64,000 nt of DNA. Source: Sphingomonas qomolangmaensis. Its GTDB lineage: Bacteria > Pseudomonadota > Alphaproteobacteria > Sphingomonadales > Sphingomonadaceae. How positions within the stretch are numbered: position 1 is the stretch's first letter; every line of letters starts with the position of its first letter. Of this stretch, positions 1 through 64,000 are shown piece by piece. The notes under the pieces were generated by a model that was given only the letters and a program-made list of their open reading frames with translations, had not been told where the DNA came from and searched no databases. Made by a program: the position numbers and the translations under genes. Where the stretch lies: assembly GCF_024496245.1 (NCBI RefSeq), contig NZ_CP101740.1:2169501-2233500 (forward strand). Reading direction: 5' to 3'.

Positions 1-19
1 GGTGGTTGACGAGAGGTGG

Positions 20-40
20 ACCCCGGACCAAGTCCGGGGT
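20..40. repeat. Short G/C-rich perfect palindrome
   Basis: Perfect inverted repeat with 9-nt arms (accccggac / gtccggggt) and a 3-nt loop. It resembles the dispersed intergenic palindromes of sphingomonads and may act as a terminator for a gene left of the window. The rest of positions 1-171 holds no gene. Confidence 0.6.
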
Positions 41-129
41 GACGGCTTGGGTGGCTTCCTGCACCCCCGCCCCTCCCTGCCCCCAACTCCCAACGTGACG
101 ACGGTAAACGCGCGGTATATGCTGGCCAC

Positions 130-157
130 CTTGCGCGCGGCGTATTAGCGCGATAAT
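130..157 (+). promoter_or_regulatory. Possible promoter of the penicillin-binding protein gene
   Basis: A CTTGCG/TTGCGC -35-like element at 130-136 is followed 15-16 nt later by GATAAT at 152-157. The -10 box lies only 15 nt before the ATG at 172, so the transcript would be nearly leaderless, and no Shine-Dalgarno is visible there. Box similarity only. Confidence 0.35.
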
Positions 158-171
158 ACAGCAGCGGGCAT

Positions 172-2241
172 ATGCGTATCGACACTCTCGACCAATGGCG
201 ACCGACGCCCCCGCCCGGTGACCCGTTCGCCCCCGCTTCGTCGTCGCCCAACCCAGCGCCCCCCGCCCCGCCGCCGGGCGAACCCCCGTTGCCGCCATCA
301 TGGCGGCCGAGCCCGATGCGCTGGATCGCGCGCGGGCTCGCGGCGCTGATCGTGCTGCTGGTGCTCGCGATCGCGTGGCTGGCGATCACCGCGCCGATGT
401 CGAAATCGCTCGAACCGCCGGTGCCGCCGTCGGTCACCTTGCTGTCGGCCGAGGGCGACCCGATCGCGCGCCACGGCGCGATTATCGGCACGCGCGTCGA
501 CGCGACCAAACTGCCCGCGCACGTCAAGGCGGCGTTCCTGGCGATCGAGGACAGGCGCTTCCGCAGCCATTGGGGAGTCGATCCGCGCGGCATTGCGCGC
601 GCCTTCGTCAACAACGTCTTTACCAGCCGCTCGTCGCAGGGTGGCAGCACGATCACCCAGCAATTGGCGAAGAACGCCTTTCTCTCGTCCGACCGAACCT
701 TGGGCCGCAAGGCGCAGGAGCTGATGATCGCCTTCTGGCTCGAAGCCTGGCTGACCAAGGACGAAATCCTCTCGCGCTATCTGTCGAACGTCTATTTCGG
801 CGACAATGCCTATGGCCTCGACGCCGCCGCCAACCATTATTTCAGCCGCGACCCCGAGGATCTCAGCATCGGCCAGGCGGCGATGCTCGCGGGACTGGTC
901 AAGGCGCCGTCGCGGCTCGCGCCATCGAAGAACCTGTCGGGTGCGCGCGCACGCCAGGCCTTGGTGGTGGCGGCGATGGCCGATGCGGGCTTCATTAGCG
1001 AGGCCGAGGCCGATGACGTGCCGCCCGCGCGGCTGAAGATGGCCAAGACCAAGCGGCTGCCGACCGGTTCCTATTTCGCCGATTGGGTAATGCCGCAGGC
1101 GCGAGACCAGGCGGGCGCGATCGGCGCCGACCAGACGGTGAAGACCACGCTCGAGACACGGCTCCAGCGCGCAGCCGAACGCGCGGTGCGCAACGCCGGC
1201 TTGCGCGAGGCGCAGGTGGCGATCGTTTCGATGCGCCCCGACGGGCGGATCGTCGCGATGGTCGGCGGCAAGGATTACGCCAAGAGCCCGTTCAACCGCG
1301 CGACGCAGGCGCGGCGCCAGCCGGGATCGACCTTCAAGCTGTTCGTCTATCTCGCCGCCTTGCGCGCCGGGATGGAGCCCGCCGACATGGTCGAGGACCG
1401 CCCGGTGACGATCGGCGAATGGAGCCCCAAAAATTCGGACGGGCGCTATCTCGGCGATATCAGCCTGGCGCGGGCATTTGCGCGATCGAGCAACGTCGCC
1501 GCCGCGCGGCTGACCCAGCAATTGGGACCCAAGGCGGTGATCAAGGCGGCGCGCGACCTCGGCATCTCGACGCCGATCCCCAACGAGGCGACGATCGCGC
1601 TCGGCACCTCGTCGGTCTCGCTGATCGAGCTGACCGCCGCCTATGCCGCAATCGCCGCGGGCGAAGCCCCGGTGCGCGCGCGCGGGCTGTCGCAGGTCGC
1701 CGAGGGGAGCTGGCTCGAACGGCTGGGGATCGACACGCGGCAGATTCCTTCGGGGCAGCTCGAAGACATGCGCAGCCTGCTCGCGGGGTCGATCGCGCAA
1801 GGTACCGGGCGGCAGGCGCGGCTGTCGGTCGAGGCGTTCGGCAAGACCGGAACGACGCAGGACAATCGCGACGCGCTGTTCATCGGCTATGCCGACGGCA
1901 TCGTCACCGGGGTGTGGGTCGGCAATGACGACAACACCCCCAATGCCGGGCTGTCGGGCGGCGGCGTGCCCGCGCGGATCTGGCGCGACTATATGATGCG
2001 CGCGACCGGCGCGAGCGCGGGCGGCCGCCCGCCCGAGGCGATCGAAGTCGTCGAGGAAGCCGCGAACGTCGCCGAGATGCTCGGCAACGAATTGGGAGTC
2101 GAGGTGCCGCCGATCGACCTGCAGGGCGAGTTCGAAGGGCTCGGGCTGAACCTGCGCGTCGGCCCCGATGGCGAGATCGAAATGGGGCCGCGCGAACGCC
2201 GCCGCGAGGAAGAGCCGCCGGTAGAAGAGGAAGCGTTCTGA
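172..2241 (+). CDS. Bifunctional class A penicillin-binding protein (PBP1 family)
   Basis: Peptidoglycan glycosyltransferase and DD-transpeptidase of the inner membrane, 689 aa. A proline-rich cytoplasmic head (about residues 1-48) precedes one membrane segment (about 52-72). The GT51 domain follows with catalytic Glu126 in the EDRRF motif and a QGGSTITQQ motif. The transpeptidase domain has Ser386 in STFK, an SSN motif and KTGT at about 558-561. The acidic C-terminal tail (PPVEEEAF) is typical of alphaproteobacterial versions. It stands alone, with a repeat array directly after its stop. The family is certain; the exact paralogue (PBP1A or PBP1C type) is not. Confidence 0.93.
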   Translation: MRIDTLDQWRPTPPPGDPFAPASSSPNPAPPAPPPGEPPLPPSWRPSPMRWIARGLAALIVLLVLAIAWLAITAPMSKSLEPPVPPSVTLLSAEGDPIARHGAIIGTRVDATKLPAHVKAAFLAIEDRRFRSHWGVDPRGIARAFVNNVFTSRSSQGGSTITQQLAKNAFLSSDRTLGRKAQELMIAFWLEAWLTKDEILSRYLSNVYFGDNAYGLDAAANHYFSRDPEDLSIGQAAMLAGLVKAPSRLAPSKNLSGARARQALVVAAMADAGFISEAEADDVPPARLKMAKTKRLPTGSYFADWVMPQARDQAGAIGADQTVKTTLETRLQRAAERAVRNAGLREAQVAIVSMRPDGRIVAMVGGKDYAKSPFNRATQARRQPGSTFKLFVYLAALRAGMEPADMVEDRPVTIGEWSPKNSDGRYLGDISLARAFARSSNVAAARLTQQLGPKAVIKAARDLGISTPIPNEATIALGTSSVSLIELTAAYAAIAAGEAPVRARGLSQVAEGSWLERLGIDTRQIPSGQLEDMRSLLAGSIAQGTGRQARLSVEAFGKTGTTQDNRDALFIGYADGIVTGVWVGNDDNTPNAGLSGGGVPARIWRDYMMRATGASAGGRPPEAIEVVEEAANVAEMLGNELGVEVPPIDLQGEFEGLGLNLRVGPDGEIEMGPRERRREEEPPVEEEAF

Positions 2242-2250
2242 ACCTACCGT

Positions 2251-2826
2251 TCCTCCCCCGCCAGGGGGAGGTGGCGGGCGCTTCAGCGTCCGTCGGAGGG
2301 GACGGATGGGGGAACCGTGGTGGGTAATACCGACGCGCATCGCTTCCGCCCCCTCCGTCAGCCTTTTGGCTGACACCTCCCCCTGGCGGGGGAGGATCGC
2401 GCCGGCCGAGATTCGGGTCGGTCGCCACCCAAACCGCATCGGGTGCTGTTCACCCCAAATCCTCCCCCGCCAGGGGGAGGTGGCTGACGCTTCGGCGTCC
2501 GTCGGAGGGGGCGGATACGGGAACCGTGGTGGGGAATACCGAAGCGCATCGCTTCCGCCCCCTCCGTCAGCCTTTGGCTGACACCTCCCCCTGGCGGGGG
2601 AGGACCCGCGCTGACCGAGCTCCGGATCGGTCGTCGCCCAAAACCGCACGGGATGCCGCCCATCCCAAATCCTCCCCCGCCAGGGGGAGGTGGCGGGCGC
2701 TTCAGCGTCCGTCGGAGGGGGCGGATGGGGGAACCGTGGTGGGTAACACCGACGCGCACCGCCTCCCTCCTCCTCCGTCAGCCGATGGCTGACACCTCCC
2801 CCTGGCACCTCCCCCCGGCGGGGGAA
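2251..2826. repeat. Tandem array of ~210-bp palindromic repeat units
   Basis: The same block begins at 2251, 2460 and 2670 (periods 209 and 210). Each unit is an imperfect palindrome of about 150 nt. The left arm starts tcctcccccgccagggggag and runs into gacggagggggcgg-like sequence; the right arm is its reverse complement, ending cctggcgggggagga. A conserved centre (ggaaccgtggtgggtaa) lies between the arms, and the linkers between units are also similar to each other. The last unit is altered at its right end. This fills the 659-nt gap 2242-2900; open frames across it are repeat-derived. Confidence 0.9.
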
Positions 2827-2900
2827 GATGAGGATGGCGCTTCTCCCGCCGGCGGGAGAAGGATTATTGACCTCGCCCCGCCCGCGCTTATGGCACCGGC

Positions 2901-3902
2901 ATGCGCTTTTTCTCGGACAACGCCGCCCCCGTTTGCCAGCCCGTGCTCGACGCGATGCTGGCGGCCAACACGCTCGACACCGCCTATGATGGCGACCGCT
3001 GGAGCAAGGCGCTCGACGGCGCGATGTCCGACCTGTTCGAAACGCAGGTCGCGTGCCTGTGGGTGCCCACCGGCACCGCGGCCAACGCGCTCGCGCTCGC
3101 GGCAATGGTGCCGCCGCACGGCGCGACGATCTGCCATGCCGAGGCGCATATCCAGGTCGACGAATGCGGCGCGCCCGAATTCTTCACCCACGGCGCCAAA
3201 TTGCTGCTGGTCGAGGGCCACGGCGCCAAGCTGACCCCCGCGGCGCTTGCCGAAACGCTGGGCGGCATCCGCGACGACGTCCATCAGGTCCAGCCGCACG
3301 CGGTGTCGATCACCAACGCCACCGAATATGGCCGCGTCTACACCCCGGTCGAAGTCGCCGCGATCGCCGAGGTGATCCGTCCGCGTCGGCTCGGCCTCCA
3401 CATGGACGGCGCGCGCTTCGCCAATGCGGTCGCGCATCTGGGCTGCTCGCCCGCCGAGGTCACCTGGCGCGCGGGCGTCGACGCGCTGAGCTTCGGCTTC
3501 GTCAAGAATGGCGGCATGGGGGCCGAGGCTTTGGTGTTCTTCAAGCCAGAGCTTGCCGCTGCGACCCGCTATCGCCGCAAGCGCGCAGGCCATTTCCTGT
3601 CGAAGGGCCGCTTCCTGGCGGCACAGATCCTGGCGATGCTCGAGGGCGATGTGTGGCTGGACAATGCCCGCGCCGCCAATGCCGGCGCGCAACTGCTGGC
3701 GCAGGCGGCGGGCGAGCGGCTGGTCCAGCCGGTCGAAGCGAACGAAGTGTTCCTGCGCCTCACCGCCGACGAAGCCGCCGGGCTTCGCGCGCAGGGGTTC
3801 GATTTCTATGACTGGGGCGTGGGCGAGGCGCGGTTGGTCACCGCCTGGGACCAGGGTGCCGAAATCGTCGCCCCGCTCGCGCAAGCGATCGCCGCGCTTT
3901 GA
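2901..3902 (+). CDS. Threonine aldolase / beta-eliminating lyase family protein
   Basis: PLP-dependent fold-type I enzyme, 333 aa, probably cleaving L-threonine or L-allo-threonine to glycine and acetaldehyde (low-specificity threonine aldolase). The start MRFFSDN with the next conserved stretch TAYDGDRW is characteristic of the family. The glycine-rich PLP loop (PTGTAAN), LHMDGARFANA and the Schiff-base lysine in SFGFVKNGG are all visible, and the length is normal. The stop TGA overlaps the TTG start of the EamA transporter, so the two are probably co-translated. Exact substrate specificity cannot be read from sequence. Confidence 0.9.
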   Translation: MRFFSDNAAPVCQPVLDAMLAANTLDTAYDGDRWSKALDGAMSDLFETQVACLWVPTGTAANALALAAMVPPHGATICHAEAHIQVDECGAPEFFTHGAKLLLVEGHGAKLTPAALAETLGGIRDDVHQVQPHAVSITNATEYGRVYTPVEVAAIAEVIRPRRLGLHMDGARFANAVAHLGCSPAEVTWRAGVDALSFGFVKNGGMGAEALVFFKPELAAATRYRRKRAGHFLSKGRFLAAQILAMLEGDVWLDNARAANAGAQLLAQAAGERLVQPVEANEVFLRLTADEAAGLRAQGFDFYDWGVGEARLVTAWDQGAEIVAPLAQAIAAL

Positions 3903-4813
3903 GCGAAGCCAAGCCGCAATCGACCCGGCTGACGGTCCTGATCCCCTTCGCGCTGGTCACCTTGATCTGGGGATCGACCTGGATCGTCATTCGCGGCCAA
4001 TTGGGCGAGGTGCCGCCGAGCTGGTCGGTCGCCTATCGCTTCCTGATCGCCGGGGTCGTGATCCTCGGCTGGGCGGCGTTCCGGCGCGAGAAATTGTCGC
4101 TCGATGCGCGCGGCTGGCGATTTGCCGCGATGCTAGGGATGATGCAGTTCGTGTTGAACTTCAACTTCGTCTATCGCGCCGAACAGCACATCACCTCGGG
4201 ACTGGTCGCGGTGGTGTTCGCGCTGCTGCTGGTGCCCAATGCGATCCTGGGGCGCATTTTCCTGGGGCAGATGCTCGGGCGGCAATTACTGATCGGATCG
4301 GCGGTCGCGATCGGCGGCATCGCGATGCTGTTCACCCACGAAGCGCGAGTCGACCCCAACAACGGCAGCGAAGTGATGATCGGCATCGTCATCACCTTGT
4401 GCGGCGTACTCTCGGCCTCGGTCGCCAACGTGATGCAGGGAACACGCACCGCCAAGGCCTATCCGATGGCGACGATGCTGGCACACGCGATGCTGATCGG
4501 CGCGGCGATCGATGCGAGCTTCGCCTGGATCACCACCGGCCCGCCGGTGTTCGACTGTTCGGCGAGCTACATCGCGGGCGTGCTGTACCTCGGTATCGTC
4601 GCCTCAGCCGTCGCGTTCACGCTGTATTTCGGGGTGCTGCGGATCATCGGCCCCGCCAAGGCGGCCTATTCGGGGGTGATCGTGCCGGTGATCGCTATGG
4701 CGCTGTCGACCGCGTTCGAGGGCTATCGCTGGTCTTGGCTCGCGGCGATCGGTGCGGCGCTGGCGCTGACCGGGCTGGTGATCGCGCTCAAGGCACGCAG
4801 GCCGAACCGGTAG
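3899..4813 (+). CDS. EamA/DMT-family transporter
   Basis: Inner-membrane drug/metabolite-type exporter of 304 aa with about ten hydrophobic helices in two EamA repeats. The first repeat carries the familiar TLIWGSTWIVIR start; the second ends in ALTGLVIALKARR. TTG start overlapping the preceding TGA (TTGA). The partner is an amino-acid lyase, which makes an amino acid or small metabolite a plausible substrate, but this is inference. Its last 91 nt are antisense to the end of the convergent epimerase gene. Confidence 0.9.
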   Translation: MSEAKPQSTRLTVLIPFALVTLIWGSTWIVIRGQLGEVPPSWSVAYRFLIAGVVILGWAAFRREKLSLDARGWRFAAMLGMMQFVLNFNFVYRAEQHITSGLVAVVFALLLVPNAILGRIFLGQMLGRQLLIGSAVAIGGIAMLFTHEARVDPNNGSEVMIGIVITLCGVLSASVANVMQGTRTAKAYPMATMLAHAMLIGAAIDASFAWITTGPPVFDCSASYIAGVLYLGIVASAVAFTLYFGVLRIIGPAKAAYSGVIVPVIAMALSTAFEGYRWSWLAAIGAALALTGLVIALKARRPNR

Positions 4814-5559
4814 TCGGGGTACGCCGGGCGCCAGCCGAGCACGCGCTTGGCCTTGCCATTGGCGACGCGGCGGTTCTCGGCATAGAAGCTGCGCCCCATC
4901 GCCGACAGGCTTTCGAGCGGGACGAAGGGCGGCGACGGCAGGCTGAGCAGCCGCGCGGCGTGTTCGATCACTTCATTCTGGCCGCAGGGATAGTCGTCGG
5001 ACAAATTATACGCGCCGGCGGGGGCGTCGAAGCCCAGGGTCACGCCATGGACGATGTCGTCGACATGGACGCGGCTGAACACCTGGCCGGGCAAATCGAC
5101 ACGATGCGCCTCGCCCGATGCGACGCGCGTCAGCGGCGAACGGCCGGGGCCGTAGATGCCCGGCAGCCGAAACACGCGCGCGCCAAGCGCCAGCCAGTCG
5201 GCATCGGCCTGGTTGCGCGCGGGGCGGCGGCCGGTGTCGGCGGGGGTGGTTTCGTCGACCCAGGCGCCGGCTGCATCGCCATAGACCCCGGTCGAGGAGA
5301 GATAGGCAATCGTCGCGCGGCTGTCCGCCAGCGCCGCGCCGTAGGTGGTGAGGACCGGATCTGTGCCATCGGCGGGGGGCACCGACGAGAGAATATGCGT
5401 CGCGTTGGCGATCTCGAACCCCACGCGTTCGGTATCGGCGAAAGCGAGCGTGCCGTCGCGCCCGTCGCGCGTCGTACCCGCGACGCGCGCACCCTTGCCT
5501 TCGAGGTGGGCGCGCAGGCGGGCGGCGGTGTAGCCCTGGCCGAAGATCAGCAGGCGCAT
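4723..5559 (-). CDS. NAD-dependent epimerase/dehydratase-like SDR (YeeZ-like)
   Basis: 278-aa extended SDR-type protein. It has an N-terminal Rossmann motif (IFGQGYTAARL), STGVYG in the active-site region, and RLPGIYGPGRSPL and YNLSDDYPCGQ further on, as in YeeZ-type predicted nucleoside-diphosphate-sugar epimerases. The catalytic Tyr of classic YxxxK is not obvious. Substrate unknown. The ATG at 5559 is preceded by GGGAGGGG from a palindromic repeat. The C-terminal 30 residues or so are antisense to the transporter gene. Confidence 0.82.
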   Translation of the reverse strand: MRLLIFGQGYTAARLRAHLEGKGARVAGTTRDGRDGTLAFADTERVGFEIANATHILSSVPPADGTDPVLTTYGAALADSRATIAYLSSTGVYGDAAGAWVDETTPADTGRRPARNQADADWLALGARVFRLPGIYGPGRSPLTRVASGEAHRVDLPGQVFSRVHVDDIVHGVTLGFDAPAGAYNLSDDYPCGQNEVIEHAARLLSLPSPPFVPLESLSAMGRSFYAENRRVANGKAKRVLGWRPAYPDYRFGLRALSAITSPVSASAAPIAASQDQR

Positions 5560-5563
5560 CTAG

Positions 5564-5689
5564 CCCCTCCCTGAAAGGGAGGGGGTGGGGGTGGGTCTGG
5601 TCCGGGCGATACGGAGAAGCCGCGCGCGCAGGGTGCCGTAGTGCGAGCCCCCTACCCACCCCCGGCCCCGCCCTTTCAAAGAGGGGGGA
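5564..5689. repeat. Composite palindromic repeat
   Basis: A hairpin of cccctccct-gaa-agggaggggg type at 5564-5585 is paired at a distance with ccgccctttcaaagaggggg near 5668-5687. It lies between the end of an M28 peptidase gene and the start of the epimerase gene, and on the minus strand gives a purine run just before the epimerase ATG. Confidence 0.7.
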
Positions 5690-5708
5690 AGAAGGACGTC
5701 ACCCCTCT

Positions 5709-7304
5709 TCATTTCGCACCACCATACAGCGTCCCGAAGAAATCGCCCTTGTTCCACACCGGCTTCGGGCCATCGGCCAGCGCCCGCGTCAGTTCGTAGT
5801 TCAGCCGCACGAAGCGCCGCGCGGCGTCCCAGTCGAAGGGCAGTTTCAGGTCGTCCGAAGGCTGGTGATAATGCTGCTCGATGAACGCCGCGGTCGCCGC
5901 CGCGCCCGGCCCCTTGGGCCCCGCATCGATCGAGACCGAGGGCACCCCCTGCTTGACGAAGCTATAGTGATCGGTGCGCACGAAGAAGGCTTCGTCGGGG
6001 GTCGGATCGGGGGTCAGCGTCAGCCCCTGCGCCTTGGCCACGCGGCCGAGCGCCGGGCCGATGCTCGACCGGTCGGCGCCATAGGCGACGATATCCTCGA
6101 ACTTGTAGGTCATGATCGGCATGTCGAGATTGACGTTGGCGGCAAGGCTGGCGCGCTGCGCCGTCGGATAGCGCGCGAAATAATCCGATCCGATCAGCCC
6201 GGCTTCCTCCGCCGTCACCGCAACGAACAGGACGCTGCGCTTGGGCGGCTTGCCCGATGCGCGGAAGGATTTCGCGACCTCGAGCATCGCGGCGATGCCC
6301 ATCGCATTGTCCATCGCGCCATTGTTGATCGAATCGCCGTTCACCGGATCGGTGACGCCGATATGGTCGAGATGCGCGGTGAGCACGATATGTTCGGCCT
6401 TGAGCGCAGGGTCGCTACCCTCGAGCCGGCCGACCAGATTGGCGCTGACGGTCTGCTGGAGCTCGCTGGTTTGGCGAAGCGCGATGCTCCCGGTGAGCGG
6501 CCCGGTCGGCAGCGGTCGGCTGGCTTCGTCGGCGGCGCGTATCTTCGCCCAGGCGAGCTTCGATCCGGCGAACAGCGTCGCGGCGCCGCGCTCGCTGATC
6601 GCCGCGAGCTGCGGCGCGTTCTGCGGCTGCGTGCTGCCTGCGGGCGGCGTCCACGACATCGACGGACCCGACCAGCTCTCGACGATCGCCGCGAAGTCGT
6701 AGCTCGCGCGCGTCGATCGCGATTCGATGAAGACGATTCCTACCGCACCGCGCTTGCCCGCCAGCTCGGCCTTCACGTCGCGATTGCCGTAATGCGCCGC
6801 GACCTCGCTGTTCATCCCCGGCGGGCCGCCATACATCACCGCGACGATCTTGCCGCGGACGTCGAGCCCGCGATAATCGTCGATGCCGCGTGTCGGATCG
6901 ACCACGCCATAGCCAGCGAACACCATCTCGCCGCTGACGGTGCGCTCGGCCTGCGCAAGGCTCGCGCGGCCGACGAAATCGGTGCCGAGCGCCAGCACCG
7001 TCTCGCGCCCGCCGCGTGTCAGCGTCGCGCTCGCGGTTAGCGGTCGCGACGCCACCAGCGGCACCTGCTGGCGCCAGCCGCCGCGCTCGCCCGCGGGCGC
7101 CAGCCCCGCCGCCTCCATCTGCGCGATCACATAATCGGCGGCGATGTCATATTCGGGGCTGCCCGCCTGCCGCCCCTTGAACGAATCGGCAGCGAGGAAC
7201 GCGACATGCGCCTTCATCGCCGCCTGGTCGGCGGGCAGCGTTTGCGCCGGCGCAATACCGCCGAGCGCGACCCCCGCCAGGACGGCGAAGCCGGTGCGGA
7301 TCAC
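5709..7304 (-). CDS. Secreted M28-family metallopeptidase (paralogue 2)
   Basis: Zinc aminopeptidase-type exopeptidase of 531 aa, probably periplasmic. I chose the GTG at 7304 because it overlaps the upstream stop (GTGA) and gives a clean signal peptide (MIRTGFAVLAGVALGG...APAQ). A PA-like insert precedes the M28 core. Zinc ligands are visible in order: TAHLDHIG (His), NGAMDNAMG (Asp), TAEEAG (Glu pair), NVNLDMP (Asp) and EQHYHQPSD (His). It ends WNKGDFFGTLYGGAK, nearly the same as its upstream neighbour, so the pair is a tandem duplication. Substrate unknown. Confidence 0.9.
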   Translation of the reverse strand: MIRTGFAVLAGVALGGIAPAQTLPADQAAMKAHVAFLAADSFKGRQAGSPEYDIAADYVIAQMEAAGLAPAGERGGWRQQVPLVASRPLTASATLTRGGRETVLALGTDFVGRASLAQAERTVSGEMVFAGYGVVDPTRGIDDYRGLDVRGKIVAVMYGGPPGMNSEVAAHYGNRDVKAELAGKRGAVGIVFIESRSTRASYDFAAIVESWSGPSMSWTPPAGSTQPQNAPQLAAISERGAATLFAGSKLAWAKIRAADEASRPLPTGPLTGSIALRQTSELQQTVSANLVGRLEGSDPALKAEHIVLTAHLDHIGVTDPVNGDSINNGAMDNAMGIAAMLEVAKSFRASGKPPKRSVLFVAVTAEEAGLIGSDYFARYPTAQRASLAANVNLDMPIMTYKFEDIVAYGADRSSIGPALGRVAKAQGLTLTPDPTPDEAFFVRTDHYSFVKQGVPSVSIDAGPKGPGAAATAAFIEQHYHQPSDDLKLPFDWDAARRFVRLNYELTRALADGPKPVWNKGDFFGTLYGGAK

Positions 7305-9004
7305 TTGGCGCCATACCCCTCGTACAGCGTGCCGAAGAAATCGCCCTTGTTCCATTCGGGGCGCTCGGGCGCGTCGGCGATCTCGCGCGCGATCATGTAG
7401 TTCGCCTCGATGAAGCGCGTGCCCGATTCCCAATCGATCGCGGGCACCTGCCCCATCGAATCCGACGGCTGATGGTAATGCTTGGCGAAGAATTCATCGA
7501 CCGCCGCCTTGCCTGGCCCCTTGGTGCCCGGCCACAGGAAGACCGACGGGATGCCCTGCTGGACGAAGCGATAATGGTCGCTGCGCGTGAACAGCCCCTG
7601 GTCCGGCATCGGATCGGGCGAGAAGGTGACGCCGAGCTTGGCGGCGGCGGCCTTCACATAGCCGCCCAGCGTCGAACGCTCGGCCCCGAAGGCGATCACG
7701 TCCTCGAACTTGTAGGTGATGATCGGCATGTCGAGATTGACGTTGGCGACCATCCGCTCCTTGGCGATCGAGGGATTGTGCGCGAAATAATCGGCACCGA
7801 CCAGCCCTTTTTCCTCGGCGGTGACCGCCAGGAACAGGATGCTGCGCTTGGGCGGCGTGCCCGATGCCTTGAAGCGCTTGGCCTCCTCGATCATCGCCGC
7901 GATGCCGACGGCATTGTCCATCGCACCATTGTAGATGGCGTCGCCATTCTTGGGGGTGCCGACCCCGACATGGTCGAGATGCGCGGTGAGCACGACGACT
8001 TCGTTCTTGCGCTGCGGATCGCTGCCTTCGAGCATCCCCGCCACATTGTAGCTGGTGACCGGCGCGATCGTCGTCGCGAGCTCGATCGCGAGCCGACCGG
8101 GGAGTTCGACCGCCTTGAAGCGCGCGGCGGGGGTCTCGGCGGTCTTGACGACGCTTGCCCAGCTGGTGCGTGCGCCGGCGAACAGCTTTTCGGCGCCGGT
8201 CATGCTGAGCGAGCCGAGCGCGGGCGCATCGGGGGCGGCGAAGAAGCCGGTGCCGTCGGGGCGCGCCCAGGTCATCCGCGCGCTGTCATAGCTTTCGGCG
8301 AGCCGCGAGAAGGGGCGAACCTTCGCGCTGGTCGGCGATTCGAGCGTCAGATAGCCTACCGCGCCCTTGGCCTGCGCCGCCACTGCCTTGTTCGCGGCAT
8401 TGCCGAAATGCGCGCGCTCCTCGCCGGGGAAGCTGGCCGGTGCGCCCGCGAAGAAGGCGACGATCTTGCCCTTCACATCGACCCCGGCATAGTCGTTGCG
8501 CTTGAAGCGCGGTGCGTCGATCCCGTAGCCGACGAACACCACCGGCGCATCGACGACGGTCTTGGCGCGCGAGGGATCGGGCGCGGGCAGATATTCCTCA
8601 CCGAACACCAAGGGGGCCGCGCTGCCGCCGCGCGGGGTGTAGCGGAAGCTGCCCTTGCTCGCGGGCTTGTAGCTCACCAGCGGCACCGTCTGCAGATAGC
8701 TGCCATCGGTGCCCGCGGGCGTCAGCCCCGCCGAATAGAATTGCGACGCGACATATTGCGCGGCGACATTGTAGCTCTCGGTCCCCGCCTCGCGGCCCTG
8801 CATCGCGTCGGACGACAGGAACATCACATGCGCCTTCATCGCCGCCTGGTCGGCAGGCAGCGCCGCGTTCACCCGCGCGTTGATCGTCGCGACGCTCTCG
8901 GTCGGTGCGGCCGCAGCCGGAGCAGATGCGGGCGCCGGCGCCGTCTGGGCAAAGGCGATCGAACTCAGGGGCAGGGCAAGCAACAGTGCGGCGGTTCGGA
9001 GCAT
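7301..9004 (-). CDS. Secreted M28-family metallopeptidase (paralogue 1)
   Basis: Zinc exopeptidase of 567 aa with a signal peptide (MLRTAALLLALPLSSIAFAQ) and an Ala/Pro-rich linker. The start at 9004 is preferred over ATGs at 9010 and 9016 because GAGG lies six bases before it. The core has TAHLDHVGV, NGAMDNAVG, TAEEKG, NVNLDMP and KHYHQPSD, supplying the M28 zinc ligands and catalytic Glu. The ADQAAMKAHV motif after the linker is shared with the downstream paralogue, to which it is coupled by a GTGA overlap. Likely role: periplasmic peptide scavenging. Confidence 0.9.
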   Translation of the reverse strand: MLRTAALLLALPLSSIAFAQTAPAPASAPAAAAPTESVATINARVNAALPADQAAMKAHVMFLSSDAMQGREAGTESYNVAAQYVASQFYSAGLTPAGTDGSYLQTVPLVSYKPASKGSFRYTPRGGSAAPLVFGEEYLPAPDPSRAKTVVDAPVVFVGYGIDAPRFKRNDYAGVDVKGKIVAFFAGAPASFPGEERAHFGNAANKAVAAQAKGAVGYLTLESPTSAKVRPFSRLAESYDSARMTWARPDGTGFFAAPDAPALGSLSMTGAEKLFAGARTSWASVVKTAETPAARFKAVELPGRLAIELATTIAPVTSYNVAGMLEGSDPQRKNEVVVLTAHLDHVGVGTPKNGDAIYNGAMDNAVGIAAMIEEAKRFKASGTPPKRSILFLAVTAEEKGLVGADYFAHNPSIAKERMVANVNLDMPIITYKFEDVIAFGAERSTLGGYVKAAAAKLGVTFSPDPMPDQGLFTRSDHYRFVQQGIPSVFLWPGTKGPGKAAVDEFFAKHYHQPSDSMGQVPAIDWESGTRFIEANYMIAREIADAPERPEWNKGDFFGTLYEGYGAK

Positions 9005-9142
9005 GGGCATCCTCATTGGTATCAATCGGTACGAAAGTGCAGGCGTAGCAGTCTGCCCGCCCAGCGCCAATATTGGTGGCGATGCATTTGCGCGCGCCGC
9101 TTTTCGCTAGGGCGCCGCGGCTCGCTGGATTAGGTCATTGCC

Positions 9143-11737
9143 ATGCACGATGTACACGCCTCGCCCGCCCTGCCCCGCGTCATCCGCCGCGCCGATTATG
9201 CCGCGCCCGATTGGCTGGTGCCCGACATCGCGATGGTGATCGACCTCGACCCCGCGCAGACGCATGTCCGCACGACGATGTCGGTCACACGCAACGGCGC
9301 GCATGATCGCCCGCTGCGGCTCGACGGCGACATGATCGAACCCTCGATCGTCTGGATCGACGGGATCGAAGCCGATGCCTGGACACGCACTGGCGGGATG
9401 CTCGAAATCCCGCTGACCGGCCAGCATCACATCGTCGAGATCGAAGTGCTGCTCGCGCCCGAGCGCAACACCCAGCTGATGGGGCTCTATGCCTCGGGTG
9501 GGTTGCTGTGCACCCAGTGCGAGGCCGAGGGGTTTCGCCGCATCACCTTCTTCCCAGACCGGCCCGACGTGCTCAGCCGCTACAAGGTGCGGCTGATCGC
9601 CAACAAGGCGCGCTTCCCGGTGCTGCTCGCCAATGGCGACCCGGTCGGCACCGGCGACCTGGAAGATGGGAAACATTATGCCGATTGGGACGATCCCTTT
9701 CCCAAGCCCTGCTATCTGTTCGCATTGGTCGCGGGCGATCTGGTCGCCAATCGTACGACCTTCGTCACGCGATCGGGGCGCGAGGTATCGCTGGCGATCT
9801 GGGTGCGCGCGCCCGATCTCGCCAAGACCGACCATGCGCTCCACGCGCTCAGTACCTCGATGCGCTGGGACGAGGAGGTCTATGGCCGCGAATATGACCT
9901 CGACGTCTTCAACATCGTCGCGGTCGACGATTTCAACTTCGGCGCGATGGAAAACAAGGGGCTGAACATCTTCAACAGCCGCTACATCCTCGCCGATCCC
10001 GACACCGCGACCGATTACGACTACGACGCGGTCGCCGCGGTGGTCGCGCACGAATATTTCCATAACTGGTCGGGCAATCGCGTGACCTGCCGCGACTGGT
10101 TCCAGCTTTCGCTGAAGGAAGGCTTCACCGTCTATCGCGACCAGCAGTTCAGCGCTGATCAGGGATCGGCGGCGGTCAAGCGGATCGAGGATGTCCGCAC
10201 GCTGCGCGCGGCGCAATTCCCCGAGGATTCGGGGCCGCTCGCGCATCCGGTGCGTCCCGATGAATATCAGGAAATCTCGAACTTCTACACCGCGACGATC
10301 TACAACAAGGGCGCCGAGGTCATCCGCATGATGGCCACAATGCTCGGCCGCGACCGCTTCCGCGCAGGCTCGGACCTGTATTTCGATCGGCACGACGGCA
10401 CCGCCGCCACCGTCGAGGATTTCGCGCTCGCGATGGAAGACGCGGGCGAGATCGACCTCGCGCAGTTCCGCCTGTGGTATTCGCAGGCCGGCACCCCGCG
10501 CGTCACCGCCACGCTCACCCACCATGCCGGCGATGGCCGCGCGATGCTCAGCCTGCGCCAGCACGTCCCCGCCACGCCGGGCCAGCCGACCAAGCAGCCG
10601 ATGGTGCTGCCGCTGCGGATCAAGCTGTTCGGCGCCGACACCGGCAAGCCGCTGGGCGAGGAACGGCTGTTCCTGCTGCGCGACGCTGCCGCCGAGATCG
10701 CGTTCGAGACGGTGACCGAAACCCCGGTGCTGTCGATCAATCGCGGTTTTTCGGCGCCGGTGGTCGTCGAGACCAACCGCACCGCCGCCGACCTCGCCTT
10801 CCTAAGCGCGCACGACGACGATCCGTTCGCGCGCTACGAAGCCATGCAGCAATTGATGCTCGACACGCTGGTGACCGCGGTGACGCACGGCCATGCCGAC
10901 CACCAGGCGGTGATCGACGCGGTCCGCAACACGCTGACCGACGCCAACCTCGATTCGGCCTTCATCGCCGAAGCGGTGCTGCTGCCGTCGGACAGCTTCA
11001 TCGGTGACCAGCTCGCGGTGGTCGATCCCGATGCGGTTTCGGCGGCGCGCGAGGCGCTTCGCCGCGACCTTGGCCGTGCGCTCGAGCGCGACTGGCGCGA
11101 GGCGTATGAACGCTCGCGCGCCAACCGCTTCGAATACTCCCCCGCCGCCAAGGGCGCGCGGCGACTGCGCACGGTGTCGCTCGGCTATATCGCCGCAAGC
11201 GGCGCCGCGGATGCGGCCGAGCTGGCGTTCGTCCAGTTCGAAAATGCCGACAACATGACCGACCGACAGGGCGCGCTGACCACCTTGGTCAGCTCGCACG
11301 CCGACAGCCGGATCGCCGCGCTCGACATCTTCTACAATCGCTATTCGGACAATCCGCTGGTGCTCGACAAATGGTTCTCGACCCAGGCGCTGTCGTCGCG
11401 CGACGACACGCTGGCGGTGGTCGAGGAATTGGCGCGCCACCGCGACTTCACGCTGGCCAACCCCAACCGCGCGCGCGCGCTGGTGGGGGCGTTCAGCGTC
11501 AACCAGCGCGCGTTCCACGCCGCCGACGGCCGCGGCTATCGCTTCGTCGCCGACCAGCTGATCGCGCTCGACAAATTGAACCCGCAGACCGCGGCGAAGC
11601 TGGTCCCGCCGCTCGGCCGCTGGAAGCGCTTCGACGAGGGGCGGGCTACCCTGATGCGCGGTGAGTTGGAGCGCATCCTGGCGACGCCGGGGCTAAGCAA
11701 GGACATGTTCGAGCAGGTGGCGAAAAGCCTCGACTAA
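9143..11737 (+). CDS. pepN: Aminopeptidase N (M1 family)
   Basis: Cytoplasmic zinc aminopeptidase of 864 aa, the length of the gamma/alphaproteobacterial PepN type. The exopeptidase motif GAMEN is at residues 267-271. The zinc site HEYFH is at 303-307 and its glutamate follows in WFQLSLKEGFTV (about 326). The C-terminal helical DUF3458-like domain is complete (LDKLNPQTAAKLVPPLGRW). It starts MHDVHASPALPRVIRRADY, is divergent from the M28 pair, and is followed by hairpins. It removes N-terminal residues from peptides during protein turnover. Confidence 0.97.
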   Translation: MHDVHASPALPRVIRRADYAAPDWLVPDIAMVIDLDPAQTHVRTTMSVTRNGAHDRPLRLDGDMIEPSIVWIDGIEADAWTRTGGMLEIPLTGQHHIVEIEVLLAPERNTQLMGLYASGGLLCTQCEAEGFRRITFFPDRPDVLSRYKVRLIANKARFPVLLANGDPVGTGDLEDGKHYADWDDPFPKPCYLFALVAGDLVANRTTFVTRSGREVSLAIWVRAPDLAKTDHALHALSTSMRWDEEVYGREYDLDVFNIVAVDDFNFGAMENKGLNIFNSRYILADPDTATDYDYDAVAAVVAHEYFHNWSGNRVTCRDWFQLSLKEGFTVYRDQQFSADQGSAAVKRIEDVRTLRAAQFPEDSGPLAHPVRPDEYQEISNFYTATIYNKGAEVIRMMATMLGRDRFRAGSDLYFDRHDGTAATVEDFALAMEDAGEIDLAQFRLWYSQAGTPRVTATLTHHAGDGRAMLSLRQHVPATPGQPTKQPMVLPLRIKLFGADTGKPLGEERLFLLRDAAAEIAFETVTETPVLSINRGFSAPVVVETNRTAADLAFLSAHDDDPFARYEAMQQLMLDTLVTAVTHGHADHQAVIDAVRNTLTDANLDSAFIAEAVLLPSDSFIGDQLAVVDPDAVSAAREALRRDLGRALERDWREAYERSRANRFEYSPAAKGARRLRTVSLGYIAASGAADAAELAFVQFENADNMTDRQGALTTLVSSHADSRIAALDIFYNRYSDNPLVLDKWFSTQALSSRDDTLAVVEELARHRDFTLANPNRARALVGAFSVNQRAFHAADGRGYRFVADQLIALDKLNPQTAAKLVPPLGRWKRFDEGRATLMRGELERILATPGLSKDMFEQVAKSLD

Positions 11738-11744
11738 CCCTTCC

Positions 11745-11865
11745 CCCTCTCCCCTTCGGGGAGAGGGCAAGCGACCCGGCGCATGCCGGGGAAGCGCGGG
11801 AGAGGGGCAGTGAGGGAGCGCATCGCACTGCCCCTCTCCCAACCCTCTCCCCAAAGGGGAGAGGG
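11745..11865. terminator. Paired hairpins between convergent genes
   Basis: Two near-identical 23-nt palindromes, ccctctcccc-ttc-ggggagaggg at 11745-11767 and ccctctcccc-aaa-ggggagaggg at 11843-11865, bracket 75 nt of related G/C-rich repeat. They sit exactly between the stops of pepN and the convergent phosphatase gene and could end transcription from both sides. The same palindrome recurs at 41564 and 41653. Confidence 0.6.
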
Positions 11866-11876
11866 CTTTATGCGCT

Positions 11877-13505
11877 TCACCCCATCACATTGCGCCCACG
11901 CCGCACCGTCGCTGTATGCCCCACGCTCGCCGCCGGCGAACGCTGGCGCACGCCGTCGACGAAGATCCATTCGTTGGTCGCGGTGTCGGGGGTCAGGCTC
12001 AGCGCCATATAGCCGCGGCGCGAGGTGTCGCACCATTTGAGCTCGGGATTGGTCGCCACCAGCGCCGCCGCGACCCGCTTGGGATCGATGCCGATCGCGC
12101 TTTCATAGCCGGGCGAGGTCACGCCGTGGCCGGCAAACTCGACCGCGGCGGGCTTGCCGTCCTGCGCCAGGTCGTACGCCCAGCCATTGTGGCTGTCGCC
12201 CGCGATCACGATCGTGCTGCCGCCATGGCGCTGCGCCGATTGCAGGAAGCGCGCGCGCGCGGCGGGATAGCCGCCCCAATTATCGAGATTGCTCGGCAGC
12301 CCCAGCTTGCTCGCCGCGACCCCGCCTTGGAAATAGGCCTTTACCCGCGCGGGGGAGTCGGCCTTGATCCAGCCCAGCGCATCCTCAGGCGCGCGCGTCT
12401 GGCCCATGATCGTGCCGAAGCCGACCACCTGCCAGCGCACCTGGTCGCGCACCGACGACGCCATCGCCGCATCGAGCCAGGCCTCCTGCGTCGATCCCAT
12501 CATCGTCACCGCCGGATCCTGCCACGCGCCGTCACGGAATGCGGTGAGCGCGGCGATCGGATCGCCACCCGCCATGAACAGCGGCGCCAGTTCGGGGGGC
12601 TTGCTGCGCCCGAACAGCCGCGTCTCGGTGCGGAACAGCGTCGCCAGATTGCCGACAGCATAACTACCCCAGGGTTCGTCGCTGACCGGCAGCCATTCGC
12701 GAAACGCCTGCACCGCCGCCGCGCGCCGCGTCGCCCAGTCGCCTTCGTCGGCCTGGTGGTTTTGTGCGCCGCCTTCCCACGAATCATTGGCCGATTCGTG
12801 ATCGTCCCACTGCACCACCATCGCATGGTTCTGGTGCAGCGCCTGCAGATCGGGGTCGGCACGATAGCTGGCGTAGCGCAGGCGATAATCAGCGAGCGCG
12901 ACCATTTCCTTCATCGGCTGCGGAACACGATTGCCCACCACCTGCGCCGCCGCGGGATAATTGTCGGGGGCGTATTCGTAGACATAGTCGCCCAGATGAA
13001 TCGTCAGGTCGATATCGTCGCGCGGCGCAGCGTGCGCATAGGCGTTGAAATAGCCGAAGCCCAGGTTCGAGCACGAGAAGATCGCCGCCTTGAACGCGCG
13101 CGTATCACCCAGCGGCAGCGTCTTGGCACGCCCGACGGGCGAGAAGCTGCCGTCGGGCGCGACGAAGCGATAATGATAGCGGGTGAAGGGCTTGAGGCCG
13201 GTGACGGTGATCTTGGCGGTATGATCGCGCCACGGCCCCGTCACCAACTCGCCGCCGCCGACGACGCGCGTGAAATCGGCGCTCTCGGCGACCTCGACGC
13301 GGAGCTTCGCCGCGCCGCCATCGGCGGGGACGTAGCGCGTCCAGAACAGCATCGCGTCGGCCGCGGGTTCGCCCGACGCCACCTTATGGGTGAAGCCACG
13401 CCCGCCGAGCACATTGGCGACCTGCGCAAACCCCGGCAGCGCAAAGGCGCCCAGGCCGAGCGTGCCGGTGAGCATGAAGGATCGGCGGTCGATGCGAATG
13501 GTCAT
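11877..13505 (-). CDS. Alkaline phosphatase D family protein (PhoD-like)
   Basis: 542-aa phosphodiesterase/phosphatase exported by the Tat pathway. The signal has DRRSFMLTG followed by a hydrophobic stretch and ALPGFAQ. The start at 13505 is preceded by AGGGAG. A fibronectin-like N-terminal domain (GEPAADAMLFWTRY; TRYHYRF) precedes the metallophosphatase core. Metal-site motifs HLGDYVYEY, QWDDHESAND and IAGDSHNGW are visible. It probably releases phosphate from extracellular esters. A longer upstream frame exists but lacks family similarity. Confidence 0.92.
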   Translation of the reverse strand: MTIRIDRRSFMLTGTLGLGAFALPGFAQVANVLGGRGFTHKVASGEPAADAMLFWTRYVPADGGAAKLRVEVAESADFTRVVGGGELVTGPWRDHTAKITVTGLKPFTRYHYRFVAPDGSFSPVGRAKTLPLGDTRAFKAAIFSCSNLGFGYFNAYAHAAPRDDIDLTIHLGDYVYEYAPDNYPAAAQVVGNRVPQPMKEMVALADYRLRYASYRADPDLQALHQNHAMVVQWDDHESANDSWEGGAQNHQADEGDWATRRAAAVQAFREWLPVSDEPWGSYAVGNLATLFRTETRLFGRSKPPELAPLFMAGGDPIAALTAFRDGAWQDPAVTMMGSTQEAWLDAAMASSVRDQVRWQVVGFGTIMGQTRAPEDALGWIKADSPARVKAYFQGGVAASKLGLPSNLDNWGGYPAARARFLQSAQRHGGSTIVIAGDSHNGWAYDLAQDGKPAAVEFAGHGVTSPGYESAIGIDPKRVAAALVATNPELKWCDTSRRGYMALSLTPDTATNEWIFVDGVRQRSPAASVGHTATVRRGRNVMG

Positions 13506-13590
13506 GGTCGGGCTCCCTGTTGCGACTCTCTGTGCCTCCGGCTGATTGCGGGATCGTGACACCGCTGCGCGCCGTCGATATGCGCGGCGG

Positions 13591-15042
13591 ATGGCGAGCA
13601 TCCCCCGATCCTGGAGCCCCTCGCGCCTGCCGCGCTGGGCGGTGCTGTTGCTGGTCGCATTCGCCGCGCGGGCGGTGACGCTCGGCAACCCGATCCTGCA
13701 GGTCGACGAGCAATTCTACTTCGTCACCGCGCACGCGATGCACGGCGGCGCGCTGCCCTATGTCGATATCTGGGATCGCAAGCCGATCGGGCTGTTCCTG
13801 CTCTATCTGCCCGCTGCCGCGCTGGGCTGGCCCAATGGCATCGTCGCCTACCAGATCCTAGCGCTGGCGGCGGCGGTGGGGACCGCCTTCGTGATAGCGG
13901 TTCTCGCCGATCGAGCCGGTTGGCGACGCGGCGCGCTCGCGGCGGCGATCCTGTATATACTGTGGCTTAACTTTGCCGAGGGCCAGGGCGGCCAGTCGCC
14001 CGTCTTCTACAATTTGCTGGTGGTTGGCGCGGTCGCAGTGCTTGCTAGCAGCGCTACGCGCCCGCGCGCGCTTGGCGCGATGCTGCTGCTCGGATTGGCG
14101 ATCCAGATCAAATATAGCGTCGTCTTCGAAGGCGCCGCGCTGGGATGCTGGGTGCTGTGGCAGCGCCGCCGCGATGGTGCGCTGGCGGTCGCCGGCCTGG
14201 CGGCCGCGATGATCGCGCTCGCGGTCGCGCCGACCGCGGCCGCATGGCTGTGGTACGCGCGGGCGGGGCAGTCGGAGGCGTTCCTCTACGCCAATTTCCT
14301 GTCGATCCTGGCGCGCAGCCGCGATCCGATCGCCGAACAAGCGGGCAATTTCGCGTTCGTCGCGGTCATCCTGGCGCCGTTGCTGGTGCTCGCCTGGCTC
14401 GGGCGACGCGGCGGCAACGCGGTGGCGGGGCTGCTCCACTTGTGGCTGCTGGCAGCGCTCGCCGGATTGTTCGCGTTCGGCGGCTGGTACGATCATTATG
14501 CGCTGCCGGTGATCGCCGCCGCCTGCGCCTGCGCTGCGGGATTTTTCGCCGGCGATCGGCGGACGCCGCGCGCCACCGCGATCTTCCTGGTGGCGTTGTT
14601 CATCGGCGGCCAGGGAATTCTGCTGTTCAAGCGGCACGAGCGCGGGTCCGCCGCGCAGTTCGCGGCGATCGCCGACGCGGTAGGACCCGGCCCGGGCTGC
14701 CTGCTGGTCTATTCGGGGGCGACGATGCTGTATCCCGCCACCGGGCGCTGCCGGACGAGTCACCTGGTCTTCCCGAGCCATTTCAGCCGCACCCGCGAGC
14801 GTGGTGCGGTCGGCATCGATCAAGCCGCGGCCTTGGCGGCCGCGCTCGCGATGCGGCCCGAACGGATCGTCGCCGATACCGGCTATCGCGGCGAACGCCC
14901 CGCGATCCGTCGCCAATTGAATGCAGCGCTCGCGCGCGATTACGTGACGCTCGGCGCGTTCGCGCTGGGGCGCAAGACCCTGGTCGTCTACGCCCCGGCG
15001 GGCAGCGCCGACCCTGCCCGTCGCCGATCGACCAGCTCCTGA
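13591..15042 (+). CDS. Multi-spanning membrane protein, GT39/ArnT-like glycosyltransferase
   Basis: 483 aa, with about ten transmembrane helices and a short loop after the first carrying an acidic motif (NPILQVDEQFYF), the place where GT-C fold glycosyltransferases keep their catalytic Asp. The C-terminal third is a soluble domain (LLVYSGATMLYP...). It probably transfers a sugar from a polyprenyl-phosphate donor onto an envelope acceptor; substrate unknown. ATG at 13591 chosen; an in-frame TTG at 13546 would add 15 Arg-rich residues. The last 55 nt overlap the end of the convergent GT4 gene. Confidence 0.72.
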   Translation: MASIPRSWSPSRLPRWAVLLLVAFAARAVTLGNPILQVDEQFYFVTAHAMHGGALPYVDIWDRKPIGLFLLYLPAAALGWPNGIVAYQILALAAAVGTAFVIAVLADRAGWRRGALAAAILYILWLNFAEGQGGQSPVFYNLLVVGAVAVLASSATRPRALGAMLLLGLAIQIKYSVVFEGAALGCWVLWQRRRDGALAVAGLAAAMIALAVAPTAAAWLWYARAGQSEAFLYANFLSILARSRDPIAEQAGNFAFVAVILAPLLVLAWLGRRGGNAVAGLLHLWLLAALAGLFAFGGWYDHYALPVIAAACACAAGFFAGDRRTPRATAIFLVALFIGGQGILLFKRHERGSAAQFAAIADAVGPGPGCLLVYSGATMLYPATGRCRTSHLVFPSHFSRTRERGAVGIDQAAALAAALAMRPERIVADTGYRGERPAIRRQLNAALARDYVTLGAFALGRKTLVVYAPAGSADPARRRSTSS

Positions 15043-16184
15043 TAATAGGCCATCAGGTCGCGCGCATGGTCGACATCGGTGCGGACATGATCGGCGGCCG
15101 CGACCGCCGCGGCGCGAAGCACTTTTTGGTCGCGCGCGAACATCCGGTGGATCGCCTCGGTCGCCGATTTCGTATCGCGCGCGCGATAGGTTTCGGCGAA
15201 CGCAGGCTCGGCGATCTCGAAGCAACCGCCCTCGTCGGGGACGATCATCGGCAGCCCCGACGCCAGCGCCTCGGCAGCGACCAGCCCGAACGGCTCCATA
15301 TCCGAGCCATGGATCAGCGCGTCGCAGCTCGCGAGCACGCGGGTGAAGCGATCGCGATCGTACATCGGGCGGAACAGCCGGATATGCGGGCTGTCGGCGA
15401 CCCGCTTGGCCAGCGCGTTGCGCTCGGGGCCATTGCCCAGCAGGATCAGGCCGACGGGCAGGTCGGCGCCCGCGCGCTCGACCGCGTCGATCACCAGCGG
15501 CCAGCGCTTCTCGGGATGATGCCGCCCCAGCCCGATCAGCAAATGCCCCTCGGGCGGCAACCCGCATTGCGCGAGCAGCGCCGCGCGCAGCGTCTCGTCG
15601 CGCAGGCTGGGCGAGAACGAGCCGCGCTGGATTCCCAGCGGCATCGATGCGTCGACGCGCAGCCCGCGCGCGCGGTTACGCTTGGCAAGCGCGGGGCCAT
15701 TGGTGACGAAGGCGTCGTACAGCCGCAGGAAGCGTTCGTACCGGTTGGTGTACCAGGTAAAGGCGCGCTCGATCCGCTCGGGGCTCGCCATCCCCTCGAA
15801 CCAGCGCAGCGGATAGGCCGCCATATTGTCGTTGTGCGCGAAGAACACCTTCACCGCATCGCCCTGCCACTCTCCGACAAAAAAGGCGGGGCGCCACGGC
15901 GAGCTGGTCTCGACCACGTCGGGCTGGAGCTGGTCGAGCAGGGGGATCACCCCCTCGCCATCGCGGAACATGCAATAATTGCGGTCGAGCAGCAGCGGCA
16001 GCGCCTTGACCCAGAAGATCCGCCCGCCGCCGGGGCGCTCCTCGACCCAATCGTCCTGCGCGGTCGGCGCGATCACGATCAGCTCATGCCCCAGATCGGC
16101 CATGATCCCCATCTTGCGATCGAGATAGGTGCGAACCCCGCCGCCGGTGGGCGAGTAGAATTCGTTGACGTCGACGACGCGCAT
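14988..16184 (-). CDS. GT4-family glycosyltransferase
   Basis: 398-aa GT-B fold retaining glycosyltransferase, cytoplasmic or membrane-associated. The N-terminal acceptor half begins MRVVDVNEFYSPTGGGVRTY with the glycine-rich loop. The donor-binding half has GLGRHHPEKRW and the E-x7-E motif in MEPFGLVAAEALASG. It is last in a minus-strand group with a membrane protein and a DUF2141 protein; the gap to the DUF2141 gene is 9 nt. It likely acts on a lipid-linked sugar or glycolipid. Convergent overlap of 55 nt with the GT39-like gene. Confidence 0.88.
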   Translation of the reverse strand: MRVVDVNEFYSPTGGGVRTYLDRKMGIMADLGHELIVIAPTAQDDWVEERPGGGRIFWVKALPLLLDRNYCMFRDGEGVIPLLDQLQPDVVETSSPWRPAFFVGEWQGDAVKVFFAHNDNMAAYPLRWFEGMASPERIERAFTWYTNRYERFLRLYDAFVTNGPALAKRNRARGLRVDASMPLGIQRGSFSPSLRDETLRAALLAQCGLPPEGHLLIGLGRHHPEKRWPLVIDAVERAGADLPVGLILLGNGPERNALAKRVADSPHIRLFRPMYDRDRFTRVLASCDALIHGSDMEPFGLVAAEALASGLPMIVPDEGGCFEIAEPAFAETYRARDTKSATEAIHRMFARDQKVLRAAAVAAADHVRTDVDHARDLMAYYQELVDRRRAGSALPAGA

Positions 16185-16193
16185 CGAGCTGGC

Positions 16194-16718
16194 TTAGCTG
16201 TCGCTGGGGGCGAAGCCGCCGAGCCCGCGCAGATATTGCGCGCGGATGTTGGTCGCGGTCACGCCGTTGCCGACGTCGATCACCGCTTGGGTGACCTTGG
16301 GACGGCTCCGCCCCAGCCGCTTGTTGCTGGGAAAGCCCGCGCCGTCCTTCCAGAAATTGAACTTGTTCTTGCCGTCGCGATCATGGGTGAACAGGATCGC
16401 ATAGCGCCCCGCGCGCGGGGTGCGGATACACAGGCTGACCGCGCCATTGGCGGGGGTATCGGCCCAGACGCGGCGAAACACCTTGCCCTCGGCGAGCAGG
16501 TCGCGATCGTCCTTCAGGAAATCGGCCTCGTTTGCGGGATATAGCTCGAGCTTGAGGCGTCCGGTGCGGTCCTTCAAGCCCGTCACGTTGACACGGATCG
16601 CCGGGCCGCCGTTGCCGGTGCAGGCCTGCCGATCGCTACCAAGGATTTCGGCTTGCGCAAAAGCGGGGTTCACCGCCGCGACGGCGATTGCCGTCGCCAA
16701 TAGAGTCTTCGCGATCAT
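16194..16718 (-). CDS. DUF2141 domain protein, periplasmic
   Basis: 174 aa with a signal peptide (MIAKTLLATAIAVAAVNPAFAQ). The DUF2141 core follows: VNVTGLKDRTGRLKLELYP, CIRTPRAGRYAILFTHDRDGKNKFNFW and GFPSNK. Members are small secreted beta-sandwich proteins of unknown function, common in Sphingomonadales. The ATG overlaps the upstream membrane-protein stop by 4 nt (ATGA), so the two are translationally coupled and followed closely by the GT4 gene. Confidence 0.88.
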   Translation of the reverse strand: MIAKTLLATAIAVAAVNPAFAQAEILGSDRQACTGNGGPAIRVNVTGLKDRTGRLKLELYPANEADFLKDDRDLLAEGKVFRRVWADTPANGAVSLCIRTPRAGRYAILFTHDRDGKNKFNFWKDGAGFPSNKRLGRSRPKVTQAVIDVGNGVTATNIRAQYLRGLGGFAPSDS

Positions 16719-17785
16719 CGCGGGTTCCTAATCAAAGCATGGATGCCGAAGAGCCCGATCAACACGCCGTGGAGCAGCAATACCATCGCTGCGGTAACGG
16801 CGATCAGTTCGGACAGTGCTTCGCCTTGCCCTATTAAAATAATCGCGAAGTTGGCGAAAAGAAGGTCCTTGTTGGGCACCAATGGCAGGCGCGATACCAG
16901 CAGCCGCCCCGCGGCCAGGAACAGCCACATCCCCACCGACACGTCGGGCATCGCGAAATGCCAGGCCAGCCCGATCATCGTCGAGCCCACCAGCAGCCGC
17001 AGGCAATGGACGCCGAACACCCACCAAAGGGTCGGCCGCGGCAGCGAAAACACGCGGCGCGAGAAGAGCAAGAACGGCAGCGATGTCGCGACGATGACCG
17101 CCGCCGACCCGAGCAACGTCTCGAACTGGTTCTCGGTCAGCAAGGTCGCGCCGAACGGCAGCGCCAGCCCGATCATCAGCAAGGTGATGCCGTTGCCCGC
17201 GATCGCCGACAGGATCGTCACGTCCTTGACCGCGCCGAAGGGCGCCGCGACCATCTTCATCCGCGCGCGCGCCCAGGCATAGAAATACGCCTCGCCCGAA
17301 TAGCCGATCACCACTTCGTTCGCGATCCGCTTCTTGTGGAGCGCCATCATCCCTTCGAGCGGAATCCCCCACAAACGGCGGAAGATCACATAATCGAAGG
17401 TGGGCGGCGACATGTAGAGAATCAGGAATGCGATGTAAAAGCCCGGATGCGTCGGCACCGCCTGTTGCAGCGCCGCCAGCCCCTCGCCGAACAATTCGAA
17501 GCCCAGCCCGACGATCATCGCCAGGCTGAGCGCGGCGCCGAGGATTCGCGGCCAGCGCCGCTTGATCGTCTCGATCGGCTGGAGCGAATCGAGTTCGGGG
17601 ACCGAAATCAGCGGCGGCTCTACCGCGGGCGCGGCTGCTGCGTAGGACGACGAGGCGCGGTAATCTGAATGCTTCACGTGGAGGTTGATCCGCGGCTCAA
17701 AAGGAAGTCCAATGCCGCTGGCCCCGTAGCAGGTCGGCGGATACGCAAGCAAACTGGCCGTCAATGCGGCCTTTACGCCGCACAT
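16715..17785 (-). CDS. Polytopic membrane protein, LPG-synthase-like fold suspected
   Basis: Up to 356 aa with about eight hydrophobic segments and two basic, amphipathic inserts (KKRIANEVVIGYSGEAYFYAWARARMK). The overall pattern recalls the lysylphosphatidylglycerol synthase transmembrane family (flippase-like proteins), but I see no diagnostic motif. Start uncertain: ATG at 17785 lacks a Shine-Dalgarno, and a GTG at 17677 (KHSDYRASSS) would drop a poorly hydrophobic N-terminus. It heads a group with DUF2141 and a GT4 transferase, suggesting lipid or glycolipid handling. Confidence 0.7.
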   Translation of the reverse strand: MCGVKAALTASLLAYPPTCYGASGIGLPFEPRINLHVKHSDYRASSSYAAAAPAVEPPLISVPELDSLQPIETIKRRWPRILGAALSLAMIVGLGFELFGEGLAALQQAVPTHPGFYIAFLILYMSPPTFDYVIFRRLWGIPLEGMMALHKKRIANEVVIGYSGEAYFYAWARARMKMVAAPFGAVKDVTILSAIAGNGITLLMIGLALPFGATLLTENQFETLLGSAAVIVATSLPFLLFSRRVFSLPRPTLWWVFGVHCLRLLVGSTMIGLAWHFAMPDVSVGMWLFLAAGRLLVSRLPLVPNKDLLFANFAIILIGQGEALSELIAVTAAMVLLLHGVLIGLFGIHALIRNPR

Positions 17786-17835
17786 TGCGGTTTCTTGATG
17801 GACGATTTGGGCAGTCTCAAGGCAGGACGCAACCC

Positions 17836-18909
17836 ATGCCCACTCCGACCGCCTTGCATATCGCCTCGTTCGTCCAGACTCTCGCCGGCGGCGGTGTCGA
17901 GCGCGCCTTGCTGCGAATGGCCGATGGCTGGACCGCGCGCGGCCACCGCGTTACGCTGATCGCAGGCGATCTGACCGGGCCGCTGCGCCCCGAACTACCT
18001 GAAAAGGTGGAGATCGTGGCGGCGCGGGGGGCGGGCTATCGCGACCTGATACGCGCCGCGCGCGGCATCGACGCGCTGCGCGCCGACATCGTCTTCTGCC
18101 CGGGCAATCATTATACCGCGATCGCGCTTGCATCCCGCAGCGGGACTCGCGCGCCGATCGTCAGCAAGCTGTCGAACGCGCTTTCGGGGATTCACCGCCC
18201 GCCGATCGCGTGGGGTAACGCCGCCTGGCTGTGGCTGCAGCCGCGCTTCATCGATCATCTGGTGGCGATGACCCCCGCGATGGCGGCCGAGGCGCAGCGC
18301 GCGATGCGGATGCCCGCGAATCGCATCTCGGTGATCGCCAACCCGCCCGCGCGCGCTCGGGGCGACGCGAAGCCGGTGCCGCTTCCGGCCGGGCGCTTCG
18401 TGCTCGGAGTCGGGCGTCTCGCGCCGCAAAAGCGCTGGGACCGGCTGATCGCCGCGCTCCCCCGCCTCGCCGATCAGGATGTCGCGCTGGTGATCCTGGG
18501 CGAAGGCCCGATGCGGGTGGCGCTTTCCGAACAGGCGGCGCGGCTCGGCGTCGCCCACCGCGTCCACCTGCCGGGCCACGCCGCCGACCCGCTGCCCGCA
18601 ATGGCGCGCGCGGCGGTGGTCGCGCTGACCTCGGAGCATGAAGGCGTGCCGGGCGTGCTGCGCGAGGCGATCGCGCAAGGCACCCCGGTAGTCTCGACCG
18701 ATTCGAGCGTGGCGATCCCCGAGCTGATTACCTCGCCCACGCTGGGGACGATCGTCGCGCGTGACGACGAAGCGGCGCTGGTGGTGGCGCTCGATGCGTG
18801 GCTTTCGCCCCTGGCGATTCGCCCGACGCCGAGCGCGGCGGGCGACGACGATCCGGTCGGCGACTATCTCGCGCTGTTCGGCCGGCTGACCGCGGCGCGG
18901 CGCGCTTAA
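17836..18909 (+). CDS. GT4-family glycosyltransferase
   Basis: 357-aa GT-B fold transferase. The N-terminus MPTPTALHIASFVQTLAGGGVERALLRMA is the classic acceptor-domain opening. The donor half has LGVGRLAPQKRWDRLI, LGEGPMR and an E-x7-E motif in EHEGVPGVLREA. ATG at 17836 follows AAGG/AGGA at modest spacing. It is divergent from the membrane-protein group on its left and ends TTAA, sharing 4 nt with the convergent maiA stop. Probable envelope-polysaccharide assembly; acceptor unknown. Confidence 0.9.
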   Translation: MPTPTALHIASFVQTLAGGGVERALLRMADGWTARGHRVTLIAGDLTGPLRPELPEKVEIVAARGAGYRDLIRAARGIDALRADIVFCPGNHYTAIALASRSGTRAPIVSKLSNALSGIHRPPIAWGNAAWLWLQPRFIDHLVAMTPAMAAEAQRAMRMPANRISVIANPPARARGDAKPVPLPAGRFVLGVGRLAPQKRWDRLIAALPRLADQDVALVILGEGPMRVALSEQAARLGVAHRVHLPGHAADPLPAMARAAVVALTSEHEGVPGVLREAIAQGTPVVSTDSSVAIPELITSPTLGTIVARDDEAALVVALDAWLSPLAIRPTPSAAGDDDPVGDYLALFGRLTAARRA

Positions 18910-19559
18910 GCCGCCGGCTGCACCCGATCGGGATGCGCCGCCGCGACCGCATCGATCGCCGCCATCACCGAATCGATCGCCACCAGTCGCGGATACGGCG
19001 TCACATCCAGCTCGAGCCGCCGCGCGTTGAACATCTGCGGCACCAGGCAGACATCGGCGATGCCCGGCGCCTCGCCCCCCAGAAAGCGCGCATCGCCCGC
19101 CATCTGCTCGAGCGCGGCGAACCCCTCGGCTACCCAGTGGCGATACCAGTCGTCGCGCGCCGCCTGCTCGGCGCCGAGCGCGCTGCCCAGATAGCGCAGC
19201 ACGCGCAGATTGTTGAGCGGGTGGATGTCGCACGCGATCAGCAGCGCGCGCTCCATCGCCCGCGCCCGCGCGAACGGATCGGCGGGGTACAAAGCGGGTG
19301 CCGGATGCGCGCTTTCGAGCCATTCGATGATCGCCAGGCTCTGCCCCAGCATCCGCCCATCGGGCAGTTCGAGCGCGGGGACGAAGCCCTGCGCGTTGCG
19401 CGCCAGATGCTGGGGGCTGCGCTGGTCGCCCTTCACCAACGAAACGTCGTGCCGGCGATAGGCGACGCCTTTCAGGTTCAGCGCGATGCGGACGCGATAG
19501 CTCGCCGACGATCGGAAATAATCGTGGAGCACATAACCCGAAGCCGCCGCGCCGTTCAC
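18906..19559 (-). CDS. maiA: Maleylacetoacetate isomerase / zeta-class GST
   Basis: 217-aa glutathione S-transferase fold enzyme that isomerises maleylacetoacetate to fumarylacetoacetate in tyrosine/homogentisate breakdown. The N-terminal active-site motif SSASYRVRIALNLKG is diagnostic. QGFVPALELPDG, the GSH-binding QSLAIIEWLE and the C-terminal helical domain (ACDIHPLNNLRVL) follow. GTG at 19559 overlaps the lepB stop (GTGA). No other tyrosine-catabolic gene is in view; in many alphaproteobacteria rnc follows lepB here instead. Confidence 0.9.
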   Translation of the reverse strand: MNGAAASGYVLHDYFRSSASYRVRIALNLKGVAYRRHDVSLVKGDQRSPQHLARNAQGFVPALELPDGRMLGQSLAIIEWLESAHPAPALYPADPFARARAMERALLIACDIHPLNNLRVLRYLGSALGAEQAARDDWYRHWVAEGFAALEQMAGDARFLGGEAPGIADVCLVPQMFNARRLELDVTPYPRLVAIDSVMAAIDAVAAAHPDRVQPAA

Positions 19560-20437
19560 TCGGCGTCGGCCCGGTCGGGATGCAGCGACGCGCCGGTGCG
19601 GCTCGGGCGAAGCGACTGCCACCAGGTCAGCGGGTTGAGCGTCGCGCTGCCGTCGAGCGAGAAGGTGACGAATTCGGCACGCCCGCCGATATTCTCCCAC
19701 GGCACCGGCCCGCCCAGCCCGTTTTCCTCGACCCCGAAGCGGCTGTCGGCGCTGTTGTCGCGATTGTCGCCCATCAGGAAGACATGGCCGTCGGGAATCT
19801 CGACCGGCGCGAAATTGTCGCCGCGGGTATAGCCCATGTCGATCGTGTCGTAGCTGGCGCCGTTGGGCAGCGTCTCGCGGAAGATCGCGACGCGGCAATA
19901 ATGCGCGCCGTCCTCGCCGCTCACCAGCGCGTCGGGATAATGCATCGCCTCGCAGCGCGTATTGGCATCGACCGGGATCAGCCGGTGGCCTGCGGCTTGG
20001 CGCTCGACCGCGACATCGTTGAGGAAGATGGTGCCGCCGCGCACTTCGAGCACGTCGCCGGGCAGGCCGATCACGCGCTTGATATAATCGGTGCGCGATC
20101 CCGGCGGCGAGACGATCACGACGTCGCCGCGCTCGGGCATCGATCCGAACAGCCGCCCCGAAATGAAGGGCAGCAGATGGAAGGTCGGCGAGATGAACGA
20201 ATAGCCATAGGGATATTTGGTCACCACCAGCCGGTCGCCCACCAGCAATCCGGGCATCATCGATTCCGACGGGATGTAGAATGGCTTGGCGATCAGGCTG
20301 TGGAAGCCCAGCACCGCCAGGATCAGCCAGAAAATGCCCTTCACCTCGCCCCACCAATCGGTGCCGCTGGCGCTGCGCTTTTCGGGGGCGGCCACCGGCT
20401 CGCTCTTCGGGTCCAGCGCCAAGTCTTCCGCCGCCAT
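19556..20437 (-). CDS. lepB: Signal peptidase I
   Basis: 293-aa membrane serine protease that removes signal peptides at the periplasmic face. One N-terminal membrane helix (about 33-48) precedes the catalytic Ser59 in PSESMMPGLLVGD. The general-base Lys120 lies in DYIKRVIGLPGD, and box E (LMGDNRDNSADSRFG) is intact. A disulfide-candidate cysteine pair (TRCEAMHY / HYCRV) lies in the beta domain. ATG at 20437 shares one base with the acpS stop (TGATG). A longer frame upstream reads into acpS and is rejected. Confidence 0.96.
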   Translation of the reverse strand: MAAEDLALDPKSEPVAAPEKRSASGTDWWGEVKGIFWLILAVLGFHSLIAKPFYIPSESMMPGLLVGDRLVVTKYPYGYSFISPTFHLLPFISGRLFGSMPERGDVVIVSPPGSRTDYIKRVIGLPGDVLEVRGGTIFLNDVAVERQAAGHRLIPVDANTRCEAMHYPDALVSGEDGAHYCRVAIFRETLPNGASYDTIDMGYTRGDNFAPVEIPDGHVFLMGDNRDNSADSRFGVEENGLGGPVPWENIGGRAEFVTFSLDGSATLNPLTWWQSLRPSRTGASLHPDRADAE

Positions 20438-20850
20438 CAGTTCGTCTTCTCCATGGGCACCGCTTCGATGATCACGAAGGCCTGCGCCCATGGGTGGTCG
20501 TCGGTAAGCGTCAAATGCACCGCCGCGACGTGGCCCGCCGGGGTGATGGCGTCAAGTCTCGCCCGGGCGCCGCCGGTCAGCACCAGCGTCGGCGCGCCCG
20601 AGGGGGCATTGACCACGCCGATGTCGCGCATGAACACCCCGCGCTTGAACCCGGTGCCCACCGCCTTCGAAAATGCCTCCTTGGCGGCGAAGCGCTTGGC
20701 GAGCGTGCCCGCGCGCGTCAGCGGCCGCCGCGCCGCCTTGGCCTGTTCGGCCTGCGTGAACACGCGATCGAGGAAACGCTGGCCGAAGCGGGCCACCGAC
20801 GCCTCGATCCGCTCGATATTGCAGAGGTCCGAACCCAGGCCGAGGATCAC
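20437..20850 (-). CDS. acpS: Holo-[acyl-carrier-protein] synthase
   Basis: 137-aa 4'-phosphopantetheinyl transferase that converts apo-ACP to holo-ACP using CoA. The two family signatures are visible: [12 protein letters not shown] (Mg-binding Asp) and [14 protein letters not shown] (Glu/Lys). The GTG at 20850 is chosen because GAGGA lies six bases upstream; that purine box is the outer end of a palindromic repeat. It sits between pdxJ and lepB, the standard alphaproteobacterial order. Confidence 0.95.
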
Positions 20851-20854
20851 AACC

Positions 20855-20996
20855 AATCCTCCCCGAGCTCGCTCGGGGAGGGGGACCGCGCCCGCAGGAC
20901 GTGGTGGAGGGGCAAAGCCACGAGCGGTGCGCCCGCGGCGTTCCCCTCCACCATGCTGCGCATGGTCCCCCTCCCCGAGCGAGCTCGGGGAGGATT
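20855..20996. repeat. 142-bp palindromic element between acpS and pdxJ
   Basis: The outer arms are perfect inverted copies (aatcctccccgagctcgctc at the left, its reverse complement at the right). A second inverted pair (ggtggaggggcaa / ccctccaccatg) lies inside. The element's left end, read on the minus strand, provides the Shine-Dalgarno of acpS. Confidence 0.85.
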
Positions 20997-21007
20997 TGCC
21001 GTCCCCA

Positions 21008-21736
21008 TCACCGCGCCTCGTCCATCAGCGCGCGCATCCGCTGCACCACCGCGCCCAGGCCGTCGAAGATCGCCTCGCCGATCAGGAAATGCCCGATGTT
21101 GAGCTCGCGCACCTGCGGGATCGCGGCGATCGGGGTGACGTTGTCGAAAGTCAGCCCGTGTCCGGCATGCACCTCGATCCCGTTCTTCGCCGCCAGCGCC
21201 GCGGCATCGGCGATCCGCCGCAGCTCGGCCACCTGCGCCTCGCCCGCCAGCTCGCAATACAGCCCGGTATGCAGCTCGACCACCGGCGCACCCAGCCGCA
21301 CCGCGGCGTCGATCTGCCGCGCCTCGGGCTCGATGAACAGCGACACGCGCGATCCGTTGGCGGCGAGCCTCTCGACCATCGGCGCGAGCAGGTCGAACCG
21401 CCCCGCCGCGTCGAGCCCGCCCTCGGTGGTGCGCTCCTCGCGCTTTTCGGGGACGATGCACACCGCGTGCGGGCGATGGCGCAGCGCGATCCCGAGCATT
21501 TCGTCGGTCGCTGCCATCTCGAGGTTGAGCGGCACCGTCAGCTCGGCGACCAGCCGCGCGATATCGTCGTCGGTGATGTGGCGCCGGTCCTCGCGCAGAT
21601 GCGCGGTGATCCCGTCGGCCCCCGCCTGCGCCGCCAGCAGCGCGGCGCGCACCGGGTCGGGATAGCCGCTGCCGCGCGCGTTGCGCACCGTCGCGACGTG
21701 GTCGATATTTACGCCAAGGCGAAGCACGTCGGTCAT
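21008..21736 (-). CDS. pdxJ: Pyridoxine 5'-phosphate synthase
   Basis: 242-aa TIM-barrel enzyme that condenses 3-amino-2-oxopropyl phosphate with deoxyxylulose 5-phosphate to make pyridoxine 5'-phosphate (DXP-dependent vitamin B6 route). Key stretches: [16 protein letters not shown] at the start, [51 protein letters not shown] and [14 protein letters not shown] at 21736 overlaps the upstream serine-hydrolase stop (ATGA). serA and serC elsewhere in the window belong to serine synthesis; serC can also act in the B6 route. Confidence 0.97.
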
Positions 21737-22806
21737 CGACACGCCGTTGCCGCCAACAGATCGTGGCTCAGTCCCTTGCCCTGCCATATCTCGCCGAACT
21801 CCAGTTTTTCATCATCGGTGAACAGGATCACGATCCGATCGACATCGGGCAGGATGATGTTGCGCACCTGATAGCGACCGATGCCGCCGCGTCGCTCGAC
21901 GATGCGCACCGGCTTGCTACACCCTTTGAGCGGTGCGTCGAACACCCATTGCGCCAGCGCCATATAGCCGAGCGCCGGGTCCCCCGCCCACATCGCCTGG
22001 CGCGCCGCGGGCGACATCAGCGTGCCCGCGGCCAGCGCGCGGTCGATCGCCAGCAGATCGGCGCCGGTTCCCGCCAATCCGCCCGCCGCGCCATAGCGCT
22101 CGAACGAAACCGCATAGCCCGGTGGCAGCGGCCTGGCGAAATCGGGCAGCCCATCGGCGCCCGCGTCGACGTAGCGCGTCCCGGCCAGCGCCAACGGCTT
22201 GGCCAGGCCTTCATCGAACAATGCCGCCAATGTCTTGCCGCTGACGCGTTCGAGCGCCGCGGCCAGCACGATCGAGTCACAATTGTTATACGCCCAGTCA
22301 CCACCCGGGGCCTTGCGATCGGCGAGGCACCAGTCGAGCCCGGTCGGGCCGGTCGAATAGAAGCCAGGATCGCCGGCTGCATCGATCGGCGAATCGTCCG
22401 GGTTGCGGAGCCCCGAACGGTGCTGCAGCAACTCGCGGATCGTCGGTGCGATGCCGCCGCCTTTCAGCGCGGGCAGATAGGCGTCGACGGTGGCGTCGAG
22501 CGCGACCCTGCCGGCATCGACCTGCTGCATCGTCAGGATCGCGAGCACCTGCTTGCTCACCGATGCCCATGGCCAGCGCTGTTGGTCGGTCGCGCGCGGG
22601 TGGCACAAGGTGATCGCGGTGCCGGCAGCGGGCGCGCATTTGGCGCGCGGCGTCTGCCACAATATACGATCCTTGGTCGCCACCATTGCGAACCCCGAAA
22701 ACCCGCCCGCCTTCAGCGCAGCGGCGATGGCAGGCTCGTCGGGCGGAGGCGTCTGCGCAGGGGCCGCAAGCGCCAGCATCGCGGCCAGCGCCGCCAGCGC
22801 GGTCAT
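21733..22806 (-). CDS. Beta-lactamase-family serine hydrolase
   Basis: 357 aa with a signal peptide ([18 protein letters not shown]). Class C beta-lactamase/DD-peptidase fold: S82-V-S-K85 and Y173-N-N motifs are present. A third KTG-like motif is not obvious; ERRGGIG near the end may be in that place. Five or more cysteines suggest periplasmic disulfides. It may be an esterase or peptidase rather than a beta-lactamase. It is locked between pyrE and pdxJ with ATGA overlaps on both sides, which is not the usual arrangement. Confidence 0.85.
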
Positions 22807-23387
22807 GGCGCCGCCCGGCTACCCGGCTTGATCGCGGGAATCGCCGCCAGCTCGGGGGGGAGCTCGGCGGGGTCGTAGCTGGGCACGTCGAGCCGGATCA
22901 GCGGGAAGAAGGGAACCCCCAGATCAGCCGCGCCGTTCGACCGATCGACGAGCGAGGCAGCGGCGATCACCGCGCCGCCCGCGCGCCCGATCGCCGCGAT
23001 CGCCTCGCGCGACGACAGGCCGGTGGTGACGACGTCCTCCATCATCAGCACGCACTGCCCGGGGATCAGGCGAAAGCCGCGGCGGAGTTCGAACACCCCC
23101 TCGGGCCGTTCGAGGAACATCGCCTCGACCCCCAGCGCGCGGCCCATTTCGTGGCCGGCGATCACCCCGCCCATCGCGGGCGACACCACCACTTCGATTC
23201 GTCGGCGAACGTCGTCGGGGAGCGCGCGCACCAGCGCCTCGGCCAAGCGCGCACCGCGCGCCGGATCCATTAGCACCCGCGCGCATTGTAGATAGCGGGA
23301 CGAACGCAGTCCCGAGGAGAGAATAAAATGCCCCTCGAGCAGCGCCTCGGCAGCGCGGAACTCACCCAGAATCTCGTCTTCGGTCAT
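22803..23387 (-). CDS. pyrE: Orotate phosphoribosyltransferase
   Basis: 194-aa pyrimidine biosynthesis enzyme joining orotate and PRPP to give orotidine 5'-phosphate. The PRPP-binding motif VLMMEDVVTTGLS is intact, with HFILSSGLRSSRYLQC and SPAMGGVIAGHEM upstream. ATG at 23387 follows GGGAAG. First gene of the minus-strand run ending in maiA; a good promoter lies 29-57 nt upstream. A frame extending further 5' covers the intergenic region and is not coding. Confidence 0.96.
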   Translation of the reverse strand: MTEDEILGEFRAAEALLEGHFILSSGLRSSRYLQCARVLMDPARGARLAEALVRALPDDVRRRIEVVVSPAMGGVIAGHEMGRALGVEAMFLERPEGVFELRRGFRLIPGQCVLMMEDVVTTGLSSREAIAAIGRAGGAVIAAASLVDRSNGAADLGVPFFPLIRLDVPSYDPAELPPELAAIPAIKPGSRAAP

Positions 23388-23415
23388 GCGCTTCCCGGTT
23401 TGTTTGAAGGCGCAC

Positions 23416-23444
23416 AGAATAGGCTTGGGTGCGCTGCATCGCAA
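23416..23444 (-). promoter_or_regulatory. Sigma-70-like promoter of pyrE
   Basis: On the minus strand TTGCGA (23444-23439) and TATTCT (23421-23416) are separated by exactly 17 nt and lie upstream of the pyrE ATG at 23387. Motif match only. Confidence 0.5.
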
Positions 23445-23473
23445 CCATGGGCCAAAAACCGGGTGTGACAAGC

Positions 23474-23502
23474 TTGAGACAAGCGGCATCCATGCGTATA
23501 GG
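23474..23502 (+). promoter_or_regulatory. Sigma-70-like promoter of the cytochrome oxidase operon
   Basis: TTGAGA (23474-23479) and TATAGG (23497-23502) with 17-nt spacing, 72 nt before the first oxidase gene. It lies back to back with the pyrE promoter in a 187-nt divergent region. Confidence 0.5.
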
Positions 23503-23574
23503 CCAGCCGCAAACGACCGACGGGTGGTTACAAGCGCGCGATTGGGCGCGGCTCGGCTAGGATGACCTGAGACA

Positions 23575-24768
23575 ATGCGGATGAACGGGTTCAAGACGAT
23601 TTTGGTTGCGGCGGGGCTGGCATGCGCCGGCACTGCCATCGCACAGGAAGCGGTCCCCGCCGCTCCGGTAAGCGCGCCTGCTGCGGCGCAACCCGGCACT
23701 CCCGCCACTACCGGCCCCGATAGCGAATCGGCCGTCACCGCTACTGCCGCCGAGGCAGCCTCACCAGCCGACCCCACGCTGAACGCCGATGGTTCGCCCC
23801 GGCTGATCCCCGCCGACGGAATCGGCCAGCCGACCAACCGCTCGATCGGCATCCAACCGCAGGTGACCGACCTTGGCGACGACGCCAAGTGGTTCCACAA
23901 CGTCATCCTCGTGCCGGTGATCACGATCATCTCGCTGTTCGTGCTCGGGCTGCTGGTGTGGGTGGTGATCCGCTATCGCCGCGCCGCCAATCCGGTGCCG
24001 TCGAAGACGTCGCACAACACGATGATCGAAATCGTGTGGACCGCGGCCCCGGTGATCATCCTGGCGCTGATCGCGATCCCCTCGATCCGCCTGCTGGCTG
24101 CGCAGTATGAGCCTGCCCCCGCCAACGCCATCACGCTGAAGGCGATCGGCAACCAATGGTATTGGAGCTACGAATACCCCGACCATGGCGGCGTCGCGAT
24201 CACCGCGAACATGCTCAAGGAGCAAAGCGAGGTCGAGGCCGGCCAGCGTTTCCGCACCCCCGCCGACGGCCCGCGCCTGCTGGCGGTCGACAACCGTATC
24301 GTCCTGCCCGTTGGCGTGCCGATCCGGCTGATCACCACCGCCAACGACGTGATCCACAGCTGGGCGATGCCCGCCTTCTGGATCAAGATGGACGCGGTCC
24401 CCGGCCGGCTGAACGAGACGAGCTTCACCATCCGCGAGCCCGGCCTGTATTTCGGCCAGTGCTCCGAACTGTGCGGTTCGCGCCACGCCTTCATGCCGAT
24501 CGCGGTCGAAGCGGTCTCGCCCGAGGTGTTTGCGCAGTGGATCCGTGCCAAGGGCGGCGCGATGCCCGGCCAGGGCGCCGCTCCCGCAGCGCAGGTACCA
24601 ACCGGTTCGGCGGGCTCGATCCCGACCGAGGCCGGTGCCGACGCCGGCGACGATACCACGGCTCCCGACAATGCAACCGGCCCGACGGTGGACGCGACCA
24701 CCCAGGCCCCGACGACGACCCAGGCTGCGAGCGGCAACGCCGGCGGCCTCGGCAATGTGGACCAGTAA
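23575..24768 (+). CDS. ctaC: Cytochrome c oxidase subunit II
   Basis: 397-aa CuA-bearing subunit of an aa3-type oxidase. It has a signal peptide (to about residue 23), an Ala/Pro-rich linker, two membrane helices (about 108-128 and 150-170) and a cupredoxin domain. The CuA ligands are in GQCSELCGSRHAFMP, with the upstream His in DVIHSWAMP and the electron-entry aromatics in QWYWSYEYPD. The C-terminus extends into about 70 residues rich in Ala, Thr and Pro, longer than most homologues. First gene of the oxidase operon. Confidence 0.97.
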   Translation: MRMNGFKTILVAAGLACAGTAIAQEAVPAAPVSAPAAAQPGTPATTGPDSESAVTATAAEAASPADPTLNADGSPRLIPADGIGQPTNRSIGIQPQVTDLGDDAKWFHNVILVPVITIISLFVLGLLVWVVIRYRRAANPVPSKTSHNTMIEIVWTAAPVIILALIAIPSIRLLAAQYEPAPANAITLKAIGNQWYWSYEYPDHGGVAITANMLKEQSEVEAGQRFRTPADGPRLLAVDNRIVLPVGVPIRLITTANDVIHSWAMPAFWIKMDAVPGRLNETSFTIREPGLYFGQCSELCGSRHAFMPIAVEAVSPEVFAQWIRAKGGAMPGQGAAPAAQVPTGSAGSIPTEAGADAGDDTTAPDNATGPTVDATTQAPTTTQAASGNAGGLGNVDQ

Positions 24769-26442
<1,674 letters not shown>

Positions 26443-26451
26443 CGATCAATC

Positions 26452-26580
26452 CCCCTCCCGCTTGCGGGAGGGGCGCTTAGAATTTCCCCTCCCGCAAGCG
26501 GGAGGGGTTAGGGGAGGGCCTGTACGGGGCGCCTCCCCCCATACCCTCCCCCTACCCCTCCCGCAGGCGGGAGGGGGGAA
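26452..26580. repeat. Three hairpin repeats between ctaD and ctaB
   Basis: Palindromes of form cccctcccgc-(tt/aa/ag)-gcgggagggg lie at 26452-26473, 26486-26507 and 26555-26576 inside the oxidase operon. They may lower read-through or protect the upstream message. The last merges into the GGGAGGGGGGAAGAAG that precedes the ctaB start. Confidence 0.8.
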
Positions 26581-26587
26581 GAAGAAC

Positions 26588-27493
26588 ATGACCGCCGCAA
26601 CCGTCACGACCCCGATCGCCGCCGACTGGCGCGACTTCCTCGCGCTTACCAAGCCGCGCGTGCTCAGCCTGGTCGTCTATACCGGACTTTGCGGGCTGCT
26701 GGCGGCTCCCACGACGATCCACCCGGTCATCGGCTTCACCGCGATCCTGTGCATCGCGCTCGCCGCGGGTGCCGCGGGCACGCTCAACCAATGGTATGAG
26801 GTCGATCTCGATTCGCGGATGAAGCGCACCGCCAAGCGGCCGCTGCCCGCCGGCCGGATGGACCGCGACACCGCGCTGCAGTTCGGCGTCGGCCTGTCGA
26901 TCTTCTCGGTCGTCCTGATGGGGCTGGCGGTGAACCTCGTCGCCGCCGCGATCCTCGCCGTCTCGATCCTCTTCTACGTCCTCGTCTACACCGTGTGGCT
27001 CAAGCGCCGCACCCCGCAGAACATCGTCATCGGCGGCGCCGCGGGTGCCTTCCCGCCGATGATCGGCTGGGCCGCCGCCACCGGCGACGTCACGCTGATG
27101 CCGATCCTGTTGTTCGCGATCATCTTCCTGTGGACCCCGCCGCATTTCTGGGCGCTCGCGCTGTTCGTCGAGACCGATTACGCCAATGCCGGGGTGCCGA
27201 TGCTCCCCGTCGTCGCGGGTGAGCGCGTGACGCGCCAGCATGTCGGGCTCTACACCATTCCGATGGCGGCGGTGGCGATCGCGCCCTGGCCGCTAGGCTT
27301 CACCGACTGGATCTACGGCACCGTCGCGGTGGCGACGACCGCGATCTTCGCCGTGCTGGCGCTGATCGTGACGATGCGCACCAGCCAGCCCGGCGACGGC
27401 ATGACGCCTGAGAAGAAGCTGTTCAAATTCTCGATCCTCTATCTCTTCATCCTTTTCGGCGCGTTGGTCGTCGATGCACAGGTATTCGCATGA
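26588..27493 (+). CDS. ctaB: Protoheme IX farnesyltransferase (heme O synthase)
   Basis: 301-aa UbiA-family membrane enzyme that adds farnesyl to heme b, the first step towards heme a for this oxidase. Prenyl-binding motif [21 protein letters not shown] and second motif [30 protein letters not shown] are intact; about nine helices. ATG at 26588 chosen because the purine box from the repeat lies just upstream and the family N-terminus ([14 protein letters not shown]) follows. An in-frame extension reads through repeat DNA and is rejected. The stop overlaps the next small gene (ATGA). Confidence 0.96.
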
Positions 27494-27624
27494 CCCCCGA
27501 CGACGAGAAGCTGATCCGCAAGCGCCAGCGATCGCGCGCGCTGGTGCTCGCGCTGATCCTCGGCGGGTTCGTCGTGCTGATGTACGCCATCAGCATCATC
27601 AAGATGGGGAATGCGACCTCGTGA
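27490..27624 (+). CDS. Small single-helix protein of the oxidase operon (CoxF-like)
   Basis: 44 aa: a charged head ([17 protein letters not shown]) followed by one membrane helix ([19 protein letters not shown]) and a short tail. It starts inside the ctaB stop (ATGA) and its own stop overlaps the ctaG start (GTGA), so it is almost certainly translated. Alphaproteobacterial cox operons commonly carry a small membrane protein at this point, annotated CoxF or hypothetical. Function unproven; probably assembly-related. Confidence 0.85.
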
Positions 27625-28160
27625 TCGACCGCAACATCCGCACCGCATTGATCGCCACCGCGGGCGTCGTCAGCATGACCGGCGTCGGCTTCGCGAGCGT
27701 CCCCCTCTATCGCATGTTCTGCCAGGCGACCGGCTTCGGCGGCACGACGCAGCGCGCGAACGCCGCCCCCGGCGCGACGACCGGCCAGCAGATGACGGTC
27801 GCGTTCGACAGCAACACCAGCAACGCGCTGCCGTGGCGCTTCTCGCCCGACCAGCGGAGCATGAAGGTGTCGCTGGGCGAGCGCGAGATGGCGTTCTTCA
27901 CCGCGAAGAACAATTCGGACAAGCCCGTCACCGGCACCGCGACGTTCAACGTCACGCCCGCGCAGGCGGGCAAATATTTCAGCAAGATCCAGTGTTTCTG
28001 CTTCACCGAGCAGACGCTCCAGCCCGGCGAGGAAATTCGGATGCCGGTGGTGTATTTCGTCGATCCGGCGATCGCCACCGACCCCGATGCCCGCTCGGTG
28101 CAGGAAATCACGCTCTCCTACACATTTTACCCGGTGGATTCCGCGAAGGCCGCAAGCTAG
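27621..28160 (+). CDS. ctaG: Cytochrome c oxidase assembly protein CtaG (Cox11 family)
   Basis: 179-aa copper chaperone anchored by one N-terminal helix, delivering copper to CuB of subunit I. The copper-binding motif is in SKIQCFCFTEQTL, preceded by the membrane segment TALIATAGVVSMTGVGFASVP and LYRMFCQATGFGG. GTG start at 27621 overlaps the small protein's stop. Normal length for the family, complete C-terminus (ITLSYTFYPVD). Confidence 0.96.
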   Translation: MIDRNIRTALIATAGVVSMTGVGFASVPLYRMFCQATGFGGTTQRANAAPGATTGQQMTVAFDSNTSNALPWRFSPDQRSMKVSLGEREMAFFTAKNNSDKPVTGTATFNVTPAQAGKYFSKIQCFCFTEQTLQPGEEIRMPVVYFVDPAIATDPDARSVQEITLSYTFYPVDSAKAAS

Positions 28161-28194
28161 AGCGATCGCAAGAATAGCCTGACAGGACGAAGAT

Positions 28195-29094
28195 ATGGCC
28201 GGCGCCAAGAACCACGATTATCATATTCTCCCGCCGAGCATCTGGCCGATGGCCTGCTCGATGGCGGTGCTGCTGCTGGCTGCGGGCGGCATCATGTACA
28301 TGCACGAGGCTGCCGGTGGCGGTTTCGTCCTGCTGGCAGGGCTCGCTGCGACGCTGTTCATGATGGGCAGCTGGTGGGTCGACGTCGTGCGTGAGGCGAA
28401 TGCCGGCGACCATACCCCCGTCGTCCAGCTGCACCTGCGCTACGGCATGATCCTGTTCATCGCGTCGGAAGTGATGTTCTTCGTCGGCTGGTTCTGGGCG
28501 TGGTTCGATTTCTCGTTCTTCCCCGTCCCCGTCGAATATACCGACGGCGTCGTCGCGGTTGCCGCCGATGCCATCGCGCAATGGCCGCCGCGCGGGCTCG
28601 AAGTGATCAGCGCGTTCGAATTCCCGCTGCTCAACACCTTCATCCTGCTGCTGTCGGGCACCACCATCACCTGGTCGCACCATGCACTGATCCACAACCA
28701 GCGCGGCGGGGCCAAGAAGGGCTTCTGGGGCATGCTGGGGGTCGGCGAGGACGACGGCGTTCTGAAGGGGCTGTGGCTCACCGTCGTGCTTGGCCTGATC
28801 TTCAGCTGCATCCAGGCATATGAGTACATGCACGCGCCCTTCGCGTTCGGGCAGTCGAACTACAGCTCGGCCTTCTACATGGCGACCGGCTTCCACGGCT
28901 TCCACGTCCTGGTCGGCACGATCTTCCTGATCGTGAACCTGTTCCGCGCCTATCGTGGCCACTTCACCCCGCGCCAGCATTTCGGCTTCGAGGCGGCTGC
29001 TTGGTACTGGCATTTCGTCGACGTCGTGTGGCTGTTCCTGTTCGTCGTCATCTATGTCTGGGGCGGGTGGAACGCACCGATCCACGCGGGTTGA
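28195..29094 (+). CDS. ctaE: Cytochrome c oxidase subunit III
   Basis: 299-aa membrane subunit with seven helices. It begins MAGAKNHDYHILPPSIWPM and has the family motifs EVMFFVGWFWAWF, TTITWSHHALI, YEYMHAPF, TGFHGFHVLVGT and AAWYWHFVDVVWLFLF. Stabilises the catalytic core of the oxidase. Its stop overlaps the TTG start of the DUF983 gene. Confidence 0.97.
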   Translation: MAGAKNHDYHILPPSIWPMACSMAVLLLAAGGIMYMHEAAGGGFVLLAGLAATLFMMGSWWVDVVREANAGDHTPVVQLHLRYGMILFIASEVMFFVGWFWAWFDFSFFPVPVEYTDGVVAVAADAIAQWPPRGLEVISAFEFPLLNTFILLLSGTTITWSHHALIHNQRGGAKKGFWGMLGVGEDDGVLKGLWLTVVLGLIFSCIQAYEYMHAPFAFGQSNYSSAFYMATGFHGFHVLVGTIFLIVNLFRAYRGHFTPRQHFGFEAAAWYWHFVDVVWLFLFVVIYVWGGWNAPIHAG

Positions 29095-29513
29095 CCCCGA
29101 CCGAACCACAGCAAGAGGCCGGCGCGCCGGGGGCAGAGCTCCCGGCGTCGCCGGCCTCGCTGTATCGGCTGTCGATCACCGGTGGTTGCCCGCGCTGCGC
29201 CGCACCGACGCTGTTCGCAGGCATGCTCAGCTTCGCCCCCAAATGCTCGAACTGCGGGCTCGATTTTACCCAGTTCAACGTCGATGACGGCCCCGCGGCC
29301 TTCCTCACCTTCGGCGTCGGCACGATCATCACGATCCTCGCGATCATCGTCGAGCTGGCGTACGAGCCCGAATGGTGGGTGCATGTCGTACTATGGCTGC
29401 CCCTGACGATCATCGCGGTGATCGGCTCGCTGCGGATCGCCAAGGTGACGCTGCTCGCGCTCGAATATCGCAACTCGGCGCGCGAGGGGCGCCAGCGGAT
29501 CGACCGCCCATGA
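29091..29513 (+). CDS. DUF983 family membrane protein with zinc-ribbon
   Basis: 140 aa. A zinc-ribbon-like pair GGCPRCAAPTLF and APKCSNCGLDF precedes two membrane helices (FLTFGVGTIITILAIIVELAY; LWLPLTIIAVIGSL). DUF983 proteins are commonly found between coxC and SURF1 in alphaproteobacteria and are presumed assembly factors. TTG at 29091 overlaps the subunit III stop (TTGA), deciding the start. ATGA overlap with SURF1. Confidence 0.9.
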   Translation: MTPTEPQQEAGAPGAELPASPASLYRLSITGGCPRCAAPTLFAGMLSFAPKCSNCGLDFTQFNVDDGPAAFLTFGVGTIITILAIIVELAYEPEWWVHVVLWLPLTIIAVIGSLRIAKVTLLALEYRNSAREGRQRIDRP

Positions 29514-30145
29514 AGCGGCTGCCAATCGTCTCGACGATCGTCGTGCTGCTCGCCGTGGTGACGATGATCGCGCTCGGCATCTGGCAGCTCCAGCGCCGCG
29601 ACGGCAAGGAAGCGTTGCTCGCCAGCTTCGCGCGCAATGCCGACCTGCCCGTCATCGCCTTCCCCGACCCGCCGGTCGGCGAACGCTATCTTTTCCGCCG
29701 CGCGACGGCGCAGTGCGCGAGCGTCGCCGACATCACCCGCGCCGCGGGCCGCTCGGTCGATGGCGTCAGCGGTTATCGCTATCTCGCCGACTGCACCTCG
29801 GAAACGGGCAGCGCGTACAAGGTCGAGATGGGCGTCGCCGCCGATCCAGGCTTCATGCCCGTCTGGCGCGGCGGCAGCGTGACCGGCCAGATGACCTACG
29901 CCCCCAACAGCGCGCCGTTGCTCCAGCGCTGGTTCGGCGGCGCAGCGCCCGACCGGCTGATGCTGGTGGCGACGAGCCCGCCGGTCGCGGGGCTGCTGCC
30001 CAGCCGTGCACCCGATCCCTCGGGGGTGCCGAACAACCATCTGGCCTATGCGGTGCAATGGTTCGCCTTCGCGGGAATCGCGCTGGTGATCTATGGCCTC
30101 GCGCTAAGGCGCCGGATGCGAGGGCCGGGAGCGCAGCGCTCGTAA
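29510..30145 (+). CDS. SURF1 family oxidase assembly protein
   Basis: 211 aa with helices at both ends (IVSTIVVLLAVVTMIALGIWQLQRR and WFAFAGIALVIYGLAL) and a periplasmic domain between, the SURF1 layout. It supports heme a insertion into subunit I. Slightly short for the family, with the soluble part compact and two or three cysteines. ATG overlaps the DUF983 stop. Last gene of the oxidase operon; repeats follow. Confidence 0.88.
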   Translation: MKRLPIVSTIVVLLAVVTMIALGIWQLQRRDGKEALLASFARNADLPVIAFPDPPVGERYLFRRATAQCASVADITRAAGRSVDGVSGYRYLADCTSETGSAYKVEMGVAADPGFMPVWRGGSVTGQMTYAPNSAPLLQRWFGGAAPDRLMLVATSPPVAGLLPSRAPDPSGVPNNHLAYAVQWFAFAGIALVIYGLALRRRMRGPGAQRS

Positions 30146-30161
30146 CGCTAGCGCCGCCTGC

Positions 30162-30279
30162 CCGCCCCCTCCGTCGGCCGCTACGCGCCCGCCACCTCCC
30201 CCTGGCGGGGGAGGAAAGCCACTCCCCAATCCTCCCCCGCCAGGGGGAGGTGGCAGCCGAAGGCTGACGGAGGGGGCGG
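30162..30279. repeat. Palindromic repeat, copy 1 downstream of SURF1
   Basis: Imperfect palindrome: ccgccccctccgtc...cctccccctggcgggggagga, then its inverted counterpart tcctcccccgccagggggag...gacggagggggcgg. Same family as the 2251 array but with the arms in the opposite order. It directly follows the oxidase operon and could terminate it. Confidence 0.85.
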
Positions 30280-30361
30280 ACACGCAACGCCGGAATTGGC
30301 GCCGACCGCCTGATATTTTTTCGAGGGATCGCGACGCCCCCCAAACCAGCGTCCCCCTAAC

Positions 30362-30478
30362 CTCCCCCTCCGTCGGCCGCTACGCGCCCGCCACCTCCCC
30401 CTGGCGGGGGAGGAAAGCCCCTCCCCAATCCTCCCCCGCCAGGGGGAGGTGGCAGCCGCAGGCTGACGGAGGGGGCGG
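30362..30478. repeat. Palindromic repeat, copy 2 upstream of thrC
   Basis: Second, nearly identical copy of the element at 30162. The 82 nt between the copies and the stretch 30479-30787 contain no convincing gene. A short direct repeat (agcttttgtagctt, around 30640) is the only other structure seen there. Confidence 0.85.
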
Positions 30479-30787
30479 ACACGCAACACTGGCGTTGGCC
30501 CCCGCCCCTTCCCCGCTCCCCACCCAGCTGTCCTACAACCACCCCGTTTGATACGCTCGCCACATGCACAGCCGCTCTCACCCCACCCGGCATCGCGTCT
30601 CGATCCCCGGGGGAAGCGGATTCGGGGGGTACGTAGTGTAGCTTTTGTAGCTTTCCGCGCACCGCGCGCCGCGACTCGGGGGCCATCGCGGCGCCCGCCA
30701 CCGACAGCACCCGCCAACATTCCCATCACCCCGCCCAACCAGCGCTTGGATTGCCCCCGCCCGCCGAACCGCCTAATCGCTGCCCCC

Positions 30788-32182
30788 ATGCGCTACATCA
30801 GCACCAGGGGGAACGCGCCCGTCCTCGATTTCGAGGGCGTGACGCTGGCGGGACTTGCAGCCGATGGCGGGCTGTACGTGCCCGAGACATGGCCGAGCTT
30901 CAGCCGCGACGAGATCGCAGCGATGCAGGGGCTGTCCTATGTCGAGACCGCGGTGCGCGTCATGGCGCCCTTCGTCGCGGGGAGTCTGACCGAAGACGAG
31001 CTGCGCGACCTGTGCACCACCGCCTATAGCCGCTTCGCGCACGCCGCGGTCACCCCGCTGGTCCAGCTCGACCAGCGCCACTGGCTGCTCGAGCTGTTCC
31101 ACGGCCCGACGCTCGCGTTCAAGGACGTCGCGCTCCAGCTCGTCGGCCTGCTGTTCGAGCGCTTCCTGGCGGGGCGCGAGGGCCAACTCACGGTGATCGG
31201 CGCGACTTCGGGCGATACCGGCTCGGCGGCGATCGATGCGCTGGCGGGACGCGTCGGCGTCGACATCTTCATGCTCCATCCCGAGGGCCGCGTGAGCGAC
31301 GTCCAGCGCCGCCAGATGACCACGGTGATCGCGCCCAACATCCACAACATCGCGATCCGCGGCGATTTCGATACCGCGCAGGCGCTGGTGAAGGCGATGT
31401 TCCGCGATCCCGCCTTCTCGACCCGCTATGCGCTGTCGGCGGTCAATTCGATCAACTGGGCGCGGTTGATGGCGCAGGTGGTCTATTATTTCTACGCCGC
31501 GGTTCGTCTCGGCGGGCCCGAGCGCCCGGTCGCCTTCTCGGTCCCCACCGGCAATTTCGGCGATGTGTTCGCAGGCTATGTCGCGGCGCGGATGGGGCTG
31601 CCGATCGAGCGGCTGATCGTCGCCACCAACGTCAACGACATCCTCCACCGTGCTCTCAGCACCGGCGATTATTCGAGCGGGACGGTCACCCCCACCGCGA
31701 CGCCGTCGATGGACATCCAGGTCAGCTCGAACTTCGAACGGCTGTTGTTCGAACTGGGCGATCGCAGCGGCGCGGCGCTAGCCGCGCAGATGGCGGGGTT
31801 CGAATCGAGCCGCGCGATGATGCTCACCAACCGCCAGCGCGAGGGCGCGGCGGGGTTGTTCACCTCGGCATCGATCGACGCCGACGGCATGGGTCAGGCG
31901 CTGCGCTGGGCGCACGAACGTAGCGGCCAGGTGATCGACCCGCACACCGCGATCGGCCTCGCCGCCGCGCGCGCCGATGTGGGCAACACCCCGATGGTAA
32001 CGCTGGCGACCGCGCACCCCGCCAAGTTCCGCGACGCGGTCGAACGCTCGACCGGGGTGCGGCCGGGCCTGCCGGCGCGGATGGGCGATTTGTTCAGCCG
32101 CGAGGAGCGCTACGACACGATCGACGCGACCTTCGACGCGGTGACCGACTACATCGCACAGCGGGCGACGCCGCGTGGTTGA
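30788..32182 (+). CDS. thrC: Threonine synthase
   Basis: 464-aa PLP enzyme converting O-phosphohomoserine to threonine. N-terminus MRYISTRG with LAADGGLYVPE is typical. PLP-binding Lys112 lies in LAFKDVALQ, and ATSGDTGSAAI and VPTGNFGDVFAGY form the phosphate and cofactor loops. It belongs to the longer, fungal/proteobacterial thrC type. ATG at 30788; frames extending upstream run through non-coding repeat. 18 nt separate it from the next gene. Confidence 0.96.
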   Translation: MRYISTRGNAPVLDFEGVTLAGLAADGGLYVPETWPSFSRDEIAAMQGLSYVETAVRVMAPFVAGSLTEDELRDLCTTAYSRFAHAAVTPLVQLDQRHWLLELFHGPTLAFKDVALQLVGLLFERFLAGREGQLTVIGATSGDTGSAAIDALAGRVGVDIFMLHPEGRVSDVQRRQMTTVIAPNIHNIAIRGDFDTAQALVKAMFRDPAFSTRYALSAVNSINWARLMAQVVYYFYAAVRLGGPERPVAFSVPTGNFGDVFAGYVAARMGLPIERLIVATNVNDILHRALSTGDYSSGTVTPTATPSMDIQVSSNFERLLFELGDRSGAALAAQMAGFESSRAMMLTNRQREGAAGLFTSASIDADGMGQALRWAHERSGQVIDPHTAIGLAAARADVGNTPMVTLATAHPAKFRDAVERSTGVRPGLPARMGDLFSREERYDTIDATFDAVTDYIAQRATPRG

Positions 32183-32200
32183 TAGTCCCGGGGTAATGGC

Positions 32201-33073
32201 ATGAGCCTGATCACCCTCACCGGCGAGGCCTGGGCCGACTACGGGCTGATCGATTCGGGTAATGGCCGCAAGTTCGAGCGTTATGGCAACTATCGCTTCA
32301 TCCGCCCCGAGCCGCAGGCGATGTGGGCACCCGCCGATCCGGTGTGGGAAGCCGATGGCGAGTTCATCCCCGCCTCGGACGACGAAGGCGGCGGGCGCTG
32401 GCATTATAACGGCCCCGTCCCGCGCGACGGCTGGCCGCTGGCGTGGCGCGAAGTACGCTTCACCGCGCAGAACACCCCGTTCCGCCATCTCGGCTTCTTC
32501 CCCGACATGGCGCCGGTATGGGACTGGATGCGCGACCGGCTCGAGGGCGCGCCCGATCCCGAGGCGCTGAACCTGTTCGGCTATACCGGCGTCGGCACGC
32601 TCGCGCTCGCGGCAGCGGGGGCGCGGATGGTGCATGTCGATGCGTCGAAGAAATCGGTCGAGGCGGCCAAGGCCAACGCGGCACTGTCGGGGATGACCGA
32701 CGCGCCGATCCGCTGGCTGGTCGAGGATGCGGGCAAGTTCGCCGCGCGCGAAGTCCGCCGCGGCCGCCGCTATGACGGCATCATCCTCGATCCGCCCAAA
32801 TGGGGCCGCGGCCCGGCGGGCGAAGTGTGGAAGCTCGAGGAGAATCTCGCCCCGCTGGTCGCCGATTGCCGCCGGCTGCTCGACGCGGACTCGCGCTTCC
32901 TGTTCCTCACGGTGTACGCGGTCCGCATGTCGGCACTCGCGATCGGCGAGCTGCTCCGCCAGCATTTCGCCGATCTGGGCGGCACCGTAGAGGCGGGCGA
33001 GCTGACGGTTCGCGAAGAAGCGCGCGGCCTCGAACTACCGACGGCGATCTTCGCGCGGTGGTCGCGCGACTAG
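32201..33073 (+). CDS. Class I SAM-dependent methyltransferase (RlmI/PF10672-like)
   Basis: 290 aa. Rossmann motif LFGYTGVGTLALAAAGARMVHVDASKKSV and catalytic-type DPPKWGRGPAG are as in RlmI/RlmK-like rRNA cytosine methyltransferases, but the N-terminal PUA domain is missing. N-terminal WADYGLIDSGNGRKFERYG is characteristic of this stand-alone proteobacterial group. Likely RNA base methylation; target unknown. Its TAG overlaps the stop of the convergent small membrane gene. Confidence 0.88.
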   Translation: MSLITLTGEAWADYGLIDSGNGRKFERYGNYRFIRPEPQAMWAPADPVWEADGEFIPASDDEGGGRWHYNGPVPRDGWPLAWREVRFTAQNTPFRHLGFFPDMAPVWDWMRDRLEGAPDPEALNLFGYTGVGTLALAAAGARMVHVDASKKSVEAAKANAALSGMTDAPIRWLVEDAGKFAAREVRRGRRYDGIILDPPKWGRGPAGEVWKLEENLAPLVADCRRLLDADSRFLFLTVYAVRMSALAIGELLRQHFADLGGTVEAGELTVREEARGLELPTAIFARWSRD

Positions 33074-33435
33074 CCGCGCCGCGCCGGGCGACGGGCGAAC
33101 GCGACGCCCTCGGCAATCGCGACCGCGGGCAGCGACAGGAACAGCGCGAAGACAATGCCGATGGGCAGCAGCGGCCCGGTCCCCGCCGCCGCGATCATCA
33201 CCGGCACTTGCGCAAGGATCAGGATAAGCGCCCAAAGCCAGGCCCGGCGGGGGAACACCCCGCCCAGCACCGCACAAACCGCGATCGCCGCCGGATAGGT
33301 CAGCGACCAATAATAAGGCCCGTCCCAGGGCTCGCGCGTTCCGCCCAACCGGTTCGCCGCCAGCCAGAACAAGGTGGCACCCACCGCCACCACCACCGCA
33401 CTCACCAGGTCGCGCTGCCACAAGCCACCGGTCAT
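33070..33435 (-). CDS. Small four-helix membrane protein, unknown
   Basis: 121 aa with four hydrophobic helices and a conserved-looking loop (GGTREPWDGPYYWSLTYPAAI). ATG at 33435 overlaps the ccmB stop (ATGA), so it is translated as the third gene of a ccmA-ccmB group, the position where ccmC often sits. It is far too short for CcmC and lacks its WWxxLHQ-type motif. Not recognised further. Confidence 0.7.
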   Translation of the reverse strand: MTGGLWQRDLVSAVVVAVGATLFWLAANRLGGTREPWDGPYYWSLTYPAAIAVCAVLGGVFPRRAWLWALILILAQVPVMIAAAGTGPLLPIGIVFALFLSLPAVAIAEGVAFARRPARRG

Positions 33436-34067
33436 TCGCGCCCCACCTTCATCGCCGCGCCCGCAACGAACGGCGCGCCTGCCACCAGCAACAGGCTCAC
33501 CGCGCCGAGCAGTTTCACCGCCCCTGGTCCCTCGCCCGCGCCGAAGATCAGCAGCGGCAGCGCCAGCGGCAGCATCACCAGCCCGGCAATCGCCCCCGCG
33601 CCGCGCAAGCCCGCGGTCAGCGCGCTGGTCGCCACCGCCAGCGCCGCCAGCCCCGGCGTGCCGATCGCCAGCGCCAGCGCGGTCCGGCCCAATTGCTCGC
33701 CCGACATGCCGAGCAGCCCCGCCGCAATCACCGTCGCGGCGATCAGCGGCGGCCCGAAGCCGAGCCAATGCCCCGCGATCTTGGCGAGCGCGATCAGCGG
33801 ATCGGCGATGCCGCGCACCACCCATTGGTCGACCACCCCGGCCTCCAGGTCCGGCCCCACCAGCCGCTCGACCGGCAGCAGCGCCGCCAGCAGCGCCGCC
33901 GACCACACCACCCCGCCCGCGATCCGTCCCAGCAGCGCGCCATCGGGCCCCACTGCGAAGGGGAACAGGATCGTCACCAACAGGAAGAACGCGACGGGCA
34001 ACAGCACCCCGCCGCTGGTCCAGGCGCGCCGCACCTCACGCCACGCGATCGCGGCGAACGCGCTCAC
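33432..34067 (-). CDS. ccmB: Heme exporter permease CcmB
   Basis: 211-aa six-helix membrane subunit of the CcmAB transporter used in system I cytochrome c maturation, where ATP hydrolysis releases CcmE from the heme-handling complex. Features: AIAWREVRRAWTSGG at the N-terminus, FLLVTILFPFAVGPD, and DLEAGVVDQW in the cytoplasmic loop. GTG at 34067 overlaps the ccmA stop (GTGA). Confidence 0.93.
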   Translation of the reverse strand: MSAFAAIAWREVRRAWTSGGVLLPVAFFLLVTILFPFAVGPDGALLGRIAGGVVWSAALLAALLPVERLVGPDLEAGVVDQWVVRGIADPLIALAKIAGHWLGFGPPLIAATVIAAGLLGMSGEQLGRTALALAIGTPGLAALAVATSALTAGLRGAGAIAGLVMLPLALPLLIFGAGEGPGAVKLLGAVSLLLVAGAPFVAGAAMKVGRE

Positions 34068-34627
34068 AGCACGATCTCGCGGGCGTCGGGCAACGCCACC
34101 GGCACATGCGTCGCCACCAGCACCGCGCCGCCGCCCGCACGATGCACCGCGATCGCCTCGCCCAGCCGCGCCACCGCCGCGACGTCGAGGCCGTTGGCGG
34201 GCTCGTCGAGCAGCCACAATGCCGAATCGCTCGCGATCACCCGCGCCAGCGCCGCGCGTCGCCGCTGCCCCGTCGACAGGAACCGCACCGGCACTTCGGC
34301 CAATTCGGCCATCGCCACCGCACCGAGCGCCGCCTCGACCCGGTCGGCACGCCCGTCGATCGCCGCCCAGAAACCCAGCGCCTCTGCCAACGGAAGCTCA
34401 TGGTCGAGCGCCATCCCCTCATGCATCAGCGCCACGCGTTCGGGCCGCTCGATCCTCCCCGCGCTCGGCGGCACCAGCCCCGCCGCCAGCCGCACCAGGC
34501 TCGACTTGCCCACCCCGTTCGGCCCACGCACCGCCAGCGCCTCGCCCGGCGGAATCGCGAACGACAGCCCGGCGAACAGCACCCGCCCGCCGCGCGTGCA
34601 GCTTACGTCGTGAAAGGCCAGGCTCAC
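34064..34627 (-). CDS. ccmA: Heme exporter ATPase CcmA
   Basis: 187-aa ABC ATPase, short as expected for CcmA. Walker A is VRGPNGVGKSSL, signature LSTGQRRRAALAR, Walker B WLLDEPANGLD, and the switch histidine lies in VATHVP. GTG at 34627 overlaps the upstream zincin stop (GTGA). Partners with CcmB; the remaining ccm genes are not in the window. Confidence 0.94.
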   Translation of the reverse strand: MSLAFHDVSCTRGGRVLFAGLSFAIPPGEALAVRGPNGVGKSSLVRLAAGLVPPSAGRIERPERVALMHEGMALDHELPLAEALGFWAAIDGRADRVEAALGAVAMAELAEVPVRFLSTGQRRRAALARVIASDSALWLLDEPANGLDVAAVARLGEAIAVHRAGGGAVLVATHVPVALPDAREIVL

Positions 34628-35061
34628 CCGGCAGTTTCCTCCCCGGCGGCGTCTTCCAGCGCGTGCATGTCGTCGTCGGACAGCCCGAAATGATGCCCCA
34701 CCTCGTGCACCACGACATGATGCACCAGCGCGTCGAGCGCGACGCCGGTCTCGATCCACTCCCACAAGATCGGTAGACGGTACAGATGGATGCGATCGGG
34801 CAGCGCGCCGCTTTCGAAGCTCGATTTCTCGCCGATCGGGCGACCATGATAGATGCCGGTCAGGTCGATCGGCTCGTCGATGCCGAGCGCAGCCAGCGTC
34901 TCGTCATCGGCATAATCCTCGATCAACAACACGACGTCGGCAAGATGTTCGGCGAAGGGCGAAGGGATTCGCGCCAGCGCGGCGCGCGCCATCGCCTCGA
35001 TCGCGGCGGCGTCGGGAGCGGCTTGGCAAATGGCGGTGGTTTCGGCCATGACGCCGGGCAT
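34624..35061 (-). CDS. Minimal zincin-type metallopeptidase family protein
   Basis: 145 aa. Zinc motif [23 protein letters not shown] matches the compact bacterial 'metallopeptidase family protein' group (formerly DUF1025), with a conserved [12 protein letters not shown] region and LYRLPIL before it. Probably cytoplasmic; substrates are unknown. ATG at 35061 or 35049; neither has a good ribosome site. Coupled by GTGA to ccmA, and divergent from phhB by 12 nt. Confidence 0.87.
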
Positions 35062-35073
35062 AGGAGACACAAG

Positions 35074-35364
35074 ATGATCGAGCAACTGAGCGAAGCCGAG
35101 CGAGTCGAAGCGCTCGAAGGTCTGCCCGAATGGGATCACGACGAAGCCCGCGACGCGATCACCCGCAGTTTCGGCTTTGCCGATTTCGTCGAAGCCTTCG
35201 GCTTCATGACGCGCGTCGCACTGCTGGCGGAAAAGGCCGACCATCACCCCGAATGGTCGAATGTGTATAACCGTGTGGAAATCCTGTTGACGACCCACGA
35301 CGCAGGCGGGCTATCGGAGCGCGACATCGAGATGGCGCAGGCAATCGACGCTCTGGTGGAGTGA
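35074..35364 (+). CDS. phhB: 4a-hydroxytetrahydrobiopterin dehydratase
   Basis: 96-aa pterin-4a-carbinolamine dehydratase recycling the pterin cofactor of phenylalanine hydroxylase. Active-site signature EKADHHPEW followed by [18 protein letters not shown] is complete. Strong Shine-Dalgarno TAGGAGA before ATG at 35074. Links loosely with maiA (tyrosine breakdown) elsewhere in the window; no phhA is present here. Confidence 0.96.
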
Positions 35365-35373
35365 CGAGAAAAC

Positions 35374-35395
35374 CCTCTCCCGCGAGCGGGAGAGG
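35374..35395. terminator. Hairpin between phhB and the convergent SDR gene
   Basis: cctctcccgc-ga-gcgggagagg, a perfect 22-nt palindrome 9 nt after the phhB stop and 11 nt from the stop of the facing SDR gene. Likely bidirectional terminator; no T-tract on the plus side. Confidence 0.55.
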
Positions 35396-35406
35396 CTTCT
35401 AAAGGA

Positions 35407-36195
35407 TCACATCCCCCGCCCCATCTGCCATCGCAACCGCCCCGGCATCCAGCGCGCGGCGAACCGCATCCGCTGCGCGGTCTTGCCCACCACGGTATGC
35501 ACCGAATCGCCATGCACCGCCGCCCATGCCGCCTCGGCAACACGCTCGACCGGGGTGAATTCGAGCCCCGCCGCCACTACGCGTTCGCGGACGTTCACGT
35601 TGGTGCCCGCCACCATCGCATCGAGCAGCGGCGTGTCGATGAAGCTCGGCATCAGCGAGCGCACCTTGATACCGTCGGCGCGCCATTCGCCGTCCAATGC
35701 CTCGGTCAGCCCGCGCACCGCGAACTTGGTCGCGCTGTAGATCGCCGCGCCCGAGGTGCCATAGATCCCCGCCGCCGACGCGGTGTTGAGCAGGCATGAT
35801 CCCGGCGTCGCCTTGAGATACGGATGGGCGGTATGTGCGCCGTGCACCACCCCGGTGAAGTTGATCGCGATGCAACGTTCGAGTGCGCCCGGATCGGCGT
35901 CGGCAAACGCCCCGCCCACCGCGATCCCGGCATTGTTGAAGACGACGTCGACCCGCCCATTGGGCGCGAAATCGGCGAGCGCTTGCTCCCATTGCGAGCG
36001 ATCGCGCACGTCCATCTTGTGGCAGCTCGCGCGCCCCTCGGGCAGTTCGCGCTGCACCGCCTGCATCGCCGCATCGTCGATATCGGCCAGTCCCACCTGC
36101 CAGCCGCGCTCGCCGAACAACCGCGCCACCGCGCGCCCGATCCCCGATCCGCCGCCGGTGACGAACAGCCGCTTGCGATGCCTGTCCTCGCCCAT
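35407..36195 (-). CDS. Short-chain dehydrogenase/reductase
   Basis: 262-aa classical SDR. TGGGSGIGRAVARLF binds NAD(P); DIDD after the second strand favours NAD(H). NNAGIAVGG, the catalytic Ser in NTASAAG and Y-x3-K in YSATKFAV are present. C-terminal basic tail (RFAARWMPGRLRWQMG) resembles members annotated as acting on lipophilic alcohols. ATG at 36195 after AAAGGG. Substrate unknown. Divergent from the ABC importer by 51 nt. Confidence 0.9.
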   Translation of the reverse strand: MGEDRHRKRLFVTGGGSGIGRAVARLFGERGWQVGLADIDDAAMQAVQRELPEGRASCHKMDVRDRSQWEQALADFAPNGRVDVVFNNAGIAVGGAFADADPGALERCIAINFTGVVHGAHTAHPYLKATPGSCLLNTASAAGIYGTSGAAIYSATKFAVRGLTEALDGEWRADGIKVRSLMPSFIDTPLLDAMVAGTNVNVRERVVAAGLEFTPVERVAEAAWAAVHGDSVHTVVGKTAQRMRFAARWMPGRLRWQMGRGM

Positions 36196-36246
36196 CCTCG
36201 CCCTTTCTTTTGACCTTGCCGCCATCCTTCCGCATGGCTTGAAGCA

Positions 36247-37029
36247 ATGCCAGATGTTTCGGGCCCTGCGGTCGCCTTCGAAGGCGTGACCAAGACCTAT
36301 CCGGGCGGCGTGGTCGCAGTACGCGGGGTCGACCTGGCGATCGCCGGCGGCAGCTTCGTCGCGCTGGTCGGCACCTCGGGATCGGGCAAGTCGACCTTGC
36401 TCAAGACCGTCAACCGGCTGGTCGACCCGAGCAGCGGCCGCGTGACGATCGACGGCGCGCCGGTCGCCGCCGGTGCGGCCCATTCGCTGCGCCGCCGGAT
36501 CGGTTATGTCTTCCAGAATGTCGGGCTGTTCCCGCATCTAAGCGTGGGTGAGAATATCGCGATCGGCCTGCGGATCGGTGGTACCGCCTCCTCGACCGTG
36601 GATGCTCGCTTGGCCGAACTCCTCAGCCTCGTCGATCTCCCCGCCGACATCGCCGCCCGCGCACCCGATGCGCTGTCTGGCGGCCAGCGCCAGCGGGTCG
36701 GCGTCGCGCGCGCCCTCGCAACCGAGCCTAAATTGTTGCTGATGGACGAACCATTCGGGGCGCTCGATCCGGTCACCCGGAGCGATCTCGGCAAGGCCAT
36801 CCGCGCGCTTCACGACCGGCTCGGCCTCACGACGATCCTCGTCACGCACGACATGGCCGAGGCGATGCTGCTTGCCGATCGCGTGCTGGTGATGGCCGAT
36901 GGCGCGATCGCCGCCGATGCCTCCCCCGCCGATCTGATGGCGGGACGCGCCGGCCCTGCCGCCGACGCGCTGGTTGCGGTGCCGCGCGAACAGGCGCATG
37001 CGCTGGCGGCGCTCGAGCGCGAAGCGTGA
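36247..37029 (+). CDS. Osmoprotectant/QAT-type ABC transporter ATPase
   Basis: 260-aa ATPase of the glycine betaine/choline/carnitine importer type (OpuCA/ProV-like, without CBS domains). Walker A GTSGSGKSTLLK, Q-loop FQNVGLFPHLSV, signature LSGGQRQRVGVARAL, Walker B LLLMDEPFGALDP and switch His in VTHDMAEA are complete. Its stop overlaps the GTG of the permease gene (GTGA). Probably compatible-solute uptake. Confidence 0.93.
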   Translation: MPDVSGPAVAFEGVTKTYPGGVVAVRGVDLAIAGGSFVALVGTSGSGKSTLLKTVNRLVDPSSGRVTIDGAPVAAGAAHSLRRRIGYVFQNVGLFPHLSVGENIAIGLRIGGTASSTVDARLAELLSLVDLPADIAARAPDALSGGQRQRVGVARALATEPKLLLMDEPFGALDPVTRSDLGKAIRALHDRLGLTTILVTHDMAEAMLLADRVLVMADGAIAADASPADLMAGRAGPAADALVAVPREQAHALAALEREA

Positions 37030-38549
37030 GCGACGCCTTCGTCCGCGTACCCGATCTGCTGGCGCAGCATGTGCTGCTGGCGTTCAGCGCGCTGCTGTTC
37101 GGCTTGGCGATCGCGCTGCCGCTGGCGGTGTGGTCGGCGCGCCGCCCCGCCGTCGCGCGCGTGGCGCTGGGGTTCGCCAGCCTCGTCCAGACCGTTCCTG
37201 CGCTCGCGCTGCTCGCGCTGTTCTACCCCGCGTTGCTGTGGTTCTCGGGACTGGTCGGCGGCGGCATCCCCGCGCTAGGCTTCCTGCCCGCCTTGCTCGC
37301 GCTGACGCTCTACGCGCTGCTGCCGATCCTGCGCAACGGCGTCACCGGCCTCACCACGCTCGACCCCGCGATCCTCGAAGCCGCCGATGGCGTCGGCATG
37401 ACCGCGTGGCAGAAGCTGCGGATCGTCGAGGCACCGTTGGTCGCGCCGGTGCTAATGGCGGGAATCCGCACCGCCGCGGTATGGACGATCGGCGCGGCGA
37501 CGCTCGCCACCACCGTCGGCCAGCCAAGCCTGGGCGACCTGATCTTCGCCGGCCTCCAGACGCAGAATTGGAGCCTGGTGCTCGCCGGCTGCATCGGTGC
37601 CGCCGGCCTCGCGCTCACCGTCGATCTGCTGCTCGCGCTTGCCGAACACGGCATCCGCGCCCGCCGGCGGTTGCAGGTCTATGCCAGCCTCGGCGCGCTG
37701 CTGCTCGGGCTGCTCGCCGCGCTCGCCCCCGCGCTGTCCAGCGGGACCAAGACCGTCACCGTCGGCGCCAAGGGCTTTTCAGAGCAATATATCCTTGCCC
37801 GTCTGATCGGCGAGCGGCTGACCGACGCGGGCTATGCGGTGCGTTATCGCGAGGGACTGGGATCGGCGGTCGCCTTCGGCGCGCTCGCGGCGGGCGACAT
37901 CGACGTCTATGTCGACTATTCGGGTACGATCTGGGCGAACGAGATGCGCCGCGACGACATCCCGCCGCGCGAGGCGATCGTGCGCGGCGTCGGCGACTGG
38001 GCGCGCGAAACGCATGGCGTGCGGCTGGTCGGGCCACTGGGGTTCGAGAACGCCTATGCCTTCGCGATGCGCGGCGCCGATGCCGAGCGGCTTGGCGTCA
38101 CCTCGCTCACCGATCTGGCGCGCGTCGCGCCGCGGCTTCGCTTCGGCACCGATGTCGAATTCCTCGAACGCCTCGAATGGCGCAACGTCCGCGACCGCTA
38201 CGGCCTGCGCTTCGCCAGCCAGAACGCCTATCACCCCACCTTCATGTACCGCGCGCTGGCCAGCGGCGCCGCCGACGTCATCCCCGCCTTCTCCTCCGAC
38301 GGTCGAATCGCCGCCGACCGGCTAACCGTGCTGACCGATCCGCGCCAAGCCATCCCCGGCTACGACGCACTGTTGCTGGTCGCGCCTGCCCGCGCCGAAG
38401 ACGACCGCTTCGTGGCTGCGCTGGCACCGCTGGTAGGCCGGGTGAACGTCGAGGCGATGCGCGAGGCCAATTACCGCGTCGATCGCGATACCGACAAGGA
38501 CATTCCAGCCGAGGCGGCGACGTGGCTGGCGGAACGGCTGGGCCTCTGA
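37026..38549 (+). CDS. Fused permease and substrate-binding protein, OpuC/YehZ type
   Basis: 507 aa. Residues to about 215 form a BPD-type permease (five or six helices; EAADGVGMTAWQKLRIVEAPLVAPVLMAGIRTAAVW is the EAA loop). After a helix at about 220-240 a substrate-binding domain follows, starting TVTVGAKGFSEQYILARLIGE and including VDYSGTIW. The fused domain would be tethered at the periplasmic face. Fusions of this type are known in QAT importers. GTG start at 37026. Confidence 0.92.
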   Translation: MSDAFVRVPDLLAQHVLLAFSALLFGLAIALPLAVWSARRPAVARVALGFASLVQTVPALALLALFYPALLWFSGLVGGGIPALGFLPALLALTLYALLPILRNGVTGLTTLDPAILEAADGVGMTAWQKLRIVEAPLVAPVLMAGIRTAAVWTIGAATLATTVGQPSLGDLIFAGLQTQNWSLVLAGCIGAAGLALTVDLLLALAEHGIRARRRLQVYASLGALLLGLLAALAPALSSGTKTVTVGAKGFSEQYILARLIGERLTDAGYAVRYREGLGSAVAFGALAAGDIDVYVDYSGTIWANEMRRDDIPPREAIVRGVGDWARETHGVRLVGPLGFENAYAFAMRGADAERLGVTSLTDLARVAPRLRFGTDVEFLERLEWRNVRDRYGLRFASQNAYHPTFMYRALASGAADVIPAFSSDGRIAADRLTVLTDPRQAIPGYDALLLVAPARAEDDRFVAALAPLVGRVNVEAMREANYRVDRDTDKDIPAEAATWLAERLGL

Positions 38550-38574
38550 TCCCCTCTTCCAAAAGGGAAGTAAG

Positions 38575-40035
38575 CTAAATCCGCCGCCGCATTTTACCCC
38601 GCACGCGCCGCGCGCGATCGCGCACGCGCGTCGTCAGGCCGCGGCGCGAGGGCTCGAACGCTGCGTCGGGATGTTCGGGGTCAAGCGCCTGAGCATTCGC
38701 CACCACCCGCTGCCAATCGGCCTTTTCGGGTGGTTCGAACGGCACTAGCGAACGCCCGCTGCCGCGCAGCCGCTCTACGGTCTCGATCAGCGAGCCGGTC
38801 TTGGCGAGCGTCTCCTCGACGGCCGCGGGTTCGACCCCCAGATGCTCGGCCATCAGTCCCGCGCGCAGGCCCGCGATCGTCGCGATCATCGCGTCGTCGG
38901 TCGCTTCGATGACGACGTCGCATTCGCTGTCGAGCCCCATCGACCGGTTGTTCATATTGGCCGAACCGACGCGCAGCACGCGATCGTCGGCGATCATCAC
39001 CTTGGCATGGACATAGATGTCGGTCTCGCGATGCGTGACCGGGGTGTAGATTTGCGCGCGGTGATGGTGCGGATGCTCGCGCATCGCGTCGATCAGCTCG
39101 GCGCGCGCCGCGCCCATCACTTCTTCCTCGAGCCAGCCATCGGCGACCTTGGGATTGACGATCACGAACTCGGGTCCGTTTGCCTCGTCGAGCCGCTTGG
39201 TGATCGCCTCGGCGATAACACGCGAGGCGAAATATTGCGTCTCGATATAGGCATAGCGCTCGACCCGCTCGATCATCGCGACGAACAGCGCCTCGATCTC
39301 GCGGATTTCCTCGACCTCGCCGTTGAGCCCGCGGGTGCGGCCGATGGTCACGGGAACATGCTCAAACTGCGGGTGAAGCGCGTCGGGCCAGGCGTTGCCC
39401 TTGACCTTGGGCACCGGCAACGGATCGCCGCCCGCAATCTCCCAGCGCGCGCGCGCCAGGTCGCCCAGCGCCGCCGCCACCGGCCCTTCGAGCGCCATCG
39501 AGGCATCGTGCCAGGGCATATAGCGCCGCCCGGTAAACGGGCGCCGCCGCCGCTCGTCGAGGTCGAGATGCTGGCGCGTATCCCATCGCGACGCGGTCAT
39601 GTCGATCCCGCCGCAAAACGCCATGTAATTGTCGATCACGATGATCTTTTGGTGATGGCTCGCGCCGAAGGGATGCGCGCCATCGGTCTTGAAGGTGATC
39701 TGGTCGTGCTTCATCCACCGCGCGAGCCGAAGCGCGGTGGTGCCGCGGCCCAGCAGCTTCACCGTGACCAGGCTCCAGGCGAGGATATAGATTTGCAGCC
39801 CGGGCCGATTATCCGCCAGCCAGCTCAGGAACGGTCCCAATTCGGTCGGCGCGCCGTCATCGGGACGGCTGCGGTCGAGGATGATCCGGCTGTCGAAGTC
39901 CCACCCGACCAAAATGATCTGGTCGGTGGCGCCCATCATCGCCTTGCGCGCATAGGCGTAATAATCGGCGGCATCGACCACTAGCGCGGCGCGGTCGGCG
40001 TGTTCGGTCCGCCAGCCCAGTTCGTTCAGCTTCAA
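38575..40035 (-). CDS. Phospholipase D family protein
   Basis: 486 aa with two HKD motifs: ASHHQKIIVIDNYMAFCGGID and VHAKVMIADDRVLRVGSANMN. The spacing and the IETQYFAS and DLDERRRRPF stretches match bacterial PLD-like proteins acting on phospholipids. Basic C-terminal tail (TTRVRDRARRVRGKMRRRI). No signal peptide seen. The TTG at 40035 overlaps the hisZ stop (TTGA), fixing the start despite a long open frame upstream inside hisZ. Possible phosphodiesterase or cardiolipin-synthase-like role. Confidence 0.9.
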   Translation of the reverse strand: MKLNELGWRTEHADRAALVVDAADYYAYARKAMMGATDQIILVGWDFDSRIILDRSRPDDGAPTELGPFLSWLADNRPGLQIYILAWSLVTVKLLGRGTTALRLARWMKHDQITFKTDGAHPFGASHHQKIIVIDNYMAFCGGIDMTASRWDTRQHLDLDERRRRPFTGRRYMPWHDASMALEGPVAAALGDLARARWEIAGGDPLPVPKVKGNAWPDALHPQFEHVPVTIGRTRGLNGEVEEIREIEALFVAMIERVERYAYIETQYFASRVIAEAITKRLDEANGPEFVIVNPKVADGWLEEEVMGAARAELIDAMREHPHHHRAQIYTPVTHRETDIYVHAKVMIADDRVLRVGSANMNNRSMGLDSECDVVIEATDDAMIATIAGLRAGLMAEHLGVEPAAVEETLAKTGSLIETVERLRGSGRSLVPFEPPEKADWQRVVANAQALDPEHPDAAFEPSRRGLTTRVRDRARRVRGKMRRRI

Positions 40036-41114
40036 ATCGCCTCCGGTCCGTTTGCCCCGAGCACATGGGTGCACAATTGCGCCTCTGCGCTGTCGCCCGG
40101 CGTCAGCGCCGCGACGGTCACCCAGCCCTGCGCGCGCCATGCCGCGCCGTCGACGCCTTCGGGCACGAACAGCCGGCGCCGCTCGACCGCGATGCGCCCC
40201 GCCTCTAGCACCGGATCGGCATAGAGCGAGAAACCGACCGCCGCCTCCTCGGCGCCGCCATCGTGCATCACGGTGTAGGTGCCGCCGCGCCCGATCTCGA
40301 CCGGGATGCCGGTCGCGAAGATCGAGAAGCCGAGCCAGCTTTGATATTCGAAGCCGTGCCGCTCGGTCGGATCGAGCGTCAGCGCGACGCCTGCGGGCAA
40401 GGCCTGCGCGATCGCTTCGAGCCCGTCGAGCCGCGAGGCGAGCGCAGCGCCGTGCGCGCTGGTGCGCAACTTGGCGAGCGCCTGGTCGAACGGCCCCGCC
40501 GCCTCGATCAGCGGCAGATAGGCGGGCGCGATCGCGGCGACGCCGGCGGCATCCTTGCCGTCGAGCGCGATCCGCAGCGGTTCGAGCTGATCGCGCGGCA
40601 GATCGCCCAGCGTCTCGACCAGATCGGGCAGTGTGAAATCGATCGACAGCCCGGTGATTCCGGCGGCGGTCAGCGCCTCGACCGCGACGCTGACGATCTC
40701 GCGCGCAGCCGCGACGCTGTCGAGCCCGATCAGTTCGCAACCGATCTGCCGCATCGCGCGCTCGGGCCGAAGCTGCGACGCACGAAGCTTCAGGATCGCG
40801 CCGGCATAGGAAAGGCGGACGGGGCGCGGATGGTGCGCCATCCGCGTCGCAGCGATTCGCCCGACCTGCGCGGTGATGTCGGGCCGGATCGCGAGCGTCG
40901 CCTGGCTCACCGGATCGACGAAGCGCACCGCATCGCTCGCGCGCGCCGCCTTGAGCCGCGCACCCAGCGCCGCCTCGAACTCGGCGAGCGGTGGATCGAC
41001 CTGCTCATAGCCATAGCCATACGCGGTATCGAGCACCCGCCGCTCGAGCCGCGACGCCGCATCCGCGACGGGCGGCAGGCGATCGTGAAATCCCTCGGGA
41101 AGCAGACCGGTCAA
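40032..41114 (-). CDS. hisZ: ATP phosphoribosyltransferase regulatory subunit
   Basis: 360-aa class II aminoacyl-tRNA-synthetase-like protein that pairs with short HisG for the first step of histidine synthesis. FRVxRP-type motifs: VDPVSQATLAIRPDITAQVGRI, RPVRLSYAGAILK and GGTYTVMHDGG. The start is TTG at 41114, overlapping the DUF559 stop (TTGA), with GAGAGGG from a palindromic repeat in front. hisG itself is not in the window. Confidence 0.93.
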   Translation of the reverse strand: MTGLLPEGFHDRLPPVADAASRLERRVLDTAYGYGYEQVDPPLAEFEAALGARLKAARASDAVRFVDPVSQATLAIRPDITAQVGRIAATRMAHHPRPVRLSYAGAILKLRASQLRPERAMRQIGCELIGLDSVAAAREIVSVAVEALTAAGITGLSIDFTLPDLVETLGDLPRDQLEPLRIALDGKDAAGVAAIAPAYLPLIEAAGPFDQALAKLRTSAHGAALASRLDGLEAIAQALPAGVALTLDPTERHGFEYQSWLGFSIFATGIPVEIGRGGTYTVMHDGGAEEAAVGFSLYADPVLEAGRIAVERRRLFVPEGVDGAAWRAQGWVTVAALTPGDSAEAQLCTHVLGANGPEAI

Positions 41115-41500
41115 AAGCCCTCTCCCCCCCGGGGAAAGGGTTGGGAGAGGGGCTGTTCATCAAGCGCCTGCGCAATGGTGTACAACACGCCTTCGACGTT
41201 GCCACCCACCTCACGATTGTCGAACCGGACCACCCGATACCCCTGTGCCTGCAGAAACGCCGTCCGCTTCTCGTCGCGACGCGTGTCGGTCGCGTGGCTG
41301 TCGCCGTCAACCTCGATCACGAGTTTTTGCGAGCGCGCGACGAAATCGGCGATGTAGGGGCCGATGACGACCTGGCGGCTGAACTTCACCCCGGCGAAGC
41401 GCTTGCCGCGCAGATGGAGCCAGAGCTTTTGCTCGAGCGGGGTCTGTTGGGTGCGCAACTGGCGGGCGCGTTGGAGCAAGACATCGTCAGTTTTGGGCAA
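41111..41500 (-). CDS. DUF559 endonuclease-like protein
   Basis: 129 aa with the VSR/PD-(D/E)XK-like DUF559 fold: QTPLEQKLWLHLRGKRFAGVKFSRQ, PYIADFVARSQKLVIEVDGDSH and GYRVVRFDNREV. The acidic pair in ADF...IEVDGDSH is the presumed metal site. Physiological role unknown. The last 13 residues (PLSQPFPRGGEGF) are encoded by a palindromic repeat, which also makes the stop overlap the hisZ start. Confidence 0.9.
   Translation of the reverse strand: MPKTDDVLLQRARQLRTQQTPLEQKLWLHLRGKRFAGVKFSRQVVIGPYIADFVARSQKLVIEVDGDSHATDTRRDEKRTAFLQAQGYRVVRFDNREVGGNVEGVLYTIAQALDEQPLSQPFPRGGEGF
41118..41152. repeat. Palindromic repeat inside the DUF559 coding end
   Basis: ccctctcccc...ggggaaagggttgggagaggg, of the family also seen at 11745 and 41564. 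Here it is translated as the C-terminus of the DUF559 protein and doubles as the ribosome-binding region of hisZ. Confidence 0.7.
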
Positions 41501-41507
41501 ACCTTGA

Positions 41508-41675
41508 CTCCCTCTCGCAGAACGAGAGAGTTTTATCGAAATCCGGTCGCCGAAACTATCACTCCCTCTCCCCTCCGGGGAGAGGGCCGGGGAGAGGGGC
41601 TGTAACGAAGCGCATCGCCCTGCCCCTCTCCCGGCTTCGCTGCGCTCGCCTGCCCTCTCCCCGAAGGGGAGAGGG
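41508..41675. repeat. Palindromic repeats between serA and DUF559
   Basis: A small hairpin (cctctcg-cagaa-cgagag, about 41512-41530) is followed by two 23-nt palindromes at 41564-41586 and 41653-41675, of the same sequence family and spacing (about 90 nt) as the pair at 11745/11843. No gene in this gap. Possible serA terminator. Confidence 0.75.
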
Positions 41676-41683
41676 CCAACCGC

Positions 41684-43261
41684 TTAAAACCGCAACGCCA
41701 TTACGGTGCGCACGCCCGGCAGCGCGCGGACGTTCGCGATCAGCTCTGCCGTTACCGGCTCGTCAACCGACAACAGCAGCACCGCCTCGCCACCGGCATC
41801 ACGGCGGCCAAGGTGGAAGGTGCCGATATTCACGCCCGCCTCGCCCAGCGTCGTGCCGATCCGGCCGATGAAACCCGGGGCATCGTCGTTGACGACATAC
41901 AGCATGTGCCCCGCCAGATCGGCCTCGACCTTGATCCCGAACAGCTCGACCAGCCGCGGTGCCTGGTCGCCGAACAGCGTGCCCGCGACCGAACGCTCAC
42001 CCGCATCGGTCTTCACCGATACGCGCAGCAGCGTGTGGTAATCGCCCTCGCGCTCGGTGCGCACCTCGCGCACTTCCATCCCGCGCTCCTTGGCGAGCAC
42101 CGGCGCGTTGACCATGTTCACCGTATCGGTCTGCGTCCGCAGGAAGCCTGCGAGCACCGCCGAGACGATCGGCTTCTGGTTCAATTCGGCCGCCGCGCCC
42201 TCGCTGTGGATCGAAATCCGCCCGATCGCGCCATGCGTCAGCTGCCCCACCAGCGAGCCCAGCTTTTCGGCCAGCGCCATATAGGGCTTCAACCGCGGCG
42301 CTTCCTCGGCCGACAGGCTCGGCATGTTGAGTGCGTTGGTGACTCCGCCCGACACCAGGAAATCGGCCATCTGTTCGGCGACCTGGATCGCGACGTTGAC
42401 CTGCGCCTCGCTGGTCGATGCGCCGAGATGCGGCGTGCTGACGAAGTTGGGGGTGCCGAACAGGGGCGACGCCTTGGCCGGCTCCTCGACGAACACGTCG
42501 AGCGCGGCGCCGCCGATATGCCCCGAATCGAGCCCGGCCTTCAACGCCACCTCGTCGATCAGCCCGCCACGCGCGCAGTTGATAATGCGGACGCCCTTCT
42601 TGGTCTTGGCAAGATTCTCGGCGCTCAGGATGTTGCGCGTCTGATCGGTCAGCGGGGTGTGGAGCGTGATGAAATCGGCGCGCGCGAGCAGATCGTCGAG
42701 CTCGACCTTCTCGACGCCGATCTCGATCGCGCGCTCGGGGCTCAGGAACGGATCGAAGGCGACGACCTTCATCTTCAGCCCATGCGCGCGATCGGCGACG
42801 ATCGAGCCGATGTTGCCCGCGCCGATCAGCCCCAAAGTCTTCGACGTCAGCTCGACGCCCATGAAGCGGTTCTTTTCCCACTTGCCGGCCTGCGTCGACG
42901 CATCGGCCTCGGGCAATTGGCGCGCGAGCGCGAACATGAGCGCGATCGCGTGTTCGGCGGTGGTGATCGAATTGCCGAATGGGGTGTTCATCACGACCAC
43001 GCCCTTGGCGCTGGCCGAGGGGATGTCGACATTGTCGACGCCGATCCCTGCGCGACCGACGACCTTAAGGTTAGTCGCGGCCGCCAGGACTTCCTTGGTC
43101 ACCTTGGTCGAGCTGCGGATCGCCAGACCGTCATACTCGCCGACCATTGCGATCAGCTCGGCTGGTGTCTTGCCGGTGATTTCGTCGACCTCGACCCCGC
43201 GCTGGCGGAAGATCTCGGCGGCTTTGGGATCCATTTTGTCGGAAATGAGGACTTTGGGCAT
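41684..43261 (-). CDS. serA: D-3-phosphoglycerate dehydrogenase
   Basis: 525-aa first enzyme of phosphorylated serine synthesis, oxidising 3-phosphoglycerate with NAD. NAD fold GLIGAGNIGSIVADRA, the RGGLIDE and HLGAST catalytic regions (Arg/Glu/His), an intervening ASB domain and a C-terminal ACT domain (MLYVVNDDAPGFIGRIGTTLGEAGVNI) are all present; this is the long type. MPKVLISDKMDPKA start. Followed by repeats; serC lies upstream on the same strand. Confidence 0.97.
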   Translation of the reverse strand: MPKVLISDKMDPKAAEIFRQRGVEVDEITGKTPAELIAMVGEYDGLAIRSSTKVTKEVLAAATNLKVVGRAGIGVDNVDIPSASAKGVVVMNTPFGNSITTAEHAIALMFALARQLPEADASTQAGKWEKNRFMGVELTSKTLGLIGAGNIGSIVADRAHGLKMKVVAFDPFLSPERAIEIGVEKVELDDLLARADFITLHTPLTDQTRNILSAENLAKTKKGVRIINCARGGLIDEVALKAGLDSGHIGGAALDVFVEEPAKASPLFGTPNFVSTPHLGASTSEAQVNVAIQVAEQMADFLVSGGVTNALNMPSLSAEEAPRLKPYMALAEKLGSLVGQLTHGAIGRISIHSEGAAAELNQKPIVSAVLAGFLRTQTDTVNMVNAPVLAKERGMEVREVRTEREGDYHTLLRVSVKTDAGERSVAGTLFGDQAPRLVELFGIKVEADLAGHMLYVVNDDAPGFIGRIGTTLGEAGVNIGTFHLGRRDAGGEAVLLLSVDEPVTAELIANVRALPGVRTVMALRF

Positions 43262-43275
43262 TTGATTTCTCCACC

Positions 43276-43384
43276 CGTCATTCCGGCGGAAGCCGGAATC
43301 CAGGGTTACAAAGGATGTCGCTTTTGGCTCTAGATCCCGGCCTTCGCCGGGATGACGATTAAGAGGCCGGGATGACGATTAAGA
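43276..43384. repeat. Palindromes and 20-bp tandem duplication between serC and serA
   Basis: attccggcggaagccggaat (43280-43299) is a perfect palindrome, with an ctagatcccggc-cttc-gccgggatgacg relative at about 43331-43357. The 20-nt unit gccgggatgacgattaagag is then repeated directly at 43346 and 43366, and the second unit contains the serC stop codon. Confidence 0.8.
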
Positions 43385-44536
43385 AGTGCGCGAGGTCGCG
43401 TAGGCCCAATCGAGCCACGGCCCCAGCGCCTCGACATCGGCGGTGTCGACCGTCGCGCCGCACCAAATACGAAGCCCCGCGGGCGCATCGCGATAACCCG
43501 CAATGTCGTACGCCGCGTGTTCGGCCTCGAGGCAAGCGGCCATCTTCTTGATCAGCGCCTCGTCGGCGCCCTCGACGGTCAGGCAAACGCTGGTGTTCGA
43601 CCGCGTCGCCGGATCGACCGCGAGATAGCCCAGCCAGTCGCGCGCCTGGACGATCCGGTCGAGCGCGGTCGCGTTGGCGGTTGACCGCCCGATGAGCGCG
43701 TTGAGCCCGCCGATCGACTGCGCCCATTCGAGCGCGAAGATATAATCCTCGACCGCGAGCATCGAGGGGGTGTTGATCGTCTCGCCCTTGAACAATCCCT
43801 CGATCAACTTGCCGCCTTTGGTCATGCGGAAGATCTTTGGCATCGGCCAAGCCGGGGTGTAGCTTTCGAGCCGCTCGACCGCGCGCGGACCCAGGATCAG
43901 CACGCCGTGGCCGCCCTCGCCGCCCATCACCTTCTGCCACGAGAAGGTGGTCACATCGAGCTTGTCCCACGGCATGTCCATCGCGAACACCGCGCTGGTC
44001 GCGTCGTTGAAGGTGAGCCCTTCGCGATCGTCCGAAATCCATTCGCCATTGGGAACGCGGACGCCGCTGGTGGTGCCGTTCCAGGTGAAGACGACATCAT
44101 GGTCGTGCGGCACCCGCGTCAGGTCGACGATCTCACCATAGGGCGCGGTCATCACCTGCGGGTCGATCTTGAGCTGCTTGACCGCGTCGGTCACCCAGCC
44201 TTCGCCGAAGCTCTCCCACGCCATCACCGTCACGGGCCGCTGCCCAAGCATCGACCACATCGCCATTTCGATCGCGCCGGTATCCGATGCGGGGACGATT
44301 GCGATGCGATGGGTATCGGGAACCTGGAGCACTTCGCGCGTCAGGTCGATCGCGCGCTGGAGCCGCGCCTTGCCGAGCTTCGAGCGATGCGAGCGGCCGA
44401 GCACCAAGGTGTCGAGCTTGTCGGCCGACCAGCCCGGAGGCTTGGCGCAAGGGCCGCTGGAAAAATGGGGTCGCGCCGGCTTGGTGGCGGGTTTGGTGGA
44501 CGCAATGGTGGCGTCGGCAACGTGTAGATCGGTCAT
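43379..44536 (-). CDS. serC: Phosphoserine aminotransferase
   Basis: 385-aa PLP enzyme converting 3-phosphohydroxypyruvate to phosphoserine. It is the alphaproteobacterial type: [35 protein letters not shown], and the Schiff-base lysine in [16 protein letters not shown]. The N-terminus [22 protein letters not shown] is variable. Immediately preceded by the putative serC leader RNA, then serA downstream, completing two of three serine steps. Confidence 0.97.
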
Positions 44537-44539
44537 GTC

Positions 44540-44600
44540 AGTCTCTCCTCACAGAGAGCACGCGCGGCGTTGGGACCGCGTGGCCCGCCGCCGGCCCTAG
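44540..44600 (-). ncRNA. Putative serC leader RNA motif
   Basis: Just upstream of the serC start the minus strand reads CTCTC-tgtgag-GAGAG (44558-44543), a hairpin holding the Shine-Dalgarno purines. Before it lies a larger GC-rich hairpin built around GCCACGCGG...CCGCGCGTGC (about 44585-44559). This matches my recollection of the alphaproteobacterial serC leader: two hairpins very close to the start. A TTGACA -35-like box lies at 44621-44616. Assignment is by position and structure, not by a covariance search. Confidence 0.6.
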
Positions 44601-44700
44601 AGATGCCGGGCGGGGTGTCAAGCAAAGATCGGATCGACCGGGACGAACCGAACCCGCGATTCCGTCAGCGCGTTGGGTGCCCGATATCGGCGCGCCGTGG

Positions 44701-45174
44701 CTAGATCGTGAACGCGAGCACCAGCCCCCAGGCGGCGGTAGCGAGTCCGACCAGCAGGCCGACGCGGACAGCGCCAGGCCAGCGCCCGATATCGATATCC
44801 TCGCCGTCATTGCCGGCGGGTAACGGCCCGACGCCAATCGCCGGATGGTGAACGACGGTCGATTCGGTAAAGGCGTGCTCGACCTGCGCGTCGCTGAGCG
44901 GAGTGTCGAATTCGCAGCCAAAGCCCGAACCCTGGCGGCGAACGACATGCGAAGGGATCGCGCCGACGCCGGCGATACCGATCCGGATCGGCTGCCCGAT
45001 CTCGAGTGTGAGCGATGTCTCGACGAAACAGCCGCTGACCGAGAGGTTCGTGACCTTCACCGAATGCGGGGTCCCGCTATGATCGCGAAGCGTCGATTCA
45101 TGATCGACCGGGCGGCGCGCGGCGACGCGGCTGCCCTCGTCGGCTTCAAGATACAGCGTGGCGGCGAATTGCAT
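44701..45174 (-). CDS. PilZ-domain protein with C-terminal membrane helix
   Basis: 157 aa. The c-di-GMP-binding PilZ features are present: an Arg-rich switch (SRVAARRPVDHE) and the strand motif VTNLSVSGCFVE (N/D-x-S-x-x-G), then GSGFGCEF. The C-terminus has a helix (AVRVGLLVGLATAAWGLVLAF), giving a tail-anchored receptor. Probably couples c-di-GMP to an envelope function; no partner is adjacent. It marks the left edge of the decayed region. Confidence 0.85.
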   Translation of the reverse strand: MQFAATLYLEADEGSRVAARRPVDHESTLRDHSGTPHSVKVTNLSVSGCFVETSLTLEIGQPIRIGIAGVGAIPSHVVRRQGSGFGCEFDTPLSDAQVEHAFTESTVVHHPAIGVGPLPAGNDGEDIDIGRWPGAVRVGLLVGLATAAWGLVLAFTI

Positions 45175-45840
45175 GACGTGTCCAATCGAGGTTGACTCCT
45201 CAATCCGCTTTTTCGGTTACTAAACCTTTAGCGAAAGAACCCAAATGCGAGTTGCCGTCAGATTGGATGTGTTGGGGTCATGGATTACGTAGCTTGACAG
45301 CGCCCGGTGTTAAAGCGATGCGCGGCCACATGTTGGCGACCCGAACCGCGGCAGGATCGAGCAGAATGCGGCTTGCAAAACCGCGCTTTGAGCGAGGGTC
45401 GAATTGCTCCCCTCGACTGCAGAAATGCTATAAGCGACGCTTCGCCGCCAGCTTGACCGGCTCGACGGCGAAGTTCGAGCGGCCAAAGCCCGCGTCGTGC
45501 AATATCGCTCTCAAACCGACATCGTCAAAGGAAGCGCTTGCGGCACGGTTACCGATCTGCAAGTCGGCCAGCTCGTGAAGGCAGGGGCGCAGCCAGCAGC
45601 GAAGGAGGCGCCGCTAGCCAACGCGCGCTGGCAGATCGCGCGTTTCAAAACCGATAGCGTGCCAGGTGTCCTTAACTTGCCGGTGGCTGACCTTCGACGT
45701 CAGCACGCCGGAATCCACCAGCATGAAGGCGCGATCGTGCCCTCTTGCGAGCGAGTTCGTATCTCACTGGCGGATATTGAACGAATGAACCGTGACCGGC
45801 TCCCCGTTTTCGGGCTGCCACTAACTTAGCTTCGGTGTCC
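45175..45840. other. Non-coding decayed stretch with one HlyD-like fragment
   Basis: No intact gene. Around 45427-45600 one plus-strand frame reads ATLRRQLDRLDGEVRAAKA...GTVTDLQVGQLVKAGAQ, resembling the coiled coil and lipoyl half-motif of an HlyD-type adaptor. A TAA precedes it directly and no matching N- or C-terminus is found. Other open frames here have no recognisable domain. Probably degraded accessory DNA. Confidence 0.4.
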
Positions 45841-45844
45841 GTCT

Positions 45845-46940
45845 GCCCCTGGCGGAGGCGGTTCGTAAACTCGGCGGGTGCCAACCCGCCAAGCTGCTGC
45901 GTGGGCGCACGGTGTTGAAGTCCGTCCGGCATGCCGCAATGATCCGTCTCGCCGTTGTTATCGAGGGGAACAGGTGCTCGATCAGGCACTCGTCGCGCAA
46001 GCGATAATTAAAGCTTTCGACGAAGCCGTTCTGCTACGGCTGAGCCGGCGCGATGTAATGCCACTTGATCCCGGTGTTATGGCCCCAGGCAAGGACAGCG
46101 TGACTGGTCAGCTAGGTACCATCGTCGCTGACCACCATGCACAGTAGCCCGCGCTGTTCGGGGATGGCGCTCATCTCGCGGACGACGCGCTGGCCTCACA
46201 GCGAGGTGTCGACGATACACGCCAGGTATTCCCGGCTTAATCGTTGATGACGTTGAGCATGCGGAACCGCCCACCGCAGGCCAATGCATCCGACACGAAG
46301 TCGAACGACCAGCCCTGGTTGGCGCCCGGCGGGATCGCTGTCGGCGCCCGCGTACCCAGCGCCCGCTTACGCCCGCCACGCTTGCGCACCGGCTCCTCGC
46401 GACACAGCCGGTACACCTTCAGGTTCATGCCATTGCCCTCACGCCGCAGCAGGATCGCCAGCCGTCGATAGCCGAAGCGACGGCGATCGTCAGCGATCTC
46501 GCTCATCCGCTCGCGGACAGCATCATCCTGCCCGCGAAGCGGCTCATATTGCTATGCCGACCTATTGACCCTGATCAAGTTGGCAAGGCGCGACACTCGG
46601 AAAAGCCGTGGTCGGCCAACAGCTTCTCCACCGCAGCCTGACGCTCCGCAGACCGGGTCAGTTTTTCCCAGCAGATCCTTCAGCGCCGACACCTCGATCA
46701 TCGACTTCACCAGCAGCTTTTTCAGCCGTCGGTTCTCGTTCTCCCGCGTTCGCAACCGCGCCGCCTTCGACACGGTCATGCCACCATATTTCGCCTTTCA
46801 GTTGTACACCGTCGCGTCGCTTATCCCGTGCTTCCGGCACAGCACGGCGGCCTTCCCGCCAGCCTCATGCTCACGCAGCAACCCAATGATCTGATCCTCG
46901 GTAAATCAGCCTCGTCGCATAACTCTTCTCAATCTGAGGA
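45845..46940 (-). mobile_element. Remnant of an IS3-family insertion sequence
   Basis: Minus-strand traces of both transposase frames. OrfA (about 46940-46570) reads FTEDQIIGLLREHEAGGKAAVLCRKHGIS, a stop, then a zipper-like ENENRRLKKLLVKSM. OrfB (about 46550-45850) reads RRRFGYRRLAILLRREG...GRKRALGTRAP...SFDFVSDAL, followed by rve-like fragments interrupted by stops (SDDGT, GIKWHYIAPAQP, RLRDECL). At least four in-frame stops or shifts, so inactive. Confidence 0.85.
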
Positions 46941-47860
46941 GCTAACTTACCAGTGGTGCAAATTCTGGAGAGCAGGTCAGTCCCAGCAAACAACTGCATT
47001 TGGGTAGATCTTCGCGAGCTTGGTTGAAAGTCTTTTGCGCTCGCGGCATGCCAGAGAACTAGGCCATGGCGACAAAAGACTTCAGCCCAAAAATGCGCTG
47101 CGGCGAGGCTGAGGAAGGTCCTGAAGGACAGAACGGTCCTTTGATAGCGGTAGGTCATACGCCGCTGCTGCTTGAGCTTGCGAACATTCGCTCGACGCGG
47201 TAGTGACGATAGTCGGAATTCTCGGACGCTTTGCAGTTTGGCCGGGGTGGAATGATTGGCAAAGTGTCCCGGATCAGCAAGGTGTCGCGGAAGTGGTCGC
47301 CATCATAACCCGTGTCAACCAGCAGTGCATTGGGGGAGGCGACGGGTATCGCCATCAGCGGCTCGGCGGCTGTGCAATCAGAGGACTCGCCGCAGGTCAG
47401 GATAAAACCCGAAGTAGCCTGTCATTGGTGCAGCGGGCGTGGCTCGTAAAGCCGCCGCGCGATCGACCAGGAGCATTCGGATCAGCCTGCTCCTTCCCCC
47501 GGCCGCCGAGACTTGGCCGCGAACGCCAGGGCTGTCAATCATGTGCTGCCAGTGCCGGTTAGCCGCAGATCGACCAGCGCTTGAAAGAGGGCATCCCAGA
47601 TGACTGTTCTGCCCAGTGCTGGAACCGGACATAGACCAAGTTTCCCTTGCCGTACCACTCGTGTACGGCTGGACAGAGGCAGCCGGCCCACAGCACGTGA
47701 AGCATTCCATTGTGGGAAGCGCCGGTTATTGGCCGCTGGCTGTGCCTAAAGACCACACCCAAGCGGAAGCATGGCGTGATCACTTTCCGTTTCGCATTCG
47801 AACAAATCCCCGCTACCCATCACCACTCCCCAAAAAGCCGTATTGAATCCGAGCCCGCCG
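46941..47860 (-). mobile_element. Remnant of an IS5-family insertion sequence
   Basis: Minus-strand fragments in shifting frames follow an IS5-type DDE transposase from N to C: GMLHVLWAGC...VYVRFQHWAE near 47720-47600, MIDSPGVRG near 47540, LLVDTGYDGDHFRDTL...IPPRPNCKA near 47330-47220, YRHYRVERMF and finally YQRTVLSFRTFLSLAAAHFW near 47150-47080. Several frameshifts separate the pieces. It abuts the IS3 remnant, so one probably inserted into or beside the other. Confidence 0.82.
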
Positions 47861-48000
47861 CTGGTGCGAATCGCTTTATCCACTATCGTTTAAGTCTGAA
47901 CCGGTCCAGCTTGAATTGGAGAACAGATGCTCCGGCAGCCTGTTCCGTACGAGGCTACCCTTGGTTACACTTGCGGGGTATTTGCGTTGTCCAACGAATC

Positions 48001-48735
48001 ATGCCAGACCCCGGGCATCTCGCAACCGCAGCAATCCCCGGAGAAAGGGTGTTCCATCCGCACGCATCGGCCTTCGATGTCAAGTACGCCCCTGGGGGCG
48101 AGCGCCGTTCGGTCATGATCATCATGCGTGACCACGCGATTCGGGCCGCCGATATCACGCTGACGCTGATCGGCATCGTGGCGGTCGCGCCGCTGATGCT
48201 GATCGTCGCGATGCTGATCTATGCGCGCGATCCCGGCCCAATCCTGTTCCGCCATCGCCGTATTGGCAAAGGTGGGCGGTCGTTCCATTGCCTTAAATTC
48301 CGCTCGATGGTGGTCGATTCGGACCAGCAGCTGGCCGACCTGCTAACTTCGGACGCCGATGCGCGCTTCGAATGGGCGGTCAACCACAAGCTCAAGAACG
48401 ACCCGCGGATCACGTCGCTCGGGCGCTTCCTGCGCAAGAGCAGCCTCGATGAGTTGCCCCAGCTATTCAACGTGCTGCGCGGCGACATGAGCTTGGTCGG
48501 CCCGCGGCCGATAGTCGAGGCCGAGGTCCGCTTCTACGGCCGCTATTTTGCCGAATATCGATCGACCCGCCCCGGCATCACCGGCCTGTGGCAGGTCAGC
48601 GGGCGCAGCGACGTCAATTATCGTCGCCGCGTCGCAATGGACGTGGTGTACGCGCGACGCCGCTCGCTGGGGATGAACGCCTATATCGTCGGGCGCACGA
48701 TCCCAGCCGTGCTTGCAGCCCGCGGCAGCTTCTGA
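48001..48735 (+). CDS. Bacterial sugar transferase (undecaprenyl-phosphate phosphoglycosyltransferase)
   Basis: 244 aa from ATG 48001, or 206 aa from ATG 48115; neither has a clear ribosome site. One membrane helix (TLTLIGIVAVAPLMLIVAMLIY) precedes the catalytic domain with KFRSMVVDS, SLDELPQLFNVLRGDMSLVGPRP and RPGITGLWQVSGRSD. These enzymes load the first sugar phosphate onto undecaprenyl phosphate in exopolysaccharide or O-antigen synthesis. It is an orphan here, between IS debris and a pseudogene, suggesting a remnant of a lost polysaccharide locus. Confidence 0.85.
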   Translation: MPDPGHLATAAIPGERVFHPHASAFDVKYAPGGERRSVMIIMRDHAIRAADITLTLIGIVAVAPLMLIVAMLIYARDPGPILFRHRRIGKGGRSFHCLKFRSMVVDSDQQLADLLTSDADARFEWAVNHKLKNDPRITSLGRFLRKSSLDELPQLFNVLRGDMSLVGPRPIVEAEVRFYGRYFAEYRSTRPGITGLWQVSGRSDVNYRRRVAMDVVYARRRSLGMNAYIVGRTIPAVLAARGSF

Positions 48736-48768
48736 AGTTTGCCTGCCAGTGCCCGACGGCGGTGGCAA

Positions 48769-50179
48769 TCAGTTCTGCAGATACGCCGGGTTCGAATAGA
48801 ACCACGGGTCGCGCGTGGGATCGGCGCCGGCGACGTCGGGCGAAGATTCGCCCTCCAAAGTACCGGTGCCTGGCACCCGGAATACCTTGCCCCTGACGCG
48901 GGCATCCGGTGCTTGATCACCAGATCGTCGCCATCGCGTCGCCAATCGCGCCCGGTTAAGCTGCGGACGACCTTTGTGGTCGCCTTGCGGTCGCCCGCCC
49001 CACCGATGACTTCGCCCACGATCAGATCGACATGATCAACTTCGGGCACCGTCCCGGCGGCATTGGCGCTGCGCGCAGGGCGGAAACGGATGGTGACGAG
49101 CATCTCGTCGCCCTCTTGACCCCAGCGTATCGCCCATTGCAGCCGCGAGGTCGGCAGCGGCAGCGGTCACGCCTAATTGCTCGAACAGCCCGCCGGTCGC
49201 GACGGACATACGGCCCGTGCGCAGCCCCTTAAGAAGGTCAGGCGAGGTCGGCGCGGCGAAAACCCAAGTCTTGGCATATTCGCCCGGCCAGAAATCGGCC
49301 CCGCCCTCACGCCAATGACCATGCGAGTCCGACGACGCGGTAATCGTCCAGTGCAGCCCCTGCCCCAGCAGCGCATCCGAGCCGCCGCCGAGCGTTGCGA
49401 CCATCTGGTCAAACCCGCCCATCGGATAGCCTCTATAGAGCCCGCGCGATCCGTGCGCTGTGTCGAGCCCCGACTTGCGCCGCGCCGCCTGATGCCCGGG
49501 CGCGCCCTCCATGCCGATCGCGACGCGCGGCGCGGCGGCGTGCCGGGCCCGATATTCCTTAGGTGCGTGCCGGCCCCAGATACCCAAGCCCTTAGCGGTG
49601 CGTGAGGGGTGGTTGGCGATCACCACCGGAGGGGTTCGGCAAAGGCAGCCAAATAGCGCAGCGCCTCAATCATCCGCGGGTTGGTACCGCGCGCCGCGTC
49701 CTCGGGAAAGGCGTCGCGCTTGCCATAGCCGCGCTCGATGCCGCGCAGCGCGCGGCGCTCGGCGGCACCGATCGACAGGATCAAGCTGGCATGTTCGCCG
49801 CCGGGCACGTCGAACTCCATGCCGTAGAACAGCATCAGCCCCGGCACCGCACGCCGCGCCGCGACGACATCGGGCCAGGCGCGCGCATGGTTGAGTTCGC
49901 CATGGTTCGGCCCGCCATGATCGGTCGACACCATCCAGGTCAGCCCGTGCCACCGGGCCATGCGCGCGTTCGTCTCGATCGTGTGCGACGAATCGCCGCG
50001 GACGATCGGCGGTGGGGCTGATCGACGCACGCAAGGTCGGGGGTATATTTCGCGCTGTAGATGCTGTGAGGTGATGATCGCCAGCTAGCCAGCCAGCGGC
50101 GCTCGGGCGCCTCCTGCGCGGTCGCCGGCAGCGTCAGCGCCGATGGCGCGCTGAAGAAGAAGATCGATCGGCGGTGCAT
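48769..50179 (-). pseudogene. Frameshifted PHP-domain phosphoesterase
   Basis: Reads in at least four successive minus-strand frames. It begins with a signal-like MHRRSIFFFSAPSALTLPATAQ at 50179, then SHTIETNARMARWHGLTWMVSTDHGGPNHGEL to about 49620. IANHPSRTAKGLGIWG...TASSDSHGHWREGGADFWPGEYAK runs to about 49110, and VTIRFRPARSA...NPAYLQN to 48769. The metal-site motifs STDHG, EGA and SSDSHG identify a PHP-type metallohydrolase. Breaks lie near 50040-50100, 49620 and 49105. Sequencing error could cause one break but hardly all. Confidence 0.85.
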
Positions 50180-50309
50180 GGCGGTCCTTCGTACAGCGGG
50201 GAATGCCGATGCGGTGCTTTCGACAGCAGCATGACGGACGCGCGAATTGCCGCCGCACAGCGCATATGCTTGGGTGCGCCGATCGAAGGATCGGGAGGCA
50301 AAGCAAGCG

Positions 50310-51437
50310 ATGTCCAGGAAGTTCATTGCAATTGCCGCACTACCGCTCGCGCTGGCGGCGGGGCATGCCGGCGCGAGCGACGTCGCGCGGCGATCGGGCA
50401 TCGTCATCGGCATCCTGTCCCCCGGCCCGCTCAATGCGATCACCGACGTTCCCGGCGTCCGCGTCGGCCATGTCACCATCGAGCGCGGCAAGGACATCCA
50501 TACCGGCGTCACCGCAATCCTGCCGCACGGTGGCAACCTGTTTCGCGAGAAAGTTCCCGCCGGGATCGTCGTCGCCAACGGCTTCGGCAAGTTCGCCGGA
50601 TCGACCCAGATCGAGGAACTGGGCGAGGTCGAAACCCCGATCCTGCTCACCAACACGCTGTCGGTTGCCGAGGCGATGGCCGCCTCGGTCGAATGGACGC
50701 TGGCACAACCGGGGAACGAGGACGTCCGATCGGTCAACGCGGTGGTCGGCGAGACCAATGACGGAATGCTCAACGACATTCGCGGCCGCCATGTACAGGT
50801 CGCCGATGCACGCCGCGCGATCGAGACGGCCGCCGCCGGCGCGGTTGCCGAGGGCAATGTCGGCGCGGGCACCGGCACCGTCGCGTTCGGCTGCAAGGGC
50901 GGGATCGGATCGGCCTCGCGCCGCCTGCCCGCCTCGCTCGGTGGCTGGACCGTCGGTGTGCTCGTCCAGGCGAATTATGGCGGGGTACTCACGATCGACG
51001 GCACCGCGGTTGGCCCGGCGCTTGGCCGTTATGATTTCCAGCGCGAGATCGAGGAGCGCCGCGCCGATGGATCGGTGATCGTCGTTGTCGCCACCGACGC
51101 GCCGCTATCCGATCGCAATTTGCGCCGCCTCGCCGCGCGCGCCTTTGCCGGGATCGCGCGCAGCGGATCGTCCTTCTCGAACGGGTCGGGCGACTATGCG
51201 GTCGCCTTCTCGACCGCGGCGTCGGTGCGGCGCAAGACGGGCACGGCGATCCCGATGGTCGCCGACCTCCCCAACGGGGCGATGAGCCCCGCCTTCCAGG
51301 CCGCCGCCGAAGCGACCGAGGAAGCGGTATTGAACGCGATGCTATCGGCGCGGACCACCGTCGGCCATCGCGGCACGGTCGAGGCACTGCCGCTCGATCG
51401 CGTGCTGCCGCTGCTCCCCAAGCCCCGGTCGCGCTAG
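50310..51437 (+). CDS. Secreted P1-family peptidase (DmpA-like aminopeptidase)
   Basis: 375-aa self-processing Ntn-type peptidase of the DmpA/L-aminopeptidase D-esterase family, with a signal peptide (to about Ala22). Family landmarks: LNAITDVPGVRVGH, TGVTAILPHGG, GNVGAGTGTVAFGCKGGIGSASR and VGVLVQANYGG. Predicted autocleavage is Gly254-Ser255 in ADGSVIVVVATDAPL, making Ser255 the nucleophile. GGGAGG precedes ATG 50310. It trims N-terminal residues, sometimes D-residues, from peptides. Sits 31 nt before the LysR gene of the export operon. Confidence 0.92.
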   Translation: MSRKFIAIAALPLALAAGHAGASDVARRSGIVIGILSPGPLNAITDVPGVRVGHVTIERGKDIHTGVTAILPHGGNLFREKVPAGIVVANGFGKFAGSTQIEELGEVETPILLTNTLSVAEAMAASVEWTLAQPGNEDVRSVNAVVGETNDGMLNDIRGRHVQVADARRAIETAAAGAVAEGNVGAGTGTVAFGCKGGIGSASRRLPASLGGWTVGVLVQANYGGVLTIDGTAVGPALGRYDFQREIEERRADGSVIVVVATDAPLSDRNLRRLAARAFAGIARSGSSFSNGSGDYAVAFSTAASVRRKTGTAIPMVADLPNGAMSPAFQAAAEATEEAVLNAMLSARTTVGHRGTVEALPLDRVLPLLPKPRSR

Positions 51438-51468
51438 CCGGCGCTTCCTAACCACGCACGACGCGCCT

Positions 51469-52377
51469 ATGCCTGCCGGCGTGCCGCCGACGATCCGCCA
51501 GCTTCGCTACCTCGTGGCGCTTGCCGAACAGGGCAGCTTCACCCGCGGTGCCGCCGCGGTCGAGGTGACGCAACCAAGCTTCTCGCAGCAGATCCAGCTG
51601 CTCGAGACGATGCTGCAGGGCCGCGTGGTCGAGCGTGGCGGGCGAACGATCCTGACGCCCCTGGGGCGCGATGCGGTGGCGGCGGCGCGGCGCGTGCTGG
51701 TCGAGGTCGATGGCTTTGCGGCGCTCGCGGACCGCCGCGTCGACGCGCTGTCGGGCACCATCCGCCTCGGCGTTTCCCCGACGCTCGGTCCCTATATTCT
51801 CCCCCAGCTCGTCGCACGGCTCCACGCCACCAGTCCGACGCTTCGTGTCCATGTGCGCGAAGGGATGCCCAGTCTGCTGCTCGAGATGCTCAGCGACGGC
51901 GCACACGACGTCGTGTTGCTGCAATTGCCCGTCGACCAGGCCGGCCGCCATGTCGAGCGGCTGTTTCGCGATCCGCTCTACCTGGCGATGGCGGCCGACG
52001 ACCCGCTGCGCGACCGCGCCGAAATCACCACCGCCGACCTGGCCGGCCGCGGCTTGCTGACGCTGCAGGCGCAATATCGCATGAGTGACCAGGTGACCGC
52101 GCTGGCGGAAGCGGCGGGGGCGCATGTGCTGCGCGATTACGAGGGCACGAGCCTCGATGCGATCCGGCAGATGGCAGGCATGGGGATGGGGCTCGCCTTC
52201 CTGCCGCAGCTCTATGTCCGCCAGGAAATCCGGCCCGGCGACGAAGTGATCGCGCGGCCCTTTGCCGGCGGGCGCCATTATCGCGAGATCGGGCTGGTGT
52301 GGCGCGCCGGCGCCGGGCGCGCCCCTGCGTTCGAAAAGCTCGCCGCGCTGTTGCGCGAAGTGGCTGTAATAGGATAA
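51469..52377 (+). CDS. LysR-family regulator, OxyR-like but without cysteines
   Basis: 302 aa. The N-terminal winged helix (TIRQLRYLVALAEQGSFTRGAAAVEVTQPSFSQQIQLLE) and effector domain (GTIRLGVSPTLGPYILPQLV; PLYLAMAADDPLRD) are closest to OxyR. There is no cysteine in the whole protein; where OxyR has its peroxide-sensing pair it reads LTLQAQYRMSDQVTALA. It should therefore respond to something other than thiol oxidation. It is co-directional with the export operon, 82 nt ahead, and may control it. Confidence 0.9.
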   Translation: MPAGVPPTIRQLRYLVALAEQGSFTRGAAAVEVTQPSFSQQIQLLETMLQGRVVERGGRTILTPLGRDAVAAARRVLVEVDGFAALADRRVDALSGTIRLGVSPTLGPYILPQLVARLHATSPTLRVHVREGMPSLLLEMLSDGAHDVVLLQLPVDQAGRHVERLFRDPLYLAMAADDPLRDRAEITTADLAGRGLLTLQAQYRMSDQVTALAEAAGAHVLRDYEGTSLDAIRQMAGMGMGLAFLPQLYVRQEIRPGDEVIARPFAGGRHYREIGLVWRAGAGRAPAFEKLAALLREVAVIG

Positions 52378-52459
52378 TTCTATGGCAATTATAGCGGCAG
52401 TCCCGTTGGCCCGATAAGCCGAACGCCGCATTCTGATCTTCTCGCACAGGGAGACGGTA

Positions 52460-54151
52460 ATGGCGGCGCAGCGCGCAGGTTTGCGGGCATTCGGTGGCTG
52501 GATCGCGCTGGTATTGGCGCCCGATGCGGCGTTCGTCCGGCTCGCGATCGTCTATGGCATCGCGATTTCGCTATTGTCGCTGGCGACACCGATTTCGGTC
52601 CAGCTGCTGATCAACTCGGTCGCCAACACCGCGATGCCCGCGCCGTTGTTCACGCTCGCGGGCATCCTGTTCCTGCTGCTGGCGATCGCCGGGGTGCTCA
52701 GCGCGCTGCGGATCCATCTGATGGCGCTGTTCGAGCGCCGGCTGTTCGCGCGGCTCGTTGCCGAGATCACGCTGCGATCGGTCCATGCGCAGAACCCGTT
52801 CTTCGCCGATGCACGCCGCGGCGACCTGTTCAACCGCTATTTCGACCTCATCACGGTGCAAAAGGCGCTGCCCAGCCTGTTGATCGGCGGCTTCACGATC
52901 GTGCTCCAGGGGGCAGTCGGGCTGATCGTCACCAGCTTCTACCACCCGTTTTTCCTGGCGTTCAACGGTGTGCTGGTCTTCACGCTGTTCGTGATCTGGC
53001 AGGTCTGGGCATCGGGCGCGGTGCGCAGCGCGGTCGCCAAGAGCCACGCCAAGCACGCCACCGCGCACTGGCTAGAAAGCGTCGGGGGATCGAACGGCTT
53101 CTATAAATCGGGCCGCCACCTCAATTTCGCGATGGACCGGTCGGAGGCGATGACCGCCGACTATGTCGCGCAGCACCGCCGCCATTTTCGCTACACCTTC
53201 GCGCAGACGCTTTGCCTGTTGCTCACCTATGCGCTGGCGAGCGCGGCGCTGCTCGCGCTCGGCGGCTGGCTGATCATCCAGGGTGAGCTGTCGATCGGCC
53301 AATTGGTCGCCGCTGAGCTGATCCTGTCGGGGGTGTTCTACGGCATCGCGCAGTTCGGCACCTATCTCGACACGCTGTACGACCTGGCCGCAGGACTCGA
53401 GGAATTGTCGCTGTTCTGGGACATTCCGCAGGAAGAACCGCGCACCGGCAACGCGCAAGGCCCCGCCAATGGCGCGATCCGGCTGCGCGGGGTGCAGCAT
53501 GGCGGCCATGTTTTCGACTTCGCGGTCGACAGCGGCGAGCAGCTCGCGATCGTCGCGGCCCCGGGGGTCGAACGCACGCTTGCCCTGTTGCTCAAGCGGC
53601 ACGAACAGCCCGGGCGCGGGCTGGTGCTGGTCGGCGGTAGCGATATTGCGGGGTTCGACATGTACCGGCTGCGCGCCGACATCATGGTGCTAGACCGCCC
53701 GAGCTTCGTCGAAATGTCGGTGCGCAACTATCTGACGCTCGCCGCCTCGGGCGATGCGACGCGGGTGATGGACGTGGTCGAGGCGGTCGGGCTCGCGACG
53801 CGCGTCGGCGCGCTCGACGACGGGCTCGATACGATCGTGTCGAACACCGGCTGGCCCTTTTCGGTGGGCGAGATGATGGCGCTCAAGCTCGCTGCCGCGT
53901 TGCTCGCGCGCCCGCGCGTGCTGGTGCTGTCGCCGCTCTACGACCTGCTGCCCACCGCGCGCGTCGATGCAGCACTCGCCAGCCTGCGCGAAAGCGGCAC
54001 CACCGTGCTGCAATTCACCCGCCGGCCGCAGGGGCTGACGCGCGACGGTAGACTGTGGGTGGGCAGCCAGGCGCAGCAGCGCTGCGTCAGCGAGGCCGAG
54101 CTGATTGCGCTCGCGCGCGACGAAGGAGACACCGATGCTCTTCCAGCCTGA
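52460..54151 (+). CDS. ABC exporter-like protein with degenerate nucleotide-binding domain
   Basis: 563 aa. An ABC type I exporter membrane domain (six helices between about 15 and 310) is followed by an NBD-like domain from about 338. Landmarks are lost: Walker A is IVAAPGVERTLALL (about 364-377) instead of GxxGxGKST; the signature is PFSVGEMMALKLAAALLARP (467-485) rather than LSGGQ; Walker B is VLVLSPLYD (487-495) with Ser-Pro for Asp-Glu; the switch His is replaced in VLQFTRRP. ATP hydrolysis by this domain is doubtful. Overlaps the adaptor gene by 17 nt. Confidence 0.88.
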   Translation: MAAQRAGLRAFGGWIALVLAPDAAFVRLAIVYGIAISLLSLATPISVQLLINSVANTAMPAPLFTLAGILFLLLAIAGVLSALRIHLMALFERRLFARLVAEITLRSVHAQNPFFADARRGDLFNRYFDLITVQKALPSLLIGGFTIVLQGAVGLIVTSFYHPFFLAFNGVLVFTLFVIWQVWASGAVRSAVAKSHAKHATAHWLESVGGSNGFYKSGRHLNFAMDRSEAMTADYVAQHRRHFRYTFAQTLCLLLTYALASAALLALGGWLIIQGELSIGQLVAAELILSGVFYGIAQFGTYLDTLYDLAAGLEELSLFWDIPQEEPRTGNAQGPANGAIRLRGVQHGGHVFDFAVDSGEQLAIVAAPGVERTLALLLKRHEQPGRGLVLVGGSDIAGFDMYRLRADIMVLDRPSFVEMSVRNYLTLAASGDATRVMDVVEAVGLATRVGALDDGLDTIVSNTGWPFSVGEMMALKLAAALLARPRVLVLSPLYDLLPTARVDAALASLRESGTTVLQFTRRPQGLTRDGRLWVGSQAQQRCVSEAELIALARDEGDTDALPA

Positions 54152-55181
54152 CCATCTCGCGCATTTCCCCACCTTGGTCTCGATCCGCCCGCCGCGCGTC
54201 ACTCAGGTCATCGCCTGGATGCTGATGATCGGTATCGGGCTGGTCACCGCGATCCTGTTCGGCGTGCCCTGGCTCCAGACCTCGGCGGGCACCGGCCAGG
54301 TCGTCGCGCTCAACCCAGACGATCGGGTCCAGTCGGTCACCGCGCTGGTGCAGGGCCGGGTCGAGCGCTGGTACGTCAACGACGGCGACCAGGTGAAGGC
54401 GGGCGACCCGATCGCGCGGCTGATCGACAACGACCCCGATCTGCTCGTGCGGCTCCGTGCCGAGCGCGCGCAGGTCGCCGCCGAGATCGCCGCCGCGGAG
54501 CAGGCGATGGCGGTCGCGCAGCTCGACGTCGGTCGCTCGGGCCAGTTGCTCGCCGAAGGGCTGATCGCGCGCCGCGATTACGAGGCATCGCAGATCCGCG
54601 TCGCCGATCATCGCGCCAAGCTCGCCGAAGCCCGCGCCAAGCTCAGCCGCGTCGATGTCGGGCTCAACCGCCAGTCGGCGCAGACCGTCCGCGCGCCGCG
54701 CGACGGGCGCATCCAGACGATCGACGCGGGCGCGGGCGCGACGCTGGTCAACCCCGGCGACATCCTCGCGACGCTCGCCCCCGAAGCACCGGTGCGCGTC
54801 GTCGAACTGCTGGTCGACGGCCGCGACGTCGCGCTGATCTATCCGGGCCGCCCGGTGCGGCTGGCGTTCGAGGGCTGGCCGGCGATCCAGTTCAGCGGCT
54901 GGCCTTCGATCGCCGAGGGCATGTTCGACGGTCGCGTCCGCTCGGTCGACCCCTCGGCGCAGGCGACGGGGCTGTTTCGCGTGCTGGTCGAGCCGATGCC
55001 CGGCCGCTTGAGCTGGCCCGACGACGATTATGTCCGGCTGGGTGCCAAGGTGCGCGGTTGGATCCAGATGGAGACCGTCAGCGTCGGCTATGAACTGTGG
55101 CGCCAGCTCAACGACTTCCCGCTCGAATTTCGCCGCCCGGCGATCGAGGCAGAGGCCAAGGCGCAGGAAAAGGCGAAATGA
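54135..55181 (+). CDS. HlyD-family periplasmic adaptor
   Basis: 348 aa. Cytoplasmic head, one membrane helix (VIAWMLMIGIGLVTAILFGVPW), lipoyl half-motif VQGRVERWYVNDGDQVKAGDPIARL, a short coiled-coil hairpin (about 95-165), second half RAPRDGRIQTIDAGAGATLVNPGDILATL, then the beta-barrel region (EAPVRVVELLVDGRDVALIYPGRPVRL). It would bridge the ABC-like protein to the TolC-like channel. ATG at 54135 after GAAGGAG. ATGA overlap with the next gene. Confidence 0.92.
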   Translation: MLFQPDHLAHFPTLVSIRPPRVTQVIAWMLMIGIGLVTAILFGVPWLQTSAGTGQVVALNPDDRVQSVTALVQGRVERWYVNDGDQVKAGDPIARLIDNDPDLLVRLRAERAQVAAEIAAAEQAMAVAQLDVGRSGQLLAEGLIARRDYEASQIRVADHRAKLAEARAKLSRVDVGLNRQSAQTVRAPRDGRIQTIDAGAGATLVNPGDILATLAPEAPVRVVELLVDGRDVALIYPGRPVRLAFEGWPAIQFSGWPSIAEGMFDGRVRSVDPSAQATGLFRVLVEPMPGRLSWPDDDYVRLGAKVRGWIQMETVSVGYELWRQLNDFPLEFRRPAIEAEAKAQEKAK

Positions 55182-56572
55182 TACGCCTCGCGCTCGCGCT
55201 CTTGCTGCTCGCCGCGCTCCCAGCCGCGGCGCACGCGCAAGTGCTCACGCTCGACGAAGTGCTCCGCTCCTCGGCGACCAACGCCCCCGCGATCCTCGAG
55301 GCGATTGCCCGCGAGCGCTGGGCCGATGGTCGCCGGCTGTCGGCCGAGGGCGCGTTCGACACCTTGTTCGAAGGCGACGCGCAGTCGCGGCTGCTGGGCT
55401 ATTATGACGGCACCGTCGTCGAGGCGCGCGCGAGCCGCCCGTTCGCCAATAATGGCGGCGGGCTCTACGCCGGCTATCGCGCCTCGCGCGGCGAATTTCC
55501 GGTCTATGAAGACAAGGCGTTCACCAACCGGCTGGGCGAGGTGAAGGTCGGCGCGGTCTTCTCGCTGATGCGCGATCGGCTGGTCGACGAACGCCGCACC
55601 AAGCTCGGGCTCGCCGGCCGCGACATCGAGCTCGCTCGGCTCGATCGCGAAATGGTGGCGATCGGCGTACAGCGCCGCGCGGTCGGCGCCTATCAGCTGT
55701 GGGTAGTCGCGGGGATGCGCGTCGGCGTCTATCGCGACCTGCTGGCGCTGGCGAGCGAGCGCCAGAAATCGATCGAGCGCCAGATCACGCTCGGCGCGCG
55801 CCCCGAAATCCTCGGCACCGAAAATCGCCAGAACATCGTTCGCCGCCAGACCTTGTTGATCCGCGCCGAGCAGGAACTGGCAAGCGCCGCCAACGCATTG
55901 TCCTTCTATCTCCGCGACGCCGATGGCGAGCCGGTAACCCCCGGCCCCGAACGGCTGCCCGGCGCCTTTCCGGAGCTACGGCTGCCTCCGCTTGGGGGCG
56001 ATCTCGCGCGGCGGATCGACCGGCCCGATCTCGAAACCATCCTCGTCCGGCTCGACCAGGCAGCCGCACGCCGGCAGCTTGCCGAGAACGACCTGCAACC
56101 GCGACTCGACCTGCGCGCTGAAGCCGCCAAGGATGTCGGCCCGGTCGGTCTCGGCGGATCGAGCCGTACCCCTGCCGAGGCGATCGTCGGGGTGCGCTTC
56201 TCGCTCCCGCTCGAACGCCGACAGGCGCGCGGTCGCGTCGCCGAGGCGGTCGCCGAAGCCGACGGTCTTCGCCTGCGTCGCCAGCTGATCGAGGACCAGA
56301 TTCTTGTCGAAGTGAACGACCTGGCGATCCAGGTAGGCGCCGCCGAACGGCTGGTGGCGCTGGCGGGCGACGAAACCGCGCTGGCGAACCGCATGGCCGA
56401 GGCCGAACGGCGGCGCTTCCAGCTCGGCGCGAGCGACTTTCTGGTCGTGAACCTGCGCGAGGAATCGGCGGCCGACGCGCGGCTGCGCCAGCTCGACGCC
56501 GAATATCGCCGTTCGGCTTCACGCGCCGAACTTGTCGCCGCAACGGTCGATCGCGCGCAACTGGGCCTCTAG
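55178..56572 (+). CDS. TolC-family outer-membrane efflux protein
   Basis: 464 aa with a signal peptide (MIRLALALLLLAALPAAAHAQ). Two OEP-type repeats of long helices with strands between: FLRDADGE-like segment near the middle and LRQLDAEYRRSASRAELVAATVDRAQLGL at the end. The N-terminal part (ANNGGGLYAGYRASRGEFPVYEDKAFTNR) is beta-rich, as for the barrel. Start overlaps the adaptor stop (ATGA). Completes the tripartite envelope-spanning set. Confidence 0.87.
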   Translation: MIRLALALLLLAALPAAAHAQVLTLDEVLRSSATNAPAILEAIARERWADGRRLSAEGAFDTLFEGDAQSRLLGYYDGTVVEARASRPFANNGGGLYAGYRASRGEFPVYEDKAFTNRLGEVKVGAVFSLMRDRLVDERRTKLGLAGRDIELARLDREMVAIGVQRRAVGAYQLWVVAGMRVGVYRDLLALASERQKSIERQITLGARPEILGTENRQNIVRRQTLLIRAEQELASAANALSFYLRDADGEPVTPGPERLPGAFPELRLPPLGGDLARRIDRPDLETILVRLDQAAARRQLAENDLQPRLDLRAEAAKDVGPVGLGGSSRTPAEAIVGVRFSLPLERRQARGRVAEAVAEADGLRLRRQLIEDQILVEVNDLAIQVGAAERLVALAGDETALANRMAEAERRRFQLGASDFLVVNLREESAADARLRQLDAEYRRSASRAELVAATVDRAQLGL

Positions 56573-56637
56573 ACCGCCTTTTATCCTGTCCTACAACAAT
56601 CCATATAGGTTATTATACCCTCCATCAGGAGGATGAC

Positions 56638-57189
56638 ATGGATATCGAAGAACTGATCGACGACGTTATCTCGCGCGAAGGCGGCTATAGCGACCACCCC
56701 GCCGATCGCGGCGGCCCGACCCGCTGGGGGATCACCCAGGCGGTAGCGCGCACCGATGGCTACAGCGGCGACATGCGCGACTTTCCGCGCGAGCGCGCCG
56801 CCGCGCTCTACGCCCGCCTCTATTGGTCACGACCACGCTTCGATACCGTGGCGAAAGTCGCCCCGCGCATCGCCGCCGAATTGTTCGATACCGGGGTAAA
56901 TATGGGCCCCAAGGTCGCCACGACCTTCCTCCAGCGCGCGCTCAATGCGCTCAACCGAAACGCACGCGATTATCCCGACATCGCGGTCGATGGCGTGCTG
57001 GGGCCGCAGACGTCGGCGGCGCTTTCGACGTTCCTGCGCGTGCGGGCACCGCGCGGCGAAACCGTGCTGCTCAAGGCGATCGAAGCGCTGCAAGGCGAAC
57101 GCTATGTCGATCTGGCCGAACGCCGCCCTGCTAACGAGGCGTTTCTGTACGGCTGGCTAGCGAACCGGATCGGTGAACCAAACGGCTGA
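56638..57189 (+). CDS. GH108 N-acetylmuramidase (phage/holin-associated type)
   Basis: 183-aa lysozyme-like enzyme. Catalytic Glu14 in ISREGGYSDHPADRGGPTRWGIT is the GH108 signature; a PG-binding-3 type C-terminal domain (NARDYPDIAVDGVLGPQTSAAL) follows. No signal peptide, consistent with holin-dependent release. Very good Shine-Dalgarno (CAGGAGGATGAC-ATG) and an unusually AT-rich leader (56580-56625). Paired with the holin downstream; 65 nt after the TolC gene. Confidence 0.92.
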   Translation: MDIEELIDDVISREGGYSDHPADRGGPTRWGITQAVARTDGYSGDMRDFPRERAAALYARLYWSRPRFDTVAKVAPRIAAELFDTGVNMGPKVATTFLQRALNALNRNARDYPDIAVDGVLGPQTSAALSTFLRVRAPRGETVLLKAIEALQGERYVDLAERRPANEAFLYGWLANRIGEPNG

Positions 57190-57238
57190 GAGGCGCCGTC
57201 TACGCGTTTACTTCGCCATTCCGAAATGGAGTCTTGCC

Positions 57239-57652
57239 ATGAGCATCCTCGACGGCCTGATCGGCCCGCTTGCCGGCCTGATCGACAAAATCATCCCCGA
57301 CCCCAAGGCGCGCGACGCCGCCAAGCTCGAACTGCTGCGGCTCGAAGGGAGCCAGGAGATCGAGGCGATGCGCGCACGTCTCTCGGCGATCGTCGCCGAA
57401 GCGCAATCGACCGACCCCTGGACCAGCCGCGCGCGCCCGAGCTTCCTCTACGTCATGTACGCGCTGTTCCTGTTCGCGATCCCGATGGGGTTGCTGTCAG
57501 CGCTGTCGCCGCAGATCGCGCAGAGCATCTCGAACGGCATGACCGCGTATCTGCGCGGCTTGCCCGAGGAACTCTATGCGCTCTTCGGCACCGGCTATCT
57601 CGGCTACACCGCCGCGCGGCAATGGGGGAAGGCGAAGGGGGTCGATCGATAA
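57239..57652 (+). CDS. Holin-like protein (3TM holin family)
   Basis: 137 aa: an amphipathic head (MSILDGLIGPLAGLIDKIIPDPKARDAAKLELLRLE), the signature TDPWTSRARPSFLYVMYALFLFAIPMG, a second hydrophobic stretch and a C-terminal GYTAARQWGKAKG. Matches the 'holin of 3TMs' family that accompanies GH108 muramidases in prophages and gene transfer agents. ATG at 57239 after GGAG. No other phage gene is nearby. Confidence 0.85.
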   Translation: MSILDGLIGPLAGLIDKIIPDPKARDAAKLELLRLEGSQEIEAMRARLSAIVAEAQSTDPWTSRARPSFLYVMYALFLFAIPMGLLSALSPQIAQSISNGMTAYLRGLPEELYALFGTGYLGYTAARQWGKAKGVDR

Positions 57653-57690
57653 GGGGGATCACCCGCCGCGAGAGGCACCCACACCTCAAA

Positions 57691-57773
57691 CGTCATCCCA
57701 GCGAAAGCTGGGATCTCCCCATGTGGCTCGCGACGCCCGCAAAACGGGGGGGGCAGCTTTCGCTGGGGCGACC
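57691..57773. repeat. Palindromic repeat between holin and hslV
   Basis: cgtcatcccagcgaaagctgggatctcccc (57691-57720) contains the hairpin atcccagc-gaa-agctgggat; a shorter inverted partner gcagctttcgctggggcgacc lies at about 57754-57773. Common sphingomonad-type intergenic repeat. The rest of 57653-57889 holds no gene. Confidence 0.75.
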
Positions 57774-57889
57774 GTCGTAATGGGGGCAGAGGGGCGAACG
57801 GGGCAAAGGCGAGCGCACAAGACCGCAGCGACCGTGCCCAACGCCATCCCCGATTGCACCCCAACACCCCCTCCCCCATATCGCGCGCC

Positions 57890-58441
57890 ATGAGCAAGAA
57901 TATCACATGGCACGGCACCACCATCCTCTCGGTCCGCCGCGGCGGCAAGGTCGTCATCGCCGGCGACGGCCAGGTCACCCAGGGGCAGACGGTGATGAAG
58001 CCCAACGCCCGCAAGGTTCGTCCCTTGGGTGATGGCAAGGTGATCGCCGGGTTCGCGGGCGCGACCGCCGACGCCTTCACGCTTTTCGAGCGGCTCGAAG
58101 CCAAGCTCGAACGCCACCAGGGCCAGCTGCTGCGCGCCGCGGTCGAGCTCGCCAAGGACTGGCGCACCGACAAGTTCCTGCGCAATCTCGAGGCGATGTT
58201 GATCGTCGCCGACAAGGACGTGACCCTGGTGGTGACCGGCAATGGCGACGTGCTCGAACCCGAAGGCGGGATCGCCGCGATCGGTTCGGGCGGCAATTTC
58301 GCGCTCGCGGCGGCGCGCGCGCTGGTGGATTACGAGGCCGATGCCGAAGTGCTCGCGCGCAAGGCGATGGGGATTGCGGGCGAGTTGTGCGTGTACACCA
58401 ACGACCGGTTGACGGTGGAAATCCTCGACAGCGACACCTGA
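57890..58441 (+). CDS. hslV: ATP-dependent protease proteolytic subunit HslV
   Basis: 183-aa Thr protease forming the double-hexamer core with HslU. The short propeptide MSKNITWHG precedes the nucleophile Thr10 ([20 protein letters not shown]), so processing must remove nine residues. [24 protein letters not shown] and [14 protein letters not shown] are family motifs. Separated from hslU by a flavoprotein gene, which is not the usual direct hslVU adjacency. Confidence 0.97.
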
Positions 58442-58442
58442 T

Positions 58443-58481
58443 CCTTCTGCTCCCCTCCCCAAAAGGGAGGGGGGCAGAAGG
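58443..58481. terminator. Strong hairpin after hslV
   Basis: ccttctgctcccctccc-caaaa-gggaggggggcagaagg: long near-perfect stem starting 2 nt after the hslV stop. Terminator or message-stabilising structure. Confidence 0.6.
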
Positions 58482-58521
58482 GGCTCGCCCTGCCCCCACC
58501 CCCGCGCTACGCTGCAGCGCA

Positions 58522-59613
58522 ATGCTGACCCGCCGCACCCTGCTCGCCTCGGCCACGCTGGCGCTCCCCGCCTGCACCGTCATCAGCCCACGCCTGAGCA
58601 CTGCGAGCGCCACCTGCCCGCCCCCCGTCCGCGCCGAAGCAAACCGCGTCATCCGCACCGTCGCCGGGCTTCGCCCCTATCGCCCCGCCGGCTTCGTCGT
58701 GCGCGCCGAGCAGCTTGGCACCAAGCGCCTCGTCCACAATTACGGCCATGGCGGCGCGGGGATCACCTTGAGCTGGGGCACAAGCCGCCTCGCGACCAAC
58801 CTCGGGCTGCCGGGGCACGCTGGCGCGGTAGCGGTGGTCGGCGCGGGCGCGGTCGGGCTCGCCACCGCGCGGCTGGCGCAGGAGGCGGGCTATCCCGTCA
58901 CCCTCTATGCCAAGGCGCTGCCGCCCGAGACGACCTCGAACATCGCCGGCGGCCAGATCGTCCCCGCCAGCCACTTCACCGAAGGCATGGTCACCCCCGA
59001 ATGGCGCGCGCAGTATCGCACCGCGATGGACTATAGCTGGCGGCGCTTCCAGATCATGGTCGGCGACGGTTATTCGATCCGCTGGGTTCCGACCTGGCTG
59101 CCCGCGAGCGCCGAGCATGACGATGGCGACTGGATGGCGGCGTACAATCCCGCGCTAGCGCGCTTCGCATCGGGCCAGCATCCCTTCGGCGACGGCGCGA
59201 TGATCCGCTTCGACACGATGTATGTCGAAACCGGCCGCTATCTAGAACGCATGCTCGCCGATTTCCGCGCGGCGGGCGGCAAGGTCGTGGTGCGCGACTT
59301 CGATACCCCTGCCGATCTCGCCGCACTGCCCGACGCGCTAATTTTCAATTGCACCGGCCTTGGCAGCCACGAACTGTTCGGCGACGCCGGGCTGACGCCG
59401 GTGCGCGGCCAGCTCGCGATCCTGCTGCCGCAGCCCGAGATCGACTATGCCTATGCCGGGCGCGAGGGCTATATGTTCCCGCGCCCCGACGGCATCGTGC
59501 TGGGCGGAACCTTCGAGCGCGGGGTATGGGACGCTACCGCGCAGCCCGCCGACATCGCCGACATCATCGCCGGCCACGCCCGCACCGCCGCCGGCTGGCG
59601 CTGCCCCGCCTGA
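58522..59613 (+). CDS. D-amino-acid-oxidase-like flavoprotein, circularly permuted
   Basis: 363 aa. The N-terminus MLTRRTLLASATLALPAC suggests Tat export and a lipid-anchor Cys18. Residues about 41-90 (VAGLRPYRP...RLVHNYGHGGAGITLSWG) are the segment that normally ENDS DAAO proteins, including their signature. Only then comes the FAD Rossmann motif VAVVGAGAVGLATARLAQEAG (103-123), and the chain stops after EGYMFPRPDGIVLGGTFERGVWD...AAGWRCPA, just before where the moved segment would join. Probably oxidises a D-amino acid or similar amine. Confidence 0.85.
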   Translation: MLTRRTLLASATLALPACTVISPRLSTASATCPPPVRAEANRVIRTVAGLRPYRPAGFVVRAEQLGTKRLVHNYGHGGAGITLSWGTSRLATNLGLPGHAGAVAVVGAGAVGLATARLAQEAGYPVTLYAKALPPETTSNIAGGQIVPASHFTEGMVTPEWRAQYRTAMDYSWRRFQIMVGDGYSIRWVPTWLPASAEHDDGDWMAAYNPALARFASGQHPFGDGAMIRFDTMYVETGRYLERMLADFRAAGGKVVVRDFDTPADLAALPDALIFNCTGLGSHELFGDAGLTPVRGQLAILLPQPEIDYAYAGREGYMFPRPDGIVLGGTFERGVWDATAQPADIADIIAGHARTAAGWRCPA

Positions 59614-59672
59614 GCGCTTGGCCCGAACAAGATGCTTGAACCGGCGCGCGGCAGGGCCATCTAGCGGCCACC

Positions 59673-60965
59673 ATGCAAGAGAATCTCACCCCCAAGCAGA
59701 TCGTCGCGGCGCTCGACCAGCACATCATCGGCCAGAACGACGCCAAGCGCGCCGTCGCAGTCGCGATGCGTAACCGCTGGCGCCGCCAGCAGCTCGGCAG
59801 CGACCTGCGCGACGAAGTCACCCCCAAGAACATTCTGATGATCGGGCCCACCGGCTGCGGCAAGACCGAGATCAGCCGCCGGCTCGCCAAGCTGGCCGAC
59901 GCGCCCTTCGTGAAGGTCGAGGCGACCAAGTTCACCGAGGTCGGCTATGTCGGCCGCGACGTCGAACAGATCGCGCGCGACCTGGTCGAGGAAGCGATCC
60001 GGCTCGAGAAGGAACGCCGCCGAGTCGCGGTGAAGGACAAGGCCGAGGCCGCGGCGATGACGCGGCTGCTAGATGCGCTGACGGGCAAGGATTCGTCGCA
60101 GGCGACGCGCGAGGCGTTCCGCCTGCGCCTCAACGAGGGTCATCTCGATTCGACCGAGATCGAGATCGAGCTCGAAGCCGCCCCGTCGACGCCGTTCGAG
60201 GTGCCCGGCGGCATGCCGCAGATGATTAATCTGGGCGAGATGATGAAGGGCCTGAGTGGTCCGCAGCTAAAGCGCCGCAAGATGAACGTCCACGCCGCCT
60301 GGGAAAAACTGGTCGAGGAAGAGGCCGAGAAGCGGCTCGACCAGGACGAGGTCAGCCGCACCGCGCTCGCCGACGCCGAAGCCAATGGCATCGTCTTCCT
60401 CGACGAGATCGACAAGATCGCGGTCAGCGACGTGCGCGGCGGATCGGTCAGCCGCGAGGGGGTCCAGCGCGACCTGCTCCCGCTGATCGAGGGCACGACG
60501 GTCGCCACCAAATACGGGCCGATGAAGACCGACCATATCCTGTTCATCGCCAGCGGCGCGTTCCACGTCGCCAAGCCTTCGGACCTGCTGCCCGAACTCC
60601 AGGGCCGGCTGCCGATCCGTGTCGAGCTCAAGGGGCTGACAGAAGCCGATTTCGTCGCGATCCTGTCGGACACCAAGGCGTCGCTGCCGCTGCAGTACAA
60701 GGCGCTGATCGCGACCGAGGGCGTCGAGGTGAACTTCACCCCCAGCGGCATCGCCGCGATCGCGCGGATAGCCGCCGAAGTGAATGGCGAGATCGAGAAT
60801 ATCGGCGCGCGCCGGCTGCAGACGGTGATGGAAAAGTTGCTCGAGGAAGTCAGCTTCGAAGCCGAGGACCGCCAGGGATCGGTGGTCGAGGTCGACGGCG
60901 CCTATGTCGACGCGCAGCTCAAGGAGATCGCGCGCAACACCGATCTCAGCCGCTACGTGCTGTGA
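59673..60965 (+). CDS. hslU: ATP-dependent protease ATPase subunit HslU
   Basis: 430-aa AAA+ unfoldase that feeds substrates to Hsl[30 protein letters not shown] start, Walker [10 protein letters not shown] from residue 58, the GYVGRD pore loop, I-domain (about 110-240), Walker [13 protein letters not shown], sensor-2 region ([14 protein letters not shown]) and the C-terminal RYVL tail that docks in HslV are all present. Complete. Confidence 0.98.
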
Positions 60966-61370
60966 TCAGTCGGCGGGCTTGTCGTACGGGGTGAACATCC
61001 CGAACCGGCAATAGGCCGAGGGGATCGCCCCGCCGCCGCGCGATACGGTGCGGAACCGGTCGTTGCTGCATATCTGCCCGCCATAGACTTCGGTGATGAT
61101 GATCGGATCGCCCGCCAGCGACGAGCATCCCTCGATCTTGCTGATCAGCAGCCGGGTGCCGGTCTGGCGATAGGTAATCATGTCATCGCCGATGATCTGC
61201 GGGTTCTGCTGCCCGACGCTCGACAGGCAACGCTGCGGCTCGCCGGCGACCAGTCCCTCGGTCGCCTCGGCGAACGCGGCGGCCGACTTCGCCTCGTCGG
61301 CGGCGATCTGTTCGGGCGTCGCGGCGCAACCGCACAGGGTGAGCGCGAGGCAGGCAATGAGGGTACGCAT
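60966..61370 (-). CDS. Small lipoprotein, paralogue B
   Basis: 134 aa with a lipobox ending in Cys15 (TLCGCAATPEQIA). The mature part has conserved cysteines in GEPQRCLSSVGQQ, IEGCSSLAGDPIIIT, GGQICSNDRFRTV and PSAYCRFGMFTPY. Function unknown. Its ATG shares one base with the stop of a clear paralogue upstream (TGATG). I recognise no named family. Confidence 0.8.
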   Translation of the reverse strand: MRTLIACLALTLCGCAATPEQIAADEAKSAAAFAEATEGLVAGEPQRCLSSVGQQNPQIIGDDMITYRQTGTRLLISKIEGCSSLAGDPIIITEVYGGQICSNDRFRTVSRGGGAIPSAYCRFGMFTPYDKPAD

Positions 61371-61795
61371 CAGTTTGCTCCCGAGCGCGAGGCGCGACGA
61401 TAGGGCACGAACTCGCCGAGCGAGCACGAGCCGGTCATGAATCCCGCGGTTCGGTCGACGGTGCGGACGATGTCGCCGCGGCACAATTGGCCGGTCGGGG
61501 TCTGGGTGACCAGGATGTCGTCCTGCCCAAGCCGGCACCCGGGGCTGGTATCGTTGCGATAATAGGTGCTCGTGCCCTGCTGATACAGGATCGTCTGGCC
61601 ATATTGGTCGCTGCTGCGCAGCAGGCTCTGGTTGACGCACGACTGCGGCTCACCCGGCACATAGCCCGCCAGCTTCTTTTCGATCCGCGCCATCTGCCGC
61701 GCATCGGCGGCATCGCTTCGCGCCATTTCCTCGGGGGTCGCGGCGCAGCCCGCCAGCGCGATCGCGGACAATAACGGAAAGGCAATCGCTCGCAT
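61370..61795 (-). CDS. Small lipoprotein, paralogue A
   Basis: 141 aa with lipobox LAGC (Cys17) in MRAIAFPLLSAIALAGCAATPEEMA. Same plan as its neighbour: GEPQSCVNQSLLR, SPGCRLGQDDILVTQ, GQLCRGDIVRTVDR, GSCSLGEFVPYRR. Cysteines at matching positions imply a shared disulfide-bonded fold. ATG at 61795 follows GGGAGA. Possibly a Sphingomonadaceae-restricted envelope protein; no function assigned. Confidence 0.82.
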   Translation of the reverse strand: MRAIAFPLLSAIALAGCAATPEEMARSDAADARQMARIEKKLAGYVPGEPQSCVNQSLLRSSDQYGQTILYQQGTSTYYRNDTSPGCRLGQDDILVTQTPTGQLCRGDIVRTVDRTAGFMTGSCSLGEFVPYRRASRSGAN

Positions 61796-61848
61796 CTTTC
61801 GTCTCCCTGGCCCCGCGAATCGCACCGAAGGTGCGCGCATCTAAATGA

Positions 61849-62583
61849 CTAACCCCTGAACGCGTCTTTGGCTGCACGTAGCTCGGCGAGTTGCGCCGCC
61901 GTTCCAGCGCGCAGGAACGGATTGCTCGCAAGTTCGAGCGCGATCGTCGTCGGCACCGTCGGCTCGCCCGCCGCGCGCTGGCGCTCCACCGTCTCGAGCC
62001 GCTCGGCGATCGCCGCGTTGCCGGGCTCGGCAACACGCGCATAGCGCCCGTTCGACAGCGTATATTCGTGCGCGCAATAGACGATCGTCTCAGGCGGCAA
62101 GGCGGCGAGCCGCTGCATGTTGCCGAACATCTGCCCGGCATCGCCCTCGAACAACCGCCCGCAGCCCATCGCGAACAAGGTGTCGCCGACGAAGACGCTC
62201 GCATCCTCGGCGAAGTGGAAGGCGATATGTCCCGCGGTGTGCCCCGGCGTTTCGATCACCGTCGCGACATGGCCACCCAGTGCAACGCTATCCCCTCCGC
62301 CCACCAGCCGATCGGCGGTGGGGATCCTCGCCGCCTCGGCCACGGGCGCGATCACGACCGCGCCGTGCGCCGCCTTGATCGCGGCATTGCCACCGGTGTG
62401 GTCGGGATGCCAATGCGTGTTCCAGATCGCGCCGATCCGCCAGCCACGCGCATCGGCTTGCGCGAGTACCGGTGCCGCCTCGGCGGGGTCGACGACCATC
62501 GTCTCCCCCGATCCGCCATCATGCACCAGCCAGACATAATTGTCCGACAGCGCGGGGATGCGGACGATTTCGAGCGCCGCCAT
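61849..62583 (-). CDS. gloB: Hydroxyacylglutathione hydrolase (glyoxalase II)
   Basis: 244-aa metallo-beta-lactamase fold enzyme hydrolysing S-D-lactoylglutathione. Metal motif THWHPDH (His57, His59, Asp61, His62), then TPGHTAGHIAFHF, FVGDTLFAMGCGRLFEG and YCAHEYTLSNGRYA. C-terminal glutathione-binding basic region ends in NPFLRAG. ATG at 62583 shares bases with the gloA stop; an ATG at 62589 is also possible. Second step of methylglyoxal detoxification. Confidence 0.95.
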   Translation of the reverse strand: MAALEIVRIPALSDNYVWLVHDGGSGETMVVDPAEAAPVLAQADARGWRIGAIWNTHWHPDHTGGNAAIKAAHGAVVIAPVAEAARIPTADRLVGGGDSVALGGHVATVIETPGHTAGHIAFHFAEDASVFVGDTLFAMGCGRLFEGDAGQMFGNMQRLAALPPETIVYCAHEYTLSNGRYARVAEPGNAAIAERLETVERQRAAGEPTVPTTIALELASNPFLRAGTAAQLAELRAAKDAFRG

Positions 62584-63050
62584 CACCATTCGCCGATATT
62601 GGGCGCCGACTGCCAAGGCTCGGCAGGGGCAAGCGCCGGGCCGTCCTGCAACAGCTCGATCGAAATGCCGTCGGGGGAGCGCACGAACGCCATGTTGCCG
62701 TCGCGCGGCGGGCGGTTGATCACCACCCCGGCATCGGCGAAGCGCTGGCAGGCCGCGTAGATGTCGTTGACATAATAGGCCAGATGGCCGAAATTGCGCC
62801 CGCCGGTATAGACCTCGGGCGGCGTGCCGTCCTCGGCGGGCCAGTTATAGGTCAGCTCGACCTCGGCATCGGCGCGCTCACCCGGCCCGCGCATCGCATC
62901 GGGGGTGGCAAGGAAGATCAGCGTGAAGCGCGCCGCGTTATTCTCCATCCGGCGCACTTCCTTCAGCCCCAGCAATTCCAAGAACGCGATCGTCGCGTCG
63001 GGATCGCTGACGCGGATCATCGTGTGGAGATATTTCGTCATGGCGGGCAT
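62583..63050 (-). CDS. gloA: Lactoylglutathione lyase-like VOC protein (glyoxalase I)
   Basis: 155 aa. Metal-ligand strands are placed as in GloA: HTMIRVSDPDATIAFLELLG, VELTYNW, GHLAYYVNDIYAACQRF and DGISIELLQDG. Converts the methylglyoxal-glutathione hemithioacetal to S-lactoylglutathione. Starts at ATG 63050 or 63041. Directly coupled to gloB, so both glyoxalase steps are co-expressed. Confidence 0.92.
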   Translation of the reverse strand: MPAMTKYLHTMIRVSDPDATIAFLELLGLKEVRRMENNAARFTLIFLATPDAMRGPGERADAEVELTYNWPAEDGTPPEVYTGGRNFGHLAYYVNDIYAACQRFADAGVVINRPPRDGNMAFVRSPDGISIELLQDGPALAPAEPWQSAPNIGEW

Positions 63051-63104
63051 GCTCCGTTCGTTATAGCTTCGATTGACGGCGGATATCGGTCCGGGGGGTG
63101 GGCG

Positions 63105-63815
63105 ATGGAAGAGCGGGTGACGACGAATCGTTCGATATGGCTGCTGGCGGCGGCGGTCGTGCTCGCGATCGGGATGATCGTCGGCGGCTATCTGCTGGGC
63201 AATGGCCTGGTGCGCGCGCGGCTGGCCGATCGATCGGTAACGGTGCGCGGGCTCGCCGAGCGCGACGTCAATGCCGACCTCGCGGTGTGGACGCTCAATT
63301 ACCAGAAGGTCGGCACCGACACCGATACGGTACGCGCCGAGATCGCCGCCGACACCGCGCGCATCCGCGCGTTCTTCGCGAGCCTTGGCTTCCCTGCCGA
63401 CGCGCTCGCGCCCGCGGGCACCGGGGTCAGCCAATACAATAACAACGGCGTGATGACGGTGACGATCAACCAGCGGATGCAGCTGCGCACCACCGACATC
63501 AAGCGCGCGCAGGCCGCGGTCGCGCGCCAGTTCGACCTGGTGAGCCAGGGCGTGCTGCTGCAGGAAGGATCGGGGATTTCGTACAGCTTCACCAAGCTCA
63601 ACGACATCAAGCCGCCGATGGTCGCCGCCGCCACCCGCGACGCCCGCGCCGCCGCCGAGCAATTCGCCAAGGACAGCGACACCGCCGTGGGCGGCATCAA
63701 GAGCGCGACCCAGGGCTATTTCTCGATCGAAGCACGCGACGGCGCCGAGGGCGGCAACGACACCCCGTTCAAGAAGGTGCGCGTGGTGACCACGGTGGAT
63801 TTCTATTTGAAGTAG
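63105..63815 (+). CDS. SIMPL-domain (DUF541) membrane-anchored protein
   Basis: 236 aa. One N-terminal helix (SIWLLAAAVVLAIGMIVGGYLLGNGLV) anchors a periplasmic SIMPL domain beginning DRSVTVRGLAERDVNADLAVW and containing SGISYSFTKLNDIKPPMVAAATRDARAAAEQFA. SIMPL proteins are implicated in envelope stress tolerance, but the mechanism is unclear. ATG at 63105, divergent from gloA. Confidence 0.9.
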   Translation: MEERVTTNRSIWLLAAAVVLAIGMIVGGYLLGNGLVRARLADRSVTVRGLAERDVNADLAVWTLNYQKVGTDTDTVRAEIAADTARIRAFFASLGFPADALAPAGTGVSQYNNNGVMTVTINQRMQLRTTDIKRAQAAVARQFDLVSQGVLLQEGSGISYSFTKLNDIKPPMVAAATRDARAAAEQFAKDSDTAVGGIKSATQGYFSIEARDGAEGGNDTPFKKVRVVTTVDFYLK

Positions 63816-63835
63816 GGGGTTGGTGCTTTCCTGCC

Positions 63836-63932
63836 CCGTTCGCCCTGAGCTTGTCGAAGGGTCGGCCCGCACCATCCACGTGCGTCTCCGGCCGCAGCGT
63901 TGGAAGCCCTTCGACAAGCTCAGGGCGAACGG
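63836..63932. repeat. Inverted repeat with 26-bp arms
   Basis: ccgttcgccctgagcttgtc... (63836-63861) and its exact reverse complement (63907-63932) flank a 45-nt centre. This cttgtcgaaggg-type element is widespread between genes in sphingomonads and other proteobacteria. Confidence 0.85.
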
Positions 63933-63956
63933 AATTAGAAGACCACTCGGTCTCGC

Positions 63957-64000
63957 TCAGACAAACCCCTCGACCACCCGAATGATCGCCGCGATGTCCT
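63957..64000 (-). CDS. 3' end of an unidentified gene
   Basis: The minus strand from the window edge reads DIAAIIRVVEGFV then TGA, in the orientation and composition of a real C-terminus. Too short to identify. Confidence 0.4.
   Translation of the reverse strand, partial: DIAAIIRVVEGFV

Follow-up and report, generated by a model that had tools for sequence, protein, structure and literature searches.

A pseudo-ATPase ABC exporter family in sphingomonad HlyD–TolC operons and its possible drive by the proton gradient

ATP hydrolysis is the defining trait of ABC transporters. Here we ask what may power an envelope export operon whose ABC subunit has kept the fold of an exporter and lost the motifs of an ATPase. 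The operon lies in a stretch of 64,000 nucleotides, hereafter the window, taken from the one-contig genome of Sphingomonas qomolangmaensis, 3.43 Mb in size. A preliminary description, made from the letters of the window, had proposed that the nucleotide-binding domain (NBD) is kept by selection in a nonhydrolysing state, and had left three options for the energy: another ATPase, a heterodimer partner or a different energy source.

The operon and its lost ATPase motifs

Four genes are clustered at 51469–56572 of the window, all on the plus strand. The first encodes a LysR-family regulator of 302 aa (51469..52377; Pfam LysR_substrate 8e-46, HTH_1 4e-16) containing no Cys. It is followed, after a gap of 82 nt (52378..52459), by an ABC-exporter-fold protein of 563 aa with a degenerate NBD (52460..54151; Pfam, alignment and structure model), which we call ABC*; by a HlyD-family periplasmic adaptor of 348 aa (54135..55181; Pfam HlyD_3 2e-15, HlyD_D23 1e-11, with a query one codon short); and by a TolC-family outer-membrane protein of 464 aa (55178..56572; Pfam OEP 3e-22, with a query one codon long at the 5' end). 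The proposal that the operon encodes the three parts of a tripartite exporter is thus borne out by Pfam for ABC*, HlyD and TolC. The picture of a full-length, in-frame protein among tightly overlapping genes holds as well: the 563 aa form an exporter fold, the ABC* and HlyD genes overlap by 17 nt, and the ATG of TolC sits on the stop of HlyD as an ATGA overlap. A sigma-70 scan returned no promoter-like site in the 82-nt gap upstream of ABC*; its single site lay on the other strand and outside the operon, with 0.6 expected by chance. Genes for a GH108 protein and a GTA-type holin (Pfam) lie 3' of the operon and appear unrelated. The closest named relative of ABC* is a protein of Sphingomonas sp. 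37zxx, at 90% identity.

ABC* joins an ABC_membrane transmembrane domain (TMD) to a domain with the fold of an ABC NBD; the Pfam ABC_membrane match (residues 28–290) is above the cut-off, and the structural match, obtained with models of monomers, is full-length. For the rate analyses below, the TMD was taken as residues 1–325 (52460..53434), including the helices of the model, and the degenerate NBD as residues 332–545 (53453..54094; Pfam and structure). Alignment places the former Walker A at IVAAPGVERTL (364–374; 53549..53581), the former signature at FSVGE (467–471; 53858..53872), the former Walker B and D-loop at RVLVLSPLYDLL (486–497; 53915..53950) and the former switch His position at T520-R521 (54017..54022), all on the plus strand. 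The P-loop (Walker A) Lys, LSGGQ, the Walker B Asp and Glu and the switch His are all missing from the window protein, just as first described. Misalignment of the motif region, the obvious source of error in such a reading, was rejected: the structure model and the structural matches uphold the motif loss.

The loss extends well beyond the window. When the window protein is aligned with 93 homologues, canonical forms of Walker A, LSGGQ and Walker B are absent from every row. A larger alignment of the window's clade holds 102 rows, of which 100 are distinct and 101 include an NBD (two pairs are identical, the same genomes having been fetched twice, and one row, L060, is partial). Neither the P-loop Lys nor the Walker B Asp is present in any of the 101 NBD-bearing rows, the former column being occupied by E, D, Q or R and the latter by S, G, T, A, N or M. 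Likewise, 0 of 101 show the LSGG core or a His in the aligned switch column; 80 rows retain the signature's second Gly. Across the 102 rows, the catalytic column carries Glu in two (L013 and L102, both with a His one column past the switch column) and Asp in four (L096–L099). As L013 and L102 carry Glu, the loss of the catalytic residue may have happened more than once and does not extend strictly to the whole clade. Four rows of a further group, F183, are as dead as the window's clade, one of them with a His one column further on. From these motifs, we consider it very probable that ABC* does not hydrolyse ATP.

Constraint, graded loss and spread

A dead domain may simply be a decaying one, and broken copies do occur: the copy in genome G006 has a frame break between the TMD and the NBD, and a copy on a Sphingopyxis plasmid ends at an IS3 gene. 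A recent pseudogene, a sequencing error or recent decay is nevertheless ruled out as an explanation of the family by the clade-wide motif loss, the open frames and dN/dS well below 1, and we give a pseudogene or error reading of ABC* a vanishingly small probability. By the Nei–Gojobori method, dN/dS over 11 pairs ranges from 0.037 to 0.323 for the NBD and from 0.010 to 0.140 for the TMD, the NBD being above the TMD in 10 of the 11. Since these values are well below 1, the NBD of ABC* is, as judged from substitution rates, under constraint, about half as tight as that of the TMD. This order is inverted relative to the canonical exporters of the same genome set. In ABC*, the mean identity is 63.7% for the TMD and 47.6% for the NBD, with the NBD higher in 0 of 21 pairs (seven genomes), whereas the corresponding values are 62.1% and 77.5% for MsbA_rel (NBD higher in 28 of 28 pairs) and 66.6% and 72.0% for the MsbA-like exporter (27 of 28), each in eight genomes. 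Clade-wide loss together with purifying selection on the NBD sustains the original argument for selection rather than decay.

Intact homologues would have spoken for recent decay, and part of what was lost does survive in a sister clade. Distant members of the family occur in 14 of 60 genomes of a group of the same phylum, f228. A careful tree places their rows in a single clade (100/96), with the 33 dead rows that were sampled as its sister (100/100); jointly, the two are separated from 11 canonical exporters (100/100), a split where long outgroup branches may mislead. All 14 f228 rows retain the Walker B Asp and all but one the P-loop Lys (13 of 14), but none has the catalytic Glu (G in 12 rows, D in one and S in one), the signature GG or the switch His (T in 14 of 14). 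Two members were scanned with Pfam and still match ABC_tran, at 64 and 74 bits, and f228 could, on these motifs, still bind ATP. HlyD adjoins ABC* in all 14, and the third gene encodes an OEP/TolC protein in the three loci scanned by Pfam (3 of 3). Family profiles and samples of the class, order and phylum, all partial, turned up no family member with a fully intact NBD. At the other extreme is L100, a TMD-only protein of 333 aa in genome G401 and the sole NBD-less member among 120 family rows. Its stop codon (TGA) overlaps the ATG of HlyD in an ATGA, the TolC gene comes next, and a tblastn search of the locus with three NBDs of the family gave no convincing NBD remnant (best E 0.033). The gene is interior to its contig (26.7–27.7 of 31.2 kb) and nests among NBD-bearing members (careful tree, 100/99); it is a single gene, from an assembly in 250 contigs, and its host is one of 11 positive genomes among 29 of its family. 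Read along the tree, loss of the signature and the switch His probably preceded the split of f228 and the window's clade, loss of the P-loop and the Walker B Asp probably followed within the window's clade, and the whole NBD probably disappeared once.

Throughout this dismantling, the operon has stayed together. TolC lies 3' of ABC*–HlyD in 93 of 93 loci, a count that omits L001–L010 with their short flanks, and HlyD adjoins ABC* in 92, the remaining locus having failed the HlyD distance rule; counts based on loci drop the broken L015 and L001, the window itself. A LysR neighbour is present in 59 of the 93 (49 on the same strand and 10 divergent) and was not found next to ABC* in 34, three of which have less than 1 kb upstream. 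Among the genes sampled, the flanks vary by genus and include phosphomannomutase, FolD, a TonB receptor, MFS, DabA, fumarase and others. No gene for a secreted substrate was recognised beside ABC* among the ORFs of the window and 10 flanking ORFs of relatives (two of these LysR), a search that small substrates could escape. The family is also mobile: 15 sphingomonad plasmid records carry it, 14 of them matching over at least 80% of the length; a copy is also present on pNL2 of Novosphingobium aromaticivorans DSM 12444 (SARO_RS19820), and the nesting of 22 Xanthomonas rows within the sphingomonads (quick tree; support of the Xanthomonas fork 98) suggests a transfer into that genus. Its distribution is patchy, with 56 of 296 genomes positive in the order sample (E <= 1.5e-111; the next matches are canonical, from 3.2e-34), 3 of 289 in the class sample at 1e-40 and 11 of 398 in the phylum sample at 1e-60. 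As only 56 of the 296 genomes of the order are positive, the operon is dispensable to many relatives.

Partners, rival explanations and the energy source

The exporter might still run on ATP if ABC* were the inactive half of a heterodimer and an intact half-transporter encoded elsewhere supplied all the hydrolysis. Heterodimers with a degenerate site are common among ABC exporters, according to the available parts of two sources (PMC7756269; TmrAB in PMC8277102), and the best lead for this explanation is that an intact MsbA_rel (TIGR02204, scored for L059) lies just upstream of LysR in 22 of 22 Xanthomonas loci. That neighbour represents one genus and thus one event, however, and the motif scan, a strict pattern that may miss some NBDs (L104 and L105 served as canonical controls), found none beside sphingomonad loci. 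A dedicated partner beside the operon was rejected on the same scan, intact NBDs occurring only near the 22 Xanthomonas loci, along with one ABC ORF in L064, 14.3 kb in. Elsewhere in the genome, eight of the 56 positive genomes have only three ABC_membrane matches each, and seven of the eight hold nothing besides ABC* but intact MsbA_rel and MsbA-like proteins; in the eighth, G576, the three ABC_membrane proteins are intact and include an LssB type. The f228 genome G1005 holds two other ABC_membrane proteins besides its ABC*. MsbA_rel does not track ABC*, as it occurs in 14 of the 14 relatives that have ABC* and in 25 of the 27 that lack it (39 of 41 in all), and in G401 the partner would need to pair with an NBD-less subunit. 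The search for a co-occurring intact half-transporter suggested at the outset therefore came back without a dedicated or tracking one; a dedicated intact partner is unlikely, and we regard the heterodimer explanation as quite improbable. A housekeeping exporter, or an ATPase outside the ABC_membrane Pfam family, could be the energy supplier.

Other explanations do without hydrolysis altogether. ABC*–HlyD–TolC may be an unpowered, gated conduit in which the substrate runs down its own gradient and the TMD only gates; no coupling residue is needed, and a conduit is compatible with a dead NBD, with a member that has none and with conservation of the operon, but by itself it does not explain why, as described below, one membrane Glu is invariant and further polar TM residues are specific to the family, and we hold it to be unlikely. 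The NBD may instead be a nucleotide switch, a regulatory pseudo-ATPase that binds ATP and does not hydrolyse it. The motifs kept by f228 in the absence of Glu, GG and His, and its ABC_tran scores, are as expected for such a switch; both nucleotide-binding motifs are gone in the window's clade, however, and this very improbable reading would at most fit f228 or a past stage. Finally, ABC* may no longer be a transporter at all, its operon serving envelope maintenance or the protein acting as a scaffold that anchors HlyD–TolC. With no known activity and a patchy operon, the idea has some appeal, but the best conserved part is the TMD, with its family-specific polar helix residues, and not just a docking surface, and we consider either role highly improbable.

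The TMD points elsewhere. Glu286 in TM6 (codon 53315..53317, plus strand; alignment) is invariant across the family (120 of 120 rows), whereas the 11 canonical exporters all carry V, I, S or N at this position. Lys198, Gln249 and Tyr257 are each present in all 120 family rows versus none of the 11 canonical ones; Gln281 and Tyr307 are also found in all 120, Gln281 being shared with one canonical row. His162 (codon 52943..52945, plus strand; alignment) is shared by all 106 rows that make up the window's clade and F183; the 14 f228 rows all have Ser there. By analogy with SbmA, a proton-driven protein on an ABC-like TMD that lost its NBD, we put drive of the ABC* exporter by the proton gradient at an even chance; the case for proton coupling consists of one membrane Glu and that analogy, and the polar TM residues could serve packing or the substrate instead. 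Of the three energy options first listed, the dedicated heterodimer partner is disfavoured and a different source of energy gains from L100, a relative that, if it functions at all, does so with no NBD and thus points to an energy source other than ATP.

The mechanism that we propose, and which may equally well prove right or wrong, is a LysR-linked tripartite pump in which ABC*, descended from an ATP-driven exporter, would now work as a nonhydrolysing homodimer with proton-driven alternating access. ABC* in the inner membrane, the periplasmic HlyD adaptor and the TolC channel would form one export pump; ABC* would pair like an ABC exporter, and the dead NBD would be retained for a structural role, clamping the cytoplasmic helices. 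The proton gradient would power the alternating access through a putative coupling site made of Glu286 in TM6 with Lys198, Gln249 and Tyr257, plus His162 in the window's clade. Our guess for the substrate, a small molecule or a short peptide, draws on the link to LysR and on the fact that no substrate gene was recognised.

Comparison with known systems and significance

Pfam detected no match to the SbmA/BacA family (SbmA_BacA) in the window ABC* (E <= 1) or in L100 (E <= 0.01), and SbmA is absent from the 50 structural-match rows listed for ABC* and L100, an absence with no bearing on relatedness. In the accessible text of PMC13316013, SbmA/BacA and the SLiPTs are proton-driven proteins with an ABC-exporter-like TMD, no NBD and a protonatable membrane Glu, for which descent from full-length ABC transporters has been proposed; the SLiPTs are peptide importers without coupling helices and with extra TM0 helices. 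The ABC-exporter-like TMD without a working NBD and the membrane Glu are shared with ABC*. In contrast, the ABC* family usually retains a degenerate NBD and sits with HlyD and TolC, an operon not described for SLiPTs in that text. Going by this analogy, ABC* would probably be a secondary transporter driven by protons, an analogue of SbmA with a separate origin.

The type I secretion ABC proteins (HlyB, LssB, PCAT) share with ABC* the fold and an operon containing HlyD and TolC genes; in Foldseek, the best match of the NBD-less L100 is HlyB/D. ABC*, however, lacks a C39-like domain (none found by Pfam), has a dead NBD and no recognised substrate gene nearby, and falls far below the curated NCBIfam type I secretion cut-offs (TIGR01846, 104 vs 725.55 bits; TIGR03375, 93.7 vs 693.1), its best NCBIfam match being the HlyB model (104 bits against 725.6). 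The "type I-like" character first ascribed to the machine thus stands for the HlyD/TolC operon and fails on cut-offs and C39-like domain, and with no substrate gene recognised nearby it is an analogy only. With the heterodimeric exporters TmrAB, TM287/288 and CydDC, all of them among its structural matches, ABC* shares the loss of catalytic residues. Their degenerate sites still hold ATP, possibly as a glue, according to the part of PMC7756269 available, whereas ABC* has lost the P-loop and no partner that tracks it was found; because the P-loop and the Walker B Asp are lost, the window's clade cannot, by its motifs, hold ATP in that role. Compared by description only, HlyBD2-OMP2 of Blastomonas fulva T2 (B5J99_15940-15950; 1659, 1053 and 1503 bp) resembles the ABC* operon in gene order and sizes; the accessible portion of PMC9505733 describes it as an ABC-type pump similar to that of N. 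aromaticivorans, and the word "walker" occurs there once, in a reference. PMC12448352, as far as its text was available, deals with other type I systems of Xanthomonas. Our literature search, with subscription papers and preprints outside its range, found no account of the ABC* family as a pseudo-ATPase.

Overall, the motif record is compatible with a second, independent route from ABC exporter to secondary transporter, with the NBD lost stepwise and the TM6 Glu taking over energy coupling in what would be a proton-driven HlyD–TolC pump, a possibility that we rate somewhat below even. For annotation, the label "ABC transporter ATP-binding protein", carried by four of the ABC*-bearing plasmid records, is wrong for this family. 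For the biology of transport, its members can be seen as living intermediates between primary and secondary transport, in which the fold and the envelope partners are kept and the ATPase is dismantled in ordered steps. Until now tied to SbmA, the question of how an ABC fold can switch its energy source becomes testable in the ABC* family, which is conserved and horizontally spread.

Interrupted copies and a missing P-loop

At one locus in a relative (L015, G006:C71, 414-2158), a frame break separates the TMD from the NBD in the copy of ABC*, the ABC-exporter-fold protein with a degenerate NBD, and the HlyD and TolC frames beside it remain open; the break may be either a natural uncoupling or a sequencing error. 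On a plasmid of Sphingopyxis sp. 113P3 (NZ_CP009453.1; L150, 4001-6670), the ABC* match ends at about residue 423, an IS3-family transposase gene begins right after it, and the record carries no HlyD or TolC annotation 3' of the copy. As in the window's clade, the P-loop is missing in one member of the P-loop-bearing sister clade (L179/L184, from the 1.3-Mb genome G1005), apparently a parallel loss.

Genes flanking the operon

Directly downstream of the operon lie a GH108 lysozyme-like gene and a GTA-type 3TM holin gene (window 56638-57652), and such genes adjoin the operon at the related locus L016, too; upstream of the LysR gene lies an S58-family peptidase gene (window 50247-51437; Pfam 4e-113).

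The LysR regulator

The likeness of the window's LysR protein (51469-52377) to OxyR comes from the annotation of a relative, whose LysR, beside a Sphingopyxis ABC* copy, is labelled 'hydrogen peroxide-inducible genes activator'. The window protein contains no cysteine and is, therefore, not a thiol-based peroxide sensor. In Xanthomonas, the LysR gene is directly preceded by a gene for an intact canonical ABC half-transporter (MsbA_rel, TIGR02204) at all 22 of 22 loci (for example, L059:4434-6767).
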